A stretch of 64,000 bases of DNA from a virus: positions 1-64,000 of IMG/VR virus record IMGVR_UViG_3300010885_078967. One strand, written 5' to 3'. Below, piece by piece: positions 1-64,000 of this stretch. The first letter of the stretch is position 1. Every line of letters starts with the position of its first letter. Under the pieces are notes generated by a model. The model made no database searches, was not told the origin of the DNA, and saw only the letters and a program-made list of their open reading frames with translations. The position numbers and the translations under genes were made by a program.

Positions 1-59
1 AACATTTTACAAGGTCCACAATAACTAGCAGTAAAGTATAACAATTTAATTTCATTCAT
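1..59 (-). CDS. Thioredoxin-like protein, N-terminal fragment
   Basis: The minus strand starts with ATG at 59 and reads MNEIKLLYFTASYCGPCKM before running off the window. The C-G-P-C redox motif right after a short beta strand is the thioredoxin/glutaredoxin active site. Phage thioredoxins reduce ribonucleotide reductase, and nrdA/nrdB lie at the other end of this window. Only 19 codons are visible, so the length and C-terminus are unknown. It follows directly after the homing endonuclease stop codon on the same strand. Confidence 0.75.
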   Translation of the reverse strand, partial: MNEIKLLYFTASYCGPCKM

Positions 60-60
60 A

Positions 61-750
61 TTACAAATATAATATATTGTTGGTTGTTTTCAACTTATAA
101 GGTGAAAGTGAAAAATACCGACATGCATCAGCTATACAATTAAAAATTTTACCATCTATTGATATTTTTTTTGCATTTGAATTATTACTACCACTATTAC
201 TACCTCGTTCTTTAGCTGTAGCAGCAGCTTTAGCTGCACCTTGTTTATATTCTTCTTTGGTCCTTGTCGCTTTTTTTCTTTTGTTTATTTCTTCTAAATA
301 ATTTTCACCGTAAATTTCTTTATAGGTTTTACCTTTCTTTGCATTTGGGTTATTACTATAGAATTCTAATAAACCATCAGAAATCTTTTTTCTATTTTCA
401 GGACGCTTTGATGGGTTATTTTCACCTCTTTGTGATTCATATATAGCATCTAATAGCTTTTTATCTATTATAGAGTTTTTAGCTAAAAGCTTTGCGGATC
501 TTAAATTTGATATAAACTCATATGAACCCTCATCAAAACATTTTGCCATTAATAAGTGTGCTTGTACGTGGTCTTCAACAGACAGCTCGACTGTAGCTTC
601 GGATAAATTACAGTCGAGCTTAAGAAATCGTGGATAGATATGATGTGTATGTAATACTAAATTAGAGTTGTAAATTTTTGTTTTGCAATTTTTTATGAAC
701 TGTAAATATTTTTGATATTCTATAACCCACAATAAATTAGTTTTATTCAT
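61..750 (-). CDS. HNH-type homing endonuclease
   Basis: About 229 residues. Near residues 30-65 it has an HNH-like core (HTHHIYPRF, then a conserved N and VEDHVQAHLLMA), typical of free-standing phage HNH endonucleases. The C-terminal 25 residues (KISIDGKIF..IADACRYFSLS) look like a NUMOD helix-turn-helix DNA-binding repeat, and a lysine-rich linker joins the two parts. The longer reading frame starts at 792, but the ATG at 750 is preferred because a late promoter lies 5 bp upstream. It sits between uvsX and a thioredoxin gene, the kind of site such elements invade. Target specificity cannot be read. Confidence 0.7.
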   Translation of the reverse strand: MNKTNLLWVIEYQKYLQFIKNCKTKIYNSNLVLHTHHIYPRFLKLDCNLSEATVELSVEDHVQAHLLMAKCFDEGSYEFISNLRSAKLLAKNSIIDKKLLDAIYESQRGENNPSKRPENRKKISDGLLEFYSNNPNAKKGKTYKEIYGENYLEEINKRKKATRTKEEYKQGAAKAAATAKERGSNSGSNNSNAKKISIDGKIFNCIADACRYFSLSPYKLKTTNNILYL

Positions 751-755
751 ACAAC

Positions 756-763
756 TATTTATA
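756..763 (-). promoter_or_regulatory. Late promoter TATAAATA
   Basis: Minus-strand TATAAATA exactly matches the T4 late promoter -10 box recognised by the gp55 sigma factor. It ends 5 bp before the ATG at 750, so the transcript would start at or next to the start codon of the homing endonuclease. Confidence 0.6.
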
Positions 764-767
764 GCGT

Positions 768-786
768 CGTGGTGTGTTTCACCACG
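768..786 (-). other. 7-bp stem-loop between uvsX and the homing endonuclease
   Basis: CGTGGTG pairs with CACCACG across a 5-base loop. It lies 27 bp after the uvsX stop codon and directly before the late promoter of the endonuclease gene. There is no T-run, so it is not a standard terminator. It could stabilise the uvsX mRNA end or damp read-through into the endonuclease. Confidence 0.5.
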
Positions 787-812
787 GAGCACTAAAATAT
801 AGCATTTTGATA

Positions 813-1940
813 CTATTCATCTTTATCTCCTTCTAGTTCGTCAATTTCGTCGATTTCATCTGGTACATCAGCTTCGACTTCATTACCATTACTATACAAC
901 CAATTTTTAGTAATTTCTTCTTGTAATTTAGGTAAGATATCCTCTTCCCACAGCTTAGCATTTTTACGCCAATTTTTATAATACCCAAGCTTGGTACCAC
1001 TTGGTAACGCATATGTTGCACCATTTTGAATAACGGCTCCCATACCAACAGCTAAGTCAAGAAGACCGTAATACTTGTCTAAACCTGATGAGAATGACAA
1101 ATACATCTCACCCTCGAGATACTGCTTTACAAAACGATTCTTACGTGTGAGAGCACGAATAATAACACCAGAATAATTTTTCTGACCAGCAACCATATTA
1201 CTATCAAATGTCTTACCTCCATCGTCTTTCATAGGTTTACGAGCTAGTTGAACAGATACAGACGGTAAATAAATTACAGACTTACCACCAGGCATATTCT
1301 TCTCGAGAGACGGAAACATTGCAGATGGATCATCATACACATGATTAGTACAAAGAATGGTTGTCTTAGTAAGAGCACCCATATTATTGCATGTCTTAAG
1401 AAGTGATTTCATAGCACGAGCAGCACTACCCATATCAGCGGAAGTACTTTCTTTTTCCATTCGATTCATTTCCATCTGTGACTGTAGATTACCTAGAGAG
1501 TCAATCGCAATGATGAATTTACCTTCAAGCTTCTTTTCTTTTACAGTTGTAAGAAATTTAAAGATTGTGTTACGAGTTTCTTCAATTGTTGTTGAAGGGA
1601 TGTATTTCACTTTTGAAATATCAAGACCAAGACGTTCAGCACCTACAGGATCAATCGAATTTTCTGTATCAAATATAAGTACCGTCTTACCCATCTTTTG
1701 CGCATTCGCTAGAATTTTTTGCACAAATAAACTCTTACCTGTCATTGATTCACCTGCAAGTAATGTTACACGACCTACTGGTATACCACCATCAAACTTA
1801 CCTGAAATTAACGCATTCAATACGTAGCTTCCGGTATCAATCCAACCATCAACCAAACTAAGGGAATTTTTATCCAAATATGTAGCATAGGGATTGATTT
1901 CATCTATACTATCTAAAGCAGCTTTTAATTCTTTATCCAT
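813..1940 (-). CDS. uvsX: UvsX RecA-like recombinase
   Basis: 375 residues, close to T4 UvsX (about 390). Walker A is GESMTGKS near residue 65. A Walker B-like FIIAIDSLG and the QLARKP/GGK region of the RecA fold follow in order. UvsX coats single-stranded DNA and catalyses strand exchange in recombination-dependent replication. uvsY, uvsW, gp46 and gp47 lie within 10 kb, giving a complete T4-type recombination set. A TATAAT box sits 6 bp before the ATG, and a strong terminator separates it from the gene upstream. Confidence 0.95.
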   Translation of the reverse strand: MDKELKAALDSIDEINPYATYLDKNSLSLVDGWIDTGSYVLNALISGKFDGGIPVGRVTLLAGESMTGKSLFVQKILANAQKMGKTVLIFDTENSIDPVGAERLGLDISKVKYIPSTTIEETRNTIFKFLTTVKEKKLEGKFIIAIDSLGNLQSQMEMNRMEKESTSADMGSAARAMKSLLKTCNNMGALTKTTILCTNHVYDDPSAMFPSLEKNMPGGKSVIYLPSVSVQLARKPMKDDGGKTFDSNMVAGQKNYSGVIIRALTRKNRFVKQYLEGEMYLSFSSGLDKYYGLLDLAVGMGAVIQNGATYALPSGTKLGYYKNWRKNAKLWEEDILPKLQEEITKNWLYSNGNEVEADVPDEIDEIDELEGDKDE

Positions 1941-1946
1941 AAGTCT

Positions 1947-1952
1947 ATTATA
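1947..1952 (-). promoter_or_regulatory. -10 box TATAAT of uvsX
   Basis: Minus-strand TATAAT ending 6 bp before the uvsX ATG. A -35 match is weak (TTGTGG at longer spacing). The geometry predicts a leaderless transcript. Confidence 0.5.
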
Positions 1953-1975
1953 ATCTATATTTTACATTTATCCAC

Positions 1976-2010
1976 AAAAAACCCCTCTGAGATAATTATC
2001 TCAGAGGGGT
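1976..2010 (-). terminator. Rho-independent terminator before uvsX
   Basis: A perfect 30-bp palindrome (1981-2010, two 15-base arms, ACCCCTCTGAGATAA and its complement) followed on the minus strand by six T. It ends transcription of the gene at 2025-2366 and insulates uvsX. Confidence 0.9.
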
Positions 2011-2024
2011 GATATAATTTTTAA

Positions 2025-2366
2025 TTAATCGTCAAACAACTTGATAACCTGTGGGTCCGCTGTCGGTTGAATGATTGGTGATGGATTAGCAATAGCCAAG
2101 TATTGGTTAAGCAACCTATCATCAAGTTCAACGTCGCTATACGAAATTGTTGATTTGGTATAGTGCCATACATTTGTGTCTTTTTCCTTTACAAACTCAC
2201 CAAAGAACAATGGAATAGTTTGAACTTGAAGCTGACCTGTCTGGCTTGGTTGTACATGAATAATTACAGGTGTCTTAAGAGACAAAACCGTATCAGTTTC
2301 TGATACAACTTTACCAATAATAAACCTACCAACGTTGTCGATAATAACTTTAATGTTTTCGCTCAT
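2025..2366 (-). CDS. Conserved phage protein, possible Sm-like fold
   Basis: 113 residues, unrecognised beyond a general resemblance to small all-beta proteins found beside uvsX in marine T4-like phages. The N-terminal half (VIIDNVGRFIIGKVVSETDT..LSLKTPVIIHV) has the strand-turn-strand pattern of Sm/SH3-like barrels. The C-terminus is acidic (VIKLFDD). It lies between the polymerase and uvsX, followed by its own strong terminator. A role in replication is only guessed from position. Confidence 0.6.
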   Translation of the reverse strand: MSENIKVIIDNVGRFIIGKVVSETDTVLSLKTPVIIHVQPSQTGQLQVQTIPLFFGEFVKEKDTNVWHYTKSTISYSDVELDDRLLNQYLAIANPSPIIQPTADPQVIKLFDD

Positions 2367-2396
2367 ATGTATATTATGAATTATAATTGTGATATA

Positions 2397-4973
2397 TCAA
2401 CCAAATAAATCAAATAATTCTGTTTGTACGTTATCTTTTGGTTTACGAATTCTCCAATTTACAGCTTCATAAAATCTTTCAATTGCTTGAAAGAGAATTT
2501 TCTCAAACATTTTATCATAGTCAATTTTGAAAAACTGATGAAACTCTTCAGGGAATTCATTCTTAAATGCAACAGATTCTAACATATATTTATTAGGAGT
2601 TTCAACATACAAATATCTCACTTTATCACCTGATGAAAGAGTCTCATATTTGTTATCGAGGTTAAACTTTTCAAGAAGTAAATTATAGTAATAACTCGAT
2701 TTCACATGTAATGGCATACCTTTTGCAGTTTGAAATTCATTACACTGCGCAGAATATTTTTCATATCCTTTTAGACCCATTACAAACGCAACATCTTGAA
2801 TAGAAAGACTTTTGAAAATATCATACGTTTCATTCAATACTTTATTAGTTTCTATCTGCGATTTCGATAACATCATCGTTTCAATAATCTTTTTAGCATA
2901 GGGTTTAATCGCATTAGGCATAGTCGTACGTACTACTTCCACTCCAGTATACTTAAATTTATTACAAGGGATACCTTCATCATCTAACACATGTAATACA
3001 TAACGTTTTTTCTGCAAAAATATTCCAACATCACCAATACTTTCACGTTTAAATACAAACCGACAATCTTTTGAATTAAGGTTCTTTTTACCCCAAATCT
3101 TAATTTTTTCATTTAAGAAATTTTCAATATTTTGCACTTGCTCATGAGTTTCTTTAGTAATACTACCATCCTTATCAAGGAACTGGATTTTATTGTCTTT
3201 AAAGAGAGACTTAATGGATACATAAGAAGAATCTGTATCATTATATATGATAGCTTCTTCTAGTTCATTCTTAGTAATACCACTGACGGTATTTTCGAGA
3301 TATTCTCTAATGAGGATATTAGACTCTTTAATTACTGCTTGACCAGTTAAGGTTACAGAAGATGCAATATCATCATCACCAATAGGAGCTTGCTTGTTAC
3401 CAAAATAACCATAACAAGAGTTAATCAAAACCTTCACACACATCTGATGTGCATTAAGTTTAGCAACCATATCAGATACTCGTCTATATTCAGTAGTACC
3501 TTTTTTAAGTTTACTCAATTCAACTTTATATATTTGAAGTTCTTTCTTAATTTCAACACGTTTATTATAAAAGTGATCTACAAATAAAGGAACAATACCT
3601 TTAAACTTCTGCGTAAACAAAAAGTTTGCTTTAGTAATTGCAAGATCTTCTGCTTTAATTAATTCAGCAAATTTAGCTTTAGTTAAATTAAAAGTTTTAC
3701 CACTTACATGCCTAATTATGTAATTATCATCGTCAACTTTTTCAAACTTACCTACTTTAGTTTCAGGTGATAAGTTAAGTGAAATCATAACGTTCGGATA
3801 TAGTGAATTTGCGTCAAAAGAGATTATGTTTTCTTGAAAACCACCTTTAGGTTCTGCAACATATGCACCAGGATTTACACTATCAGGATCATTACGAATA
3901 AACGTTGATATAACCTTACCTAGCTCACGTGCTTTGATACACAATGCACCATTGATAACTGAAAGGGTACCCATTGCTTGCTCAAAGGTACAAAGACCAG
4001 CATATGATAACATTCTTAATAAATTAACATATTGCAACTTCTCTTCTAGACGAACAACAATATTAACGTCCTGAATATTATAATCAATAAATGTATCCCA
4101 ATCAGTATCAGTTAATTGAGCAATGGACATACCATTTAAGTTTACCTTTTTCTCACCAAGTTCAATTTCACCAATATTATCTAGTTTATAACTATCACGT
4201 TCTTTAAAACAAAAACGTTTGTAAATATCCAAATAATCAAGAATAGCCATACCATCGATATAATATCGGCGTTGCTGCCTACCAAACTTACCAATAATAT
4301 CCCGATAATGAACTCTACCAAGAGGTGAAAGTTCTTTAGTATATTCTTCACCTAAAATACGAGTACATCTATTAATGATATATGGAATATCAAAAAACTC
4401 GGAGTTCCACCCAGACATAATATCAGGGTAATCTTTCTTTAGGTACTCAATAAAATTAATAAACAACTCTCTCTCATTTTTACAATGAGTGTATTTTACA
4501 GTCTTGTTACTACCATTATATGGCTTGATACCAAACGTATGGAATTCTTTACTTAAACTATCATAACAAGTGATTACAGTTACTTCATGAGTAGGGTCTT
4601 CTGGATTCGGAAAAGAATCAACAGAATAAGTTTCAATATCTAAAAAGCAGATCTTAATCGGATGCTGAGTAAATTCTGGCTTTTCATTTTCACGCCAAAA
4701 TGTATCAAGTAAGTATTGCTGAGCGGGTGGTATATTTTCAAACACCCTTCTAATACCACTATCTCTTAAAAATTTACTACGCTCATATGAGTTACGAAAA
4801 TATTTCTTCTTGAGTTTAGTATTATAAATTGATACACTTTCACCTTTAGGGTCTTCTAAGTACAAATAAGGATCATGCGATACAGTATACTGCACACGAT
4901 TACCATCTTTATCCCACGCAAATAGCTCTACGGATCGATTATTATTATTGTAAAAACAGTTTCTATAAGACAT
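2397..4973 (-). CDS. 43: Family B DNA polymerase (gp43)
   Basis: 858 residues against 898 in T4. The exonuclease motifs are present: Exo I FLDIETYS near 110, Exo II around the YNIQDVN region and others. The polymerase motifs follow in order: motif A FDANSLYPNV, motif B KVLINSCYGYFGN and motif C YNDTDSSYVS with the catalytic aspartates. The C-terminus ends in a short tail (TELFDLFG) that resembles a sliding-clamp binding peptide. It is the replicative polymerase with proofreading. Confidence 0.97.
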   Translation of the reverse strand: MSYRNCFYNNNNRSVELFAWDKDGNRVQYTVSHDPYLYLEDPKGESVSIYNTKLKKKYFRNSYERSKFLRDSGIRRVFENIPPAQQYLLDTFWRENEKPEFTQHPIKICFLDIETYSVDSFPNPEDPTHEVTVITCYDSLSKEFHTFGIKPYNGSNKTVKYTHCKNERELFINFIEYLKKDYPDIMSGWNSEFFDIPYIINRCTRILGEEYTKELSPLGRVHYRDIIGKFGRQQRRYYIDGMAILDYLDIYKRFCFKERDSYKLDNIGEIELGEKKVNLNGMSIAQLTDTDWDTFIDYNIQDVNIVVRLEEKLQYVNLLRMLSYAGLCTFEQAMGTLSVINGALCIKARELGKVISTFIRNDPDSVNPGAYVAEPKGGFQENIISFDANSLYPNVMISLNLSPETKVGKFEKVDDDNYIIRHVSGKTFNLTKAKFAELIKAEDLAITKANFLFTQKFKGIVPLFVDHFYNKRVEIKKELQIYKVELSKLKKGTTEYRRVSDMVAKLNAHQMCVKVLINSCYGYFGNKQAPIGDDDIASSVTLTGQAVIKESNILIREYLENTVSGITKNELEEAIIYNDTDSSYVSIKSLFKDNKIQFLDKDGSITKETHEQVQNIENFLNEKIKIWGKKNLNSKDCRFVFKRESIGDVGIFLQKKRYVLHVLDDEGIPCNKFKYTGVEVVRTTMPNAIKPYAKKIIETMMLSKSQIETNKVLNETYDIFKSLSIQDVAFVMGLKGYEKYSAQCNEFQTAKGMPLHVKSSYYYNLLLEKFNLDNKYETLSSGDKVRYLYVETPNKYMLESVAFKNEFPEEFHQFFKIDYDKMFEKILFQAIERFYEAVNWRIRKPKDNVQTELFDLFG

Positions 4974-4991
4974 TTCGTCTTATTATATGAA

Positions 4992-6191
4992 CTAATTCCA
5001 TTTCTTCAAGTATTTTCTTTCAGGTGAATTATATGGTGTAGTATATGCTTCATAAATACACCCAATATTTTCTTGCTTTTCAAGAATGCGTTGTTCACCA
5101 ACCTGTCTCATCTCCATAGACATCTTACGATATTTTGGTTTATTTTTAAGAGTGGCTGCAATAAGTTCTTTAAGTTGCTCACCTGTTTTAAATTTGAGTG
5201 GTGCATCCTTATATGTGACCATATCTTGACAGATAACTGGTATACCAAATAGACATGCTTCAATAAATTTAATATCTGATTTGGATCTGTTGAAATGGTT
5301 ATCTTGCAACGGAGCAATCATCAAATTAATATCTAGTTCAAAAATTTTCTTTGGATATTGATAAAGGGTCTGCCATGGGTGGAATTCAATCTCACCAGAT
5401 TCAATATATGGCTTCAAAGGTGGTGGGAATGAACCCATAAACACCCATTGATATTTTGTTCTTGTATCAATAACTGCTTTGATTACATGTTCAAAGTCAT
5501 CTTTACCACCTACTTTATTATCTACATCATAATGTGCACCTGATCCTGTATATAGAATGCGTGGTTTTTTGTGGTTTTTATCTAGTGAATTACAAACCTT
5601 TGAATGGTTGAAGAAATAACCCATCCAGAAAAATGGAGGGAAGTTAGGAATGACTGTAATTTCTTGTTTACCTGTCTTCTCCCTATACAAATCTCTCATG
5701 TAATCACATGTTACAGTAACTTCATCAGCCATGTTAATAATATCAATGCAGTTTTGTCTTACTTCATCATTATCAAAAGCAAATTTAAACTTATTATAAT
5801 CTGGAATATCTTCTCTGAAAACTACATCATCAACTTCGTAAATAATTTTAAAACCACACTGCTTTTGAATTGATTTTAGGTATTCAATAAATCGTTTTTG
5901 ATCTGTTGTAGCTTGTCTTTGAATTTTAATTGCTGTAACACCTTCATACCACTTTGGTTCAAATACCATACAAGTATTAGATTGTGAAATCATCGCACCA
6001 TTACCGTTTAAAATTTGTTCTGGCCAAATAACCCTCCAGTGACCACAACCACTATAATCAGCAAGATAATTGATAACACGTGGTAAAGAAAGTTCACGTG
6101 GTGCTATATTTTCCCTCGGTGGTGTGGGTGGTTGAGCTAATTTAGCACCTTGAACTGGAATAAATGGTGATACAAACGGTGATGGAAACAT
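4992..6191 (-). CDS. GT-B fold glycosyltransferase
   Basis: 399 residues. The N-terminal domain contains DYSGCGHWRVIWP and a conserved YEVDDVVF stretch. The C-terminal domain has PRILYTGSGAHYD, W(Q)FMG and a KFIEACLFGIPVI motif, as in family GT4 enzymes where the EAxxxGxP segment binds the sugar nucleotide. The substrate is unknown. It lies between DNA polymerase and gp46 in an otherwise core replication block. It could glycosylate DNA, virion proteins or a host glycan; position near polymerase hints at DNA but does not prove it. Confidence 0.75.
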   Translation of the reverse strand: MFPSPFVSPFIPVQGAKLAQPPTPPRENIAPRELSLPRVINYLADYSGCGHWRVIWPEQILNGNGAMISQSNTCMVFEPKWYEGVTAIKIQRQATTDQKRFIEYLKSIQKQCGFKIIYEVDDVVFREDIPDYNKFKFAFDNDEVRQNCIDIINMADEVTVTCDYMRDLYREKTGKQEITVIPNFPPFFWMGYFFNHSKVCNSLDKNHKKPRILYTGSGAHYDVDNKVGGKDDFEHVIKAVIDTRTKYQWVFMGSFPPPLKPYIESGEIEFHPWQTLYQYPKKIFELDINLMIAPLQDNHFNRSKSDIKFIEACLFGIPVICQDMVTYKDAPLKFKTGEQLKELIAATLKNKPKYRKMSMEMRQVGEQRILEKQENIGCIYEAYTTPYNSPERKYLKKWN

Positions 6192-6205
6192 ATCATAAAT
6201 TTATG

Positions 6206-8011
6206 TCAGATATCTTTAAACTCAACCCTATTAGTAATACCATTTTCTTTTTCTAAGAAAATGACTTCACCTGTTACAGATTTAAGTGATTCAAGTCTAT
6301 GTGATATGATATAGATACATTCATCAAATTGATCTGAACGTTCTTTAAGTAAATCACTTATAAGTTCAATACCCTTTTCATCGAATGACGAATCAAATAG
6401 TTCATCATAAAATGCAATATTGTATTGTACCCCACCTTGCATTCTTCTTAAATCTGAAAACGTAAATAAGCATGCTAAGTCTACACTCTTGCGTTCAGCA
6501 CCTGAAAAATTAAAGTATGAACAGATTTTATTCTTATCATTAACTAACTCCTCTTCGAAAAATTCATTAAAATAACAAATTGCATTACTATCTAATTTCT
6601 TGAGATAATAAAGCAATCGGCTATTAAGAAGTTCAAGCAATTTATTTACAATATAAGATTTAACACCTTCTTCACTGATGACATATTTTACAACATCAAG
6701 CATTTGAATTTGCTGCTTCTTTTGAATAATAGTTTGATCTAATTCACTTAAACGTTTTTCAGTATCTTCAATAATACCATCAAACTCAGTTGATGTACCA
6801 GTAACCTGATTTATATCATCAATTAGTGATTCTTGCCATTTTTTGATCTGTTGAATCTTTTCTAAAATATTTTTTTCTTCTTGATTGAGAAGTTTATTTT
6901 TTGCAATTTTACCTTCTTCATCTTTCAATTTTTTATTAACAGCATCTTTCTTTTGCTGTATTGAAATAATTTCATCCTTTGTTGCTTTGAGTAATTTAGT
7001 TAGATTATCGATTTCGATCTCAATCTTAACCTTTTCTTCTTTAATATATTTTGCGTCGTGATCTTTAATTGATCTTAAACATACAGGACACTCTTCTTGA
7101 TCCGTACCGATCTTTTCATACGTGCTTTTTAAAGTTTTAATTCTAGTTGTATATTCACCAACTAATAAATTTTTATCGGTAATTACACTTTCACATTTTT
7201 TAATACCAGTTTGTAGTTTACTAATATTTTCTTGTATTATACTACTATCCCAAAAAACCATTCCAGCAAGTTTAGCGTCAAGTTTACCCCATGTATCATC
7301 ATTTTCTTGTTGACGTTGTAAATAAACTTGATGTTTTTGGGTACGGTGATCTAAAATTTTCTGTCTTTGTTTTTTATAATCAAAAGTAGATCTGTTAACT
7401 TCAGAAAATTTTGCTTGTTCAAGATCATACTCCTTTGATATGTTGTTATATTCACCACGTAACTCAGAGATCATCTGACTAAACACTTCCAAGCCAAAAA
7501 TATCTTCAATAAACTTGCGCTTTTCTACTTTATTTTTAGCCATGAAAGGTATTGCATTATTAACTGTCATAATAACACAATTCTGAAATAAAGAAGGGGT
7601 AGCACTTAGAGTATCACAAATATACTTGTTTGTATTTGATATAGTATCTCTAGTTGCATCTTCACCATCTTTATAGATATATACCTTTGATGGGTTAAGT
7701 TTACGTATAAGCTTATACGTATTAGTCTCTTTAGGGGTAACTACATCGCATTCAATTTCAATTGTAGTTGTACCACCTGTAATATTGTTAACAATAAGAT
7801 CCTTTTTAATTTCACGCAAAGGATCTCCAAAAATACCAAAGTACAAAGCATCAGCAACAGTAGATTTACCGATAGCATTTCTACGATCAGGTTTATCTTT
7901 ATTGATACCGGTAACTAGATTGATACCCTTTTTAAAATCGATACATACAGGATTATTACCAACTGAGAGATAGTTTTGAATTTTAAGACTTTTAAATATT
8001 ACTTTTTTCAT
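6206..8011 (-). CDS. 46: Recombination nuclease subunit gp46 (Rad50/SbcC-like)
   Basis: About 601 residues. The Walker A motif is NAIGKST near residue 50. A long coiled coil surrounds a zinc-hook CPVC near residue 310, and the C-terminal half has the signature and Walker B-D-loop region (YNIAFYDELFDSSFD, then an ISHR switch histidine). With gp47 it resects DNA ends for recombination-primed replication. The start at 8011 is chosen because its ATG overlaps the gp47 stop as ATGA. Confidence 0.93.
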   Translation of the reverse strand: MKKVIFKSLKIQNYLSVGNNPVCIDFKKGINLVTGINKDKPDRRNAIGKSTVADALYFGIFGDPLREIKKDLIVNNITGGTTTIEIECDVVTPKETNTYKLIRKLNPSKVYIYKDGEDATRDTISNTNKYICDTLSATPSLFQNCVIMTVNNAIPFMAKNKVEKRKFIEDIFGLEVFSQMISELRGEYNNISKEYDLEQAKFSEVNRSTFDYKKQRQKILDHRTQKHQVYLQRQQENDDTWGKLDAKLAGMVFWDSSIIQENISKLQTGIKKCESVITDKNLLVGEYTTRIKTLKSTYEKIGTDQEECPVCLRSIKDHDAKYIKEEKVKIEIEIDNLTKLLKATKDEIISIQQKKDAVNKKLKDEEGKIAKNKLLNQEEKNILEKIQQIKKWQESLIDDINQVTGTSTEFDGIIEDTEKRLSELDQTIIQKKQQIQMLDVVKYVISEEGVKSYIVNKLLELLNSRLLYYLKKLDSNAICYFNEFFEEELVNDKNKICSYFNFSGAERKSVDLACLFTFSDLRRMQGGVQYNIAFYDELFDSSFDEKGIELISDLLKERSDQFDECIYIISHRLESLKSVTGEVIFLEKENGITNRVEFKDI

Positions 8012-9063
8012 ACTGTAGTGCACTTACCATAAAGGTTAAGAGTATAATCTAATATAAATTTTTTATCTTCAATATCCAGTAAATTAATAAATTCTTCAAT
8101 TGCATTAGGTATATTAATACTATCAGATAAAGCATCCGATAAGAACGTATCTTTTGTGATTAGTTTGTTGTAATCAAAATCATACTCCACAGTAAAACTT
8201 GCTGGTTTAAGTTGTAGTAGTTTACTATGCAAAAAATCCATATCTTCAGAACTAATATTTTTATCAACCTTTAGTTTTACAAAATTACTATTGAAGGTAG
8301 TTCTAATATAGTTATCAATAGTACCAGCATTAACCATTTCACTCAAAGATAGTTTTTTATATTTTGGTGAAATGTTATTATGAATAAACTGTAACTCGGT
8401 AGTTTCAATATTAAGGATGTAATAACCTTTATCGTTACCACAATCACCGAAATCCATCTCAAAAGGATTACCTGTATAAAGGATATTACCTGCTCCAAAA
8501 TTGCGTTCATGTCTTGTATGAAAGTGACCTGAAATAATAAGATTAAACTTACGTAATAAATCACTAGCTTTCATACCTTCATCGCAATCTTTCATTGAAT
8601 TCATTTTAAAAGATTCAATTTCGAGATGTCCGAATAATATATCACCGTTAGGTACATCATTTACAGAAAACCCCCAAGGTAAAAATGCTAATGTTTTATC
8701 AAAACGTTCTAAGACGAATGGTTTGTCAATAACATTTACATTTTCTTTACCTTTCACAATATTAAGTGAATGTACATCAGTTCGATGCTTAAAATACATA
8801 TCATGGTTACCAGTTATTACAGTGAGATTAAACTCACTCAATAATTTAAACACTTCAGCTGATACTGTTAATGTATCAACAGAAATTTCACTTCTATTAT
8901 GATACCAATCACCACAAAATATAATATCTTTGATATTATTACGTTTTAAATCTTCAACGAACCAACGACACCAATTTAATGCAATATCATGCCATTGGTT
9001 AGAATTACCATGAACACCTAAATGAAGATCTGAAAAGATTGCTACTCTTGGCTTATTGATCAT
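8008..9063 (-). CDS. 47: Recombination nuclease subunit gp47 (Mre11/SbcD-like)
   Basis: About 351 residues. The metallophosphoesterase motifs appear in order: FSDLHLG, CGDWYHNR, GNHDMY and SGHFHTRH. These bind the two metal ions of Mre11-type nucleases. It forms the complex with gp46, whose start overlaps its stop. An upstream ATG at 9099 is in frame, but 9063 (MINKPRVAIFSD) fits the family N-terminus and overlaps the preceding gp55 gene by only 11 bp. Confidence 0.93.
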   Translation of the reverse strand: MINKPRVAIFSDLHLGVHGNSNQWHDIALNWCRWFVEDLKRNNIKDIIFCGDWYHNRSEISVDTLTVSAEVFKLLSEFNLTVITGNHDMYFKHRTDVHSLNIVKGKENVNVIDKPFVLERFDKTLAFLPWGFSVNDVPNGDILFGHLEIESFKMNSMKDCDEGMKASDLLRKFNLIISGHFHTRHERNFGAGNILYTGNPFEMDFGDCGNDKGYYILNIETTELQFIHNNISPKYKKLSLSEMVNAGTIDNYIRTTFNSNFVKLKVDKNISSEDMDFLHSKLLQLKPASFTVEYDFDYNKLITKDTFLSDALSDSINIPNAIEEFINLLDIEDKKFILDYTLNLYGKCTTV

Positions 9064-9511
9064 TTTCGTTATAATAAGAATCCATATCGTCGTTATCATT
9101 TTCAGGTTTTACATATATGTAACTCGACATTTCTGGATCAGTCATCATAGATTCATACACTTGAGACTTGTAATTAGTGATAGTTTGATGATGTTTCTGC
9201 TCTTTCTTAATCCTATTAATGAAAGCATGAAATGCAATAGTGGTAAAATACGAGAAAGGGTTAGAACCAGACGCAAAATTATACTTTTTATTCTTTACAG
9301 CACTGTACATCTTGATGAGAGCATCACCTATCATGTCATCCTTATAGGTATAATTGATAAAATTGGGTAAATAGCTAAGGCCTGTTGCAATTTTCTTGAT
9401 ATACACACCTAATATCTCTGTCATTACATCAGAGTCGTAATACTTTTGAAGTTCTCTTTTGAAATCATCAGAGTTTACGTAGTGTTCTTTCTTTTCTTTT
9501 TTGGAACTCAT
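9053..9511 (-). CDS. 55: Late-transcription sigma factor gp55
   Basis: 152 residues (T4: 185). The region NYTYKDDMIGDALIKMYSAVKNKKYNF resembles sigma-70 region 2, which in gp55 recognises the late box TATAAATA. Many such boxes occur in this window just before late genes, so the factor and its sites are both present. A TATATT box lies 5 bp before its own ATG. The short C-terminus is acidic; in T4 the gp55 C-terminus binds the sliding clamp gp45. Confidence 0.85.
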   Translation of the reverse strand: MSSKKEKKEHYVNSDDFKRELQKYYDSDVMTEILGVYIKKIATGLSYLPNFINYTYKDDMIGDALIKMYSAVKNKKYNFASGSNPFSYFTTIAFHAFINRIKKEQKHHQTITNYKSQVYESMMTDPEMSSYIYVKPENDNDDMDSYYNENDQ

Positions 9512-9540
9512 AGCTTAATATACGATAGGTTTATAATAAA

Positions 9541-10956
9541 TCAAGGTTCTCTAATATTTTTTTCAACAAACTGTATTTTTTCTCGTTGATAAATGTCTTT
9601 TCTTGCATCTCCATGGTCAGAACCATAACGAAGGTTGTCAATTAAATCAAAAATATACAATTTATTCTTGGAAGGGTGTAGTCGCAAGCCACGACCAATG
9701 GACTGAACTGTACGAATGAAGGCTTTACCACCGGCCGCAAACATGATCATGTGTAAATTCTTGATATTTACACCTGTTGAAAAGATAGAACTGAGGGCTA
9801 TACACACAACATCATCATGTTTTTCAATGATTTCCTTAATTCTTTCCCGTTCCCCCACCTCAACTTTCCCTTGAATAAAGAAAACCTTTTTGGAAATACC
9901 TTGGAATTTTTCCATTAGAATTTCCCCATGCCGAATATGGTTGATGAGAATGAGGATATTTTTAGGAAATTTGGTTGCAATTTCCTTAATTGTGTTGTTC
10001 CTAAATTCTGATTCGTAAAGGAAATCTAGTTCCGCACGATAATTCATTTTAGGAACAGGCTTGTAATGTAAGTTTACACACTTAACATCCACGTTTGTAA
10101 GGAAATTTTCCTGTCTTAAATCATAAGAATTCTTTTCAAATATGACTGGACCAAGTTTTCCAAGTACAGACCACCTATCTCCACTCTTATCAGGTAATGT
10201 TCCTGTAAAACCATACTTGTGTGGTGTTTTGATCTTGGAAATAATCTTTCCTGTAACTTCTGCCTTTCCTTTATGACACTCATCAACGATCAACAGATCT
10301 ACATGTTCCAGCCACTTGTTTTCCTCAAATTTACTTTGTAAAATACCAAGATTGACTACAAACACGTTAGATGTTAAATCAGGTAAATGTTTTCCTGTCC
10401 ATTTAGTTGTTTTGAAAGAAATACCATATGATAGGAAATCATTGTATGTTTGAGTAACTAAACCAAGATCAGGTACAACTACAAGACATTTAAACGTGTT
10501 TTTATTAGGGGAATTTAAGTAATAATTTTCTACTAAAGTTGCAGTCGTTATGGTTTTACCTGCACCTGTTCCCATTAAGCATATACCACGACCATACTTT
10601 AAAGCTAGTTTAACTGCATCTTCCTGATACTCTCTTAGGGTGTTACCATCAGCTTTTAAATTGTTATAGAACTTTGAATCGTACTGTTTACCTAGATAAT
10701 CTGATAATTCTTTCGTGATGCAAGATTCAGGTGCAATAATATTACACTCATGAAGATATTTGTTTATCTCCCAAAATAACCCCATCTCACATTGACCGGT
10801 GGGTGTAATATAATACTTACGACTAGGCATGAATCTATTCTTTCTTTTCATAAAAGAATGACCTTCATACGGACAACTAAAATGTTCTCTTACCTGATTG
10901 AATAAACTAGTTTCACATTGAAAAATAAGCTTATGACCTTTAATATCAAATTTCAT
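9541..10956 (-). CDS. uvsW: UvsW-like helicase
   Basis: 471 residues. Superfamily 2 motifs are visible: GTGAGKT (I), VDECHKG (II, DECH), FTGTLPD (III) and QSIGRGLRLHP (VI). The N-terminal 100 residues match the small UvsW DNA-binding domain. UvsW unwinds branched and R-loop structures and switches T4 from origin to recombination replication. The gene overlaps uvsY by 4 bp, the same neighbourhood as in T4. Confidence 0.9.
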   Translation of the reverse strand: MKFDIKGHKLIFQCETSLFNQVREHFSCPYEGHSFMKRKNRFMPSRKYYITPTGQCEMGLFWEINKYLHECNIIAPESCITKELSDYLGKQYDSKFYNNLKADGNTLREYQEDAVKLALKYGRGICLMGTGAGKTITTATLVENYYLNSPNKNTFKCLVVVPDLGLVTQTYNDFLSYGISFKTTKWTGKHLPDLTSNVFVVNLGILQSKFEENKWLEHVDLLIVDECHKGKAEVTGKIISKIKTPHKYGFTGTLPDKSGDRWSVLGKLGPVIFEKNSYDLRQENFLTNVDVKCVNLHYKPVPKMNYRAELDFLYESEFRNNTIKEIATKFPKNILILINHIRHGEILMEKFQGISKKVFFIQGKVEVGERERIKEIIEKHDDVVCIALSSIFSTGVNIKNLHMIMFAAGGKAFIRTVQSIGRGLRLHPSKNKLYIFDLIDNLRYGSDHGDARKDIYQREKIQFVEKNIREP

Positions 10957-11348
10957 AATGTTTCGAGTTTATTGAGGTCAATAATATTTTTTACTTCCCA
11001 GTGCATACTTGCAAGTATTTTTTCAACCTTTTCGAGGTATTCAATGACGTTGGAAAGATCACGCTTTTGTTCTTTAATTGATGCCATTTCTTCTTGCTCA
11101 TCAATAAGTGCATTAACAGCTTTATCAGTAAGATGTACTGGTGCTTGCTCCTTTACTTTAACGGAAAGTTTTTTAGTTAACTTTTTTTCCTTTTCAATTA
11201 GATTTTGGAGATCACGTTTTGCTTCAATAAGTCTTGCTACCCAAAAGTGTTTACGAGCTGGTAGTCTTAGTTGAGTTTCTTTAATATTAAAATCATTTAA
11301 CGCGAGGTCTTGCTCAACCTCTTTTATATATTTACTTAATAGACTCAT
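10953..11348 (-). CDS. uvsY: UvsY recombination mediator
   Basis: 131 residues (T4: 137), mostly helical and charged. The KHFWVARLIEAKRDLQ segment and the end (ASMHWEVKNIIDLNKLE) follow the T4 UvsY pattern. UvsY loads UvsX onto DNA covered by single-strand binding protein. Assignment rests on length, pattern and its tight 4-bp overlap with uvsW. A near-consensus promoter lies immediately upstream. Confidence 0.75.
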   Translation of the reverse strand: MSLLSKYIKEVEQDLALNDFNIKETQLRLPARKHFWVARLIEAKRDLQNLIEKEKKLTKKLSVKVKEQAPVHLTDKAVNALIDEQEEMASIKEQKRDLSNVIEYLEKVEKILASMHWEVKNIIDLNKLETL

Positions 11349-11353
11349 ATCTA

Positions 11354-11381
11354 ATTATAAATACTAATATCGAAATGTCAA
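11354..11381 (-). promoter_or_regulatory. Sigma-70 type promoter of uvsY-uvsW-gp55
   Basis: Minus-strand TTGACA, 16-bp spacer, TATAAT, then 5 bp to the uvsY ATG. It is the best sigma-70 match in the window and overlaps a late box on the opposite strand, making a compact divergent control region. Confidence 0.8.
11356..11363 (+). promoter_or_regulatory. Late promoter TATAAATA
   Basis: Plus-strand TATAAATACTA, the T4 late consensus, 11 bp before the ATG at 11375. It would drive the plus-strand cluster of likely virion proteins. Confidence 0.7.
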
Positions 11382-11620
11382 CTTTCAAAAATATTTTTTT
11401 ATCCCTTATAGAAGAAGATAATGTAGCTGGAGGAGCTAGCTCTGTCTTCGGTGGTGCAGTTGATAAAGACGGTGGTATCTATAATCCTAATGAAGGTAGA
11501 TATACATCAAATGATTCTATCTATGCACCAGGTGATGCTAGAGTGCCTAAAGCTTTGAGTGGAGTACAACGCAGAAGTGGTATAAGTAAGAAGAGACGCA
11601 AAAAGCGTAAAACTAAATGA
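11375..11620 (+). CDS. Small basic protein with capsid-targeting-like N-terminus
   Basis: 81 residues. It starts MSTFKNIFLSLIEE, which resembles the T4 internal-protein signal (MKTYQEFIAE) cut by gp21 after Glu. Then comes a Gly-rich part (AGGASSVFGG) and a very basic end (KKRRKKRKTK) suited to DNA binding. It is the first gene after a late promoter and overlaps the next gene by 4 bp. I infer a packaged internal DNA-binding protein; the fold is unknown. Confidence 0.65.
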   Translation: MSTFKNIFLSLIEEDNVAGGASSVFGGAVDKDGGIYNPNEGRYTSNDSIYAPGDARVPKALSGVQRRSGISKKRRKKRKTK

Positions 11621-12033
11621 CAGACTTAGGACATTGGACATGCGATATACATATACCTGAAACTCCATATGGGTTTGTGTATAAAATAACGAATCTAGTT
11701 GATGGTAAATGTTATATAGGTAAAAAGCAAATGATATCTGTAAAAAAGATGCCACCTCTTAAAGGTAAGAAAAATAAGCGTCATAAAGAGGTAGAAACAG
11801 ATTGGCGTGCATATACAGGCTCTTCAAATGATTTAAATGCTGATATTAGTAAACATAGTAAAGATAATTTTAAATTTCAAATAGTACGTTTTTGTACCAG
11901 CAAGTGGGAGTTATCATATTATGAAACTAAAGCTCAGTTTGAGGCTGATGTTCTTGTATCAGAAAAATTTTATAATGGAATTATAAATTGTCGTATTGGA
12001 AAAGCGCCGAAGAGTCATATAATAGATAAATGA
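11617..12033 (+). CDS. GIY-YIG-like nuclease domain protein
   Basis: 138 residues. The N-terminal part GFVYKITNLVDGKCYIGKK is the GIY-YIG core (here GFVY..CYIG). Then WRAYTGSS and a conserved ETKAQFEADVL..FYNGIINCRIG block follow. This short single-domain form is widespread in tailed phages and often annotated as an endonuclease. The catalytic Arg/Glu of the family are plausibly R (WRAY) and E (YYETK). It could be a DNA-degrading or repair nuclease rather than a homing enzyme, as no DNA-binding extension is seen. Confidence 0.65.
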   Translation: MTDLGHWTCDIHIPETPYGFVYKITNLVDGKCYIGKKQMISVKKMPPLKGKKNKRHKEVETDWRAYTGSSNDLNADISKHSKDNFKFQIVRFCTSKWELSYYETKAQFEADVLVSEKFYNGIINCRIGKAPKSHIIDK

Positions 12034-12563
12034 TTCAGGTATATAATAGGTGTGGTGTACATATTATCGATTTTTTATCTTTTATCGATAAACATTGCTG
12101 TAAAAAATATCTTAATACATTGAATATATATGATTTGCAAAATGACATAACTAACAAAGATGTGCAAAAGCTTTTCTACCATTCAATAATAGAGAGTGTA
12201 ATAGATTATTATCTAAAAATAAAAATATTAGATACAAAAGTTTTTTACGTGGATAAACTTAAGCTTGCAAGTTGCTGCCTTATCGGTGATAATGACGTTA
12301 AAATATTTTTGAAGTTTTTTATTAAGTTTATAAAGGATATCAAAAATAAACTCAATATTAATATTGTTAGCGATATACATTCATTTAAAACATATTATGA
12401 AATATTGGATACTGACGCATATCTTGTTGAAAATCTTAATAGTGCAATAAAGAGTAAAAATATTAAATCAGAAAAAGTATATATATTTTTAGAAAAGTGT
12501 GGATTAAAAAAGCTTTCAGAAATATATAAAGAGGATGTGAAGGTTAAATTCTGGTTGAAATAA
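12030..12563 (+). CDS. Unknown protein
   Basis: 177 residues, Lys/Ile/Asn-rich, mostly helical by composition, with several cysteines (CGVH, HCCKKYL, SCCLIG, KCGL). No family recognised. It overlaps the GIY-YIG gene by 4 bp and so is probably co-transcribed and translated with it. Confidence 0.6.
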   Translation: MIQVYNRCGVHIIDFLSFIDKHCCKKYLNTLNIYDLQNDITNKDVQKLFYHSIIESVIDYYLKIKILDTKVFYVDKLKLASCCLIGDNDVKIFLKFFIKFIKDIKNKLNINIVSDIHSFKTYYEILDTDAYLVENLNSAIKSKNIKSEKVYIFLEKCGLKKLSEIYKEDVKVKFWLK

Positions 12564-12569
12564 TAAATA
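12564..12569 (+). promoter_or_regulatory. Late-type box TAAATA
   Basis: TAAATA exactly 5 bp before the ATG at 12575, the spacing repeated before at least eight other genes here. Confidence 0.5.
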
Positions 12570-12574
12570 ATTTC

Positions 12575-12943
12575 ATGTCGAAGTTTTTAAAGCTGCTAGA
12601 AATGAATAACCCAACTGATGGATTTAAAGATCCTAACGATACAGTTGTTAATTCTATTAAAAAATTATGTGATGCACTAAAAATACCATATGAGGTTGCA
12701 GCAGATGGTTTATTAATTTTAAATAAACGTGATCGTAAAGCTAATGAAGAAGAAGCAGAAGATTTTACTGCAGATGGTGCAGCAAGAACAACTAGTGCAT
12801 TAGGAGCCCTTCTTAGTATACCAGATCAAAAAACTGGAATTTTTGGTCAGAATAAATCAGCTAAAAAAATAAACGATGCAAAGCAGAAAATTGCTGATGG
12901 TATTTCAACATGGGCAGATAAATGGATCTCTAGTTTAAGATAA
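12575..12943 (+). CDS. Unknown small protein, possible virion-internal
   Basis: 122 residues. The N-terminus MSKFLKLLEMNN is a short hydrophobic-basic helix ending in LLE, similar to the capsid-targeting sequences of neighbouring genes. The rest is acidic in the middle (EEEAEDF) and Ala/Lys-rich near the end. No family recognised. Late box at exactly 5 bp. Confidence 0.55.
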   Translation: MSKFLKLLEMNNPTDGFKDPNDTVVNSIKKLCDALKIPYEVAADGLLILNKRDRKANEEEAEDFTADGAARTTSALGALLSIPDQKTGIFGQNKSAKKINDAKQKIADGISTWADKWISSLR

Positions 12944-12950
12944 AAATATT

Positions 12951-13334
12951 ATGAAAAAGACCCTTAAAATTTTTGAACAAGCATATTCTCTTTTAGAAGC
13001 TGCACCATTCCCAGAAGCTGAAGCAGCTGCTCCTACAGATCTAACACAAGCTGATCCAACAATGGCAACGGAACCACAAGCTCCTGAACAACAAGAAGTT
13101 TTAAAACTTACTTCTCAGGGTGAAGTGAATATGATTAAAAAACTTATAACATTATTACAAACTGTTGTAACATCTGAACCAGATGAGTCTACAAGATCAA
13201 TGATTGTAAATTTTGATATTGACTCCATTGATGAAGGTAATGCAAGAGATATGCTTAAAAAGTTTGAAACTACGTTAGTGTCAAATAAATCTGATTACGA
13301 AACAGCAGAAATTGATAATAAATATGGAATATAA
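12951..13334 (+). CDS. Unknown acidic protein, possible virion-internal
   Basis: 127 residues. The N-terminus MKKTLKIFEQAYSLLEAAPF could be a capsid-targeting helix with a gp21-type LLE/A site. A Pro/Ala/Glu-rich linker (20-50) leads to a helical domain (EVNMIKKLITLLQTVVTSEPD and more). Unknown function. Overlaps the next gene by 11 bp. Confidence 0.55.
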   Translation: MKKTLKIFEQAYSLLEAAPFPEAEAAAPTDLTQADPTMATEPQAPEQQEVLKLTSQGEVNMIKKLITLLQTVVTSEPDESTRSMIVNFDIDSIDEGNARDMLKKFETTLVSNKSDYETAEIDNKYGI

Positions 13335-14367
13335 TTTAACAAAACTTTACGAACAGGTGTACAATGGTAAACATACACCTATTGTAAGATTAGATGAAAT
13401 TTATAATAAATCGATTATAAATTCTAAGTTAAAACCACCTGCATCGAAAGCGCAAATAGCTGCTAAAATATCAGCTATAGATAAAACTGTTACAGTTAAA
13501 GCAGGTAAGGATATTCGTTTACAACCGGTTGTTGGTGAATATAGTACCGAGAAGTTATATGATATATTAAAATTAGCTAACTTACAGGTAGTGGATGTTA
13601 AAAAACCAGGTACACCTGGGAGTACATCTAGTCAATTAGTAACATACATAGTAAAAGATGAAAATGGTAATGAATATCCAATAGTAATAGGTAAAGGTAA
13701 AGGATTTGGTACTAGAGCTGAAGATTCTGTAATTGCTAGTTTAGCCGAACAAATTGATAGTTTAATAGCTAGAAGCGATAAAGATAATATAATAGTCAAC
13801 ATTAATGGATATAAACAGAAAGTAGATGGTGTTGCGAGTACACCAGGTACACCAAAGAGTGACTTTTCACTAACATATAAAGGTAAACCTGTGTTATATA
13901 TATCCCATAAAGACGGTAAGTCTGCAAAAGATTATCAACAGTACGGTGGTACATCATGCCAATCTGGAGAAAACATATGCAATGATGATGAGGTTAAAAA
14001 GTTTGTATCTAAGCTTAAAGAGCTATATCCAAATGGTATGACACCTAAGAGTTCAGTATATATGAAAATAAAAAATCCTGATCTCAAAAAATTTGCTATT
14101 TTTGGTACAAATGCTAATGAAGCATTTGGTATTAATAATGTTAATGCTGTATATCAAGGTGATTTAAAGTTAGTGGAAATTGGTAAAAATGAATTCGAAA
14201 TACAGTCTAAACACCATATATATCCTGATGAATTACCTAGTGGTGATTATGAACCAGTATTGTATGCAAGATACAGTGGTAGTCGTGGTGGTAATCATGG
14301 TATAAAAGACTTACGATCTATGATTGCACCAATTGCAAAAATATCACCAGCTACGAAAAAAATATAA
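13324..14367 (+). CDS. PD-(D/E)xK-like protein, possible packaged nuclease
   Basis: About 347 residues from ATG 13324. The segment KSDFSLTYKGKPVLYISHKDG (around residues 178-200) has a conserved D, a following strand and an S-H-K, like phage proteins resembling restriction-endonuclease folds where D and K bind the metal. Before it is a Gly/Lys-rich binding region; a KQQY-type DYQQYGG follows. The N-terminus (MEYNLTKLYEQVYN) may be a targeting helix. Function inferred only. Confidence 0.5.
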   Translation: MEYNLTKLYEQVYNGKHTPIVRLDEIYNKSIINSKLKPPASKAQIAAKISAIDKTVTVKAGKDIRLQPVVGEYSTEKLYDILKLANLQVVDVKKPGTPGSTSSQLVTYIVKDENGNEYPIVIGKGKGFGTRAEDSVIASLAEQIDSLIARSDKDNIIVNINGYKQKVDGVASTPGTPKSDFSLTYKGKPVLYISHKDGKSAKDYQQYGGTSCQSGENICNDDEVKKFVSKLKELYPNGMTPKSSVYMKIKNPDLKKFAIFGTNANEAFGINNVNAVYQGDLKLVEIGKNEFEIQSKHHIYPDELPSGDYEPVLYARYSGSRGGNHGIKDLRSMIAPIAKISPATKKI

Positions 14368-14369
14368 TC

Positions 14370-15653
14370 ATGATTACATTTAAACAACATCACAATTTAT
14401 TGTTAGAGTTCTTCGAAGAGGTCGAAGGCGCTGTAAAACATATCGACCACCTAGAAGAAAACATTATCAATAAGGGTGAAGACGGTGTTATGGAAGCTCT
14501 TGAATATATCGATAAAGCTATTGAATATTTTGTTAGTTAAACAGACTATAAAATAAGTACCAAGTTCGATGGTTCACCAGCTATTGTAGCAGGTAAAGAT
14601 CCAAAAGGTAAATTTTTCGTTGCTAGTAAATCTGCATTTGCAAAAAATCCAAAGATTAATTATACAGTTGAAGATATTGATGTTAATCATAGTTCAAGTC
14701 CAGGTTTAGCTGAAAAACTTAAACTAGCTTTACAGTACTTACCATCTCTCAACCTTAAAGGTATATATCAAATGGATTATATGTTTGATGATCAAATCAA
14801 GCAGATGGAAAAACCAAATACAATTGATGGTGTTACTAACTACAATAATTTTATAGCTTTCAAGCCTAATACTATCAAATATGCTGTTTCTCCAGATAGT
14901 CCGTATGGTAGAGATATTCAAAACGCTAAGATTGGTGTTGCAATCCATATTGAATATGAAGTTGTTGGTGGTATTTTAAAGGTTAAAAAATATACCACTT
15001 CACCATCTGAATTTTCTCGTTCGAATAGTGTATTTGTATTCAATGTTTTAATTGACAAACAAGCTAATCCAAATCAACGGATCATGGGTATGCTTTTAAA
15101 AGATGTTGATAATAAGAAAGCTCAAATTCAAAAAGTTCTTAATCAGATTGATTTTCAAGGCATTCAAAAGTATGCAATGGAATTAAAAGCATACATTAAC
15201 TCTGAAATTCGTACAGGTAAGTTTTTAGATAATACAAATATTTCTTCGCAGCAGTTTGTTAATTATATTGCTAGTAGATATCAAAAAGAAATTAATGCAT
15301 TGAAAAGTGAAGCAGGTAAAACTAGAAAACAAGCACAACTACAGGCTACAACAAATGAACTTAAAGGTTTACGCAAGTCTATTAAGTTGGTTTTTGATGT
15401 TACTAAAACAATCGCGATGCTTAAAAATAATCTTGTTAAAATCTTTAATGAGATGACTAAAAATTCATCACTTGGTACATATTTAGATGCAGGTCCTAAT
15501 GCATGGAAAACAACACAACCAGAAGGATTTGCTGTTTCCAGAACAAAGGGTGGTCCAGATATTACAAAATTTGTAGATCGAAAAGAATTTTCAGCAGCTA
15601 ACTTCCAATCTGGTAGACCTGGAGCTCAGGTTATACCACCAACCCAACAATGA
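14370..15653 (+). pseudogene. DUF6267-like protein with KxDG motif, interrupted by in-frame TAA
   Basis: One continuous frame runs from ATG 14370 to the stop at 15653 except for TAA at 14538-14540. The 56-codon N-terminal part starts MITFKQHHNLLLEF and continues KHIDHLEENIINKG; the rest begins TDYKISTKFDGSPAIVAG. Together they match a family common in marine T4-like phages, where both parts form one protein. KFDG resembles the motif I (KxDG) lysine of nucleotidyltransferases and ligases. The second part could also be translated from ATG 14772, losing the KxDG. Readthrough, mutation or sequence error are all possible. Confidence 0.7.
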
Positions 15654-16252
15654 ATACATTTAAACAATTCTTTTTAGAGCAAACAGATAAAACCGCTGTT
15701 ATAGCATATGGTCGCTATAACCCACCTACTGTTGGTCACGAGAAGCTTATTAATAAACTAGCTGATGTAACAAAGAGTGTTAACGGTGATGGATTTCTGG
15801 TACCGTCACATACACAAAACAACAAAAAGGACCCACTATCTTTTAAAGAGAAAGAAGAAATCCTAAAGTATATGACACCACCAAATATTCAAATTTTGGA
15901 ATCTGGTGCTAATTTAATTTCTGTGCTAAAAGATTTGCAAGATAAAGGGTATACGAACGTGGTACATATTGCTGGTAGTGATCGAATTCCAGAGTTTGAA
16001 GGTTTGGTTGCTAAATATAACGGTAAACCTGATTCAAAAGGTAATATTCCTTTTCAATTTAAAGATTATAAGTTTGAATCAGCAGGTGAAAGAGACCCAG
16101 ATTCTGAGGGAGTTGAAGGTATGAGTGCTTCAAAGCTCAGAAAAGCTGCTCTCGATAATGATATAGATCTTTTCAAGCAGGGTATGTCTCGTATGATACC
16201 GAGTATTTTAGTAAATAAAACTTATAATGCAATAAGAGAACGTATTAAATAA
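15650..16252 (+). CDS. NMNAT-like nucleotidyltransferase
   Basis: 200 residues. AYGRYNPPTVGHEKLI near residue 20 is the HIGH-superfamily nucleotide-binding motif, and GMSASKLRKAA near 160 matches the ISSTxxR motif. It should transfer a nucleotidyl group, for example making NAD from NMN or activating another phosphate compound. The N-terminus MNTFKQFFLE closely mimics the T4 capsid-targeting sequence MKTYQEFIAE, so the enzyme may travel in the head. Overlaps the interrupted KxDG gene by 4 bp. Confidence 0.8.
   Translation: MNTFKQFFLEQTDKTAVIAYGRYNPPTVGHEKLINKLADVTKSVNGDGFLVPSHTQNNKKDPLSFKEKEEILKYMTPPNIQILESGANLISVLKDLQDKGYTNVVHIAGSDRIPEFEGLVAKYNGKPDSKGNIPFQFKDYKFESAGERDPDSEGVEGMSASKLRKAALDNDIDLFKQGMSRMIPSILVNKTYNAIRERIK
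16246..16251 (+). promoter_or_regulatory. Late-type box TAAATA
   Basis: TAAATA 5 bp before ATG 16257; it overlaps the stop codon of the upstream gene. Confidence 0.5.
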
Positions 16253-16256
16253 CTAT

Positions 16257-16595
16257 ATGGATAAAAAGGATAAAATTTCTATTGCTGCTTTATATGAAAA
16301 TGCTATTTTTATAACAAGGGCATCTAATCTATCACCAGAAACCCATATGCCTGGTATGGCTAGTGATTCAGAAGGTCACAACGTGGATGAAAGTGATCCT
16401 AGTGAGATTCATATGGCAAAAGCTGATCTTAAAAAGCTTGCAGAGTATTCTCAAAAGCTTTACGATATGGTAGACCAAACAGATGGGCTTGAAGGTTGGG
16501 TAGCTTCTAAAATTACTAAAGCATCTGATTATATCTCTTCTGTGTATCATTGGTTAGATTATGAACACCAAAATAAAGGATGCGGCTGCGAATAA
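16257..16595 (+). CDS. Conserved small phage protein
   Basis: 112 residues. The C-terminal half (LAEYSQKLYDMVDQTDGLEGWVASKITKASDYISSVYHWLDYE) is the recognisable part of a small helical protein seen in many T4-like and other phages, with a Gly-Cys-Gly-Cys-Glu tail. Function unknown. Sits between the nucleotidyltransferase and the retropepsin-like gene on the same strand. Confidence 0.65.
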   Translation: MDKKDKISIAALYENAIFITRASNLSPETHMPGMASDSEGHNVDESDPSEIHMAKADLKKLAEYSQKLYDMVDQTDGLEGWVASKITKASDYISSVYHWLDYEHQNKGCGCE

Positions 16596-16596
16596 T

Positions 16597-17037
16597 ATGA
16601 TTAATTTCAAAAAATATTTTAACGAAAAAACGGTAATTGGTTTAATTGAAACCATTTACATTAATGATATCGGTGAAGTACAAGCTAAAGTTGATAGTGG
16701 TAACGGTGCTTTTAACGTATTGCATGGTGATAATGTATCTGTTAAAGATGACACAGTTACGTTTAATACAATTAATGGTAGAACCATCACCAAACCAATT
16801 GCAAATCATATTAAGATTAACGTCGGTGCAGGTAACTTCGAAGAAAGACCAGTTGTTGAGTTTGATATAAAAATTGGAGATAGAGAATTTGATAATGTAA
16901 AATTCTCTATTGGTAATAGAGCTAGTAATGAATACCCTGTACTCATTGGTAAAGACTTTATTAGAGATGAATTAGATGCTCTAATAGATGTAGACGCTAA
17001 AAATATTTTTGATAACAATATCGAAGTAGACTATTGA
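16597..17037 (+). CDS. Retropepsin-like (Zn_protease/RimB family) protein
   Basis: About 146 residues from ATG 16597, chosen over 16561 because it follows the upstream stop and gives the N-terminus MINFKKYFNE. AKVDSGNGAFNVLHG resembles the D-T/S-G active-site strand of the RimK-associated aspartic protease family. The block RPVVEFDIKIG...FSIGNRASNEYPVLIGKDFI matches the family's second half (RpvV..I.IG..NR....YPVLIG..F). The substrate is unknown. The capsid-targeting-like N-terminus suggests packaging. Confidence 0.65.
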   Translation: MINFKKYFNEKTVIGLIETIYINDIGEVQAKVDSGNGAFNVLHGDNVSVKDDTVTFNTINGRTITKPIANHIKINVGAGNFEERPVVEFDIKIGDREFDNVKFSIGNRASNEYPVLIGKDFIRDELDALIDVDAKNIFDNNIEVDY

Positions 17038-17040
17038 GTT

Positions 17041-17484
17041 TTGAAAATTTTAATTTGTGGTCGTAGTGGAAGTGGTAAAAGTTTTTTTACCAAATATTTG
17101 AGAGAGCATATTGAGTTCTCTCACTTTAACGGTGATTTCATTAGAGAATTAACTCGTAACACTGATTTTACTATTACCGGTCGAACCCGTCAAGCTTTTT
17201 GTATGAAGCTTTTAGCTGATAATTGTGGTGATAAAGTTGTTGTTTGTGACTTTATTTGTCCTACAAAAGAATTACGAAAAATATTTACACCAGATATTAT
17301 AGTGTATTGCGTTCATCCTGGGTCAGGAAAATATGCAGATACAGATTTATTATTCCAGGAAGTTGCTTCATCTGAAGCAACAAATGTTTTCCGTTTTGAA
17401 AGGGGTTATGAAGAAAATTTAGTAAAAGAGATACTTAAACTTTGCATTAACAATGATAGTTTAAGTATCTCTGAGCAGCTTTAG
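17041..17484 (+). CDS. APS-kinase-like P-loop kinase
   Basis: 147 residues starting with TTG; no ATG precedes the P-loop. GRSGSGKS near residue 7 is Walker A; FNGDFIRELTRNTDF and the R..R pattern follow adenylylsulfate kinases and related small kinases. VVVCDFICPTKELR fits the strand after the lid region. The true substrate may differ. The 3' end overlaps the convergent gene at 17447-17641 by 38 bp. Confidence 0.6.
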   Translation: MKILICGRSGSGKSFFTKYLREHIEFSHFNGDFIRELTRNTDFTITGRTRQAFCMKLLADNCGDKVVVCDFICPTKELRKIFTPDIIVYCVHPGSGKYADTDLLFQEVASSEATNVFRFERGYEENLVKEILKLCINNDSLSISEQL

Positions 17485-17641
17485 CTGTATTGTTACCTTT
17501 GTTCTTCTGTTTAGATTTTAACGCTCTCGCTTTAGAACAAGTCATCTTACCTTTTGTCTGTCTCTTTAGTATACCTGGTCTAACAGGATCGTGAACGCTC
17601 TTCTTTTCGGTAATATTGAAGTATTCAGCAAAGGTAATCAT
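17447..17641 (-). CDS. Small basic protein with capsid-targeting-like N-terminus
   Basis: 64 residues from ATG 17641; the longer frame starting inside a tRNA gene is rejected. N-terminus MITFAEYFNITEKKS is of the capsid-targeting type. The rest is strongly basic (KRQTKGKMTCSKARALKSK) ending AAQRYLNYHC. The family is unknown to me. A packaged DNA-binding protein is plausible. Confidence 0.6.
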   Translation of the reverse strand: MITFAEYFNITEKKSVHDPVRPGILKRQTKGKMTCSKARALKSKQKNKGNNTAKAAQRYLNYHC

Positions 17642-17659
17642 ACCTTTATTTAATCTAAA

Positions 17660-17755
17660 TGGTACTCCAGGCCGGGATCGAACCGACAACCGCGGCCTAA
17701 TCTGGGCCATACGAAAGGTATAAGCTTTCCGCTCTGCCAATTGAGCTACTGGAGT
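17660..17755 (-). tRNA. tRNA-Ile(UAU), unusual long variable region
   Basis: Acceptor ACTCCAG/CTGGAGT, D-arm with G18G19, anticodon arm GAAAG-CTTATAC-CTTTC (anticodon UAU), T-arm GTCGG/CCGGC with loop TTCGATC, A73 and encoded CCA. Between anticodon arm and T-arm lie 25 bases instead of about 5; they form a second 5-bp hairpin TGGCC-CAGATTA-GGCCG. The amino-acid call is therefore tentative. Confidence 0.65.
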
Positions 17756-17793
17756 GTTATTAAATTTAATGTCTTTATTTTACAGATCAACTA

Positions 17794-18387
17794 TTAGTTT
17801 TTTAAATCTTCAAAATCGTTGTAAATATGCTGGTATGTTTGTCCAGCTTCCTCAGTTTGAGGTGTAAAATATTCTGATGTTATAGCTGTATTTTTAGCTT
17901 TTTCTCCAGCAGCATTAATCTGATCATTAAAATCGTCAATTTGATCACGATTAGGATTTCTTAAACTAGATAGTTCATGATCTAGTTGATCGAGCAATGA
18001 TGTATCACCATTACGTCTTGCTTCCATTTTCTGTCTCATTAATGAATGACGTTTTTTATTAAACTCAGGTTCCGCATGCAACTCATTCATTTTAGCTCTT
18101 AACGGTTGTGTTACTGGCCACATGATGTTTTGATGGAAAAACAAACTTAATGTTTGTAGTAGCTTTGATAATTTTTTATCACGATGTTCACCAGATGGTC
18201 CTATTCCATGTTTATTCATCGTATATAAAGATAGATAAGACACTTTATCAGCTAATTCTTTTAAAGTTATCGGTTTACCAGTTCTAGTGTCGGTGGTAAT
18301 CGATTGCAAAAACTCTTCAATTGTATTGAAGTTTGGTTCTGCAAGTTCGTAACTCTCGTTAAAATAAAATTGACTAAATGTTATCAT
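17794..18387 (-). CDS. Unknown protein with capsid-targeting-like N-terminus
   Basis: 197 residues. Starts MITFSQFYFNESYE, the same pattern as its neighbours, with a possible gp21 cut after Glu. The rest is helical and charged, with NKKRHSLMRQKMEARRNGD in the middle. No family recognised. Likely another packaged protein, on the opposite strand to the main group. Confidence 0.55.
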   Translation of the reverse strand: MITFSQFYFNESYELAEPNFNTIEEFLQSITTDTRTGKPITLKELADKVSYLSLYTMNKHGIGPSGEHRDKKLSKLLQTLSLFFHQNIMWPVTQPLRAKMNELHAEPEFNKKRHSLMRQKMEARRNGDTSLLDQLDHELSSLRNPNRDQIDDFNDQINAAGEKAKNTAITSEYFTPQTEEAGQTYQHIYNDFEDLKN

Positions 18388-18444
18388 CTATGTTATTTAT
18401 TTAATGCAGGGGTTTTACGTGATTAACCTGCAACCACTTTTAAC

Positions 18445-19461
18445 TTACTTATTGTAAATATCAAGTAAGTTAAACTTGAGATTTGGTCCATTAGTAAAGA
18501 TTTCACCAGCAGATTTATTCAAGCGCATTGCAGTATCATTACCAATAACACTACGTTCATGACTTGCAAGATTGGTAGCAAGGTTGAATACATCATATAG
18601 ATTTTCATCTGTATAAATAAACTTCTGACGTTTTGCGCTAAAGTTATCAACTGAATGACCAGCGTTATGGAAGTCAGCAACAATACTTGAATATTGAGGC
18701 ATAAAACGTTCACGAGATTCTTTATTAAGTTGACTTGCAACACAATTGACTTCATATAGAGAGGCTCGAGCATTTCGTAGAGCATCAACGCGAGGTTTAA
18801 CACTGCTAATTATACTATCGTTATTAGCGAATTTCAAAAATTGCTTACCGATATTCTTACTAACAGCTGCCACACGATATGCAAGTTGCTCACGAGTAGT
18901 CATACCATTTGTGCACATAAGACGCAAAAAGTAATTTGCAAATTGCTGACTTGCGTGACCAATAATAGAGGTTGCTCCGAACTTCCAAAGATCACCGAGG
19001 CCGCAATTAATATCATCACCACCAACAGTATGCACTTCTACATTACACGTTTCGCTATTCCATTCGATACGTTGCAGGTTGTGATTAATATTTTCGTCAA
19101 TAGTATTGAAGAGCTCATCAAGACGTTCATCAAAATTGAGTTGAGTATTTTCTTTTACGTTAGAATTAACTAGCGTATTAACGTTATTATTGTGATCAAC
19201 AATACAGGTAAACTGCTTATTTTTATCAATAGTATTCAATGCGGTACGAATTGAATCCCAATTTTCTGCTGGCTTTGCAAAAATCTCTTTTGAAAGATTT
19301 GTACGAATACCGATTGCATCCATAATTCGCCTGGTATTGGTCGTTGAGTACTTATCAGCGATAATAAGTCGATTATGCTCACATGTAATATGCTGAGTAT
19401 TAAAAGGTACGATTGTGTGTTGCTTTACTTTGTCTTTTACTTGTTCTAATGTATTTGTCAT
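18445..19461 (-). CDS. DUF932-like protein
   Basis: 338 residues. The centre (FGATSIIGHASQQFANYFLRLMCTNGMTTREQLAYRVAA) has the conserved R-x-x-CTNGM signature of the DUF932/phage-plasmid-like family. The flanks are helical. The family's role is unknown. A GGAAAT-type promoter lies 34 bp upstream, giving one of the few genes here with a normal leader. Confidence 0.5.
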   Translation of the reverse strand: MTNTLEQVKDKVKQHTIVPFNTQHITCEHNRLIIADKYSTTNTRRIMDAIGIRTNLSKEIFAKPAENWDSIRTALNTIDKNKQFTCIVDHNNNVNTLVNSNVKENTQLNFDERLDELFNTIDENINHNLQRIEWNSETCNVEVHTVGGDDINCGLGDLWKFGATSIIGHASQQFANYFLRLMCTNGMTTREQLAYRVAAVSKNIGKQFLKFANNDSIISSVKPRVDALRNARASLYEVNCVASQLNKESRERFMPQYSSIVADFHNAGHSVDNFSAKRQKFIYTDENLYDVFNLATNLASHERSVIGNDTAMRLNKSAGEIFTNGPNLKFNLLDIYNK

Positions 19462-19495
19462 ATATTTTGTAGTAATTGTTTTGTTACTTACTACT

Positions 19496-19511
19496 ATTAT
19501 AATGTATTTCC
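19496..19511 (-). promoter_or_regulatory. GGAAAT-N4-TATAAT promoter
   Basis: Minus strand: GGAAAT at 19506-19511, 4 bp, TATAAT at 19496-19501. First of six identical arrangements between 19 and 26 kb. A TGGAAC at -35 distance is also present. Confidence 0.6.
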
Positions 19512-19567
19512 TTTAGAGTTCCACTATTGTTTTAAATTTTGATCTAACACCAAACATAAATAATGAT

Positions 19568-19654
19568 ATGAATGTCCTTGAAATATTAGAAATGTTTTTA
19601 GGACTTTTTTGCATTACTGCAATCTTCATCGCTATAGCAAAAGTTTTGCCTTAG
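19568..19654 (+). CDS. Tiny membrane protein A
   Basis: 28 residues: a short polar start then one hydrophobic stretch (MFLGLFCITAIFIAIAKVLP). One membrane helix is predicted. It is followed 17 bp later by a similar 26-residue frame, which supports both being real. No ribosome site or promoter is obvious. Confidence 0.4.
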   Translation: MNVLEILEMFLGLFCITAIFIAIAKVLP

Positions 19655-19671
19655 CTTGAACTGCAGTCCTT

Positions 19672-19752
19672 ATGGACTATTTATTTATAATTTTAGGAAT
19701 TTTTGGCATTGCGTTGGGCTTGTACCTCATTGCAACAGCCAACCATCAATGA
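19672..19752 (+). CDS. Tiny membrane protein B
   Basis: 26 residues, MDYLFIILGIFGIALGLYLI then ATANHQ. Its helix resembles that of the preceding gene (LGxFxI...I..A), so the two look like tandem copies. It overlaps the end of the convergent gene at 19746-20528 by 7 bp. Possible roles include holin-like or exclusion peptides, but nothing fixes this. Confidence 0.4.
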   Translation: MDYLFIILGIFGIALGLYLIATANHQ

Positions 19753-20528
19753 TGTTGTTGCACCTGTTCATACAGTGCAATTAAATTTTTCATGTCAGTG
19801 GTGTGATGATCAACTGCAAGTTTGTATCCGTGCTGTTCAGAACCACCCTGCGGCGCACCTCCAAGATAATCTGCTGGAGAGTATTCAATGCTGTTAGCAT
19901 ATGCTTTTTCTTTTTTCTTTTCACCCATTTCACTCTTGACAACCTTGATTGCATCGTTGATAACTGAATCAATAGTGCTTATTATTTCTCGATCACCGTG
20001 AAATAACCCTTTATCTATCATTTTTTCAGCAGGGTACAATACTCTTGGTTCACCCATTGCGTTTTTAAAATAAATGTCACCGGCTGAATGATATTTAGGA
20101 TCTTTTAAAAACTCCATGGCTTTGTCTAGAGGGTGCTGCACAAATTGTTCGACATCTTCTGGTGTAAAATTTTTATTACTTGGAAATTTATCTAATAGTG
20201 TTTCTTGTACATAATCTGCAAATGTATCCCCATCTTTTGCAACATAATTCACAATTGCTTTTGCTAATTCATCATTTATTTTGATTGAACTCAATTGTTG
20301 ATTTGCTTTTTGTGCAAATATTTTTGCGTTATCACTAGTGGTAATAGTCGAAAAAATATTATACCAATCGCCTTTTTTAAATCTACCAATGTTGATTGTA
20401 GCACCTTTTAATCCGCTGCCAACAGATGAAAGTCTTTTTGCTGCAGGTAAAGCTTGTATTGGTTTAGCAAAAGAAGCTATCAATGTACCAATCATTTTTT
20501 TGAGAATATTTCTGCGTGAATCCATCAT
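19746..20528 (-). CDS. Unknown protein with twin-arginine-like N-terminus
   Basis: 260 residues. It begins MMDSRRNILKKMIGTLIASF, which fits the Tat motif S-R-R-x-hydrophobic-L-K followed by a weakly hydrophobic stretch and an ALPAA site. No redox or catalytic motif is recognised downstream. A late TATAAATA box ends 5 bp before the ATG. It could be exported by the host Tat system or could simply be a virion protein with a basic N-terminus. Flanked by a short direct repeat. Confidence 0.55.
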   Translation of the reverse strand: MMDSRRNILKKMIGTLIASFAKPIQALPAAKRLSSVGSGLKGATINIGRFKKGDWYNIFSTITTSDNAKIFAQKANQQLSSIKINDELAKAIVNYVAKDGDTFADYVQETLLDKFPSNKNFTPEDVEQFVQHPLDKAMEFLKDPKYHSAGDIYFKNAMGEPRVLYPAEKMIDKGLFHGDREIISTIDSVINDAIKVVKSEMGEKKKEKAYANSIEYSPADYLGGAPQGGSEQHGYKLAVDHHTTDMKNLIALYEQVQQHH

Positions 20529-20533
20529 GCATA

Positions 20534-20541
20534 TATTTATA
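20534..20541 (-). promoter_or_regulatory. Late promoter TATAAATA
   Basis: Minus-strand TATAAATA with 5 bp to the ATG at 20528. Confidence 0.55.
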
Positions 20542-20595
20542 TAAAAATTTGTTAGATTTTAAATTTATAAATACCTCATTGCAACTGCCAGATGA

Positions 20596-20838
20596 TCATA
20601 TATCGAAGAACCCTTCAGCTTTAAGATATTTTTCAACTTTCATAAAGAAATTAATGTCTTGCAATGAGGGGTAATCCACATACTCTTTAGAAATATCACT
20701 GCCCTCAAAATCTAAGGATGCAATGTATTGTAATGTTAGATTTAAATTTGCTCTACATTTTCGTCCATGAAAATCAAATACTATGTTTCTTCGTAAACAC
20801 TTGTTGAGCATTTGTTGTAATGTTTCTTCTTCTTTCAT
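20596..20838 (-). CDS. Unknown small protein
   Basis: 80 residues from ATG 20838 (MKEEETLQQML); the longer frame begins inside a tRNA-Leu gene. Charged, with FDFHGRKCRANLNLTLQYIASLDFEG in the middle. No family recognised. Lies directly downstream of the tRNA array on the same strand. Confidence 0.55.
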   Translation of the reverse strand: MKEEETLQQMLNKCLRRNIVFDFHGRKCRANLNLTLQYIASLDFEGSDISKEYVDYPSLQDINFFMKVEKYLKAEGFFDI

Positions 20839-20847
20839 GTAGTAAAT

Positions 20848-20924
20848 TGGTACCCTGAGTCGGATTCGAACCGACAACACACGGATCTTAAATCCGATGC
20901 ATCTACCAATTGTGCTACCAGGGC
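20848..20924 (-). tRNA. tRNA-Leu(UAA), short variable loop
   Basis: Acceptor GCCCTGG/TCAGGGT, Leu-type D-arm (GCA..TTGGTAGA..TGC), anticodon loop TTTAAGA, T-loop TTCGAAT, A73 and CCA. The variable region has only 5 bases (GTGTT) where tRNA-Leu normally has a long arm. Confidence 0.8.
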
Positions 20925-20932
20925 ATTGAAAG

Positions 20933-21007
20933 TGGTTCTCTTGGATGGTAATGCTCCATCTTAGATCGCTTCACAGGCGATGACATTACTTTTATGATAC
21001 GAAGAGA
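20933..21007 (-). tRNA. tRNA-His(GUG), variant T-loop
   Basis: Acceptor TCTCTT/AAGAGA, anticodon arm ATCGC-CTGTGAA-GCGAT (GUG), T-stem GATGG/CCATC with loop AGCATTA instead of TTCRANY, A73 and CCA. The D-loop has A18 G19. Standard tRNA searches may miss it. Confidence 0.65.
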
Positions 21008-21016
21008 TTTTGAAAG

Positions 21017-21091
21017 TGGTACCTGGTGCGGGAATCGAACCCACATAAAGGCTTTAGAAGAGCCTTGTCCTATCCGTTGAACGAACCAGGC
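21017..21091 (-). tRNA. tRNA-Arg(UCU)
   Basis: Acceptor GCCTGGT/ACCAGGT, anticodon loop CTTCTAA, canonical D- and T-loops, A73, encoded CCA. Reads AGA, a favoured Arg codon in AT-rich genes. Confidence 0.93.
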
Positions 21092-21099
21092 ATTTAAAT

Positions 21100-21174
21100 T
21101 GGAGCGCAATCAGGGAATCAAACCCTGCTAAGCGATTTTGCAGACCGCCACCTACATCAGCTGGCTCATTGCGC
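21100..21174 (-). tRNA. tRNA-Cys(GCA), A19/U56 variant
   Basis: Acceptor GCGCAAT/ATTGCGC, anticodon loop CTGCAAA, T73 (the Cys identity base) and CCA. T-loop is TTTGATT (U56) and the D-loop reads G18 A19. Confidence 0.85.
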
Positions 21175-21534
21175 ATTTGAAAATTGTTGACACTCTATTG
21201 AGTAGCTAATTCAACGAGTGCCTCAGAAACCATTCAATGAGCTTGTGCAAGCGCACCCAGTCAGACGTGAATCTGAACAGCCAAAGTGCCAGGAACAGCA
21301 ACGAAACTGACAGTTAGTTGAATATTTCTGAATATCGATAGCCGGTGAGGTATCCAAGAGTATCTGGTCTATCTACAGATCCCTCTCTGCCCATTCTCCG
21401 TTTGTAATATACACTTCATAATGCTTCCGTCCAGTATTATCATACTTTGCATTGCAATGCATTTCAGGTCTTACCCGGCCCCTCACATTATTTTCTCATT
21501 ACACGCAACCTGCGTCTTTCCTTACTATCAAAAT
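21175..21534. other. 360-bp gap in the tRNA array
   Basis: No convincing tRNA or gene found. It holds small inverted repeats, including a perfect 14-bp palindrome TGCATTGCAATGCA at 21448-21461. Confidence 0.5.
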
Positions 21535-21609
21535 TGGTGGAGCGTAAGGGATTCGAACCCTTTCTTCAACCGTGCAAGGATCATGTGCTACCATTATCAC
21601 TAACGCCCC
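21535..21609 (-). tRNA. tRNA-Ala(UGC)
   Basis: Acceptor GGGGCGT/ACGCTCC with the G3-U70 pair that marks alanine tRNAs, anticodon loop CTTGCAC, canonical T-loop, A73 and CCA. Several anticodon-stem pairs are G-U. Confidence 0.88.
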
Positions 21610-21615
21610 ATAAAA

Positions 21616-21690
21616 TGGTACCCGAAGTAGGATTCAAACCTACAACAATCCGCGTGTAAGGCGGGCGCTCTATCGTTGAGCTATTCGGGC
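21616..21690 (-). tRNA. tRNA-Val(UAC), A19/U56 variant
   Basis: Acceptor GCCCGAA/TTCGGGT, anticodon loop CTTACAC, A73, CCA. T-loop TTTGAAT with U56; D-loop AACGATA with G18 A19. Confidence 0.87.
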
Positions 21691-21697
21691 AATTTAC

Positions 21698-21895
21698 CTA
21701 CTCTGAAACTTTTGTCTCTTTACGAGCATTTTTCTCTGCTGTAATTTCATTACGACGAGCTTTAGCTAGTACGATAATCTCTTGTAGACGCTTTCGTGCG
21801 TTTGTACTTGCAGATGATTTACCGTTGATGAATTTTTCATCATCAATTGCAAAAGCTTCAGTTAGTTCTTTAAGTTGGTCATATGTTTTTGTCAT
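21698..21895 (-). CDS. Histone H1-like (Hc1 type) small protein
   Basis: 65 residues: MTKTYDQLKELTEAF, then FINGKSSASTNARKRLQEI and a Lys/Arg/Glu-rich end. The TYDQLK...G....ST.ARK.L.EI pattern matches small Hc1-like nucleoproteins common in phages. Such proteins may bind DNA. A promoter with TTGATT, 16 bp, TATAAT ends 5 bp before its ATG, so it is probably made separately from the surrounding tRNAs. Confidence 0.55.
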   Translation of the reverse strand: MTKTYDQLKELTEAFAIDDEKFINGKSSASTNARKRLQEIIVLAKARRNEITAEKNARKETKVSE

Positions 21896-21900
21896 ACTTT

Positions 21901-21928
21901 ATTATAATATCTTTCCTATCTGAATCAA
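21901..21928 (-). promoter_or_regulatory. Promoter of the Hc1-like gene
   Basis: Minus strand: TTGATT (21923-21928), 16 bp, TATAAT (21901-21906), with GGAAAG 4 bp upstream of the -10. It combines both promoter types seen here. 5 bp to the ATG. Confidence 0.65.
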
Positions 21929-21937
21929 CTATTAAAT

Positions 21938-22012
21938 TGGCTCCCCAGGTACGGTTCGAACGTACGACATGACGGTTAACAGCCGTCCGCTCTACCACTG
22001 AGCTACTGGGGA
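21938..22012 (-). tRNA. tRNA-Asn(GUU)
   Basis: Acceptor TCCCCAG/CTGGGGA, anticodon loop CTGTTAA, canonical D- and T-loops, G73 (Asn identity) and CCA. Its 5' end overlaps the stop of the upstream gene. Confidence 0.94.
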
Positions 22013-22350
22013 TTTTTATCTGCAACAATATATATTCTGTCTAATTGTTGTTCAACTAAAATTTTGTTTAAATCTTCTCTGTATATTTTACACAATGCAA
22101 AAACTCTATCGAGCATTCTATTTGCATTGGTAATCATCTTATGTGACTCAAAGCTGTAGATGCAATCATGAACTCGATGCATTCTAATACACCCAAATTC
22201 AGTTGCCTCGTTATCGAGTTTTTCAAAAAGTTCTTCAATTGATTTAATATGACCCCAATCTAGAGAATAAGGAATTCCTGTAAACTTACACTGATGCTCA
22301 ACTATCTCTTTGATTTTACTTTTATTGATAACGAAGATTGGTTGTTTCAT
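22003..22350 (-). CDS. Unknown protein inside the tRNA array
   Basis: 115 residues, MKQPIFVINKSKIKEIVEHQ at the start and LVEQQLDRIYIVADKNPQ at the end. No family recognised. Its stop codon lies inside the acceptor arm of tRNA-Asn, so the mRNA must be cut when the tRNA is processed. It is placed between tRNA-Met and tRNA-Asn. Confidence 0.6.
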   Translation of the reverse strand: MKQPIFVINKSKIKEIVEHQCKFTGIPYSLDWGHIKSIEELFEKLDNEATEFGCIRMHRVHDCIYSFESHKMITNANRMLDRVFALCKIYREDLNKILVEQQLDRIYIVADKNPQ

Positions 22351-22355
22351 AAAAT

Positions 22356-22429
22356 TGGATGCAGGTCGGGAATCGCACCGCGCTCTATGGGTTATGAGCC
22401 CAGAATGGTCACTAGACCACTTACCTGCA
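22356..22429 (-). tRNA. tRNA with CAU anticodon (Met or Ile2), variant T-loop
   Basis: Acceptor TGCAGGT/ACCTGCA, anticodon loop CTCATAA, CCA encoded. T-loop region TGCGATT has G55 C56 and the T-stem is weak; the D-loop has A18 G19. T73 is unusual for Met, so tRNA-Ile2 (lysidine type) is possible. Confidence 0.65.
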
Positions 22430-22438
22430 ATTTGAAAT

Positions 22439-22516
22439 TGGCAGAGCTGATGGGTGCTGCCCCCACTCTATATCTCGCTCGACAGGCGAGTGTCAATGCT
22501 GTTTGACTTCAGCTCT
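22439..22516 (-). tRNA. tRNA-Asp(GUC), variant T-loop
   Basis: Acceptor AGAGCTG/CAGCTCT, D-stem GTCA/TGAC, anticodon arm CTCGC-CTGTCGA-GCGAG, G73 (Asp identity) and CCA. T-stem GTGGG/CCCAT with loop GGCAGCA; D-loop AACAGCAT has A18 G19. Confidence 0.8.
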
Positions 22517-22525
22517 ATTTGAAAT

Positions 22526-22602
22526 TGGTAACGGCGACGGGGATCGAACCCGCGGTCTTCACGTTGAAAGCGTGACGATTTAACCAACTAATCTACACCG
22601 TC
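22526..22602 (-). tRNA. tRNA-Glu(UUC)
   Basis: Acceptor GACGGTG/CGCCGTT, anticodon arm TCACG-CTTTCAA-CGTGA, canonical loops, A73, CCA. Confidence 0.93.
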
Positions 22603-22623
22603 ATTTAAATTAATTACTCTTTT

Positions 22624-22639
22624 ATTATAACTTATTTCC
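22624..22639 (-). promoter_or_regulatory. GGAAAT-N4-TATAAT promoter inside the tRNA array
   Basis: Minus strand GGAAAT (22634-22639), 4 bp, TATAAT (22624-22629), 22 bp before tRNA-Glu. No TTGA -35 box. Confidence 0.6.
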
Positions 22640-22648
22640 TTTTGAAAT

Positions 22649-22725
22649 TGGTCATCCCAGAGGTAGTTGCAACCTCACCATACCGGATTAAAAGTCCGGT
22701 GCCGGTCTACTGTGGCTTTAGGATG
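22649..22725 (-). tRNA. tRNA-Lys(UUU), variant T-loop
   Basis: Acceptor CATCCTA/TGGGATG, anticodon arm CCGGA-CTTTTAA-TCCGG, A73, CCA. T-stem GAGGT/ACCTC with loop TGCAACT; D-loop ACAGTAGA with A18 G19. Confidence 0.82.
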
Positions 22726-22734
22726 TTTTGAAAT

Positions 22735-22808
22735 TGGTGCCTCTAGCTGGAATCGAACCAGCGTTTATCGCGTATGAAACGATCATTCTACCATTGAATT
22801 ATAGAGGC
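22735..22808 (-). tRNA. tRNA-Met(CAU)
   Basis: Acceptor GCCTCTA/TAGAGGC, anticodon loop TTCATAC, canonical loops, A73, CCA. The paired G1-C72 argues for an elongator, not an initiator. Confidence 0.9.
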
Positions 22809-22817
22809 TTTTGAAAT

Positions 22818-22892
22818 TGGCAGCTCCCCCAAGACTCGAACTTGGACTAAAAGATTCAAAATCTTCTGTGCTAACCATTACACTAAGGAGCC
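22818..22892 (-). tRNA. tRNA-Gln(UUG)
   Basis: Acceptor GGCTCCT/GGGAGCT, anticodon loop TTTTGAA, canonical loops, G73, CCA. Confidence 0.92.
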
Positions 22893-22901
22893 ATTTGAAA
22901 T

Positions 22902-22978
22902 TGGTACCCGTAGAGGGATTCGAACCCCCAACATTATGATCCTAAATCATATGCATCTACCAGTTGTGCTATACGGGC
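22902..22978 (-). tRNA. tRNA-Leu(UAG), short variable loop
   Basis: Acceptor GCCCGTA/TACGGGT, Leu-type D-arm as in the UAA isoacceptor, anticodon arm TATGA-TTTAGGA-TCATA, T-loop TTCGAAT, A73, CCA. Variable region only 5 bases (ATGTT). Confidence 0.82.
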
Positions 22979-22987
22979 ATTTGAAAT

Positions 22988-23064
22988 TGGTACTCTCGGA
23001 GGTAGTTGCAACCTCATCATATCCGGTTAAGAGCCGGGTGCCGATCTACTGTAGCATCGAGAGT
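22988..23064 (-). tRNA. tRNA-Lys(CUU), variant T-loop
   Basis: Acceptor ACTCTCG/CGAGAGT, anticodon loop CTCTTAA, A73, CCA, T-loop TGCAACT and D-loop ACAGTAGA as in tRNA-Lys(UUU). The two Lys genes look like diverged copies. Confidence 0.8.
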
Positions 23065-23072
23065 ATTTGAAA

Positions 23073-23147
23073 TGGTGGCGCATCAGGCTTTTCACCCTTC
23101 CTCTGGCACCAGTGTGGCCAGCGTGCTTTACCTTACACTATTGCGCG
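23073..23147 (-). tRNA. Degenerate tRNA-like gene, anticodon unclear
   Basis: It keeps the array spacer, a CGCGCAA/ATGCGCC acceptor with mismatched ends, a clean D-arm (GTGT..GCAC) and ACCA end. The anticodon stem CTGGC/GCCAG encloses 9 bases and the T-arm is weak. It may be a decayed tRNA. Confidence 0.4.
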
Positions 23148-23151
23148 GAAA

Positions 23152-23226
23152 TGGTACCTCATAGAAGATTCGAACTCCTACTTTTTCGTTCGTAGCGAAA
23201 CGTGCTTTCCATTACACTAACGAGGC
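23152..23226 (-). tRNA. tRNA-Arg(ACG)
   Basis: Acceptor GCCTCGT/ATGAGGT, anticodon arm TTTCG-CTACGAA-CGAAA, canonical loops, A73, CCA. A34 would need deamination to inosine by the host to read all CGN codons. Confidence 0.9.
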
Positions 23227-23234
23227 ATTTAAAA

Positions 23235-23310
23235 TGGCACCCGGTGTGGGAATCGAACCCACCCACTCAGATTTGGAGTCTAAGTCGCCAGCCTTGGAAC
23301 ATTACCGGAT
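23235..23310 (-). tRNA. tRNA-Trp(CCA)
   Basis: Acceptor ATCCGGT/ACCGGGT, anticodon loop CTCCAAA, canonical T-loop, G73 (Trp identity), CCA. Confidence 0.9.
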
Positions 23311-23316
23311 ATAAAT

Positions 23317-23390
23317 TGGTCCTTCTGGCAGGAATTGAACCTGCGTCGCTGCCTTATCAAGACAGAGCTAAACCACTCAGCTACAGAAGG
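23317..23390 (-). tRNA. tRNA-Ile(GAU)
   Basis: Acceptor CCTTCTG/CAGAAGG, anticodon arm CTGTC-TTGATAA-GGCAG, T-loop TTCAATT, A73, CCA. Confidence 0.92.
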
Positions 23391-23401
23391 TTTGAAATTT
23401 G

Positions 23402-23473
23402 CACCCCTAGTTGGATTTGCACCAACGTCTATGGTTTATCGGTCCATTGCTAAAGCTGCTCAGCTACAGGGGC
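23402..23473 (-). tRNA. tRNA-like gene, GAU in anticodon position
   Basis: Acceptor GCCCCTG/TAGGGGT, T-stem GTTGG/CCAAC with variant loop TGCAAAT, D-loop with A18 G19. The anticodon loop CCGATAA has C33 instead of U33 and its stem ends in a mismatch; the 3' end reads GCAA, not CCA. Possibly decayed. Confidence 0.45.
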
Positions 23474-23564
23474 ATTTGAAATTGTAGGATGGTTGCGAGG
23501 TTTTACCCGAAACGCCTCACCATCAGTCTTTCGGCCACACACTAGCATTGCTGCTCTACAAAAA
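23474..23564 (-). other. Structured non-tRNA element in the array
   Basis: TGTAG/CTACA ends enclose a long hairpin: GATGGT pairs with ACCATC and GAGG with CCTC, then GTTT with AAAC. It has tRNA size and spacing but no tRNA arms. Could be a non-coding RNA or a badly decayed tRNA. Confidence 0.4.
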
Positions 23565-23658
23565 TGGAGGAGAGCTGCGGTCCTGCCCCGCACACCTCTT
23601 TTTAGGAAGTGCGTGATGTTTAGCAAACATCCCTAGCGCCTTGTCTAGTTAACTCTCC
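23565..23658 (-). tRNA. tRNA-Ser(GCU), variant T-loop
   Basis: Acceptor GGAGAGT/GCTCTCC, D-stem CTAG/CTAG, anticodon arm GATGT-TTGCTAA-ACATC, long variable arm (GCACTTCC..GAGGTGTGC), T-stem TGCGG/CCGCA with loop GGCAGGA, CCA encoded. D-loop ACAAGGCG with A18 G19. Confidence 0.8.
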
Positions 23659-23749
23659 ATATGGGCCGGTCTTTGGTAAGTTTTCGCTATGCGAAGGTTT
23701 CTTTCTAAGTGCCTTTTTATCGGGTATGCTCCGGGCCGATCTTATAAAC
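23659..23749. other. Array spacer with hairpin, no clear tRNA
   Basis: It contains a strong small hairpin (TTCGC-TAT-GCGAA) and GC-rich ends (GGGCCGG / CCGGGCC) that do not pair as an acceptor. No tRNA could be folded. Confidence 0.4.
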
Positions 23750-23826
23750 TGGTCAGGATAGCGAGATTTGAACTCGCGCTTCTAGATCCCAAATCTAGTG
23801 TGCTACCAGGCTACAACTATATCCTG
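23750..23826 (-). tRNA. tRNA-Pro(UGG), copy 1
   Basis: Acceptor CAGGATA/TATCCTG, Pro-type D-arm (GCCTGGTAGC), anticodon arm CTAGA-TTTGGGA-TCTAG, T-loop TTCAAAT, A73, CCA. Confidence 0.9.
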
Positions 23827-23931
23827 TTGAAAATTAATTAGGCTGATGTGCTTATTCCGCTATCTATGCATCAATAATCAATATCTGGCTCCCACACACA
23901 TCATAAATGGCCATTGACCTGCCGCCTAAAT
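23827..23931. other. Array spacer, no clear tRNA
   Basis: About 105 bp. A 7-bp inverted repeat TGATGTG/CACATCA (minus strand) encloses 46 bases with no recognisable arms. Confidence 0.4.
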
Positions 23932-24008
23932 TGGTCAGGATAGTTGGATTCGAACCAACGACCACTCACTTCCAAGGCGAGTGCGCTACCAGACTGCGCT
24001 ATATCCTG
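23932..24008 (-). tRNA. tRNA-Pro(UGG), copy 2
   Basis: Same acceptor stem as copy 1, anticodon arm CTCGC-CTTGGAA-GTGAG, T-loop TTCGAAT, A73, CCA. Probably a duplicate that has diverged in the arms. Confidence 0.9.
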
Positions 24009-24015
24009 TTGAAAT

Positions 24016-24090
24016 TGGTGCGGTGTGAGGGAATCGAACCCTCTCCTTCTGATTGGAAGTCAGGTGTGCAGCCATTAACATTTACACCGC
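24016..24090 (-). tRNA. tRNA-Gly(UCC)
   Basis: Acceptor GCGGTGT/ACACCGC, anticodon loop CTTCCAA, canonical loops, A73, CCA. Confidence 0.92.
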
Positions 24091-24099
24091 TTTTGAAAT

Positions 24100-24183
24100 T
24101 GGAGCTGGATGTGAGATTCGAACTCACGAAGCTATCGCAATGGTTTACAAAACCATCCCCTTTGGCCACTTGGGTAATCCAGC
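24100..24183 (-). tRNA. tRNA-Thr(UGU) on a class II-like body
   Basis: Acceptor GCTGGAT/ATCCAGC, Tyr/Ser-like D-arm (CCC..GGCCAAA..GGG), anticodon arm ATGGT-TTTGTAA-ACCAT, 12-base variable region with a 3-bp stem, T-loop TTCGAAT, T73, CCA. The anticodon is UGU by symmetry of the stem. Confidence 0.75.
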
Positions 24184-24191
24184 ATAAAAAT

Positions 24192-24265
24192 TGGAGCGTT
24201 ATATGGGATTCGAGCCCATTCAATAACCTTGGCAAGGTCATATGCAGCCATCACATCCATAACGC
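24192..24265 (-). tRNA. tRNA-Gly(GCC)
   Basis: Acceptor GCGTTAT/ATAACGC, anticodon loop TTGCCAA, T-loop CTCGAAT (C54), T73, CCA. Confidence 0.88.
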
Positions 24266-24266
24266 A

Positions 24267-24358
24267 TGGAGGAAGAAGTGAGATTCGAACTCACGGAGGT
24301 TTTTAGGCCTCAACGCATTTCAAGTGCGCCGCCTTAAACCAGGCTCAGCCATTCTTCC
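24267..24358 (-). tRNA. tRNA-Ser(UGA)
   Basis: Acceptor GGAAGAA/TTCTTCC, anticodon arm GCGCA-CTTGAAA-TGCGT, long variable arm (GAGGCCTAAAAACCTC), T-loop TTCGAAT, CCA. Confidence 0.93.
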
Positions 24359-24436
24359 ATAAATTGGACGGTGTTTTCTTTTACTTCAGATCACCGAAAG
24401 TCTGAACTTCAGAGGTCGGGTAGAAGCCGACATAAA
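24359..24436. other. Array spacer with tRNA-sized hairpins
   Basis: On the minus strand GTCGG-CTTCTAC-CCGAC mimics an anticodon arm (UCU) and TTCAGA/TCTGAA forms a second stem, but no acceptor pairs. Not called as a tRNA. Confidence 0.35.
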
Positions 24437-24524
24437 TGGTGGGGTAGGTTGGATTCGAACCAACTCAGCCGCAGAGGCTACAGATTTACAGTCTGTCCTG
24501 ACTCTCCAACTTCAGCGCTACCCC
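24437..24524 (-). tRNA. tRNA-Tyr(GUA)
   Basis: Acceptor GGGGTAG/CTACCCC, anticodon arm ACAGA-CTGTAAA-TCTGT, long variable arm, T-loop TTCGAAT, A73, CCA. Confidence 0.94.
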
Positions 24525-24529
24525 ATAAA

Positions 24530-24605
24530 TGGTCCCTGTGTAAGGAATCGAACCTTACCGTCTCACTCTTCAGGCGAGCGCAATCTCCAGATTTGCTTCA
24601 CAGGG
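24530..24605 (-). tRNA. tRNA-Phe(GAA)
   Basis: Acceptor CCCTGTG/CACAGGG, anticodon arm CTCGC-CTGAAGA-GTGAG, canonical loops, A73, CCA. First tRNA of the array in transcription order. Confidence 0.93.
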
Positions 24606-24820
24606 TTAAAATAGATAGTTTTTGGTGGCTACACCAGGCAACTTCACGATATCGTTACAAACCCATATGCTATTTTTCTTTATTATTAATCACTGTAGAC
24701 TTTCATCTCCGTCGCATTCTGCGAGCTCTTGGGCTATTTTGGTTATCCCTCGTCGTGAACCTTATTTATTATTCTAATATTATAATCTATTTCCTTTATC
24801 TCAACTATCTTTTTTAATTA
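24606..24820. other. Leader region of the tRNA array
   Basis: No gene seen. It contains the promoter at 24779-24794 that faces the array. Confidence 0.5.
24779..24794 (-). promoter_or_regulatory. GGAAAT-N4-TATAAT promoter of the tRNA array
   Basis: Minus strand GGAAAT (24789-24794), 4 bp, TATAAT (24779-24784), about 170 bp upstream of tRNA-Phe. Confidence 0.65.
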
Positions 24821-24919
24821 TTATCTTAAAATCGATTGAGGCATCGGAATAGACCAATCATATCCCTCGCAACCTTTACTAAAGGCGCGCTGTTTGAGAT
24901 ATGTTAGATTTTGGTTCAT
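24821..24919 (-). CDS. Possible 32-residue protein
   Basis: Frame MNQNLTYLKQRAFSKG..., ending MPQSILR. A TATAAATA late box lies 7 bp before its ATG, which supports expression. Composition (CEGYDWSIP) is protein-like. No family recognised. Confidence 0.4.
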   Translation of the reverse strand: MNQNLTYLKQRAFSKGCEGYDWSIPMPQSILR

Positions 24920-24926
24920 CTGAAAT

Positions 24927-24934
24927 TATTTATA
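24927..24934 (-). promoter_or_regulatory. Late promoter TATAAATA
   Basis: Minus-strand TATAAATA, 7 bp before the ATG of the small frame at 24919. Confidence 0.45.
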
Positions 24935-25033
24935 TCAGACGGCCTAATTATCCACATCAAAAATGCACTTTTTAGTAAATTTGTGAAGTTGTATTAAATT
25001 AATTGTATTACTACTTTCATTCTTTACACCTTT

Positions 25034-25049
25034 ATTATAACGACTTTCC
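25034..25049 (-). promoter_or_regulatory. GGAAAG-N4-TATAAT promoter
   Basis: Minus strand GGAAAG (25044-25049), 4 bp, TATAAT (25034-25039), immediately after the stop of the gene at 25050-25592. It may feed the short frames and the tRNA array. Confidence 0.55.
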
Positions 25050-25592
25050 TTATGATATTTTCTGATACCAACAAGGTTGTTTTCTCTTTGTCCAAGTTGC
25101 AAAATCTTTATCGTGTATAATATATTGCTTATATTGATCAATAACAGATAGCTTATCAAAACCTTTAGTTTGACGGCATTTACTATCCTTACTAATTGCA
25201 ACCGTAAATGGTGTTAAACCACGTTGCTCAACAATAGTATGATTTCGATTTTGATCACACCATTTTAAAAATATTGAACTAAAATGTTCTGGGCTACCAA
25301 CCCATCTAAAATTACGTTCATCAACCATCGCAAGAGCATGGTCAAGTAACCACTCAAAATTTGCTTGAGATTCAATCGTCCAAAGAGTACATTGATGCTT
25401 TGCATAACCTTTACCTCTACGACGTACTGACCCAGCTTTAGTTCTAGGACATGTCTCATGAGACAACGAGTCCTGCGAAAATGCGTTTTGAAGCATAATG
25501 CAGGACTCAATAATCATTTTAGATCTTGCATGTTGATCGCAAAGATTGATTGCAGATACAACAGGATCTTTATCAGTTACAAAAATATTCAT
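25050..25592 (-). CDS. Conserved phage protein (MNIF...D.DP family)
   Basis: 180 residues. The start MNIFVTDKDPVVSAINLCDQHARSKMIIES and the later HQCTLWTIESQANFEWLLDHALAMVDER follow a family frequent in tailed phages (MNIFYLDxDP..A...CDKHxxKMxLE). Its function is not known to me. A GGAAAT-type promoter ends 6 bp before the ATG. Confidence 0.65.
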   Translation of the reverse strand: MNIFVTDKDPVVSAINLCDQHARSKMIIESCIMLQNAFSQDSLSHETCPRTKAGSVRRRGKGYAKHQCTLWTIESQANFEWLLDHALAMVDERNFRWVGSPEHFSSIFLKWCDQNRNHTIVEQRGLTPFTVAISKDSKCRQTKGFDKLSVIDQYKQYIIHDKDFATWTKRKQPCWYQKIS

Positions 25593-25598
25593 AACTGA

Positions 25599-25614
25599 AT
25601 TATATTTTATTTCC
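25599..25614 (-). promoter_or_regulatory. GGAAAT-N4-TATAAT promoter
   Basis: Minus strand GGAAAT (25609-25614), 4 bp, TATAAT (25599-25604), 6 bp before ATG 25592. No TTGA -35 box at 16 bp. Confidence 0.6.
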
Positions 25615-26225
25615 TAAACCAAAGATCTACTACCTTGAGCAAATTCAATAAATTTATAAAATTCATTTCTACTATTATCACCCGTCTCATGGAATGAACC
25701 AGACATACGAGCTGTACGCATAGTTGAATTTTGTTTAATACCTCTCAAAGAACAACAAGTATGATTTGCTTCAACCATAATTGCAACACCTTTATTATTA
25801 ATACATAAATCACTAATATATTTGTGAATACTCATCGTTAAATTTTCTTGTACAGAAGGTCTGCGTGAAAAATAATCAACAATACGATTTAGTTTAGATA
25901 AACCAATTACTTTACCATCTGGATCTGGTAGATAAGCTACGTGAGCATATCCAAAGAAAGGTAAGTTATGATGTGCACACATACTCACAACAGGTATATT
26001 AGTTTGACATACCATACCATCATATTGACCATCATTAGTAAATGCAGTAATTTTAGGTTCATCCATAAAGCAACCTGCTGCTAGATCGTTAACCCATGCT
26101 TTAGTAACTCGACGAGGTGTATCTTCCATATGCGGATGATTTTGCCAATCGAAGCCAAGTGCACTTAGAAATTGACCGTAAGCTTGCTCTGCTTGTTTAA
26201 TATCATATTTTTGACTCATATTCAC
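25614..26225 (-). CDS. folE: GTP cyclohydrolase I
   Basis: 203 residues, family-typical. Zinc ligands are visible in SMCAHHNLPFFGYAHVAYLP (C and HH) and HTCCSLRGIKQ (C). It opens GTP to dihydroneopterin triphosphate, the first step of both folate and 7-deazaguanine synthesis. The divergent neighbour is queD and queE follows, so the deazaguanine route is the likely use. Its own promoter (TTGAAT-N16-CATAAT) sits just upstream. Confidence 0.93.
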   Translation of the reverse strand: MNMSQKYDIKQAEQAYGQFLSALGFDWQNHPHMEDTPRRVTKAWVNDLAAGCFMDEPKITAFTNDGQYDGMVCQTNIPVVSMCAHHNLPFFGYAHVAYLPDPDGKVIGLSKLNRIVDYFSRRPSVQENLTMSIHKYISDLCINNKGVAIMVEANHTCCSLRGIKQNSTMRTARMSGSFHETGDNSRNEFYKFIEFAQGSRSLV

Positions 26226-26228
26226 TAT

Positions 26229-26256
26229 ATTATGGCTTATTAATTACAATATTCAA
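26229..26256 (-). promoter_or_regulatory. Promoter of folE
   Basis: Minus strand TTGAAT (26251-26256), 16 bp, CATAAT (26229-26234), 3 bp to the ATG. Confidence 0.6.
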
Positions 26257-26339
26257 GATAAAAATAATAAAAAAATAGTCAGTTGATTTTTGATCTCATA
26301 CCATATTAAATAAAGTCATAACATCTAATAAAAAAAAAG

Positions 26340-26367
26340 TTGAAAAGATAAAAATACCAGCTATAAT
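26340..26367 (+). promoter_or_regulatory. Promoter of queD
   Basis: TTGAAA, 16 bp, TATAAT, then 6 bp to ATG 26374. Divergent from the folE promoter within the same 148-bp gap. Confidence 0.75.
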
Positions 26368-26373
26368 AAATGT

Positions 26374-27048
26374 ATGAGTAGCAGTATATATTCTTCAACA
26401 AAATTAATTAGTCTTGGTTCTTGTGCATTCCGTCAGTGGAGAGCAACACATAGTCATTGTTCAAAAATTCATGGTTATGAATTAAAAGCAAAGTTTAATT
26501 TCGCAGGTCCATTTTTAGATGGTCGTAATTGGATTATTGACTTTGGTGAACTTGATGAGATTAAAAATACATTAAATGGTATCTTTGATCATACTCTTTG
26601 TGTAGCAGCAGATGATCCTCATCTAGAAGATTTTAAAGCCCTTAATGAAAAAGGTATTGTTGATCTTCGTATTTTCGAAAGAGGTGTTGGTGCTGAAAGA
26701 GTTGCTGAAATTTGCTTCGAAGTTGCAACTAATTATTTAAAATCAAAATATGGTGAACTACGTTGGGTTGAAAAAGTTGAAGTATTTGAACATGATAGAA
26801 ACTCAGCAATTTATTCTAATCCTCGTTATGTAGATAATTCAATTTTTACACCAACTACAGAAGATGCTGAAGCTATTGTAAAAACATATCTTGAAAATGA
26901 AGCTAAAAAAGCACAGCAACATGTAGAACAACAGGTAGCTGAAGTAGAAAAAGAACAGGTAGCTACAGAAAGTAATGCAGCTCCAGTAGGTAAGCGAGCA
27001 ACTAGTGGTAATTACTCAGGATTATTTGCTGGAACGAGGTGGGGATGA
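26374..27048 (+). CDS. queD: 6-carboxytetrahydropterin synthase (QueD-like)
   Basis: 224 residues, longer than usual (120-150) because of an N-terminal extension and a Lys/Gln/Glu-rich tail after residue 180. THSHCSKIHGYELKAKF carries the catalytic Cys and two His; the usual HGH is HGY here, so one zinc ligand may come from the THSH part. FDHTL gives the Asp-His pair. It converts dihydroneopterin triphosphate to 6-carboxytetrahydropterin. The end overlaps the convergent phoH gene by 37 bp. Confidence 0.82.
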   Translation: MSSSIYSSTKLISLGSCAFRQWRATHSHCSKIHGYELKAKFNFAGPFLDGRNWIIDFGELDEIKNTLNGIFDHTLCVAADDPHLEDFKALNEKGIVDLRIFERGVGAERVAEICFEVATNYLKSKYGELRWVEKVEVFEHDRNSAIYSNPRYVDNSIFTPTTEDAEAIVKTYLENEAKKAQQHVEQQVAEVEKEQVATESNAAPVGKRATSGNYSGLFAGTRWG

Positions 27049-27788
27049 TATTTAGGTATACCTTCTAATACTTTAACAATATGTTTTAGTATTTCAGAAC
27101 GTACAATTTCGTTTATACCAAACTTTAAGCAATAGATCTCATTATCTTTACTAAATGGTGTATTGAATGCGTTGAGCACATCTCTAAATCCAGAATTTCT
27201 AATATCTGTTTGAAATGTGTCACCAACGATTACGTACTTGGATTTATGTCCAAATCTAGTAAGAATGGTAGTTAGTTCTTCTTTACTTAAATTTTGTGAT
27301 TCATCAACGATTACAAGAGATCGATTAAAGGTAAGACCACGACAATAGTTAACAGGTATACCTTTAATCATCTCACTTTTATAGAGGTTATCAGCTGTAG
27401 ATTTGCTGCTAATTTCTGTAATTTTTTCAATTAGTGGCATTGACCACGGTAAAAATTTATCATTTACTTCACCAGGAAGTGATCCCATCTGCTTTGATGC
27501 AGATTCTACAATTGATCTGATATAAAAAATTTGATCAATATAATGTTCTTTTAAAAGATGTAAACCAGCTAAGACAGCAATATATGTCTTAGCTGTACCT
27601 GCAGGTCCGTCTACAAATACCATTTTCGTTTTATTTGTCTGTAATAACTGCAAAAACTCTTTATGTTTATCATTAAACTGGAACGGTGTTTTTATCTCAT
27701 AATTTAGTACAGCATTTTTATTAATGTTTTCATAAATTTCTGCAACTAACTCAGGATTTTCATCCCGACGTCGAGGTTTTTTGGTCAT
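27012..27788 (-). CDS. phoH: PhoH-like ATPase
   Basis: 258 residues. Walker A is GPAGTAKT near residue 65 and Walker B is LVIVDESQN near 160; VGDTFQTDI follows, as in PhoH proteins. PhoH-like genes are very common in marine phages; an RNA/ATP-dependent helicase role is suspected. It lies convergent to queD. Confidence 0.88.
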   Translation of the reverse strand: MTKKPRRRDENPELVAEIYENINKNAVLNYEIKTPFQFNDKHKEFLQLLQTNKTKMVFVDGPAGTAKTYIAVLAGLHLLKEHYIDQIFYIRSIVESASKQMGSLPGEVNDKFLPWSMPLIEKITEISSKSTADNLYKSEMIKGIPVNYCRGLTFNRSLVIVDESQNLSKEELTTILTRFGHKSKYVIVGDTFQTDIRNSGFRDVLNAFNTPFSKDNEIYCLKFGINEIVRSEILKHIVKVLEGIPKYHPHLVPANNPE

Positions 27789-27820
27789 ACAAATATTTAG
27801 AGTATTTTACAGTAAAAATG

Positions 27821-27848
27821 TTGAGTTTTTGAAAGTGTCAATTATAAT
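27821..27848 (+). promoter_or_regulatory. Promoter of queE
   Basis: TTGAGT, 16 bp, TATAAT, then 6 bp to ATG 27855. Confidence 0.75.
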
Positions 27849-27854
27849 ATAAAT

Positions 27855-28613
27855 ATGGATTTAGAAAACGAAACTATATTTTTATCTGACGATAAATTGT
27901 TTTATACTTTAGAGGGAGAAGGTGAATACATTGGGCAGCCTTCTGTGTTTATGAGAATGTCGATGTGTAACTTAACTTGCAAAGGTTTTGCATCAGAAAG
28001 CTCACCTCATGGTTGTGATTCATATGTCTCATGGTCAGTAAAAAATAAAATGTCATTCAAAGATATTTGGGAAGAATTTTTTGTTAATCAAAATTTTGCA
28101 GATAGACTTAGGAATGGTGCAATTTTAAAATTAACTGGAGGTGAACCTCTTATTCAAGAAAAACAATTAATTAAATTTGTTGAGTACTTAGTAGAAAAAC
28201 TCGGTATGTGTCCACTTATTGATTTTGAAACTAATGCAACATTAATTCCAGATCCAATATGGAAAGATATATTTGATGCTACATTCACCACATCACCTAA
28301 ACTTAGACATAATGGTGATCCTGAAGATAAAACTTATAAGCCAGAAGTATTGAGATGGCATGCAGTTCATGGATCTGGATTTAAATTTGTTGTTTCTTCT
28401 GATAAAGATATTGAAGAAATTTGGAGTAAATATGTTAAAGATGATAAAGGTATTAATGTGTTAACATCACGAATTTGGTTTATGCCTTGTTGTGGTTCTC
28501 GGCAAGAACATATTGAGAAAGCCCCAGCAGTTGCAGAATATGCAAAAGCAATGAACGTTAATTTTAGTCCACGACTTCATTTGTTGGTTTGGGATCGTGC
28601 ACTAAAAGTTTAA
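27855..28613 (+). CDS. queE: 7-carboxy-7-deazaguanine synthase (QueE-like)
   Basis: 252 residues of a radical-SAM enzyme. LEGEGEYIGQPSVFMRMSMCNLTC gives the first two cysteines (CX3C); the third appears after an insertion of 11 (GCDSY), as in other phage-type QueE proteins. LTGGEPLIQ is the SAM-binding GGE motif. It makes the 7-deazaguanine ring from the QueD product. With folE and queD it completes the route to CDG; a QueC for preQ0 is not seen. Confidence 0.85.
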   Translation: MDLENETIFLSDDKLFYTLEGEGEYIGQPSVFMRMSMCNLTCKGFASESSPHGCDSYVSWSVKNKMSFKDIWEEFFVNQNFADRLRNGAILKLTGGEPLIQEKQLIKFVEYLVEKLGMCPLIDFETNATLIPDPIWKDIFDATFTTSPKLRHNGDPEDKTYKPEVLRWHAVHGSGFKFVVSSDKDIEEIWSKYVKDDKGINVLTSRIWFMPCCGSRQEHIEKAPAVAEYAKAMNVNFSPRLHLLVWDRALKV

Positions 28614-28616
28614 TAT

Positions 28617-29237
28617 ATGTATCTAAATCATAATATACCAACCATAACATGCTATATTCGTAATGAATATATGTTTAATCATTTAACAGGTCATAATGAT
28701 TTTACATTATGTGATGTGCATAGCGTTGCTTCAATTGAAAAACGAGTACCACTTTTTGAAGCATTTTTAGAAAATGGTGTTAATTGGACTCGTAGACCTA
28801 TCACTGCATTTTGCTGGAAAAAAGATGCTCCAGTTCGACCACTTAACGAACATATGTATTGGGATTGTTTTTCTCCATATGTTGATGTGCAAGTAAGACA
28901 TAGACTTGCTGGTCTCAGAGCTGAATTGATAACCTATAAGCAAAAAAAGTTAGAAGGTACATATATGTTTACTTTGGATTGGTCTTGGGAAAATAAAGCT
29001 AATACAGACTTTAATTTTTCTGAAACACCAGAGCATAAATGTGCTCATGTTTTTAAAATGGATGAAGGTAATTTTTTTGCATACCCAAACAATAGGATAA
29101 TTTGGTATTATGATGCTTGGATTAAAAATCGCATTGAAAAAAATCCTGGATATATTATTGATACGAATATATATTCTGTAGAGAATAATCGCAAAATACA
29201 AACGTCTGATCACTACATTTACAATATAACTAAATAA
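28617..29237 (+). CDS. Unknown conserved protein next to queE
   Basis: 206 residues, rich in Trp, Tyr and His. Starts MYLNHNIPTITCYIRNEYMFN and contains AFCWKKDAPVRPLNEHMYWDCFSPY. No signature recognised. It begins 3 bp after queE and is followed closely by the next gene, so it is in the same unit, but a link to the pathway is unproven. Confidence 0.6.
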   Translation: MYLNHNIPTITCYIRNEYMFNHLTGHNDFTLCDVHSVASIEKRVPLFEAFLENGVNWTRRPITAFCWKKDAPVRPLNEHMYWDCFSPYVDVQVRHRLAGLRAELITYKQKKLEGTYMFTLDWSWENKANTDFNFSETPEHKCAHVFKMDEGNFFAYPNNRIIWYYDAWIKNRIEKNPGYIIDTNIYSVENNRKIQTSDHYIYNITK

Positions 29238-29240
29238 CAA

Positions 29241-29597
29241 ATGAAAATAACCCCATTTTTAGTAATCTTAAATCAGATTAAAATCTTTCACTGGCAGACT
29301 CGTAGTTATGCTGAACATAAAGCTTTAGGTGAAGCTTATGAATCCTTAGATGGTTTATTTGATAAACTAATTGAAACATATTACGGCAAATACGGTAGAC
29401 CTACAGATCAGATAGAGTATAAATTTAAAGCTTTCACATACAAGCCTGAGCTTGCAACTACAATTAAAGACTATAGAGACCAACTAATGTCTGAACTTTC
29501 TGATGCTCTTACTGAACAAGATAACGATTTGCTCAATTTAAAGGATGAAATTGAGGGTGAATTTAATCATTTACTTTATTTGTTAACACTCAAATAA
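29241..29597 (+). CDS. DUF5856-like helical (ferritin/Dps-like) protein
   Basis: 118 residues, all helical. KIFHWQTRSYAEHKALGEAYESLDGLFDKLIE resembles the first helices of Dps/ferritin-like proteins and the phage DUF5856 family. Role unknown; DNA protection is one idea. 3 bp downstream of the previous gene. Confidence 0.55.
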   Translation: MKITPFLVILNQIKIFHWQTRSYAEHKALGEAYESLDGLFDKLIETYYGKYGRPTDQIEYKFKAFTYKPELATTIKDYRDQLMSELSDALTEQDNDLLNLKDEIEGEFNHLLYLLTLK

Positions 29598-29603
29598 ACG
29601 GTA

Positions 29604-29631
29604 TTGAATTTTTAACTGACACTATTATATA
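29604..29631 (+). promoter_or_regulatory. Promoter of the P-loop kinase gene
   Basis: TTGAAT, 16 bp, TATATA, then 5 bp to ATG 29637. Confidence 0.6.
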
Positions 29632-29636
29632 AGATT

Positions 29637-30374
29637 ATGCGTATCGCGTTTTCCGGAGCTCAAAACACAGGTAAGTCAACTTTAGTAAAAGACTTTTTAA
29701 CATGTTGGCCACAATATAAAACTTTAGATAAAGGTTATAGAGATGTAATTAAAGAGAATAAACTTACCCATTCTTCAAACACAACTCAAGAAACCCAACG
29801 TATAATCCGTGATTGGATGTATGGTGAGATCAAGAAAAATAAACAAGGTGATAAAATTGTTTATGATCGCTGTCTCTTAGATAATCTTGTATATACTCTT
29901 TGGGCATATAGACATCACCCTGGTTCTATTGAAGGTAAGTTTGTCGATGAAACTATTGATATGGTAAAAGAGTCGATGAGAAATATCGATATTATCTTTT
30001 ATATACCTGCTGATAAATGTGATTTTGGTATCGTTGATGATGAATTTAGAGATGTAAGTATCATCTATAGGGATCAAATTGATCAAATATTTAAAGATAT
30101 TATTGATCAATTTAAAACTAATTTTGATGCTGATGTATTTTGGCCTAAAAATGATTCACCTTGTGTTATTGATGTTTATGGTTCAAGAGAAAACAGACTT
30201 TTAACTATTGGAGATTACGTTAGTGAAAGCGGTGATCCTTACGGTGAAGAGCATAGTATCTTTAGTAGTGAACAGTTAGAGATTATGGAGCAATTACTCA
30301 AAGATCAAAAAGAGCAAAAAACTCACGATGATGAAATTATTAAGCTAACTGACGAGATTAAAAAAACAAAGTAA
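29637..30374 (+). CDS. NadR/AAA_28-like P-loop kinase
   Basis: 245 residues. SGAQNTGKST at residue 6 is Walker A in the form typical for NadR-type kinases and AAA_28 proteins. KIVYDRCLLDNLVYTLW (the DRxxxD element) and the C-terminal Asp/Lys-rich part follow. A second member of the family is encoded at 50961-51521. Substrate unknown: nicotinamide riboside or another nucleoside is possible. Confidence 0.7.
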   Translation: MRIAFSGAQNTGKSTLVKDFLTCWPQYKTLDKGYRDVIKENKLTHSSNTTQETQRIIRDWMYGEIKKNKQGDKIVYDRCLLDNLVYTLWAYRHHPGSIEGKFVDETIDMVKESMRNIDIIFYIPADKCDFGIVDDEFRDVSIIYRDQIDQIFKDIIDQFKTNFDADVFWPKNDSPCVIDVYGSRENRLLTIGDYVSESGDPYGEEHSIFSSEQLEIMEQLLKDQKEQKTHDDEIIKLTDEIKKTK

Positions 30375-30376
30375 TA

Positions 30377-31036
30377 TTAGAATGCTATTACAGTTAATAG
30401 CAGAGCATCTGCTGGTTCTCTAAGTAAAGTTGTATCGATTGCAGTAATAGGTGAAAATGCACTAGATCCACCTGATACATCAAATACATACGAAAGGTTG
30501 TAGGTTTCAATTGTCGCTATGTTTTCAGCTACACTAGTAACAATTGTAACATCTCGGTCTGATGAAGCATTACACGCAGCAATAGTATCATTAAAAAATA
30601 TAGTATAATTGCCTACATCATTTCTCTGATAAGAGCATCTTACACCTTGTTGTGATGCAAGGGAATCTGCACTAGCGCGCCATGTACCACCTCCTTGTAC
30701 AAATAGAAAGTTTTGATAATATACAGTGGATAAGTTTTCAACTTGAGTGGTGAGTTCCGCAGATACAGTGTCAATTTTAGTATCTAAAATGCCTGATACA
30801 GTAGCGATTAATGCATTTTGCAAAACATAAAGAGTTGATAAAGCATTTACATCAGTTTGAAGTTGTTCAATTTCACCGTAAAAAGTGGTGTTTTCAGGTG
30901 GTATAATAATATTAGAAAAATCTACAATATTAGTCCCAGCTGTTGTTTCAACAATAAAAAAATCACCAGCTTGTACTTGATTGATAAGAGGTAGCTCTTT
31001 GATGTTCACGTAAATATCTTTACCATTTGTCTGCAT
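30377..31036 (-). CDS. Putative virion fibre or decoration protein
   Basis: 219 residues. The first 100 residues form a heptad-like helix (TTFYGEIEQLQTDVNALSTLYV...TKIDTVSAELTTQVENL), then a Gly/Ser/Thr-rich beta region (FVQGGGTWRAS...). Such coiled coil plus beta head designs are common in tail fibres. Single minus gene among plus genes. A CATAAATA box precedes it. Confidence 0.5.
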   Translation of the reverse strand: MQTNGKDIYVNIKELPLINQVQAGDFFIVETTAGTNIVDFSNIIIPPENTTFYGEIEQLQTDVNALSTLYVLQNALIATVSGILDTKIDTVSAELTTQVENLSTVYYQNFLFVQGGGTWRASADSLASQQGVRCSYQRNDVGNYTIFFNDTIAACNASSDRDVTIVTSVAENIATIETYNLSYVFDVSGGSSAFSPITAIDTTLLREPADALLLTVIAF

Positions 31037-31051
31037 ACAAATATATTTATG

Positions 31052-31079
31052 TTGAATTCAATCGATTGTATATTAAATT
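31052..31079 (+). promoter_or_regulatory. Promoter of the glycan cluster
   Basis: TTGAAT, 16 bp, TAAATT, then 5 bp to ATG 31085. The -10 is weak, but the spacing matches the other promoters. Confidence 0.5.
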
Positions 31080-31084
31080 AAAAT

Positions 31085-31864
31085 ATGAAAATTGGGGTAG
31101 GTATTATAACCTATAATAGACCAGAGCTTTTACGCAAGTGTATTAATTCATTGATACCTGCGCAGATAGATGAGGTTGTAGTAGTAAATGATGGTAATCC
31201 GTTACCATTTGATATCGGTAACGGTAAATTGATTGAAAATAAAACTAACCTAGGTGTTGGTAAGTCAAAAAATAAAGCATTATCATATCTCATGGAAAAA
31301 GGATGTGATTATTTATTTTTGATTGAAGATGATATATTTATCAAAGATATGTCTGTTTTTGAGCGATATATTGAAGCTTCAAAAATCACAGGTATACAAC
31401 ATTTCAATTTCTCGCAACATGGTATGATGAATAAATCGTGGCCAGGTGGTAAACCTAATCCAAGAGTAATAATTGATTATGGTAAAATTAAGCTACCGTT
31501 ATACCCTCACTGCGTAGGAGCATTTTCCTTTTATACTCGAACATGTATAAAGCAGGTAGGGTTAATTGATGAAGCATATTATAATGCATTTGAACATGTA
31601 GATCATACTTATAGGATTATAAAAGCTGATATGCATCCACCTTTTTGGTATTTTGCTGATATTGAAAATTCCTGGGAATATTTAGGCGATGAAGAGTGGT
31701 GTATAGAAAAATCCACAATTTCGTCAAAACCAGATCACAGTCAGAAAGTACAAGAAGCTATGAATATATTCGCAAACAAACACCAGTTTATACCCACACA
31801 TATACCTCTTGCTACAACTGAATGTATAACAAACAAATTAAAGCTAATAAAACAAATTTTTTGA
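31085..31864 (+). CDS. Glycosyltransferase family 2-like
   Basis: 259 residues. GIITYNRPELLRKCINSLIP and EVVVVNDGNPLP are the nucleotide-binding start of GT-A enzymes; FLIEDDIFIKD holds the metal-binding DxD-type motif. Sugar donor and acceptor unknown. First gene of an 8-gene plus-strand cassette with tiny or overlapping junctions. Confidence 0.8.
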   Translation: MKIGVGIITYNRPELLRKCINSLIPAQIDEVVVVNDGNPLPFDIGNGKLIENKTNLGVGKSKNKALSYLMEKGCDYLFLIEDDIFIKDMSVFERYIEASKITGIQHFNFSQHGMMNKSWPGGKPNPRVIIDYGKIKLPLYPHCVGAFSFYTRTCIKQVGLIDEAYYNAFEHVDHTYRIIKADMHPPFWYFADIENSWEYLGDEEWCIEKSTISSKPDHSQKVQEAMNIFANKHQFIPTHIPLATTECITNKLKLIKQIF

Positions 31865-31866
31865 AT

Positions 31867-32586
31867 ATGCATAATCTCACTATTTTAACTTGTAATTATA
31901 ATACACCAGATTTGATTGTAAATTTAAAAAAATCTATTGATAAATATAGTTGTTTGGATGTTGAATTTGTAGTTATTAATACATCATCTGATGATAATTC
32001 TGAAAAAATATTAATTGAAAATGGTATTAAATTTTTAAACTTTAAGGGTGAAGTTCACGGTCGTGGTGTAAATTTTGGACTACAACAAATAACAACCAAA
32101 TATGTTTTATTATTAGATTCAGATGTTATTATAACATCCGATATATCAGGTATTTTTAATAAATTTGTAGATAATAATTTAACTCTAGCTGGTCGTGTGG
32201 TATATAATGAAGGTGGTAAGCAATTATATCCTAGAGTTGACCCTAGTTTTTGTTTTATTGATAGTGAAAATTTAAACAAATTTGGAATAAAATTTTTTGA
32301 TGAAGAGCGAACTAAATTAAGTAGACTGACCAACGATAAAGTTTATAACATAGGTTCAACGATGTTTGAAGATGTAATCAATAATGAGTTATTAATTGGA
32401 GATTTTGATTTAAGATATAAAAAATTTATACATTATGAAGGTATGTCATGGCGGGTTCAATCATATGATGCAACAAAAGGTGACACAGATGTCGATTTTG
32501 GTGGTACACACCCAAATAAAATGTTAAAGACAATAGGTGAACAAGTAAGAATACAATACTATAAAGATGTAAAGGAGTTATTATAA
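31867..32586 (+). CDS. Glycosyltransferase family 2
   Basis: About 239 residues from ATG 31867, preferred over 31822 because it directly follows the previous stop. NLTILTCNYNTPDLIVNLKKSI and VLLLDSDVIIT (DSD) are GT2 signatures. Ends close to the next start. The sugar is unknown. Confidence 0.82.
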   Translation: MHNLTILTCNYNTPDLIVNLKKSIDKYSCLDVEFVVINTSSDDNSEKILIENGIKFLNFKGEVHGRGVNFGLQQITTKYVLLLDSDVIITSDISGIFNKFVDNNLTLAGRVVYNEGGKQLYPRVDPSFCFIDSENLNKFGIKFFDEERTKLSRLTNDKVYNIGSTMFEDVINNELLIGDFDLRYKKFIHYEGMSWRVQSYDATKGDTDVDFGGTHPNKMLKTIGEQVRIQYYKDVKELL

Positions 32587-32588
32587 TT

Positions 32589-33280
32589 ATGAGTAAAACA
32601 ATAGATATAATTATATTATCTAATACAACAGATTTTAAACATTACGGTCTAACAACGAGAGCATTAAACACACTAAGAGCTAGTGAAACTTCTTATAAAT
32701 TTAATGAGATAATTGTTGAAACAAATACAAACTATTTAGACAAGGGATTTTTATATCATAATTCAACTGTTATAACACCTAATGAAGAATTTAATTATAA
32801 TAGATTTTTAAATTTTGGTTTAACTAAAACAGAATCTGACTGGATAGTAATATCAAATAATGATGTCATTTTTACAAAAAATTGGTTTACAAAATTAATG
32901 ATATTTAAAAAGATAATCCAGATGTTTTATCTTTATCTCCGTATGAACCTAACTGGCACCCAATTCATGGGTTAGCGGGTAATAATAACAGTTATTTCGG
33001 CTATAGAGCTGCACATGAAATAGCTGGTTGGTGTATAGTTTTACATAGAAGTATACTAGATAAATGCAAATTATTTGATGAAGCATTTGCATTTTGGTAT
33101 CAGGATAATGACTATGGTAAGACGCTAGAAGCTAATAATGTAAAGCATGCTTTAGTTGTATCATCACGAGTTTATCATGATAATAGTAGTTCACATGATA
33201 CAGTTACAAATAAAGAAAAATTAAATTCAATGACACATAAACAAGCTGGTGTATTTTATAGCAAATGGGGTAATTTATGA
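32589..33280 (+). pseudogene. Glycosyltransferase family 2 gene with frameshift
   Basis: The first part (128 codons, to 32975) starts MSKTIDIIILSNTTDF and has ISNNDVIFTKNWF. The conserved continuation (DNPDVLSLSPYEPNWHPIHG...EIAGWCIVLHRSILDK) is in the -1 frame and ends at 33280 with TGA overlapping the next ATG. The switch is at the A5 run 32907-32911. One extra A would restore one 230-residue enzyme. Real mutation, slippage or sequencing error cannot be told apart. Confidence 0.75.
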
Positions 33281-34098
33281 AAAAAAAATTTTTAGTAAGT
33301 ATTGAATGTTTTATGCCATCAAGTGGTGGTATAGTTGCTATGCATAAACTCTGTAACGATATAATAAAATTAGGTCGTGAAGCTTATGTTACATCAAGAG
33401 AATCTCATCATAAATTAAATGCTCCATTTATAGGTGGGAGGGAAATGAATGCAGATGAATGGGTTGTTGTGTATCCAGAAATTGTACATGGTAACCCCTT
33501 TAAATTTAAACACGTAGCTATATGGATATTAAATACACCTGGTAAATGTGCAGGAGTGGGTAAGGGATATTATGATAAAAAACTTGATACTGATTTAGTG
33601 TTTAAATATTCACCATTTTTTGAATACGAAGATAGAGTGGATGGTCATATGAGGTGTACGTTTATTGACTATGATTTATTTAAAAATACAAATCAGACAA
33701 GAGATATTGAGTCAATGTTTTTTATAAAGAAAGGGGGAATTACCACCAAACAACACCCAGATAACTCTGTTGACTTTAGTAAGTTTGATAACAATTGGAT
33801 TGAAGCAGCTCAGATGTTAAATAGGTGTAAATATTTTTATTGTTATGATAATGAGTGTTTTTGGGTAACTCTTGCTGCTTTATGTGGTTGTATTACAATA
33901 GTAATACCTAATACAAAAACACCATCAGATTTATGGAAAGAATATTTTCCATTTAATAAATATGGAATTGCTTTTGGGTTAGATGAAAAGCAATGGGCTA
34001 TAGATACAATAGATAAAGTAACAGATCATTGTCTAGATGTACAGGAACTAGATTTAAAGATGGTAGCTAATTTTATTGAAATGTGTGATAAATTATGA
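33277..34098 (+). CDS. Glycosyltransferase-like protein
   Basis: 273 residues. SGGIVAMHKLCNDIIKLGREAYV resembles the N-terminal Rossmann part of GT-B enzymes. The C-terminal FYCYDNECFWVTLAALCGCITIVIPN resembles the donor-binding half. It overlaps its neighbours by 4 bp on both sides. Precise family unknown. Confidence 0.6.
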   Translation: MKKKFLVSIECFMPSSGGIVAMHKLCNDIIKLGREAYVTSRESHHKLNAPFIGGREMNADEWVVVYPEIVHGNPFKFKHVAIWILNTPGKCAGVGKGYYDKKLDTDLVFKYSPFFEYEDRVDGHMRCTFIDYDLFKNTNQTRDIESMFFIKKGGITTKQHPDNSVDFSKFDNNWIEAAQMLNRCKYFYCYDNECFWVTLAALCGCITIVIPNTKTPSDLWKEYFPFNKYGIAFGLDEKQWAIDTIDKVTDHCLDVQELDLKMVANFIEMCDKL

Positions 34099-34907
34099 AA
34101 ATATACATTACAGGATCGACTGGATTTTTAGGTAAAAGCATTGTTGAGTTATTACCTCAACATAATTATTACAAATATAAAAGAGGTGAGAGTGTTATTG
34201 ATACTCTTAATAATTTAAAACCAGATATAATTATTCATAGTGCAGGCGAGATTTATAATGAATCACAGATGTATGTCAGTAATATTAAACTAACAGAGAG
34301 CATACTTGATTGGGTTAAAGTTAATGATGTTAAAATGATTTATTTTGGATCGTCATCAGAATACGGTATTGTTAATAAACCAATGAATGAGAGTATGGAA
34401 TGTATACCTGTTACATATTATGCTGCTTCAAAATTATGGGGTACCCAAAAGTGTATACAGACATCAATTGATTATAATAAAGATATATGTGTTGTTAGAC
34501 CGTTTAGTGTTTATGGTAAAAATGAACCTGAAAGACGACTAATACCAACACTACGTAAAAAGTTGATAGATAAAACTGATATCAGTTTAATTAAAGGTGA
34601 TCATGATTTCATTTATATTAAAGATTTTGTTAGATGTATTGAGTTAATTATCGACTCCACAAAAACAAAAGGTGAAATTTTTAATGTGGGGTCTGGTATA
34701 TCTTATTCTAATGCTGATATTTTAAACATAATGCTAAAAATAATTAACCCTAGCGTTGCATCAGTTAAATTTTTAAATGATATTAAACAGTGTGATTCTC
34801 AAACGTGGATATGTGATACAACTAAGTCTTATAACATTTTAAATTTTAAATGTGAATATACAGTTGAAAGCGGGTTAAAAGAGTTTATATATGATTATGA
34901 AAATTGA
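34095..34907 (+). CDS. NAD-dependent sugar epimerase/dehydratase
   Basis: 270 residues of an extended SDR enzyme. TGSTGFLGKS is the NAD-binding GxxGxxG; FGSSSEYG and YYAASKLWG contain the catalytic Ser/Tyr/Lys. It probably converts a nucleotide sugar for this cassette. Overlaps the previous gene by 4 bp and the next by 17. Confidence 0.85.
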   Translation: MKIYITGSTGFLGKSIVELLPQHNYYKYKRGESVIDTLNNLKPDIIIHSAGEIYNESQMYVSNIKLTESILDWVKVNDVKMIYFGSSSEYGIVNKPMNESMECIPVTYYAASKLWGTQKCIQTSIDYNKDICVVRPFSVYGKNEPERRLIPTLRKKLIDKTDISLIKGDHDFIYIKDFVRCIELIIDSTKTKGEIFNVGSGISYSNADILNIMLKIINPSVASVKFLNDIKQCDSQTWICDTTKSYNILNFKCEYTVESGLKEFIYDYEN

Positions 34908-35601
34908 GCTCAATGTATTAAATTCCACACCAATTGATTTATCATTATGTGATGAATTTATCAGCTACTATACTAATGGTAGTTCATATACAAAACATAT
35001 TATTGAAAAAGAAATTAATAGTGGTCATTATAATGATCCTGACTTTTTGAAAATTTTTGAAAATAACGACGCTATTGTAATTGATGGTGGTACTAATATT
35101 GGATTGTTTTCACTATTTTTACATAAAGCGTGCAAAAAAATTTATGCTGTTGAACCAACTACCAACCACCTTGATGTTTTGAGGAAGTTAAGCGGGTTGT
35201 TAGATATTAAAAATATTCGATTTAGTGAAGTTGCATTTAACAATTACAATGGTCAATGTACCTTTATGGTTGATTCATCTAATACCACAACCAATAGAAT
35301 TGCATCACACGGTACTAGTGTAAATTGTGTTAAGATTATTGATTATATTAAAGCTACTGGTGAATCACAAATCGACTTACTTAAACTTGATATTGAAGGT
35401 GGTGAACAGTTTGCAGTTTTAGGTGATCCATCATTTGTTGAAGTTGCTGAAATGTGTAAAAATATTTATATTGAGTTACACCCATCACCAGGAGTTAACC
35501 CAATAGATGTAATTTCCAAGTTTACAGGAATGGGGTATAAAATTAAATTTATGAATAGTGAATTTCTTAATAATAACCTCAATGTATTAGCATATAAATG
35601 A
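34891..35601 (+). CDS. FkbM-type methyltransferase
   Basis: 236 residues. IVIDGGTNIGLFSLFL is the SAM-binding motif I; IYAVEPT and DLLKLDIEGGE are FkbM-family signatures. Such enzymes O-methylate sugars or polyketides; here a glycan residue is the likely target. Start 34897 is an alternative. Confidence 0.82.
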   Translation: MIMKIELNVLNSTPIDLSLCDEFISYYTNGSSYTKHIIEKEINSGHYNDPDFLKIFENNDAIVIDGGTNIGLFSLFLHKACKKIYAVEPTTNHLDVLRKLSGLLDIKNIRFSEVAFNNYNGQCTFMVDSSNTTTNRIASHGTSVNCVKIIDYIKATGESQIDLLKLDIEGGEQFAVLGDPSFVEVAEMCKNIYIELHPSPGVNPIDVISKFTGMGYKIKFMNSEFLNNNLNVLAYK

Positions 35602-36353
35602 AAACTTGTTTTTTTACAATTTTACAGGACAGCTATAAAAATTACAGCGGTATTGAATATAATTTATTTGAAAAAAGCTTTAAACATTTCCACCCAGATA
35701 TACCACTATTTGTAGTTGGTGATAAAGAAATTGCTGAGCTACGTAAATCGATTCCTAGTTTGGATTTGTTTAAGATGAAAGCATCTGCAGCTAAATTATT
35801 TTATAACGATTATGATTTGGTGGTCAATATTGATGCAGACCATTTTTTCTTCGATAGGTTAGATGAAATTTTAGCAGGTGATTTTGATGTTGCTGCTCCA
35901 TCAAACTTCAACTATTATGAAAATGTTAGCTTAAAAATTGAATCCTATAATAGTAAATTTTACAATATAGTACCAGATCAAAAATATATTCAAGCTGGAT
36001 TAGTTGCATCTACAAGTAAAAACTTTTGGGATACATACGAAAAGGCATCTGTTAAACATGCAGATCATATGACATGTAAGGATAATGATGTATTAAACTT
36101 AGTCGTAGAATTCGGAAATTTTAACTTTAAAGTTCTTGATGGTGGTTGGACCCCAAATGACGTAAATAGACACAGCTATTATGGTTGTTCATCTCTTAAC
36201 CTTGAAAAGGAATGCACGATTGTAGATGGTAAACCATTTATTAGAGGTAAACCGCTTAAATGTTATCATGTTGCACGTGGTGGTGCTAAACCTAAGTTTG
36301 ATCAATTGTTTAATACTGATGTAGTAAATTGGCTCAATGAAAAAATTAAATAA
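35598..36353 (+). CDS. GT-A-like glycosyltransferase
   Basis: 251 residues. SYKNYSGIEYNLFEKSFK, KASAAKLFYNDYDLVVNIDADHFFFDRLDE (DAD metal motif) and KCYHVARGG resemble nucleotide-sugar transferases of GT8 type. Overlaps the previous gene by 4 bp and the transketolase gene by 17 bp. Confidence 0.65.
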   Translation: MKTCFFTILQDSYKNYSGIEYNLFEKSFKHFHPDIPLFVVGDKEIAELRKSIPSLDLFKMKASAAKLFYNDYDLVVNIDADHFFFDRLDEILAGDFDVAAPSNFNYYENVSLKIESYNSKFYNIVPDQKYIQAGLVASTSKNFWDTYEKASVKHADHMTCKDNDVLNLVVEFGNFNFKVLDGGWTPNDVNRHSYYGCSSLNLEKECTIVDGKPFIRGKPLKCYHVARGGAKPKFDQLFNTDVVNWLNEKIK

Positions 36354-36993
36354 AAAATTCAAAACCCTATATAACAAAGTATTAGACATTACGTTTAAAC
36401 ATGAGTTATCACATCTTAGTAGTTGTTTGACCACACTACCTATATTATTTCACATTTATGAAACGAAGTCTGAAAACGATGTTGTAATTTTATCTAACGG
36501 ACATGCTGGGTTAGCCCAGTATGTTTGTCAAGAGGCATACGAGGGAAAAGACGCAGAATATCTTTTAACAAAACATGGTATCCACCCAACGAAAGACTCC
36601 GAAAATAACATCTTCTGTTCAACAGGTAGTCTTGGTTTAGGATTACCTATTGCTATTGGTGCAGCGTTAGCTGATAATACAAGACATGTACATTGTATTA
36701 TATCTGATGGTGAATGTTGTGAGGGTAGTATCTGGGAGAGTTTATATTTTTTGACAAAGGTGAATGTACCAAATCTCAATGTATATGTTAATGCTAATGG
36801 TATTAGTGCATATGATAATGTTAACATACAAACATTAAAACGAATTATTACTAGCTATAAACTAAAAAATGTAACGTTTGTGGATACATCAAAACATTTA
36901 ACATCGGTACCTTACTTAAATGAAAAGGGTATCGAAGCACATTACGTGAAAATTACTAGTGAAGAAACACTCAACAATCTTAAGTTATATTAA
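36337..36993 (+). CDS. Transketolase, N-terminal (TPP-binding) subunit
   Basis: 218 residues. SNGHAGLAQY, GSLGLGLPIAIGAAL and ISDGECCEGSIWE...YVNANG are the diphosphate-binding elements of transketolase. The N-terminal half is a separate protein, as in archaeal and some bacterial enzymes. The start overlaps the upstream gene by 17 bp. Probably makes an unusual sugar phosphate for the cassette. Confidence 0.83.
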   Translation: MKKLNKKFKTLYNKVLDITFKHELSHLSSCLTTLPILFHIYETKSENDVVILSNGHAGLAQYVCQEAYEGKDAEYLLTKHGIHPTKDSENNIFCSTGSLGLGLPIAIGAALADNTRHVHCIISDGECCEGSIWESLYFLTKVNVPNLNVYVNANGISAYDNVNIQTLKRIITSYKLKNVTFVDTSKHLTSVPYLNEKGIEAHYVKITSEETLNNLKLY

Positions 36994-36998
36994 ACATA

Positions 36999-37475
36999 AT
37001 GAGATATAAATTCGCCGAAGCTATAGAAACCCAGATGGATAATAATAAAGATGTATTTTTTATTACAGCTGATCTTGGATATAAAATATTTGATAACATA
37101 ATTAAGAAATACCCTGATAGAGCAATGACTATTGGAGCATCAGAACAGCTTATGCTAGGAATGGCTGTTGGTCTTGCTGACTCTGGTAAAATTCCAATTG
37201 TATATAGTATTACACCTTTTTTGCTGTGTAGACCATACGAGTTGATTCGTAACCACCTCAATCATGAAAAATGTAACGTTAAACTAGTAGGTACTGGTAG
37301 AGATAATGATTATGCTCATGATGGGTTCACACACTATGCTGGTGATGATAAATCTGTATTAGAAACATTCGATAAAATTATTAAGTACTGGCCTGATAAA
37401 AAAGAAGATATCAGCACCATCGTATCTGAAATGATAAATCATAACGGCCCAACATATTTAAATTTAAAAAGATAA
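36999..37475 (+). CDS. Transketolase, pyrimidine-binding subunit
   Basis: 158 residues. VFFITADLGYKIFD, IGASEQLMLGMAVGLADSGKIPIVYSI and the GRDNDYAHDGFTHYAGDD block match the pyrimidine-binding domain with the conserved Glu in ASEQ. The third transketolase domain is absent or minimal. Pairs with the preceding subunit, 5 bp upstream. Confidence 0.82.
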   Translation: MRYKFAEAIETQMDNNKDVFFITADLGYKIFDNIIKKYPDRAMTIGASEQLMLGMAVGLADSGKIPIVYSITPFLLCRPYELIRNHLNHEKCNVKLVGTGRDNDYAHDGFTHYAGDDKSVLETFDKIIKYWPDKKEDISTIVSEMINHNGPTYLNLKR

Positions 37476-37503
37476 TTGAACTTCGATAGTCTTATATTAT
37501 AAT
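37476..37503 (+). promoter_or_regulatory. Promoter of the DUF366-like gene
   Basis: TTGAAC, 16 bp, TATAAT, then 5 bp to ATG 37509. Confidence 0.75.
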
Positions 37504-37508
37504 AAGGT

Positions 37509-38090
37509 ATGTATATTGAAGAAAAAAATTATGACGGCTCTCTAATTCATGAAAGATTTGCATATAGATATTTGAAGAAAAATATTAGAGCTACAGGTGA
37601 TATTGTTTCATTTGTAGGTCCTATGATGGTATCAACAAATCTTATTGACTTAGAAGACTCTATGTCTAACGATTATATTGTGAGTCAAGGTGCTATGAAT
37701 TTTTGTTGGGAGATACCTAACCTAGATGCTTTTGGTGCAGTCTGCTTTCAGAGATTGTTTAATACTAAAATCGCTAGCATACTTTATAAGTACATCTCAA
37801 AGAGTATATCTGTAAGAGGTGATGATATTATGGTGTATGATAAGTTTATTGGTAGTGATGGTACTGAGCAAGAAAAAGGTAAAGCGAGTGTGAGTATTAC
37901 ATATAGTAAAGATAATGTTGCTATTGGTCATACTGGAATAAATATCGTTGCAGGTCCACTAGCTCCTAATTTTGCATACTCAACGAATTTACCAATTGAG
38001 CAGTGTTTAGAATTTATGGCTGAAGTTGAGACAGAGTTTTATAACATGACACAGGATATTTTTATCGCAACCGCTAAAGTAATAGTTTAA
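37509..38090 (+). CDS. DUF366-like protein
   Basis: 193 residues. NYDGSLIHERFAYRYL, GDIVSFVGPMMV, NLIDLED and QRLF match the DUF366 family known mainly from archaea and some bacteria. Function unknown. Driven by its own early-type promoter. Confidence 0.6.
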   Translation: MYIEEKNYDGSLIHERFAYRYLKKNIRATGDIVSFVGPMMVSTNLIDLEDSMSNDYIVSQGAMNFCWEIPNLDAFGAVCFQRLFNTKIASILYKYISKSISVRGDDIMVYDKFIGSDGTEQEKGKASVSITYSKDNVAIGHTGINIVAGPLAPNFAYSTNLPIEQCLEFMAEVETEFYNMTQDIFIATAKVIV

Positions 38091-38091
38091 T

Positions 38092-38301
38092 ATGAAAAAC
38101 AACCCAGAACAAAACGTAGTAACAATCACCACAACCGTAACCCTTAATGATAAAAGTGTCGAGTATACGATTAAGCTTAATCGTAACGATGTAATCACAA
38201 TGGATCCAGCTGCTGGTAATAAAGCACTTAACGATATTATGAAACAGTTTTACGTAAAGGTAAACGATAATATCAAGCTAGCATTGAATGACAATATTTG
38301 A
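38092..38301 (+). CDS. Small conserved phage protein
   Basis: 69 residues, beta-rich start (NVVTITTTVTLNDKSVEYTIKLNRNDV) and a helical end. No family recognised. Overlaps the next gene by 14 bp. Confidence 0.55.
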   Translation: MKNNPEQNVVTITTTVTLNDKSVEYTIKLNRNDVITMDPAAGNKALNDIMKQFYVKVNDNIKLALNDNI

Positions 38302-38632
38302 CATTCTTAATAGTATTCTTTATTCAAAGAAAAAAATTGATTTGAATTTAGAAGACGAAAATACATTCGGGGGTCCATTTATGATTAATAGATGGACCTC
38401 TATGTATAACAAAGAACTTGCTGTATATGTTAATAATTTTTTAAATCGTAGTTTACCATTTGATGATAAAACTGCTTTATTTGATTTTTATTTTTACTTT
38501 TTACCTAAGTTAAAATTTAAAAAGATATCATATATCAAAAAGACGAAAAAAGAAGCTGATGATGTTCAACCTATAAAGAGAGAATTTCTTTCAAAAAGAG
38601 AATTAGATTTATACGTTGATATGTTGAAATAA
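38288..38632 (+). CDS. Unknown protein
   Basis: 114 residues, Lys- and Phe-rich (FDFYFYFLPKLKFKKISYIKKTKKE). Central INRWTSMYNKELAVYVN. No family recognised. Confidence 0.55.
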   Translation: MTIFDILNSILYSKKKIDLNLEDENTFGGPFMINRWTSMYNKELAVYVNNFLNRSLPFDDKTALFDFYFYFLPKLKFKKISYIKKTKKEADDVQPIKREFLSKRELDLYVDMLK

Positions 38633-38648
38633 TTGATTAACTATCTGT

Positions 38649-39062
38649 ATGCCTGCAGATATTGATATTTTACCAACACAAAAAAGTGTAATTGATTTAA
38701 GTTCACATAGTGAAGGTGACTTCGGTTTACAAGAACATAAGCTCACCTTCATTTTTGATGATATCATTCTTGTCAAATATATTGACATGGAGGCAGATGA
38801 TGGTGATCTTATTAAACGAGGTTCAATATTCATCAAAGCTAATGCAGTTAGAGCTGCATGGAGAAAAGCTGAAGTTATCCTTGTGGGTCCCAATGTTAAG
38901 TTCACCAAAAAAGGTGATATTGTAATTTTTCCAAACGATAAAGGAATTACAGTTGCTAATATTGAAGTTGAAGGTTATGGGTTACTCAAAAAGGGTATGT
39001 TTTTAAATGAACAGCGTATTTTTGGTATTTGTAAACCTTTAGAAACAGATGACAACATCTGA
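38649..39062 (+). CDS. GroES-like co-chaperonin (gp31-like)
   Basis: 137 residues. FIFDDIILVKYIDMEADDGDLIKRGSIFI suggests the GroES mobile-loop region, and AEVILVGPNVKFTKKGDIVIFPNDKGI is the GroES-type barrel. Phage co-chaperonins such as T4 gp31 replace host GroES to fold gp23, encoded at 47.8 kb. Overlaps the next gene by 14 bp. Confidence 0.6.
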   Translation: MPADIDILPTQKSVIDLSSHSEGDFGLQEHKLTFIFDDIILVKYIDMEADDGDLIKRGSIFIKANAVRAAWRKAEVILVGPNVKFTKKGDIVIFPNDKGITVANIEVEGYGLLKKGMFLNEQRIFGICKPLETDDNI

Positions 39063-39420
39063 GTTAGATTCTTTATTAGCTGATAATGTGCTAGATCTAA
39101 GATTTGTTAGAAGGTTACCAGTAAAGGGTAAACCAATAACACGTAGAATGGTATGCACAAAAAGCAATAATATTCTGAACTCCAATAACGGCTTAATTTC
39201 TTTAGGTTATAGAGCCCCAGTACAAGCTCCAAAATTCAATCCTGAGTCAGAAGGTTTAGTTATTGTTTGGGATATTATAATGCAAGATTTTAGAAACATA
39301 CCAGCAGAAACTGTTATTGTTTTAAATAAAATTCCTGGTGATGATAAATTCTGGGAGTATTTTAATAATAATTTACGGTTAATGACTGCACAGCAAAAAA
39401 TTAATTTTATGATGTCATGA
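39049..39420 (+). CDS. WYL_2/Sm-like (DUF2693) protein
   Basis: 123 residues. LDLRFVRRLPVKGKPITRRMVCTKS and LVIVWDIIMQDFRNIPAETVIVL fit the small SH3/Sm-like phage domain with a final W-D..xFRxIP strand. Role unknown. Overlaps neighbours on both sides by a few bases. Confidence 0.5.
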   Translation: MTTSELDSLLADNVLDLRFVRRLPVKGKPITRRMVCTKSNNILNSNNGLISLGYRAPVQAPKFNPESEGLVIVWDIIMQDFRNIPAETVIVLNKIPGDDKFWEYFNNNLRLMTAQQKINFMMS

Positions 39421-39758
39421 GAAATAAAGATGCTATCGAGAAAAAAATAAACAACTTCTTACTTAAACCAATTACCTTTAAACTTAATAACAAGGTAATT
39501 AAAAGGGGTAAGCTGAAAATTTTTACAATAAAACAGTTCTTTATTAAATTTAATTTACTAATTGATAACGAAATCAAAGTATTTGAAGTACCATATCCTT
39601 ATAAAATTCATGAAACAACTAATTCATTAGCATTTGAATATACATTGAGTAGTTTCTGTAATAGTAATAATTCTGAGTTATATTATAAACTCAAAACAAC
39701 AGATAAAAAAACTTCTAATAAAATGTATGATAGTTTTTTATATATGTTGACTGAATGA
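39417..39758 (+). CDS. Unknown basic protein
   Basis: 113 residues, Lys/Phe/Asn-rich, starting MRNKDAIEKKINNFLLKPITFK. No family recognised. Ends inside the promoter of the helicase gene. Confidence 0.5.
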   Translation: MRNKDAIEKKINNFLLKPITFKLNNKVIKRGKLKIFTIKQFFIKFNLLIDNEIKVFEVPYPYKIHETTNSLAFEYTLSSFCNSNNSELYYKLKTTDKKTSNKMYDSFLYMLTE

Positions 39759-39774
39759 ATGTATAAGCTATAAT
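39747..39774 (+). promoter_or_regulatory. Promoter of the DinG-like helicase
   Basis: TTGACT, 16 bp, TATAAT, then 6 bp to the GTG start at 39781. Confidence 0.75.
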
Positions 39775-39780
39775 AAAGGT

Positions 39781-41415
39781 GTGAAATTAATTAATTGTTT
39801 TCCATCTGGATATAAACCTAACGAAGCTCAACAAACTGTACTCAATAATATTGAGCAAGCATTTTTAGAGGGTCATAAATTTGTTGTGGTAAGAGCACCT
39901 ACCGGTACTGGTAAGTCCTTTATATCAAAAACTGTAGCTAACGCTTCCAATCAATGCTCTAAAGAATTTAGAGATCTTATTACATCTTATCTTGCATATA
40001 AGCAGGATGGTGAGTATGAATATGATTGCGTTAATGAAACTGAAAAGCAACCATTCGGTTGTTTCGCATTAACTGTAACGAAAGGTCTTCAGGATCAATA
40101 CAAGCAATTTTTTGATGATGTAAAAGTTTTAAAAGGTAAAAGTAACTACCTTTGTGAGGTAGATAAAAATTACTCCGTTGAAACAGCACCTTGTGTTCAT
40201 ATTAAAAACTTAAGAGATGAATGTTGGAGAAAAGATTTCTGTACCTATTATAGAGATAGAAACGAGGCAGTTATAAGTCCGTTTGCAACTCTAAACTATA
40301 AAATGTTTTTCTCTTTACCTAACCATGTAAAGCATCGAGATTATATTATTTGTGATGAAGCATCAGAACTAGAAGATGAATTTGTAAAACAATTCACTTG
40401 TAATATTGATACAGATTTTCTTGATGAATGTGATGTGAATTTTTATTCTAGTAGTATTCCAGCAGGTGATTATGCAAAAGCATATCGTGGTGTTGAATCA
40501 CTTGCATTATCCCTTCAAGAGAAGGTAAAGGCAATCGAGTTGACTATTAAAGGTAATAACAAGTTAACTAACTATCTCGAAAACGAAAAGAAGAAGATGC
40601 TCGGGTTAAAAAATCTAAATAGCAAACTTCAATTGCTTATTGAGTCTTGGAATGATTGTGAGTATTTAATTGAAAAGAAAAACGGCAATATTGTTACATT
40701 TACACCACTTAAAGTAGACAGGCTTACAAAATATCTTTTTGATTATGGTAAAAAAATTGTATTGATGTCTGCTACTATTATTGATGAAAAGCTTTTTGCA
40801 AAAACTTTGGGTATTGAAAACTTTAAATTTATTGATGTAACATCACCATTTGATAGTAAAAAAGCTCCGATTTATGTTAATGCAAAACATAAATTAAACG
40901 CATATTCAATGAAGTCAACTTTACCAATAGTGGTTGATATGATACAAAGCATTTGTGATATGCATAAAAATGATAAAGGTATTATTCATACCCATACATT
41001 AGCTATTACAAATGCTATTAAAGCTAAATGTGGTCAAAAAAGGTTTTTGTATCGTGAACAAGGTGTAATGAATGATGAAATTCTTAAACTTCATTATGAA
41101 ACTGAAGATCCAACTATCTTGGTATCACCATCTCTTACTCATGGTGTAGATTTAAAAGATGATTTAGCTCGTTTTCAGATTATTGTAAAAGCTCCATACC
41201 TACCATTAACAGATCAGAGAATTAAAATGTTATTTGATGCAGATAAAAAATGGTATGAAAATAAAATGTTATGTTCACTTATTCAAGCATGCGGAAGAGG
41301 TATCAGATCAAAAGATGATCATTGTGTAACTTATATTTTAGATGCAACTGTACTCAATGTATTAAAAAATAACACTAATATTTTACCTAAATATTTTATC
41401 GACCGATTTGTCTGA
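39781..41415 (+). CDS. DinG/XPD-like iron-sulfur helicase
   Basis: 544 residues starting at GTG. APTGTGKS is motif I and ICDEASELED the DEAH-like motif II. Between them YLCEVD...APCVHI...DECWRKDFCTYY supplies four cysteines in the order expected for the 4Fe-4S cluster of XPD/DinG helicases. IQACGRGIRSKDD is motif VI. A 5'-3' helicase for branched DNA or R-loops is expected. Confidence 0.85.
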   Translation: MKLINCFPSGYKPNEAQQTVLNNIEQAFLEGHKFVVVRAPTGTGKSFISKTVANASNQCSKEFRDLITSYLAYKQDGEYEYDCVNETEKQPFGCFALTVTKGLQDQYKQFFDDVKVLKGKSNYLCEVDKNYSVETAPCVHIKNLRDECWRKDFCTYYRDRNEAVISPFATLNYKMFFSLPNHVKHRDYIICDEASELEDEFVKQFTCNIDTDFLDECDVNFYSSSIPAGDYAKAYRGVESLALSLQEKVKAIELTIKGNNKLTNYLENEKKKMLGLKNLNSKLQLLIESWNDCEYLIEKKNGNIVTFTPLKVDRLTKYLFDYGKKIVLMSATIIDEKLFAKTLGIENFKFIDVTSPFDSKKAPIYVNAKHKLNAYSMKSTLPIVVDMIQSICDMHKNDKGIIHTHTLAITNAIKAKCGQKRFLYREQGVMNDEILKLHYETEDPTILVSPSLTHGVDLKDDLARFQIIVKAPYLPLTDQRIKMLFDADKKWYENKMLCSLIQACGRGIRSKDDHCVTYILDATVLNVLKNNTNILPKYFIDRFV

Positions 41416-41426
41416 TAAATATTTAG

Positions 41427-42558
41427 GTGAAGAATTACACATATCATTTTGAAATCAAGGACTTACTTACGCAGTTTCTAGCTGCGTTTAATGATTGTAT
41501 TATTAAAAGGTATGATAATGATAGAGTACCTAGAACAAATATTGAAGTAAGATATGTACTAGCTCCAAAACCGTGTTCTGTATGACATCATAAATGAACA
41601 GCATAATATTACACTCCCTGTAGTAGCTGTTAACATGACGAATATATCGCGTGATAATGACCGCGTGTTTAATAAATTGGATGGGTTCTATATGCAAAAG
41701 ATATATAACCGAAATAGCGCAACATTTAGTAAGATACCTACACCAACACCTGTTAATATAACAGTTTCACTTTCTATAATTGCAAAATTCCAATCTGATA
41801 TTGATCAGATTTTATCTAATTTTGTTCCATATAATAACCCGTATATTATAATTTCATGGAAGGTACCAGAATCAGCTGGGTTAAGCTATTATGGTGAGAT
41901 AAGATCCGAGGTATTATGGGATGGTAATATCAATCTTAACCCACCTATAGAGCTTACATCATCTGACAAATATAATATTGTTGCTGACACAACCTTTACA
42001 ATAAAAGGTTGGTTATTTAAAAAGTTCGAAGAAGCATCAAATATTTTTGTTATCGATACAAATTTTTATAACCTAACAGCTAAATCAGGTCCTGCTCTAA
42101 CACAAAATTCTTATTTTACACTTTCTGGTATGAATTTAACAGGTGTAACAGAATCATTTTCTATATCTGGTATACCTTCTGTTAGAAGTATTAATGCTAG
42201 AACATCCTTTAGCTCTAAAGCTCAAGTTGAAATTACTCAAAATACAACAGTACGTAATCAGTTATCAAATCTAACATTTTCGGTGGGTGGTGAATGGTAT
42301 AAAGATAGTGATGTTTTATATTTGATGTTATCGTCAAATAATACTAGCTTATACCCAGGATTCACATCTATATCTACAATCGAACAAGGCACAGTAAGTG
42401 GGTTTCTTATTGATGATTATACAATAGTTAGCGATAAATTATTATTTTTCACCTTACCATATACCCAACAAACAGGTGATTTTACAATAGTTGTTGCAAA
42501 TGAAGTTGGTTGGGATTCATCATATCAATCAAGAAACATTGTTTTTACACTTATTTGA
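41427..42558 (+). pseudogene. 15: gp15-like tail terminator gene with frameshift
   Basis: The frame from GTG 41427 (MKNYTYHFEIKDLLTQFLAAF...) stops at 41585. The same protein continues in the +1 frame from about 41572 (RVLYDIINEQHNITLPVVAVNMTNISR) to 42558. The pattern LPVVAVNM...ITVSLSIIAKFQSDIDQILSNFVPYNNPYIII...FTIKGWLFK parallels T4 gp15, the tail sheath terminator. The C-terminal third adds Ig-like beta strands. The fault lies in the AAAACC at 41567-41572, one base too many. Confidence 0.65.
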
Positions 42559-42575
42559 GTTAAATATATAATAAT

Positions 42576-44351
42576 ATGGCAATGCAAGAAAACAATACAG
42601 GTAAATCATCAACATTTGGTAGGGGTCTAATGACCTATATTGCACAAAGGTTGCCTTACTCATACAAAGAAGTAGATAACATCCAAGAAAAAAATCCCAA
42701 GTATGAGGTTTTTGCAAAAAATGGACCAAAGCGCTCTGAGGCATTAGCAAATAATTCGATAGCTATTGGAAATCAAGGTGAGCCTGGCGGTGGTCTATTT
42801 GCTGCTGATAAAAGTCTTCAATCTGTTCTTTATTCCAACGTTAATTCAGACAAAGCTGGTAGATTACGTGATTATCGAATTATGGCAGCATATTCTGATG
42901 TCGCTGATGCATTAGATGAAATTTGTGATGAATTTGTTAACAAAGATGAAAATGGTAATATTGTAAATTTGGAGTTTAGGGACATAAAACTTACAGATGA
43001 TCAACAACAAACTATAACAAAAGAGTTTAATAAAATTGTAGAATATTTTGATTTTGAAAGTAAAGGTTGGTCGTATATCAGACAATTTCTTACTGAAGGT
43101 GAAGTATTTTTTGAAAATATTATTCATAAAGATTATTCAGATCAAGGTATTTTAGGGTTCGTTAATATACCATCTGAACTTTGCGACCCTGTATATAACA
43201 ACTTACAAAACCTTATGATCAAAGGTTATATTTATAAAAAACCTATTCTTGATCCTAAGCAACCTCAAAAGGTGGAAAAATATGATTATATCCCAATGGA
43301 TGAAAATCAGATTACATATATCAACTCTGGTATATATGATGAAAATAGAACATTTGTTTTACCAATTTTAGAAAATGCAAGAAGAGCTTATAGACAGCTT
43401 TCTCTAATTGAAGATGCTATTGTTATTTACCGAATGGTAAGAGCACCAGAACGTCTTGTATTCAACGTTGATGTTGGTAATATGCCACCACCAAAAGCAG
43501 AAGCATATCTTCGTAAGCTTATTCAGAATTATTGGTCAACAAAGACGTTTGATGTTGATCAAGGTGATGCAGTACAAAAATTTACACCACAATCAATGCT
43601 AGATGCATTCTGGTTTGCAAAGCGTCAAGGATCAGAAGGTACAGATGTAAAACAACTTCCTGGTGGTGCTAATCTTGGTGAATTATCTGATTTGATGTAC
43701 TTTATCAAAAAGCTATATAGATCACTTAAAGTACCAACATCAAGACTTGACCCCCAAGATGCATTTAGAGATGGTAGTGAAATTTTAAGAGAAGAACTTA
43801 AATTTGCACGTTTTGTTATTAGAATGCAGCAAAGATTTTCCTCAGCAATCAAAAAGACATTCATTACCCATCTCAAACTTAAAAATATTTGGGATGAATA
43901 TGAATTAAAAGAAACTAATTTAAGTGTAGATTTTAATGCTCCAACTAACTTCTACGATTTGAGAGAAAATCAAAAGATGGAACTTAAAACAACAACTTAC
44001 AATAATATCACACAAAGTGAATTTATTTCTAAGACATACGCTCAAAAAAGATATCTTAATTGGACAGACCTCCAGGTTCTTGCTAATAGAGAGTATCTTA
44101 GAAAAGATGCAGAGTTCCAATGGGAATTACAACAAATTGGTAATTCTGGTCCTAACTGGAAGGAAGCTATCGAAGCAGGAGCTCCTCCAGCAGAAGGAGG
44201 CGCTGATCTCGGTGGTGGAGGAGGAGGTGGTGGAGGAGGCTTACCTCCGTCATTTGGAGGTGGTCCAGCAGAAGTAGGTGGTGAAGCACCACCAGAGGGT
44301 GAAGCACCACCACCAGAAGCTCCTCCAGCTAGTGAAGCTCCAACAGCTTAA
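42576..44351 (+). CDS. 20: Portal protein gp20
   Basis: 591 residues (T4: 524). RAPERLVFNVDVGNMPPPKAEAYLR and AYSDVADALDEICDEFV are family signatures, and LYRSLKVPTSRLDP is the wing/stem region. The last 60 residues are a Gly/Pro/Ala/Glu-rich tail not found in T4. It forms the dodecameric ring that anchors the packaging motor and neck. Confidence 0.95.
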   Translation: MAMQENNTGKSSTFGRGLMTYIAQRLPYSYKEVDNIQEKNPKYEVFAKNGPKRSEALANNSIAIGNQGEPGGGLFAADKSLQSVLYSNVNSDKAGRLRDYRIMAAYSDVADALDEICDEFVNKDENGNIVNLEFRDIKLTDDQQQTITKEFNKIVEYFDFESKGWSYIRQFLTEGEVFFENIIHKDYSDQGILGFVNIPSELCDPVYNNLQNLMIKGYIYKKPILDPKQPQKVEKYDYIPMDENQITYINSGIYDENRTFVLPILENARRAYRQLSLIEDAIVIYRMVRAPERLVFNVDVGNMPPPKAEAYLRKLIQNYWSTKTFDVDQGDAVQKFTPQSMLDAFWFAKRQGSEGTDVKQLPGGANLGELSDLMYFIKKLYRSLKVPTSRLDPQDAFRDGSEILREELKFARFVIRMQQRFSSAIKKTFITHLKLKNIWDEYELKETNLSVDFNAPTNFYDLRENQKMELKTTTYNNITQSEFISKTYAQKRYLNWTDLQVLANREYLRKDAEFQWELQQIGNSGPNWKEAIEAGAPPAEGGADLGGGGGGGGGGLPPSFGGGPAEVGGEAPPEGEAPPPEAPPASEAPTA

Positions 44352-44360
44352 ATAACATAA

Positions 44361-45506
44361 ATGAGCTTACCTTGTACAATAACCCCTATTTCAGCGTTTC
44401 AGTCTACTAATCTTAATTCAAAGATTACAACATTTGATAGGTTAGGTGATAGAATTTTACGTTCAATGGGTTACCCGTTAGTAACGGTTGAAATTCATAA
44501 AGATCAACTCTATGAGAACATTTCGATAGCTATTGAAATGTTTACAAAATATGCTGGGTACACTAAAGAGTATTTGATTTTCGATTCAAGATTATATGAA
44601 CATGACGTAGGCCTACCTATAGATAAGCTTTATACGCTAGCTAGAACCGGGTTAACTCAAGCAGAACAAAATAGTCATTTAATTACACAACCAAGTTCAT
44701 CGTTTTATTATACTGTTTCCAATACAGCTTATGTATGTACATCTGCAATATCAAGCTCTGTATTTACCTCATCATCTTCGTTAAGTGTATTCACTAATGG
44801 TATTTCTACATATGAACTTATAAGTGTACCAACATATAATGAAATTATAGCATTAAGCGGACCGTTATCTAGCTCATTCAAATCATCATTTGTACCAACA
44901 CCAACTGTACAGCAACAGGCTGTTCCAGGTTTAAGAATTAACTCTATATATGATTATGATGTTCTAGATTATAGAAAGGTTATTAGTATAACTAGTTTAG
45001 AAGAAGGTAGCAATCAGGGTATTAATACCTTGTTTACATTAGAGCAAACATTATCACAACAGACATATTTTTCATATGCATTAGGTAATTATGGGTTTGA
45101 CCTTGTATCATGGTATACAATGAAAGAGTGGATTGATATGAGAGAGAAAGTTTTAGCTACAAAACGCTCATATGAATTTAACGACAGAACACAGATTCTT
45201 AAAATCTTCCCACAACCATCAGGTACATCTCAGTTCTATGCTGTTCTTACATGTTATGTTGAAAAAGCCATACGTGATATGATTATGGAGCCTTGGATAT
45301 ATCAATATGCTCTTGCATTGAGTAAAATTTCTGTTGGTAGAGTTAGAGGTAAATTTGGTCAGGTAGCACTACTTGGTGGTGGATCACTTAACTACGATTT
45401 ATTAGAAGAAGGTAAGAGTGAAAAAGCTGAACTTGAGAAAAAACTCTACGAAGGCGCATCTCCAGGTTTCGGTGATAATGATCCTATAATGTTCTTTGTC
45501 GGTTAA
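44361..45506 (+). CDS. Virion structural protein next to portal
   Basis: 381 residues. FDRLGDRILRSMGYPLVTVEIHKDQLYENISIAIEMF begins a helical module seen in structural proteins of marine T4-like phages; Ser/Thr-rich loops occupy the middle. It overlaps gp4 by 1 bp. Likely a neck or head protein; exact place unknown. Confidence 0.6.
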   Translation: MSLPCTITPISAFQSTNLNSKITTFDRLGDRILRSMGYPLVTVEIHKDQLYENISIAIEMFTKYAGYTKEYLIFDSRLYEHDVGLPIDKLYTLARTGLTQAEQNSHLITQPSSSFYYTVSNTAYVCTSAISSSVFTSSSSLSVFTNGISTYELISVPTYNEIIALSGPLSSSFKSSFVPTPTVQQQAVPGLRINSIYDYDVLDYRKVISITSLEEGSNQGINTLFTLEQTLSQQTYFSYALGNYGFDLVSWYTMKEWIDMREKVLATKRSYEFNDRTQILKIFPQPSGTSQFYAVLTCYVEKAIRDMIMEPWIYQYALALSKISVGRVRGKFGQVALLGGGSLNYDLLEEGKSEKAELEKKLYEGASPGFGDNDPIMFFVG

Positions 45507-45958
45507 TGATGAAGAAAAATTCAAAATATACTCAAGGTGTTTTCATACCAAAAAATATAAACAAGTTTATTGGTACTAAGGCATTTTATAGATCGTCTTT
45601 AGAATTACGATTTATGAAGTTCTGCGATTTTAATGAAAATGTATTAAAGTGGGGATCTGAAAATATTATCATTCCATATTTGAATCCATTAGATGGTAAA
45701 ATGCATCGATACTTTGTAGATAATTTTGTGAAAATAAAAGAGGGTAGTGGTAAGATAAAAAGGTATCTTGTGGAGATAAAACCATCTGGTCAACTACTAC
45801 CACCTAAAACCAATTATCGTAAGAAATCTAATCTGATTTACGAACAAACGATGTATATAACTAACCAAGCTAAATGGCAAGCAGCTCGTGAATGGTGCAA
45901 TAAAAAGGACCTAGAGTTTATTATTATCACAGAAAAACACTTAACAGTAAATAAATAA
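45506..45958 (+). CDS. 4: Head completion protein gp4
   Basis: 150 residues, the same length as T4 gp4. FYRSSLELRFMKFCD, ENIIIPYLNPLDGKMHRYFVDNFV and YLVEIKPSGQLLPP follow the gp4 pattern, with the D...ExK residues of a TnsA-like nuclease fold. It finishes the packaged head before tail joining. Confidence 0.85.
   Translation: MMKKNSKYTQGVFIPKNINKFIGTKAFYRSSLELRFMKFCDFNENVLKWGSENIIIPYLNPLDGKMHRYFVDNFVKIKEGSGKIKRYLVEIKPSGQLLPPKTNYRKKSNLIYEQTMYITNQAKWQAAREWCNKKDLEFIIITEKHLTVNK
45952..45957 (+). promoter_or_regulatory. Late-type box TAAATA before gp21
   Basis: TAAATA exactly 5 bp before ATG 45963, overlapping the gp4 stop codon. Confidence 0.55.
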
Positions 45959-45962
45959 GTAT

Positions 45963-46625
45963 ATGGCAATGCGTCTAAACCTACTAGTAGAAAAACCAAT
46001 TAAAGAAGAATTCGAATATATCTACGAAGAACAAAATAGAAACGCTCCGTCGTCTTTATATATCAAAGGCCCTTATATGATGGCAGAAGATGTTAATAAG
46101 AATAATCGTAGGTACCCAAAAGATGAACTTGAACGCGAAGTAAGACGTTATAATGAAGAAATGATTAAGACACAACGTGCAATGGGTGAACTTAATCATC
46201 CTACATCTGCAGACGTTGATCTTGAAAGAGCTTGTCACCTTGTTACAGAAATGTATTGTGAAGGGAATATTTACGTTGGTAAGTCGAAAGTATTATCCAC
46301 ACCTTGTGGGTTAATCGTTAAGTCACTTATTAATGATGGTGTGAAGGTTGGTATGTCTTCACGTGCTTTAGGAACTTTAGAAGAAAGTTCAAAGTATAAT
46401 ACAGTTCGTAACATGAGACTTATTGCAGTTGATTGTGTTGCTGATCCATCATGCCCAAAAGCTTTTGTTAATGGTATTTTAGAATCAAAACAATTTGTTC
46501 TTGCATTAGATGGTAAGTTTGAAGAAGCTTATGACACACTTCAAAAAAGTATTGGTTCATTACCTAGAAATAATGTAGATAAATTTCTCACTGAACAGAT
46601 CTTAAAATTCATCTCTAGACTATAA
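45963..46625 (+). CDS. 21: Prohead protease gp21
   Basis: 220 residues. GELNHPTSADVDLERACHLV holds the catalytic His and GMSSRALGTLEE the serine of the phage prohead protease clan. It cuts scaffold, capsid and internal proteins after Glu during head maturation, and the N-termini of several proteins at 11-18 kb look like its substrates. Confidence 0.93.
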   Translation: MAMRLNLLVEKPIKEEFEYIYEEQNRNAPSSLYIKGPYMMAEDVNKNNRRYPKDELEREVRRYNEEMIKTQRAMGELNHPTSADVDLERACHLVTEMYCEGNIYVGKSKVLSTPCGLIVKSLINDGVKVGMSSRALGTLEESSKYNTVRNMRLIAVDCVADPSCPKAFVNGILESKQFVLALDGKFEEAYDTLQKSIGSLPRNNVDKFLTEQILKFISRL

Positions 46626-46628
46626 ATA
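46621..46628 (+). promoter_or_regulatory. Late promoter TATAAATA
   Basis: TATAAATA built over the gp21 stop codon, 5 bp before ATG 46634. Confidence 0.65.
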
Positions 46629-46633
46629 ACTAT

Positions 46634-46909
46634 ATGGCAAAGGCTAAAAAGACTTCTAAAAAGGGTAGTAAACCTGACTATATCGATCTTGACAAAGATG
46701 GTAACAAAAAAGAATCGATGAAAAAAGCAGCTAAGGATGCTAAAAAACCAAAGAAAAAGAAAGTTATTAAAGAAAATGTTTTAATTGCAAACTTTATTAA
46801 GTGTATAAGCGAAGAAAAGTATGCTGAAGCTAATAAATATTTGAAGCAAGTAATTGAGAATAAGCTCATGAAGAGAATTTCTCAAGCTATGAAGCCAACA
46901 CTTTTTTAA
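46634..46909 (+). CDS. Prohead core protein (gp67/68-like)
   Basis: 91 residues, very Lys-rich, with YIDLDKDGNKKESMKKAAKD resembling a calcium-loop (DxDxDG) and a helical end EENVLIANFIKCISEEKYAEANKYLKQV split here by natural order. Position between gp21 and gp22 matches the small core proteins gp67/gp68. Assignment rests mainly on order. Confidence 0.6.
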   Translation: MAKAKKTSKKGSKPDYIDLDKDGNKKESMKKAAKDAKKPKKKKVIKENVLIANFIKCISEEKYAEANKYLKQVIENKLMKRISQAMKPTLF

Positions 46910-46914
46910 AATTT

Positions 46915-47760
46915 ATGCTTAAGGACCTAATCCCACAGAACATCTTATCAGAAGAGTCAGTTAATGCAATTGAAAAAGCATTTACACAAAAGCTTAATCT
47001 TCACGTTGAATCAGCTCTTACTAAACAAGACGAACTTTACGCTTCAAAATTAAAGTCACTTCTAGAGGCTATCAACAAAGATCATTCCGATAAGCTTACA
47101 AAAGTTGTTGAAGCTATTGACAAAAATAACGCTGTAAAGCTTATTAAAATTGTCAAAAAATATGAAGGTGAGCTTAATGAAAACGCTTCTACTTTCAAAT
47201 CACAAATCGTAGATAATATTTCCACATACCTTGAAGCTTATATCAGTGAAGCTATTCCAGTAGCTGCAATTGAAGAAGCTACTAAGAATAAGCAAGCACT
47301 TGCTATTCTTGAAGGTTTGAGAAAAACACTAGCAGTTGATTCAGCTCTTATGAAAGAGTCAATCAAAGATGCGGTTGTTGAAGGTAAGCAACAAATTGAT
47401 GAAGCTACCCAACAATCACAAAAGCTTGTGAAAGAAAACAATCAACTTAAGAGAAAAATTGACGACATGAATAAGAATTTATTCATCGAATCAAAAGTCG
47501 CTAAAATGACTGCATCAAAGAATGAATATATTAAAAAGATTCTCTCTGATAAAGATCTTAAGTTTGTACAAGAAAATTTTGATTATGTATCAAAACTCTA
47601 TGACAAGAGAGATGCTGAACAGCTTGAAACCATTAAGGAACAAGCATTCAACAATCGCACTGTTAAGAGCGATGCTCCTAAAGTTGTTACAGAAAACAAC
47701 AGAGGGATTAAGCATAATCCGCTAATTTCTTCTTATCTAGGTCAACTTGATAGGAAGTAA
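46915..47760 (+). CDS. 22: Prohead scaffold gp22
   Basis: 281 residues, mostly coiled coil (QQSQKLVKENNQLKRKIDD), acidic and basic alternating, no Cys or Trp. The C-terminus (NPLISSYLGQLDRK) and its place between gp21 and gp23 match T4 gp22. It forms the inner core that gp23 assembles around and is digested by gp21. Confidence 0.88.
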   Translation: MLKDLIPQNILSEESVNAIEKAFTQKLNLHVESALTKQDELYASKLKSLLEAINKDHSDKLTKVVEAIDKNNAVKLIKIVKKYEGELNENASTFKSQIVDNISTYLEAYISEAIPVAAIEEATKNKQALAILEGLRKTLAVDSALMKESIKDAVVEGKQQIDEATQQSQKLVKENNQLKRKIDDMNKNLFIESKVAKMTASKNEYIKKILSDKDLKFVQENFDYVSKLYDKRDAEQLETIKEQAFNNRTVKSDAPKVVTENNRGIKHNPLISSYLGQLDRK

Positions 47761-47821
47761 GATTTAATGAAGTCAGTCATATGACTTGAGTTGCTTGGGT
47801 ATCCAATCCCATGAGTCCAAA

Positions 47822-49357
47822 ATGATAAAACGTATGAAAATCAACGCTCCACAGTCCTTCATCGATCAATCAAGAGCTGACGCTCTTCTTGAAAAATGGG
47901 CTCCTGTATTAGACTATACGTCTAGCACAGTTGCTCCAATCGAGGATTCTTATAAGCGCTACACGACAGCAGTACTTCTTGAAAACCAAGAACAGTTCTG
48001 TTTTCGTGAGTCCAACCAAGCCGGTGGCACCGGTTCAGCATTCAGTAACGGTTCAGTAAATGTGAACCAATACGGTGGTGCTGTACCAAATGGTGACAAC
48101 TATGCTACAGGTGACGCGCGCTTACCTAAGATCCTTATTCCGATGATCAGACGTACATTCCCAGAGCTTATTTCGAACGAAATCGTTGGTGTACAGCCTA
48201 TGACAGGTCCAGTAGGACTTGCATTCGCTCTTCGCTACAAGTATGGAACACAAACCCTTGGTGGTGCTAATCTCACAGATGGCTACTTTACCAATGGTAC
48301 ACCTCCTACTGCAGCGTCGTCCACAGGTGCAGCTCATAACCAGCAAGGTGTATCCTACACTGGTCAGAACACACCATATGGTGACAACGAATTAGGATTC
48401 CAGTTCTTAGAAACTCGCTTCACAGGCACTTCTTCTCAATACCTTAGTGGTCTTGGAAGTGGTTCTGCGTTCTCGTTCCTAGGTCCTGATCAAGGTGTTG
48501 CCGAAATTCTTAAGAATTTCGAAATCAACTCCAACATTCCTACAGTAGAAGTAAGCTTTGAAAAGACATCAGTTGAAGCAGGTACCCGTAGATTGGGTGC
48601 TCGCTGGTCCATCGAATTAGAGCAGGATCTCAAGAACATGAATGGTATCGATATCGATGCTGAATTAACTAACGCTATGTCGTATGAAATTCAAGCAGAA
48701 ATCGACCGTGAAATGGTCATGAGAATGATCCAATCAGCTCTTAACGGTGGTGCAACAGCAGGCTACTCCTTCTGGAGTCCAGCCTCAGCTGACGGTCGCT
48801 GGTTAGCAGAACGCAATCGTGATTTCTATCAGAAACTTATTATCGAAGCAAACCGAATCGCCGTCCGTAACAGAAGAGGGGCAGCAAACTTCATTGTAGC
48901 AACACCACGTGTGTGCGCTATTCTTGAAATGCTACCTGAATTCCAATGGATGTCTGTTGATGGTAACGTCAACACACAAGGTGTAGGTATTGCTAAGGTA
49001 GGTACAGTTGGTGGTAGATTCACAGTATACCGTGATACACGTACAGAAGTTCAGAACCCCGGCTACGGCTCAACCACAGGATACGGCAATCCTTCAGGTC
49101 GCACAACAGCGCTTGAATATGCTCTCCTAGGTTACAAAGGTCCTGAATTTTATGATACAGGTATCATCTATTGCCCTTACATTCCAATCATGGTACAGAG
49201 AACTATCGGTCCAAACGATTTCGCCCCACGCGTAGGCTTGCTTACACGTTATGGTGTTGTCGATAACATCTTTGGTGCAAATCTCTATTACCACATTGTA
49301 ATTGTAACAGGTCTAGGTACTGCGTTCACTCCTGGTGTACAGTCTGTTTACATGTAA
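47822..49357 (+). CDS. 23: Major capsid protein gp23
   Basis: About 511 residues from ATG 47822; a TTG at 47786 and ATG 47834 are alternatives. RADALLEKWAPVLDYTS, AVLLENQEQFCFRE, MIRRTFPELISNEIVGVQPMTGPVGL and RSPF-like WSPASADGRW are strong gp23 signatures. T4 gp23 loses 65 N-terminal residues to gp21. A 12-bp palindrome AGTCATATGACT precedes the gene. Followed by a strong terminator. Confidence 0.95.
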   Translation: MIKRMKINAPQSFIDQSRADALLEKWAPVLDYTSSTVAPIEDSYKRYTTAVLLENQEQFCFRESNQAGGTGSAFSNGSVNVNQYGGAVPNGDNYATGDARLPKILIPMIRRTFPELISNEIVGVQPMTGPVGLAFALRYKYGTQTLGGANLTDGYFTNGTPPTAASSTGAAHNQQGVSYTGQNTPYGDNELGFQFLETRFTGTSSQYLSGLGSGSAFSFLGPDQGVAEILKNFEINSNIPTVEVSFEKTSVEAGTRRLGARWSIELEQDLKNMNGIDIDAELTNAMSYEIQAEIDREMVMRMIQSALNGGATAGYSFWSPASADGRWLAERNRDFYQKLIIEANRIAVRNRRGAANFIVATPRVCAILEMLPEFQWMSVDGNVNTQGVGIAKVGTVGGRFTVYRDTRTEVQNPGYGSTTGYGNPSGRTTALEYALLGYKGPEFYDTGIIYCPYIPIMVQRTIGPNDFAPRVGLLTRYGVVDNIFGANLYYHIVIVTGLGTAFTPGVQSVYM

Positions 49358-49382
49358 TAATTCTAAAACTTAATGTTTTATA

Positions 49383-49414
49383 CCCTTGGTGGATTGCTAC
49401 ACCAAGGGTTTTTT
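49383..49414 (+). terminator. Terminator after gp23
   Basis: CCCTTGGTG / CACCAAGGG stem (49383-49391, 49400-49408), 8-base loop and six T. Confidence 0.92.
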
Positions 49415-49438
49415 ATGTAAAAAATACCCAACGAAGCA

Positions 49439-49444
49439 TAAATA
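49439..49444 (+). promoter_or_regulatory. Late-type box TAAATA
   Basis: CATAAATA, 5 bp before ATG 49450, just after the gp23 terminator. Confidence 0.55.
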
Positions 49445-49449
49445 TTAAT

Positions 49450-49986
49450 ATGCCTTACGACTATCTTCTACCGCTTTCTAACCGTACAGTTCAAACTGTT
49501 ACACGTACTCCTGCAACATCTGCTATTAGTGGTACTCTTTCTCTTTCAGCTGCTACCACTCTTGTTGTGCCTTCGTTGAGTGGAACCACAACAGTAAGTA
49601 ACTTGTCTGTAGCGTTTACTCTTACTCCAAATGCTACTCTTAACGGTGTTAGTGCTACACCTATTGGTATCAGTTTAACGCAAGGTACAAGACTTGGTGC
49701 TGTTGTTGTATACGGTAAAGTTGATACATCCACATTTACACAGAGTACATCTACTATTACCGCTACTATTAAGTTCAATGATCCAAACTATGTTACTACT
49801 AACATTAATATTTCTGCAAGAGGTACATCAGCTGTTGCTTTAAGCACAAGTCAACTTGATAATCCTTTAGTTATTTTAGCAACTGATGGTGATTATACAG
49901 CTACATTTAGCGGTTTAACATCAACAAATGTTGTTTACCGTACAGTTGGTCGTCAAGTAAGACTTCGTCAAGGTTACGAAGCCTAA
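49450..49986 (+). CDS. Putative capsid decoration or structural beta protein
   Basis: 178 residues, Thr/Ser/Val-rich with regularly spaced beta strands and no Cys or Trp (VTRTPATSAISGTLSLSAATTLVV...). Its own late box and terminators on both sides, directly after gp23, suggest an abundant late virion protein such as a head decoration. No sequence family recognised. Confidence 0.55.
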   Translation: MPYDYLLPLSNRTVQTVTRTPATSAISGTLSLSAATTLVVPSLSGTTTVSNLSVAFTLTPNATLNGVSATPIGISLTQGTRLGAVVVYGKVDTSTFTQSTSTITATIKFNDPNYVTTNINISARGTSAVALSTSQLDNPLVILATDGDYTATFSGLTSTNVVYRTVGRQVRLRQGYEA

Positions 49987-49995
49987 TTCATATAC

Positions 49996-50032
49996 AAAAA
50001 AGCCCGATGAATTAATTCATCGGGCTTTTTTT
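49996..50032. terminator. Bidirectional terminator
   Basis: Perfect 26-bp palindrome (50001-50026, GCCCGATGAATT arms) with A-run before and T-run after. It serves the plus gene ending at 49986 and the minus operon ending at 50047. Confidence 0.93.
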
Positions 50033-50046
50033 ATGTTCAGATGGAA

Positions 50047-50964
50047 TTACTGCTTTGGAGTCTTTGCATGTGCAAATTCCTCATTACTTAGCGTACAATG
50101 CAGCATACTTTCATGTGATACTCGTTCTGGATTAATATCAATACCACCACGACGTGCATATAGACATATTACACTCAGCTCATCTGGTTGCAAACAATCA
50201 GACAAACGTTTGTAAATAGTTTCACAAATTTCTTCATGAAAGTGACATTCATCGCGGAATGAAACAATATACTTTAGAAGTGATACTGGGTCAACATCCC
50301 ATTTACCTTTATACGTAATATAAACATCTCCCCAATCCGGTTGAGAAGTTACACGACAATTAGATTTAAGAAGAGCACTATGAAACTTCTTAGTAATACC
50401 AGTACTTGGTACCATCTCAATCAACTCAGGAGTTTCTTGATAAACATTAAACTCATCAGTCAATTGATGTTCATATTCACTTTCAATAGTAACGAACTGA
50501 TTATAATATTCATCCGACAAATTAACCGTTTCAAAAACAATTTCTTGATCTGAAAAGATCTTAACATTAACTTCTGTTTCTAAAAGGTTAGAAAGATCTT
50601 TACTAGCTAGAGCTTCTATCTTTTCCCTTACATCATCAGGTGTGACTGCAAGTTTAGTCATGTTGTATGAATTGAAGTACAACTTAAGGGATTTCGATTC
50701 AACAATATATTTACTATCACAAGAATATACAATTTTTGCAATACCGGTAACAGGTAACCCATTATAAGTTAATGCTGAGATTTCATAAGCATTACATGTA
50801 TCATAACCAACAAATGGAAGTTTGTCATCATCAATACCAAGATGCTTACGATTATTACTACGAGGTTCCCTTACAAGAAGAGAATTATCATATAATGATT
50901 TATATTGAGATGTCTTACCAAGGTGAACATCAATATTTGAGTTATCTAGTTTTTCTGTTTTCAT
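50047..50964 (-). CDS. queF: preQ0 reductase QueF
   Basis: 305 residues, the long (two-domain) QueF form. FVGYDTCNAYEISALTYNGLP and YIVESKSLKLYFNSYNMTKL belong to the N-domain; SNCRVTSQPDWGDVYITYKG, IVSFRDECHFHEEICE and YARRGGIDINPER carry the catalytic Cys, Glu and His. It reduces preQ0 to preQ1 with NADPH. Last gene of a four-gene minus operon with dpdA. Confidence 0.93.
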   Translation of the reverse strand: MKTEKLDNSNIDVHLGKTSQYKSLYDNSLLVREPRSNNRKHLGIDDDKLPFVGYDTCNAYEISALTYNGLPVTGIAKIVYSCDSKYIVESKSLKLYFNSYNMTKLAVTPDDVREKIEALASKDLSNLLETEVNVKIFSDQEIVFETVNLSDEYYNQFVTIESEYEHQLTDEFNVYQETPELIEMVPSTGITKKFHSALLKSNCRVTSQPDWGDVYITYKGKWDVDPVSLLKYIVSFRDECHFHEEICETIYKRLSDCLQPDELSVICLYARRGGIDINPERVSHESMLHCTLSNEEFAHAKTPKQ

Positions 50965-51521
50965 AAATTAATTCCTTTTTGCAGTAGTGTATTTTTAATA
51001 GTATGCATTCTTTCCTCTACTGTACCAGAAAGTTTTACTACGTTTTTTATTTTATATTCTTTGATTACCCATTCAAAAATTTCAATAATTTTATTTCTGA
51101 AGTTAACGTCAATACTACGTTCACCATCATCAACTAAAAGTACATCTTTTGGATCAGTATAAAAAATTACATCAACCTTATCTATTAACTCATTGAAAAT
51201 TTTAATAGAAAACGCTAACGTTAATTCATCTACTTGCTTTTTATCAAAATGCAAATACATCGTATAAACAAGACCATCTAGAATACATCTATCTAGAATT
51301 GTATCTTGCCTACTAGCTTTAAGCATATTTTTGATATGCTCTGCAGTAATAAGATTTTGCGTTGTGCTATCACCAGCTTCGTTAATTGCAACCCCGCATT
51401 CAGATCTAAGTTGACGCGTAATCTCTGGAAAATAAATAAATTTATCTCCAAATTCCTCCATGCAATTAGTAAGAAGGGTAGATTTACCTGTAGATTGAGC
51501 TCCTGTAAATGAAATAATCAT
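50961..51521 (-). CDS. NadR/AAA_28-like P-loop kinase
   Basis: 186 residues. FTGAQSTGKST is Walker A; TILDRCILDGLVYTMYL parallels the kinase at 29637. DPKDVLLVDDGERSIDVNFRNKI resembles the NadR ribosylnicotinamide kinase C-terminal half. It overlaps queF by 4 bp and the GNAT gene by 38 bp, so it is translationally tied to the deazaguanine operon. Substrate unknown. Confidence 0.72.
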   Translation of the reverse strand: MIISFTGAQSTGKSTLLTNCMEEFGDKFIYFPEITRQLRSECGVAINEAGDSTTQNLITAEHIKNMLKASRQDTILDRCILDGLVYTMYLHFDKKQVDELTLAFSIKIFNELIDKVDVIFYTDPKDVLLVDDGERSIDVNFRNKIIEIFEWVIKEYKIKNVVKLSGTVEERMHTIKNTLLQKGINL

Positions 51522-52065
51522 AATTAATTATATTATACTTTTCGTGCATATCAAGATAAAAATAATATGCAGATTCACTTAAAAATAATTGTTTGGGTGC
51601 AAGTGAATTGATGAAGTTATTATACTCTAATACTTGATGAATCATTGGAATAAAAACAAAATAATATTTATCATCACTAGTTTTTTCATTCATAATAAAT
51701 TTCATTGCTTTATATGCTTTATAAGCATCCTTATCAACAAATAATTTGAGATACCTACACCCCTTTTTATGATATGTAGAATATACTTCATTAAAGATTT
51801 TTCTAAAATATCCCTTTTGTCTAAATTCAGGTAACGTAAACACTCTTTGAATATAAAGAATTTCCTCACCATTAGAACACTCTTCAACATTTGCAAACAT
51901 CACACTTATGATTTGTTTCTGTTCAATGTATGCGAATGGTAATTGGTGCCAAAGATCTTTTCTATCCCATGTTGCAATACAGTCATCAACTAAATAGGTT
52001 TTAGTTTTACTATCAATTGACTCTGCAAGATTCAAACATTCCTTTTTTGTTAATTTAACAATCAT
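51484..52065 (-). CDS. GNAT-like acyltransferase
   Basis: 193 residues. YIQRVFTLPEFRQKGYFRKIFNEVYSTY has the GNAT motif A (V..L.VxPxxRxKGxG-like; here RQKGYF) that binds acyl-CoA, followed by KGCRYLKLFVDKDAYKAYKAMKF (motif B). The gene overlaps dpdA by 4 bp. An amino-group acceptor is expected; the aminomethyl group of preQ1 would fit. This is inference. Confidence 0.7.
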   Translation of the reverse strand: MIVKLTKKECLNLAESIDSKTKTYLVDDCIATWDRKDLWHQLPFAYIEQKQIISVMFANVEECSNGEEILYIQRVFTLPEFRQKGYFRKIFNEVYSTYHKKGCRYLKLFVDKDAYKAYKAMKFIMNEKTSDDKYYFVFIPMIHQVLEYNNFINSLAPKQLFLSESAYYFYLDMHEKYNIINYDYFIYRSSIYR

Positions 52066-52865
52066 AGAAAATTGATAGTTTTAAATTCATCAACATTAAA
52101 CAAAATATTTTTCTTATTAGTTTCAGTTACTTTATAGTCAATAAGATCACAAAGTTTGATGCTAAGTTTATCAACAAGACCAACACCTTTCATATATCTC
52201 ATATTATGTATACCTGCTACAACCGGATTGGAGGTATCAACAGATCGAATATTACTGAAGTTATAATCAAGTGTATAATGACCAAATTCATTCGGTAAAG
52301 AACAACCTAAAAGATGGTGAGGTTTTTTTCTATTCCAAATACCATACTTAACAAAGTCTTCTAATAGCTTAATGCGACCATTTCTCTGCTTTTCTAGCTT
52401 GTTTGACCCGAAACCTGTAATCTGATAATAAGAATAGTCAAAACTAATTGCAATGTAATCTGCATGTTTTGACATGAAGTCATAACAATCAGCAAGTTCA
52501 GTAAATGTCTTTCCTTGTACAACACCAATTCGTGGTATATGTTTAATCGGTTCATGATTATGTTCCTTATCCCACCTGATAAATGACTCAATAGTTCCTA
52601 TTGCATCTTCCAACACATCAGGTACAACATAATATGAAGGCTTTAAGTCAACAATATAATTGTAAAATTTACTGCTATCAAAAGCAACTCCTAGTTCGAA
52701 AATTGAATTATCAAGTAAAACTTCTCTACCAATTTGTAGACTTGTTTTAAAAAATTGATAATAGTCTGGATATTTTTCAAATAAGTGGACTAAAGCGTAA
52801 TCATAGTCGTTATAACCGTAAGATAACGGTAACATTGATATTGGTGATTCATGTGATATTAACAT
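52062..52865 (-). CDS. dpdA: DpdA-like DNA 7-deazaguanine transglycosylase
   Basis: About 267 residues of a TGT-like barrel. LLDNSIFELGVAFD, YVVPDVLEDAIGTIESF, RIGVVQGKTF, HHLLGCSLP and RSVDTSNPVVAG are in the order of the tRNA-guanine transglycosylase core; the VPDV and SVDTS aspartates are the likely catalytic pair. Phage DpdA proteins exchange guanine in DNA for deazaguanines. The start 52865 is chosen because the in-frame ATG at 52874 overlaps the -10 box. Confidence 0.78.
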   Translation of the reverse strand: MLISHESPISMLPLSYGYNDYDYALVHLFEKYPDYYQFFKTSLQIGREVLLDNSIFELGVAFDSSKFYNYIVDLKPSYYVVPDVLEDAIGTIESFIRWDKEHNHEPIKHIPRIGVVQGKTFTELADCYDFMSKHADYIAISFDYSYYQITGFGSNKLEKQRNGRIKLLEDFVKYGIWNRKKPHHLLGCSLPNEFGHYTLDYNFSNIRSVDTSNPVVAGIHNMRYMKGVGLVDKLSIKLCDLIDYKVTETNKKNILFNVDEFKTINFL

Positions 52866-52872
52866 ATATATC

Positions 52873-52900
52873 ATTATAGTTTTGATATAGATAATTTCAA
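52873..52900 (-). promoter_or_regulatory. Promoter of the dpdA-GNAT-kinase-queF operon
   Basis: Minus strand TTGAAA (52895-52900), 16 bp, TATAAT (52873-52878), 7 bp to ATG 52865. Confidence 0.75.
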
Positions 52901-52901
52901 C

Positions 52902-52907
52902 TAAATA
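52902..52907 (+). promoter_or_regulatory. Late-type box TAAATA
   Basis: CTAAATA, 5 bp before ATG 52913; starts 2 bp from the divergent dpdA promoter. Confidence 0.55.
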
Positions 52908-52912
52908 ATTTT

Positions 52913-53683
52913 ATGGCATACGTAAATCAGCTTCTATCAGATGCAAAGCAAATTAAAAGTTATGCTACTGGTGTATTGGAAAATATTTCATGTTTACCAT
53001 CAGTTCTTGGTAACATACTTGGTGCTAATATACTAGGTGAGTTTACTTCAATAGCATTAGAAGGTATTAAAAGTAACTTCATTGCTATTGCTGATAATAT
53101 TTCATCCCAGGTCCAAAATGTGATAGGTAAGTATACAAATAAACTTACAGAAATATCACAGCTAGCTAGCGGTATCACAAAATCTGTTTGTGGTGTTGAA
53201 AGTCTTTTAACTGGTCTTTATAGGGATACTAAAGAGTTAGCAGCTGATATGTTTGATGGGTTCAATCAAAGTGAAAGATGTCAATATGTAGGCGCGCAAA
53301 TTGGTGCTTGTATACGTGCAAAAGTATATAACAAACTATCAACTCAATTACAACGCAATATTGTTAATAGTGATATTTACAATGATTTAGCATTTGGTAA
53401 AATAAGTCAGCTTGAATCATTGAGTAGAAAGAGTGATGATTTAGTATCAGGAATAAATGTACCAGGTATTGCAGATAATTTTTTAAAGGCAGAAGCTGAA
53501 AGGGTTAATAAAGCTAGAATACAATTAGGTAGAGTTAATAATATGACTATATATGGCACTGAAGGACCTTTACAGGGTAGAAATACTTTTAGAAATTATA
53601 ATTTTAGATATAGACCTTATACAAACTTCCAATCAATACCAGTAAGACAAACTATAGTGCAAGCAGTACCAGTAGCAGAATAA
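52913..53683 (+). CDS. Baseplate/tail structural protein
   Basis: 256 residues. Helical first two thirds (GITKSVCGVESLLTGLYRDTKEL), then an Arg/Asn/Tyr-rich tail. First of five plus-strand genes ending in a spike-like protein. Function inferred from position only. Confidence 0.5.
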   Translation: MAYVNQLLSDAKQIKSYATGVLENISCLPSVLGNILGANILGEFTSIALEGIKSNFIAIADNISSQVQNVIGKYTNKLTEISQLASGITKSVCGVESLLTGLYRDTKELAADMFDGFNQSERCQYVGAQIGACIRAKVYNKLSTQLQRNIVNSDIYNDLAFGKISQLESLSRKSDDLVSGINVPGIADNFLKAEAERVNKARIQLGRVNNMTIYGTEGPLQGRNTFRNYNFRYRPYTNFQSIPVRQTIVQAVPVAE

Positions 53684-53693
53684 TAATAATAAT

Positions 53694-54344
53694 ATGGATT
53701 TAACCGCAGATTATGGAATACACAAAGGTATCGTAATTGATAATTACGATAGAGAAATACCTTATAGTGGTAGAGTGCAAGTGTTTATACCCGACATTCA
53801 TAGTGCTAGTTTACAAGCACTATTCAAAGGGCAATCTAGTTCACAATTTAGATTTATAGGTGATAATATCACTACTAGTTTAACTCCTGATGTTATTGAA
53901 TATCTCAAAAGTTTTTGTCCTTGGGCTACAGCTACTTCACCTATAGTTGGGGATGTAGGCATGGGTATGTATGATGCTGCATCTGGTAAAGCATCTGTTA
54001 CAGAAAATCCATGCATAGGTTTAGAAGCAATTAAAAACCCAGCACAAAATTACACATCATTACAAGGTGTGATTAATACTGGTGGTGGTTATAGCAACCC
54101 CAGCAATACATTTGTTAGAAATGCGGATCCAAATCCTTATAGTAGAGCTCCAGATTTAACAAATTTACCCAAAGGAGTATTTTCTGTACCAAGAGTTGGT
54201 AGTACACTTCTACTTCAATTTTTCAGTGGTAATATAAATTACCCAGTTTATATAGCAGCAATACCAGACGCATTACAATATAGACAGATATTTTTAGCTG
54301 CAAATGTTAATAAAGCGGATGGACAAACTACAGCAATTGCCTAA
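53694..54344 (+). CDS. Baseplate hub OB-fold protein (gp5 N-terminal-like)
   Basis: 216 residues. GIVIDNYDREIPYSGRVQVFIPDIH is the OB-fold start typical of gp5/VgrG hubs (GxVxxxxDP...GRVxVxxPxxH), and CPWATATSPIVGDVGMG parallels the WA...P motif. VGSTLLLQFFSGNINYPVYIAAIP ends the barrel. It would sit in the central hub below the tail tube. Confidence 0.65.
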   Translation: MDLTADYGIHKGIVIDNYDREIPYSGRVQVFIPDIHSASLQALFKGQSSSQFRFIGDNITTSLTPDVIEYLKSFCPWATATSPIVGDVGMGMYDAASGKASVTENPCIGLEAIKNPAQNYTSLQGVINTGGGYSNPSNTFVRNADPNPYSRAPDLTNLPKGVFSVPRVGSTLLLQFFSGNINYPVYIAAIPDALQYRQIFLAANVNKADGQTTAIA

Positions 54345-54347
54345 ATA
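54342..54347 (+). promoter_or_regulatory. Late-type box TAAATA
   Basis: CTAAATA built from the upstream stop codon, 5 bp before ATG 54353. Confidence 0.5.
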
Positions 54348-54352
54348 TTTTT

Positions 54353-54772
54353 ATGCCAAGTGATGGAGGTACAGTAACTAATACTTTAGCTGAGAAAAAG
54401 GTTGTTTCAAATTCTTCGAACAACCCATATGTAGCTGAAGGTGATTATCATGGTAATAGTAAAGTTACAGACTCATCCGGTATAAGTGAATTTACCCCCA
54501 TTACCCATCGATTAACCACTATAATGGATAGATTTGTATCTGTAGGTGGTGATGATAACGTATATGTAAATGGTACCAAAGAAACACGAGTCGATAACGG
54601 TGATATGATATTGTTTGTTGGTCCAGCTGATGCATTAATAAAAAATGCATATAGCAGATGGGCTGATGAGTTTGCCTCAATAGCAGCTGCTAACTTATTA
54701 CCGGATACCAAAATACCAGCATATCCAATATTACCTGGTGTGGATTACAATAATTTAACCAATTTAGCATAA
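54353..54772 (+). CDS. Small baseplate-region structural protein
   Basis: 139 residues, Asp/Asn/Gly-rich, with DRFVSVGGDDNVYVNGTKETRVDNGDMILFVGP, a beta-helix or spike-like strand pattern. Located between the hub and a long spike-like gene; probably a baseplate or spike part. Confidence 0.5.
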   Translation: MPSDGGTVTNTLAEKKVVSNSSNNPYVAEGDYHGNSKVTDSSGISEFTPITHRLTTIMDRFVSVGGDDNVYVNGTKETRVDNGDMILFVGPADALIKNAYSRWADEFASIAAANLLPDTKIPAYPILPGVDYNNLTNLA

Positions 54773-54775
54773 CCT

Positions 54776-55555
54776 ATGGCAAATAGCGGCTCATATCCCA
54801 ATCCTAAAACATTACAAAATAATGGCGTAGGGCAAAACGTTGCACCTACAGCTGCAAACCCAGCACTTAGCGGAGCAGGGTCATTTTGTCAACTAGCAAC
54901 TGGTATTTCAGCTCCTATAGCTGAAACCATTCAAAATACTATTAATAGTCTTAATTCATTACAAGGTGCTGTTGATGGTATAATTTATTCACCAGCAGTT
55001 GGTATAAATGAATTACAACGTAAAATAGCTTCAGGTGAAATACTGAATAATATAACATTGAAGATACAATTATCTATAGGTCGAATACTTAGAAATGCAG
55101 CTACATCATTAGCTACAAGTGCTGTTACTTCAGCAGTTCAAACGTTAGCTAATGATGCGCTTAGAGGTGTATCAAATGCTATTGGTGATATTACTTCACC
55201 GCTTAAAGATATTAAAAATGTAGTTACCGATTCAGTTAATGGTGTTACTAGAGTAATTGATCAAGCTAATGCTCAATTAGCAGCTGGTGTATATAAGGCT
55301 GCAGAGATACCAGGTTATTTGTTAACACAAGCTGGAGCTAGTGTTGGTGGTGCTGTAGGTGGTGCGTTAAGTACAACTGGGGCTGAAGCTACTAAACTAT
55401 TAAGTGGAGCTGTAAATACAGCTTCAACTGCTCTTTTTGGTGTAACGAAAGCGATAGGAAGTGCTGTTAATAATCCAAATTTATATTCATTACCTCAAAT
55501 AAATCCAACTCAGGCTACACTTCAAAAAAGAGATACATCTAAACCAACAAACTAA
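54776..55555 (+). CDS. Baseplate-region structural protein
   Basis: 259 residues, Ala/Thr/Asn-rich helical repeats (NAATSLATSAVTSAVQTLANDALRG) and a Gly/Ala-rich centre. No enzyme motif. Co-directional with hub and spike genes 3-6 bp apart. Confidence 0.5.
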   Translation: MANSGSYPNPKTLQNNGVGQNVAPTAANPALSGAGSFCQLATGISAPIAETIQNTINSLNSLQGAVDGIIYSPAVGINELQRKIASGEILNNITLKIQLSIGRILRNAATSLATSAVTSAVQTLANDALRGVSNAIGDITSPLKDIKNVVTDSVNGVTRVIDQANAQLAAGVYKAAEIPGYLLTQAGASVGGAVGGALSTTGAEATKLLSGAVNTASTALFGVTKAIGSAVNNPNLYSLPQINPTQATLQKRDTSKPTN

Positions 55556-55561
55556 TTTTAT

Positions 55562-56905
55562 ATGATTGCATTACCAAACCCACCACCATTAAATGCACCC
55601 CCTAAAATAGAAGTTTTAAATGTTGCAATACCTCAAATTGTAGAAGGTAGTTCTGCACCACCTAATACAGAAAAGCAAGGAATATCAACGTTAATTTCTT
55701 CTAAGCAGAAGAAATTCAATGAAATTGAAAAAGATTTTGGTACTGGTGGTAATTATGTAGAAAATATTATTAGAAATAAACACACTATAGTTGGTGCTGC
55801 TCCAAATAGTACACCACAAGGTGTAGTTGTTCCAAAAGGCAAACGTGTTAAAGCTGGTATTGTAGTATCACCAACAGGTACAAGATCTCAAGATGGTGGA
55901 GTACCCATAGTTCAAGAAGTTGATAACTGGTCTGCATTCCCATGTGGTAATTATAATGTGGATGTAGGTAACAGATTTTCTGTAAAAGCTGGTGGTGGTG
56001 GTGTGCATCTAGTATCAGGTGGTAGTGCTAGCTTAATTAGTGAAACGGTTACAAAAGTTGGTAGTACAACTCAAACCTTAATTGGTGGTGAAAGTGTAAA
56101 CATAACAGGTAACTCTAACGTTACTATTGAAGGCAGCTTTGTAAATATTAAAAGTGATGCGCAAGTTGTGGTGGATAGCACATTAGGTGTTTCTGGTAAT
56201 GTAATTGTTCAAGGAGGTATATATTCCGAAGGTGAATTATTTGTTAACCATATTACAGGTCCTAGAGAAATTCAACAAACCATAGTTGGGTTTACTAGTG
56301 AAGGAGCTGAAGGTCAGCTAGTGTTTGGTAGTTGGATAGCTGGGGTAGCTGTTATTGGTGGTGTAGCTGCTAACATGTTAGCATCCACCGTACTTAATGC
56401 TGAATTAGCTGTAATAAAAAGATTAAATACCCCAACTGCTACTATCAATGGGTCACCTAGTGGACCAGCTAGTAGTCAGTGGCCTTATTTTCCCGATTAC
56501 GTTCAAACGAATCAACCAACATACCCATTATCCTATAATACTGTACCGCAATCCCCACCGTTTGCATTAGGACCACTTGCAGCTGGTACTAAAGTTGTAC
56601 CTATAAAAATATTTTTAGGTTTCCAAGGCAATAATGCTATACAACTTTTACCACATGGTCATGAATTTCCTTCTGTACCAATGAGACTATTAGAGAGTAC
56701 TAGTACTAAAAGTGTCAACAATGTAATGAGACAAGAAGCAATTGATAGAGGTATTAATAGAGCAGATTTTGCTGTTGCTAGTGAAGCAATTGCTGATGGG
56801 GCAAAATATGATAAGGGTAATTGGTTAAATGTGTTTTTAGCAAGAATCCTAAATACCTTTTTAAATTTTCGTGGTACTGATAAGAGTTATAGTTTAACTC
56901 CTTAG
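55562..56905 (+). CDS. Spike-like baseplate protein with beta-helix
   Basis: 447 residues. Residues 130-230 carry short valine- and glycine-rich repeats (GGGVHLVSGG, TLIGGESVNITGNSNVTIEG, VNIKSDAQVVVDS) typical of the gp5-type triple-stranded beta-helix needle. The C-terminal part (residues 340-447) is alpha-beta mixed. With 53694 it may form a split gp5: OB-fold and needle on separate genes. No lysozyme domain seen. Confidence 0.6.
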   Translation: MIALPNPPPLNAPPKIEVLNVAIPQIVEGSSAPPNTEKQGISTLISSKQKKFNEIEKDFGTGGNYVENIIRNKHTIVGAAPNSTPQGVVVPKGKRVKAGIVVSPTGTRSQDGGVPIVQEVDNWSAFPCGNYNVDVGNRFSVKAGGGGVHLVSGGSASLISETVTKVGSTTQTLIGGESVNITGNSNVTIEGSFVNIKSDAQVVVDSTLGVSGNVIVQGGIYSEGELFVNHITGPREIQQTIVGFTSEGAEGQLVFGSWIAGVAVIGGVAANMLASTVLNAELAVIKRLNTPTATINGSPSGPASSQWPYFPDYVQTNQPTYPLSYNTVPQSPPFALGPLAAGTKVVPIKIFLGFQGNNAIQLLPHGHEFPSVPMRLLESTSTKSVNNVMRQEAIDRGINRADFAVASEAIADGAKYDKGNWLNVFLARILNTFLNFRGTDKSYSLTP

Positions 56906-56913
56906 TCTATAAA

Positions 56914-57864
56914 TTAGATTAAAATCCACTCCACCATCCACATTTGCGAAAGATCTTTACAACCAGAATAGGATAAAGCACTTTGTAAATCTTGTTTAAT
57001 TTCTTGAAGCTTATCTTCAAATGTCATTCCATTTTGATTAAGCTGAAGAAGTTTACCTTCAATATTTTTTGAATGACCTTTATTATGTTCTGATGCTGAG
57101 CCAAAATAATGTTTTTGGCCATTGATAAGTGGTGCGGGTGAATCAATACATTCACTAAACAATTTACCACACATTACATAATCAGCTCCAGCTACTAATG
57201 CTTTAGTAATATCACCATTATGTTCAATACCACCATCTGCAATAATTGGTATATGTAAATCATTTTCCGTTCTATAAGTATCAATTTCACTTATACAACT
57301 AAACATTGGGTAAGTAAATCCTGTTTTGAGCTTTGTGGTGCATGCTGCTCCAGGTCCAACACCAACTTTAATAATATCTGCACCCCATAAAACTAAATCA
57401 TAATAAGCATGTTTGGTGCAAATGTTACCAGCAATGATTTTAACTTCTGGTAAGAGATCTCTTATAAATTTGATCATATCTTTCATCAATACACTATGAC
57501 CATGTGCAATATCGATAGTGATATAATCTACTCTAAGCTTAGAGCCAGCGATGTTGGTAAGTGCAATTTTATCTGACTCATTTACACCAACTGAAATAGA
57601 AATAAGATTCCAATTATATTTGTTACAATTTTCAACAAACTCATAATTATCCATATCAAATCGATGCATGATATAAAAGTAATCATGTTCAGATAGAAAA
57701 TGCGCTATCTTTGTATCGATAACGCATTTCATGTTAGCTGGTATTACTGGAAGATTAATTGAACGATCACTTAGATTAGTTGATACATCTAATTCAGATC
57801 TAGAAGTAGCAGTTGAAAATCTTGGTACTAGAGCGATGTCGTCATAATAGAGCTTTTTATCCAT
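56914..57864 (-). CDS. guaC: GMP reductase / IMP dehydrogenase-like enzyme
   Basis: 316 residues. YYDDIALVPRFSTATSRSELD, ADIIKVGVGPGAACTTKLKTGFTYP (catalytic Cys loop, GMP reductase-like) and IPIIADGGIEHNGDITKAL are hallmark motifs. YFGSASEHNKG fits GMP reductase better than IMP dehydrogenase, and no CBS domain is present. It would shift guanine to inosine nucleotides. Preceded by TTGATC-N16-CATAAT, 5 bp before the ATG. Confidence 0.8.
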   Translation of the reverse strand: MDKKLYYDDIALVPRFSTATSRSELDVSTNLSDRSINLPVIPANMKCVIDTKIAHFLSEHDYFYIMHRFDMDNYEFVENCNKYNWNLISISVGVNESDKIALTNIAGSKLRVDYITIDIAHGHSVLMKDMIKFIRDLLPEVKIIAGNICTKHAYYDLVLWGADIIKVGVGPGAACTTKLKTGFTYPMFSCISEIDTYRTENDLHIPIIADGGIEHNGDITKALVAGADYVMCGKLFSECIDSPAPLINGQKHYFGSASEHNKGHSKNIEGKLLQLNQNGMTFEDKLQEIKQDLQSALSYSGCKDLSQMWMVEWILI

Positions 57865-57869
57865 ATTAT

Positions 57870-57897
57870 ATTATGATCTAAAAAGCTCGAAGATCAA
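57870..57897 (-). promoter_or_regulatory. Promoter of guaC
   Basis: Minus strand TTGATC (57892-57897), 16 bp, CATAAT (57870-57875), 5 bp to ATG 57864. Confidence 0.65.
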
Positions 57898-58545
57898 CTA
57901 TATAATTTCATCTACCATCCCATATTCCAAACACTCCTTAGCTGTAAGCCATAGGTCATGTTTAAGAATTTCATCAAGCTTCTTCATTGGCATCTTAGTG
58001 TATGTTTTATAGATGTCCTTGATAGATGTCATCAATCGTTTATAATTTGCTTGCTGATCTTCTAGCTGTTGAAAATTACCATACGAACCAGCAGACAACT
58101 GATGGATTAACATAAATGAATTTTTACCGATGAAGCGACGCTTACCAGCAACACTAATAAGAGTCGCACCACTTGCTGCACCACCCTCCACGTAAGTATA
58201 TATTTTTGTTTTGAGGTAAGCCATTCTATCTAAAATAGCAAGGCTATCAAAAAGGCTTCCTCCATCAGATCTAATTCTAAAATGTAAAGTAGGATCATAA
58301 TCAGCTCCTAACATATTTTTAGTATTTTGTAATCTTAAATCTGTTTCATTTAACAATCTACAAATCTCACCAGCTGTAACAGTATTAATTTCACCATAAA
58401 ATGCAATTTCATTTTCAGAGCCTCTAATGTGAGATGTTATCGCTTCTTCTTCCCCATTAATACCTTCTATACGAATAATATTTTGAATAGGTTGTTCTTG
58501 TTTTGTTTCATCACCACCATTTAACCAAATAGAGCGTTGTTTCAT
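57898..58545 (-). CDS. ClpP-like protease
   Basis: 215 residues. GGAASGATLISVAGKRRF contains the nucleophile Ser, FMLIHQLS the His, and the HDLWLTAKECLEYGMVDEI end the Asp. An N-terminal extension of about 35 residues is unusual. Phage ClpP homologues act in virion maturation or host takeover; gp21 is the main head protease here, so this one may act elsewhere. Confidence 0.83.
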   Translation of the reverse strand: MKQRSIWLNGGDETKQEQPIQNIIRIEGINGEEEAITSHIRGSENEIAFYGEINTVTAGEICRLLNETDLRLQNTKNMLGADYDPTLHFRIRSDGGSLFDSLAILDRMAYLKTKIYTYVEGGAASGATLISVAGKRRFIGKNSFMLIHQLSAGSYGNFQQLEDQQANYKRLMTSIKDIYKTYTKMPMKKLDEILKHDLWLTAKECLEYGMVDEII

Positions 58546-58556
58546 GTTATTAATAT

Positions 58557-58564
58557 TATTTATA
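58557..58564 (-). promoter_or_regulatory. Late promoter TATAAATA of the ClpP gene
   Basis: Minus-strand TATAAATA, 11 bp before ATG 58545. Confidence 0.55.
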
Positions 58565-58566
58565 TT

Positions 58567-59175
58567 TTAGCAGTGTAATAACAACGATGGAATATTTTTA
58601 CATTGATCAGCGAGTTTAATCAAACAAGCATCATCAAGTTTAGGTTGTTTTAAAATAAATTGCAGCATTAAAATACCAACTACTCTATTATCCTTCTTAA
58701 GAGGTATACCTATAACAGACTCAACACCAAACTCTTCAAAGAATGTTCTTGTTGTAACATCTTGAAGTTTTTTAACGCTCGGTACAACGAAAGTACCATC
58801 AAGAACATCTCCGATCCAAGATGCATTTGTTATAATAATATTTTGCAACACCTTATGCATTGGGTGAACACCTGGAGCAATCTCTTCATGAGTGATTGAA
58901 AACTTCTGCATTGATCCACCTGTAAAGAAACTACCACCATTATGAAATTGTACAATAAATGCTCTACCTGCATCCCAGTCAACTAACAAATTTGTTAAGC
59001 AGTCCTTTATTAGTTTACCCACATTTAATGTTTCTACTACGGCATCACGTTTAGTAAAAATTTTATCACTAAGATTGTTAAGTATCTTTTTTACAAAAAT
59101 TAAAAAGACACCAAGCAACCCTGAAATAAAACCAATAACTGATGTACGTAAGTCTGGATCAAGATTATCTAGCAT
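58567..59175 (-). CDS. Membrane-anchored GAF-like protein
   Basis: 202 residues. A hydrophobic helix near residues 12-32 (SVIGFISGLLGVFLIFVKKI), then a cytosolic GAF-type domain with RAFIVQFHNGGSFFTGGSMQKFSITHE and SVIGIPLKKDNRVVGILMLQF. GAF domains bind small ligands. A CATAAATA box precedes it. Ligand and role are unknown. Confidence 0.6.
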   Translation of the reverse strand: MLDNLDPDLRTSVIGFISGLLGVFLIFVKKILNNLSDKIFTKRDAVVETLNVGKLIKDCLTNLLVDWDAGRAFIVQFHNGGSFFTGGSMQKFSITHEEIAPGVHPMHKVLQNIIITNASWIGDVLDGTFVVPSVKKLQDVTTRTFFEEFGVESVIGIPLKKDNRVVGILMLQFILKQPKLDDACLIKLADQCKNIPSLLLHC

Positions 59176-59192
59176 CTTATATTTATGGGAAT

Positions 59193-59213
59193 CCCGATAG
59201 CAATGCTATCGGG
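59193..59213. other. Inverted repeat after nrdB
   Basis: CCCGATAGC-AAT-GCTATCGGG, a 9-bp stem with 3-base loop, between nrdB and the GAF gene. No T-run; it may be an RNA-stabilising hairpin. Confidence 0.6.
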
Positions 59214-59247
59214 GACCGTTGATTAAAGTAATATTAACAAAGACTAA

Positions 59248-60249
59248 TTAAAAGTCATCATCTAATGCTCCTGCAGATTGATAATCAGTTACTTTCGATT
59301 CAAAGAAGTTTTTAGCCTTAATTAAATCTTGAACTTCTGATAAGAAATCGAATGGATTTTTATCATTTTCAAAACGATATGAAATACCAATACTTTCAAG
59401 TCTCCTGTTACCGATATATTGCATATAGTCAATGAACATATTCGAATTCAAACCTAAGATCCCAACAGGCAACACATCCTTCGCATAAGCGATCTCAAGT
59501 GCAACTGCCTCTTTTAAATAACCAACAAGTAGATTTTGGAAATCTTCAGTCCAAACTTCTGGCATCTGATTAATAATCTGACGAATAAGTGAGCAACCGA
59601 ACTTGATATGATTAGATTCATCACGAAGAGTATACTCAATTTGCTCACCAACACCAGGTAATTTTGATTTCAATGCAAGCAACATTGCAAAACCAGAGAA
59701 GAAAAACGTACCTTCACAAATAACCCAGTAAATAAAGGCTGCCTTAATGACTTCACGAACACCTTCCACGGTTGATGTATCAACATCATGTTTAAGATTC
59801 TTTGTAATGGACATTAAGAAATCATCTTTAGCTTTAATAGATGGTACTGTCGCGTACGCTTCATATACTTCCTTAAGATCAAGACTCAAAGAATCGCAAA
59901 TATAAACAACTGTATCGTTATGCAAGCATTCTTCCCAAATCTGCCGTGCCATATATTGACGACACTCTGGATCAGTAATATGTCTAAAGAGAGATACTAA
60001 ATTATTTCCTACTAACGACTCAGATCCTGCGAAGAATCCAAGCGTACGTCGTACTACCAATTTTTCTGCATCAGTCAACTTATTACCCCGCCAATTATTA
60101 ATATCAACGTTCATTGGAATTTCTTCTGGATCCCAATTATTACGTTTACCAATCTTATACAAATCCCATGCCCATTTATGTTTATGTGGTAAAATTTGAT
60201 TCACACCCTCTTTTTCTTTACCTAGAATTAATCCCGTTTTTTCGCTCAT
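59248..60249 (-). CDS. nrdB: Ribonucleotide reductase small subunit, radical-tyrosine-less
   Basis: 333 residues. Metal ligands: E in AGSESLVGNN (where most R2 have Asp), E..H in WEECLHNDT, E in CEGTFFFSG and E..H in RDESNHIKFG. The radical tyrosine position, four after the first His (EECLHNDTV), is Val. Both features match class Ic R2 proteins such as that of Chlamydia, which use a Mn/Fe centre instead of a tyrosyl radical; general alignment (YICDSLSLD, KNFFESKVTDYQS) agrees. Confidence 0.92.
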   Translation of the reverse strand: MSEKTGLILGKEKEGVNQILPHKHKWAWDLYKIGKRNNWDPEEIPMNVDINNWRGNKLTDAEKLVVRRTLGFFAGSESLVGNNLVSLFRHITDPECRQYMARQIWEECLHNDTVVYICDSLSLDLKEVYEAYATVPSIKAKDDFLMSITKNLKHDVDTSTVEGVREVIKAAFIYWVICEGTFFFSGFAMLLALKSKLPGVGEQIEYTLRDESNHIKFGCSLIRQIINQMPEVWTEDFQNLLVGYLKEAVALEIAYAKDVLPVGILGLNSNMFIDYMQYIGNRRLESIGISYRFENDKNPFDFLSEVQDLIKAKNFFESKVTDYQSAGALDDDF

Positions 60250-60257
60250 ATTATTAT

Positions 60258-60488
60258 TTATTCTATCGGCTTTCCCATGTATTGGTTATATTTGTTTAAA
60301 ATACTTTTACGTGTAACTTCACCTTCTTCAGTTAATTGCGCTTTATTTAAATTGTTGAGAACCACTCCTGCTCTGCAGTAGGCCAGTTCATAAACCACGG
60401 ACTTACCTTGGTTTAAAATACTGCAGAGCAAAGAGTGTTCATCATCTGTCAACTCTTCCAGAAACGGTTGAGGGAAGTTTATTGACAT
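60258..60488 (-). CDS. Small protein between nrdA and nrdB
   Basis: 76 residues, MSINFPQPFLEELTDDEHSLL..., helical, ending YNQYMGKPIE. Overlaps the nrdA end by 10 bp. No family recognised; co-translation with nrdA suggests a linked role. Confidence 0.55.
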   Translation of the reverse strand: MSINFPQPFLEELTDDEHSLLCSILNQGKSVVYELAYCRAGVVLNNLNKAQLTEEGEVTRKSILNKYNQYMGKPIE

Positions 60489-62947
60489 GATTCGCAGGTA
60501 GGGTCAACAATCAAACATGCTTTCATTGGAGCTTCATCTCCAATAGAGCTTAAAATTTGATTACTATTTACAGAAGCTTTTTCAATTGAAGATGCACCTT
60601 TATTACGCAGGTAATAAGTCGTTTTCAATCCTAAAGTCCAAGCATGCATATACATATCATTAAGATATTTTAGAGATACTTGATCGTTAAAGAGATTTAC
60701 TGACATTGCTTGGTCAATCCAAATACCACGAGCAGCTGCTGCATCGAGAAGTTTAAACTGATTTACTTGGAATGCAGTTTTATATCTTGCAATTAGTTCA
60801 TCACGAATACCTTCTGGTAGGTTCATTCGACTTACATCACCATCAGCTGCAACTAGTTGCTGAACCGTAGTATGATTCCACATATTCAAAGCTTTAAAAT
60901 CATCTACAAGCCACTTATTAATCATTTTAAATTCACCACTAAGAGTACGATAAACGAATAAATTAGAGAAGATCGGTTCGGTTGTTGAAGAGCACCCAAC
61001 AATAGATGAAATAGTCGCAGTAGGAGCAATTGCCAGTACATTAGAATTTCTCATACCATGTTTACTAACTGACTCGCGTACCGATTCCCAATCATGATTT
61101 TCTAAATCTTCACGAGTTTTATTAAAGGTTGGGTCTCTTTGAGACATCAAATTAATATATGAGTCAACTGGGAATACATTCTTACTCCAAAGCGAGCCAT
61201 CAAACGTTGAATACTTACCGCGTGTCTCAGCTAATTGGCTACTAGCAAGAATTGCATGATATGAAATGAACTCAGAAATATAACCAGATAATTTAACTGC
61301 TGTATCACTATCATAATTAACTCGAAGAGCGTGGAACATATCATGCCAACCCATTGAACCAAGACCAATCGGTCTATGCTTTACGTTAGAGTTTTTAGCT
61401 TCTTGTGTTGGATAGAAGTTAATGTCGATAACATTATCAAGCATCCGAATTGCAATAGCTGTAGTATCTTTCAGCTTCGGGTAATCAATAGTATAAACAC
61501 CTTTTGAATCTACAATGAGATGATTCTTAAGATTGATTGAACCAAGATTACAAACTGCAGTTTCACCATACTCAGCAATATCGCGATCGTTATTCGGTTT
61601 GAATTTAGTAGCCTTAGTATGAAGAGTAATTTCAGTACAAAGGTTAGATGAGTGCACTATACCTTCATGCTGATTAGTATAACGAATATTACAAGGGTCT
61701 TTAAATGTGATCCAAGGATGACCAGTTTCAAAAATTGCCTTAAGCATCTTTTTCCAAAGCGTTTTTGCCTCTACCTCTTTGAACAATCTCAACTCACCAC
61801 GCTTTCCTTTTGCAACATACTCCCAGTACTTAGCTTCAAATTCTGTTCCAAACAAGTCATGCAATTCAGGAGCCTCTTCTGGGGAGAAAAGAAACCAATT
61901 ACTATCAGCTGCAACTTGTTGCATGAATAAATCTGGAATCCAATTAGCAGTATTCATATCATTAGTACGTCTACGTTCTTCACCGACATTTTTCCTCAAC
62001 TCAAGAAAGTCTTCAATATCGTAATGCCATGTTTCCAAATAACCACAACCAGCACCCTTTCGCTTTCCTCCTTGATTGATTGCAATTAGCATATCATTAA
62101 ACAATTTCCAAGTATAAACAGCTCCAGTCGTTTGACCACCTGTAGTAGAAATCAAAGCACCACCAGCTCTAAAGGGAGTAAAGTCCATTCCAAGCCCACC
62201 AGCGTACTTACTCTTCTGAGCTTCCTGATGAAGACCATCAAAGATACCAAATACTGAATCTTAAAACGTATTCAAGAAGCAAGAAGAGAGCTGACTACGA
62301 ACATTTCCTGAATAGAACAACGTTGGTGTAGACGCCATGTAATCGTGCGTGCTCAATACATTGTAGAACTTAATAGCCCACTCTGTTCTTTCCTCTGGCT
62401 TTTCTGCAAGAGCTAACCCCATTGCAATACGCATAAAGAATGCTTGTGGTTACTCTACAAGCTTATCATCAACACGGCACAAATAGCGATCAACAATAGT
62501 TTGAACGCCGAGATATTCAAAGATATAATCTCTCTTAATATTGAGAGCAGCTGAAATTGCTTTGAGGTCGAATGAAAGAAGATCTTTATTAAGAGTTCCA
62601 GCCTTTACCAAAGCTTTGAGATTAGTGATGAATGTCTTCTTATATTGAAGTTCAAATGCATCACTATCTACACCTTCACCAAATACTTCTTTATATAGAG
62701 TATTAAGAAGCAATCTTGCGGCCACAAGAGTATACTCCGGTTCTTGTTCGATTAATGCTCTTGCTGACAACACAAGAGACTTATCAATCTCTGTAGTTGG
62801 TACACCATCATATAGTTTTAGAGTTGCATTATATACAACTGTTAAAGGATCTACATTCTTGAGACCCTTACATGCTCGATCCACGCATTGGTGGATCTTT
62901 TTATCGTTTAAAATTTGTAGCTTACCGTTTCGTTTAAGTACTTTCAT
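60479..62947 (-). pseudogene. nrdA: Ribonucleotide reductase large subunit with two in-frame TAA codons
   Basis: One frame runs from ATG 62947 to the stop at 60479 and would give about 820 residues, but TAA occurs at 62450-62452 (KLVE*PQAFFMRIAMG) and 62261-62263 (SSCFLNTF*DSVFGIF). The reading frame, the substrate-binding SSC, CNLCTEI-type (SNLCTEITL), CNLGSINL and the C-terminal CESCQ thiols are intact. The N-terminal ATP cone is present. As written, only pieces could be made without readthrough. Confidence 0.85.
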
Positions 62948-63008
62948 AGTATACTATTTAGTATATACCATGACACTAAACAATCAAGTTTTTACCTATA
63001 TTTTTTAA

Positions 63009-63236
63009 TTAAAGACGAATAGTTTTTTTGAGACCGCAATGTGGTAGAGAATAATATTTGATTACTCTTTTATTACCTGCTTCAGTAACTTCAACATAGA
63101 TTTCAGACTCTGTAACAATAGGTTGTCCAGAGATAGACCCACCAGTATTAAACTGTCTGTAGAGCTGACCAGTTAAAGCATCAAAAAGTTTAATTGTATT
63201 CTTACCAGCTATAGATGGGATAAATTTTTTTGTCAT
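63009..63236 (-). CDS. Small conserved protein, possible beta-propeller repeat
   Basis: 75 residues, NTIKLFDALTGQLYRQFNTGGSISGQPIVTESEIYVEVTE resembles one PQQ/WD-like blade. Unknown role. Overlaps the upstream gene by 4 bp. Confidence 0.5.
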   Translation of the reverse strand: MTKKFIPSIAGKNTIKLFDALTGQLYRQFNTGGSISGQPIVTESEIYVEVTEAGNKRVIKYYSLPHCGLKKTIRL

Positions 63237-63601
63237 AATTTAAGTTGTTTGATATTATTTATGAATAACTGTACATCTTCATCAGAAGCTTGCATCATAA
63301 AGTTTTGAGCACTATCAAGTCGCTTTTCAGATATACTTTTCTTTTCAACTTTATGGTAGCTAATTATATCAATAACATCTTGAGTATCACCACCAGGTAA
63401 TCCCGGTTCAACTACATTAAGAATTTTACGAATTTCATTTACATTATAACCACGCTTTACCAAACTCTTAGCTTTTTTGCTAATATAATACTTGCGTAAA
63501 TTTTCTTCACCATTATACTCCTCTGCTTTTTTAGCAAAATAGTCCTTACCCATCATTACAGACTGACCTGTAATTAAACATGTTACTTTTCTATCACTCA
63601 T
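63233..63601 (-). CDS. Unknown protein
   Basis: 122 residues from ATG 63601 (MSDRKVTCLITGQSVMMGKDYFAKKAEEYN); it has a CxxTG N-terminal hint of a metal site with a single Cys. The rest is helical (KYYISKKAKSLVKRGYNVNEIRKIL). No family recognised. Confidence 0.55.
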   Translation of the reverse strand: MSDRKVTCLITGQSVMMGKDYFAKKAEEYNGEENLRKYYISKKAKSLVKRGYNVNEIRKILNVVEPGLPGGDTQDVIDIISYHKVEKKSISEKRLDSAQNFMMQASDEDVQLFINNIKQLKL

Positions 63602-64000
63602 TTGTTTACCTCCCAAGGGAATTTGATCCATGTATCGTTTTCTACCTCTTGTAAGTAGTCACAATTGAAAACTGTATGTGGTTTCATATACACCGTTAAA
63701 AAATTTACATGCTTTTCTGTATAAAAAAGAGACATCAAGTAACTATTAACAGTAATTAAAGTGTGACCAGTGTCATTAATGTCATCAACTACTAGAACGT
63801 TGTGGTGTTTTGACTTTCTAAACACAAAATTTTGATACCACTGAGCGTTATACGTTTGAGTATTGTTAACTGCATACGATTTAACACCGAGATTGATAAT
63901 AGGCTTGTCGAGAATCTTCGAAATAATGACACCAGGTACCATTCCCCCTGTACCAATACAAGCAATAATGTCGACATCTTTATATTTTTCCTTAATATCA
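63598..64000 (-). CDS. Purine phosphoribosyltransferase-like enzyme, N-terminus cut by window end
   Basis: At least 133 residues; the frame is open to 64000. DIIACIGTGGMVPGVIISKIL and VLVVDDINDTGHTL (the PRPP-binding loop with two Asp and T-G-x-T) are the type I phosphoribosyltransferase motifs. The size and FPWEV end fit hypoxanthine/guanine/xanthine salvage enzymes. It could feed purines to the deazaguanine and nucleotide pools. Confidence 0.8.
   Translation of the reverse strand, partial: DIKEKYKDVDIIACIGTGGMVPGVIISKILDKPIINLGVKSYAVNNTQTYNAQWYQNFVFRKSKHHNVLVVDDINDTGHTLITVNSYLMSLFYTEKHVNFLTVYMKPHTVFNCDYLQEVENDTWIKFPWEVNK

Follow-up and report, generated by a model that had tools for sequence, protein, structure and literature searches.

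Results

A four-gene operon beside the major capsid gene

The window analyzed here, a stretch of 64,000 nucleotides, covers all but a small part of a viral contig of 64,682 bases from an uncultivated T4-like phage, the major capsid protein of which shares at most about 34% identity with the best isolates among the matches listed. The interval that separates the major capsid gene from structural genes holds four open reading frames (ORFs), all on the minus strand, namely, dpdA (52062..52874, 270 amino acids [aa]), a GNAT gene (51484..52065, 193 aa), a kinase gene (50961..51521, 186 aa), and queF (50047..50964, 305 aa). ORF analysis of positions 50047-52874 thus recovered the four minus-strand genes of the initial annotation, with their overlaps of 4, 38, and 4 bp; the operon end given there, 52865, is the second in-frame ATG of dpdA, the longest ORF of which begins at 52874.

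The order dpdA-GNAT-kinase-queF was kept on four further contigs (L003, L007, L086, and L145). The 38-bp overlap between the GNAT and kinase genes was seen in the window contig only, the corresponding overlap being 4 bp in L003, L007, and L086. Close to the end of the GNAT gene, one G present in L003 is missing from the window (ATTGAATTATGA in the window versus ATTAATTATGA in L003), so that the usual stop codon is lost, the GNAT extends into the kinase gene by about 12 residues, and the 38-bp overlap arises. This one-base difference, within window positions 51500-51540 and in an A/T-rich run, could be genuine or could reflect a sequencing error.

The single promoter initially proposed for the four genes was not established by the analysis. 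The best sigma70-like match (52900-52873, minus strand, TTGAAA-16-TATAAT, 11/12 matches), a weak candidate, overlaps the start codon, and the 28 sigma70-like sites counted in the operon region showed no enrichment over the 22.9 ± 4.8 found in shuffled sequences. Late T4-type promoters (TATAAATA) were not enriched, and none was found close to the operon. On the 3' side of queF, a strong intrinsic terminator (49996..50031, minus strand), which closes the operon, forms a hairpin of 16 pairs (-23 kcal/mol, z -9.1), which, being symmetric, may act on both strands.

Genes predicted to make and insert a 7-deazaguanine base

The product of 52062..52874 is predicted to be a DpdA-type DNA guanine transglycosylase of the Campylobacter CP220/Flavobacterium immuto type. 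Its identity was 46 to 47% to CP220-type proteins and 49% to the immuto protein annotated as a DNA guanine transglycosylase. Searched against Pfam and the PDB, the DpdA sequence gave no match, and its link to tRNA-guanine transglycosylases (TGTs) by sequence only was weak; comparison of folds decided in favor of a TGT. The AF2 model reached a pLDDT of 93, and its top Foldseek matches in the PDB were all tRNA-guanine transglycosylases (E 4.6e-9, probability 1.00), upholding the earlier assignment. The protein carries the TGT-like motifs LDNSxFE (D55), VPD (D86), VVQG (Q120), and SxDTSNP (D213), whose aspartate and glutamine residues, matched by eye to the TGT active site, were unchanged across 23 relatives. 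The DpdA3 subfamily reportedly clusters with CP220-type DpdA and replaces guanine fully; with CP220-type DpdA, the window protein shares the 46 to 47% identity given above.

The product of 50047..50964 is, by its sequence, QueF, a bimodular NADPH-dependent preQ0 nitrile reductase, and not a QueF-L amidinotransferase. The protein annotated initially is present and proved to be complete, with both modules (Pfam QueF_N, 107 bits, and QueF, 79 bits), the QueF motif ESKSLKLY, and the catalytic residues C203 and D210, which were conserved among relatives. It aligned along its length to the Vibrio QueF structure 3bp1 (E 9.5e-45) and scored 254.9 bits against the NCBIfam QueF model, under the cut-off of 293.

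Genes for earlier steps were located elsewhere in the window. FolE, the GTP cyclohydrolase I that takes the first step to preQ0, is encoded at 25614..26225 on the minus strand (PF01227, 167.6 bits). On the plus strand lie genes for a QueD-like 6-carboxytetrahydropterin synthase (26374..27048; PTPS, 53 bits; 41% identity to immuto QueD over 152 aa) and for a QueE-like radical SAM 7-carboxy-7-deazaguanine synthase (27855..28613). For the latter, five of the six NCBIfam matches were QueE models, the best at 47 bits and every one under its cut-off, and the BLAST match to immuto QueE was weak (E 2e-9). QueC is missing from the window fragment and was found on the 184.5-kb relative contig that carries the nearest operon. 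With FolE, QueD, QueE, and QueF in the window, the phage thus appears able to make its own preQ1, QueC aside.

Two further genes are of note. A GMP reductase-like gene at 56914..57864 (minus strand; 319.5 bits against GMP reductase, its best NCBIfam model, for which the cut-off is 344) may be tied to guanine handling or guanine nucleotide processing; its family occurred on those GNAT contigs whose length allowed it to be seen and was absent from the formyltransferase contigs tested, and the modification operon of L151 includes a member of this Pfam family. Near the FolE-QueD-QueE genes, 29637-30374 (plus strand) encodes a second P-loop protein of the AAA_28/"thymidylate kinase"-like type (245 aa).

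A predicted kinase that accompanies DpdA and QueF

The product of 50961..51521 is predicted to be a P-loop kinase (AAA_28/NadR-like) and a dedicated partner of DpdA and QueF, scoring 55.9 bits against Pfam AAA_28 and 7.7e-30 against phrog_2107, "thymidylate kinase." Its gene adjoins dpdA in CP220-type phages and is also part of the immuto operon. Among the 77 viral loci sampled through the kinase, 76 had queF, and 71 had dpdA and the kinase gene within about 4 kb. The initial annotation suggested that the kinase may add or activate a group. A part for it in acylation was rejected, since the kinase also occurs in operons with nothing between dpdA and the kinase gene and beside the DpdA of CP220. 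As it stands next to DpdA where QueF is lacking (CP220) and is otherwise a constant partner of both, the kinase would serve insertion or supply and not acylation. A kinase with an unassigned purpose is thereby singled out as a companion of this DpdA/QueF system.

A phage GNAT confined to one place in the operon

The product of 51484..52065 is a GNAT N-acyltransferase by family, which we propose as a candidate preQ1/dPreQ1 acyltransferase. By sequence, the assignment is weak, with a Pfam Acetyltransf_1 score of 24.1 bits, above the cut-off. The family profile matched the PDB acetyltransferases 3dsb and PaiA (1tiq), and Foldseek matched N-acetyltransferases with bound acetyl-CoA (probability 1.00), the predicted model itself being only moderate (pLDDT 71). 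The CoA-binding loop of GNATs reads RxxGxG/A, Gly or Ala being usual at the last position. In the acyl-CoA motif noted initially, the last position is a noncanonical Phe (RxxGxF); this loop, R82xxG85xF87R88, was unchanged in the five family members. An unusual N-terminal segment is conserved, with D28, W33, D34, K36, and W39 invariant, while the C-terminal part is variable.

The GNAT gene is under purifying selection (dN/dS of about 0.16 versus L003). Taken together with the Pfam scores of QueF and the order kept on four contigs, this ratio indicates that the operon is more than chance.

This GNAT family has five convincing members, namely, the window protein and four others found among 2.9 million viral contigs, and all of them are encoded between dpdA and the kinase gene, a place that we call the slot; a wandering accessory gene was thereby ruled out. 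One further match, on L179, covers residues 25-90 only and lies elsewhere, beside unrelated genes. No relative of this GNAT was found in a genome scan, which speaks against a bacterial origin, and none was found in isolated phages. GNATs acetylate proteins, tRNA, and small molecules too and can use many donors.

GNAT and formyltransferase as alternatives in the slot

DpdA and QueF alignments served as queries against the 2.9 million viral contigs, and labeling of the hits by ORF and HMM analysis then yielded 91 nonredundant operons with dpdA, kinase gene, and queF (dpdA...kinase-queF). The slot was empty in 44, held a PurN-like formyltransferase in 42, and held a GNAT in 5 (the window, L003, L007, L086, and L145), counts that are descriptive, as the survey favors the best matches per query and the rows are related. 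No operon (0/91) had both enzymes. Asn, His, and Asp were kept in all 42 slot formyltransferases. Whole-contig searches, run with a positive control, found no PurN-like formyltransferase in the window record or on the other four GNAT contigs, and a whole-contig search found no GNAT of the window family on the formyltransferase contigs tested.

Additional genes were present in 27 of the 42 formyltransferase operons. A dATP/dGTP diphosphohydrolase-like gene (PF18909) lies between the formyltransferase and kinase genes in L122 (3436-3840), L127 (1989-2342), and L150 (6052-6417), hinting at control of the dGTP pool in several sister operons. A LOG-family gene (Lysine_decarbox, PF03641) is inserted in L127 (1125-1817); LOG-family enzymes can split nucleotides to bases. 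A small phrog_1485 gene occupies the interval between the formyltransferase and kinase genes in several operons, among them L072 (8315-8689) and L151 (5899-6246).

In the QueF tree, four GNAT operons were sister to six formyltransferase operons within a well-supported set of 10, and L145, the fifth GNAT operon, paired with a formyltransferase operon. The GNAT rows stayed together in the DpdA and kinase trees; the set that contained them in the DpdA tree was made up of five GNAT and five formyltransferase rows. A single GNAT clade was rejected by the QueF tree (p-AU 0.003) yet allowed by the DpdA and kinase trees, so that either the cassette moved or the swap occurred twice; on both views, GNAT and formyltransferase are alternatives at a single place. 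The simplest reading is that of an enzyme replacement, in which the GNAT acylates, and probably acetylates, the preQ1 amine where related operons formylate it.

Discussion

N-acylation of preQ1 as the favored reading

We consider it likely that the operon makes N-acylated 7-aminomethyl-7-deazaguanine and installs it in phage DNA. QueF gives a primary amine, the enzyme in the sister slot is a formyltransferase, and the GNAT is an N-acyltransferase, so that we favor N-acylation, whether of preQ1 or of dPreQ1, as the most economical and probably the right reading. Counting against it are the range of other GNAT substrates, the Phe that ends the CoA-loop motif, the moderate GNAT model, the small size of the family, and the C terminus of the window GNAT, altered by the one-base difference. 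That the GNAT acylates the preQ1 amine had been the core idea of the initial annotation, and it emerges strengthened by the formyltransferase in the same slot of immuto and 41 other operons, since formylation is itself acylation of an amine.

As to donor, product, timing, and benefit, we infer the following route. PreQ0 would be made from GTP by phage FolE, QueD, and QueE together with QueC, the last encoded on the relative contig, and would be reduced to preQ1 by QueF. DpdA would swap guanine for the 7-deazaguanine base in DNA, and the GNAT, standing in for the PurN-like formyltransferase of the sister operons, would acylate the aminomethyl group, most likely with acetyl taken from acetyl-CoA, while the base is still free or once it is inserted. 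The kinase would be a core helper of this DpdA type, outside acylation, and the acylated base would protect the DNA against host nucleases.

It is possible, though rather unlikely, that DpdA, the kinase, and QueF install plain dPreQ1 and that the GNAT acts elsewhere, on a host protein, a tRNA, or a defense factor, or regulates an enzyme of the operon. GNAT substrates are difficult to predict, and with the slot empty in 44 of the 91 operons an unacylated product is evidently viable. Published work points the same way, describing dPreQ1 as the product of QueF and DpdA in characterized phages (PMC6884629) and reporting a 295-Da product (PMC12028318). Plain dPreQ1 would, however, leave unexplained both the confinement of the GNAT to the formyltransferase slot, never alongside that enzyme, in five of five contigs and the nesting of the GNAT operons among formyltransferase operons.

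Even with N-acylation by the GNAT, the group need not be acetyl. If the GNAT took its group (e.g., succinyl, glycyl, or fatty acyl) from a different acyl-CoA or from an acyl carrier, the base would be larger or charged, in keeping with the unusual conserved N-terminal segment and variable C-terminal part of the protein and with the many donors generally usable by GNATs. We regard this as improbable, since the nearest solved structures by both profile and fold are acetyltransferases and nothing points to any specific alternative donor. We give similarly little credence to a non-formyl N-acyl (probably acetyl) dPreQ1 formed by a phage-only GNAT family that took over from the formyltransferase in a modular operon, together with a dedicated nucleotide-level kinase, with guanine replaced before or during replication. 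A pre-replicative route, with exchange and acylation on nucleotides and the kinase phosphorylating the modified dNMP for insertion by the polymerase, is the least credible. In its favor, the kinase cannot be separated from DpdA and QueF, dGTP diphosphohydrolase-like, LOG-family, or GMP reductase genes are inserted in some sister operons, and a gene lies just upstream of dpdA both in immuto (NTP pyrophosphohydrolase-like) and in CP220 (HD/P-loop). Against it, the TGT fold works on polymers in known cases, published work regards insertion as post-replicative (PMC12707154), and neither the window record nor the 184.5-kb relative showed a dGTP_diPhyd_N or a PRA-PH domain.

Under the favored reading, N-acylation by the slot GNAT, this position of the operon seems to be an exchangeable tailoring slot acting on the preQ1 amine, either empty or adding a formyl group or, by GNAT, an acyl group. 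With such a slot, the product can be predicted from gene content, and a single mass measurement can test the prediction. Decoration of their DNA lets phages evade restriction, and every further decoration reveals chemistry that polymerases and repair enzymes tolerate.

Comparison with known systems

Formyl-dPreQ1 has reportedly been found in phage DNA, with DpdN as its predicted formyltransferase. The preQ1 amine would be acylated there as proposed for the window, but with a formyl group and by a PurN-like enzyme unrelated to GNAT. The window is not a member of the DpdN branch, a PurN-like formyltransferase with Asn-His-Asp being absent from its record. An acyl-dPreQ1 would accordingly be a variant of the known formyl-dPreQ1 kind, and the novelty claimed initially narrows to the form that is probably acetylated. 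The limited literature covered did not mention a GNAT in any phage cluster for 7-deazaguanine.

Presence of dPreQ1 in phage DNA is established for Streptococcus phage Dp-1, Halovirus HVTV-1, and vibrio phage 6E351A (PMC6884629 and PMC12028318). In these phages QueF yields dPreQ1 in DNA, as proposed for the window; a slot acyltransferase or a dedicated kinase, both of which are predicted in the window, is not described in the passages covered. Campylobacter phage CP220/CPt10 resembles the window in its DpdA and in the kinase gene directly 3' of dpdA but, unlike the window, has neither QueF nor a tailoring gene at that place, and phages of this type are reported with a different 7-deazaguanine, dADG (report cited in PMC6884629).

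A GNAT paired with a TGT paralogue, sometimes fused to it, has been proposed independently as a DNA modifier in bacterial BRC (BREX-related capture) loci (PMC12839542). The likeness to the window lies in this pairing; BRC loci are bacterial defense loci with PglZ and HerA, and, unlike in the window, neither QueF nor a kinase is named in the passages covered.

The isolate Flavobacterium phage vB_FspM_immuto shares the order dpdA-transferase-kinase-queF with the window and likewise has FolE, QueD, and QueE nearby, with identities of 49% for DpdA, 31% for the kinase, and 45% for QueF. It differs in a short extra ORF (about 50 to 60 aa) between dpdA and the transferase gene and in the transferase itself, which is PurN-like (10-formyl-THF type) in immuto and a GNAT in the window.
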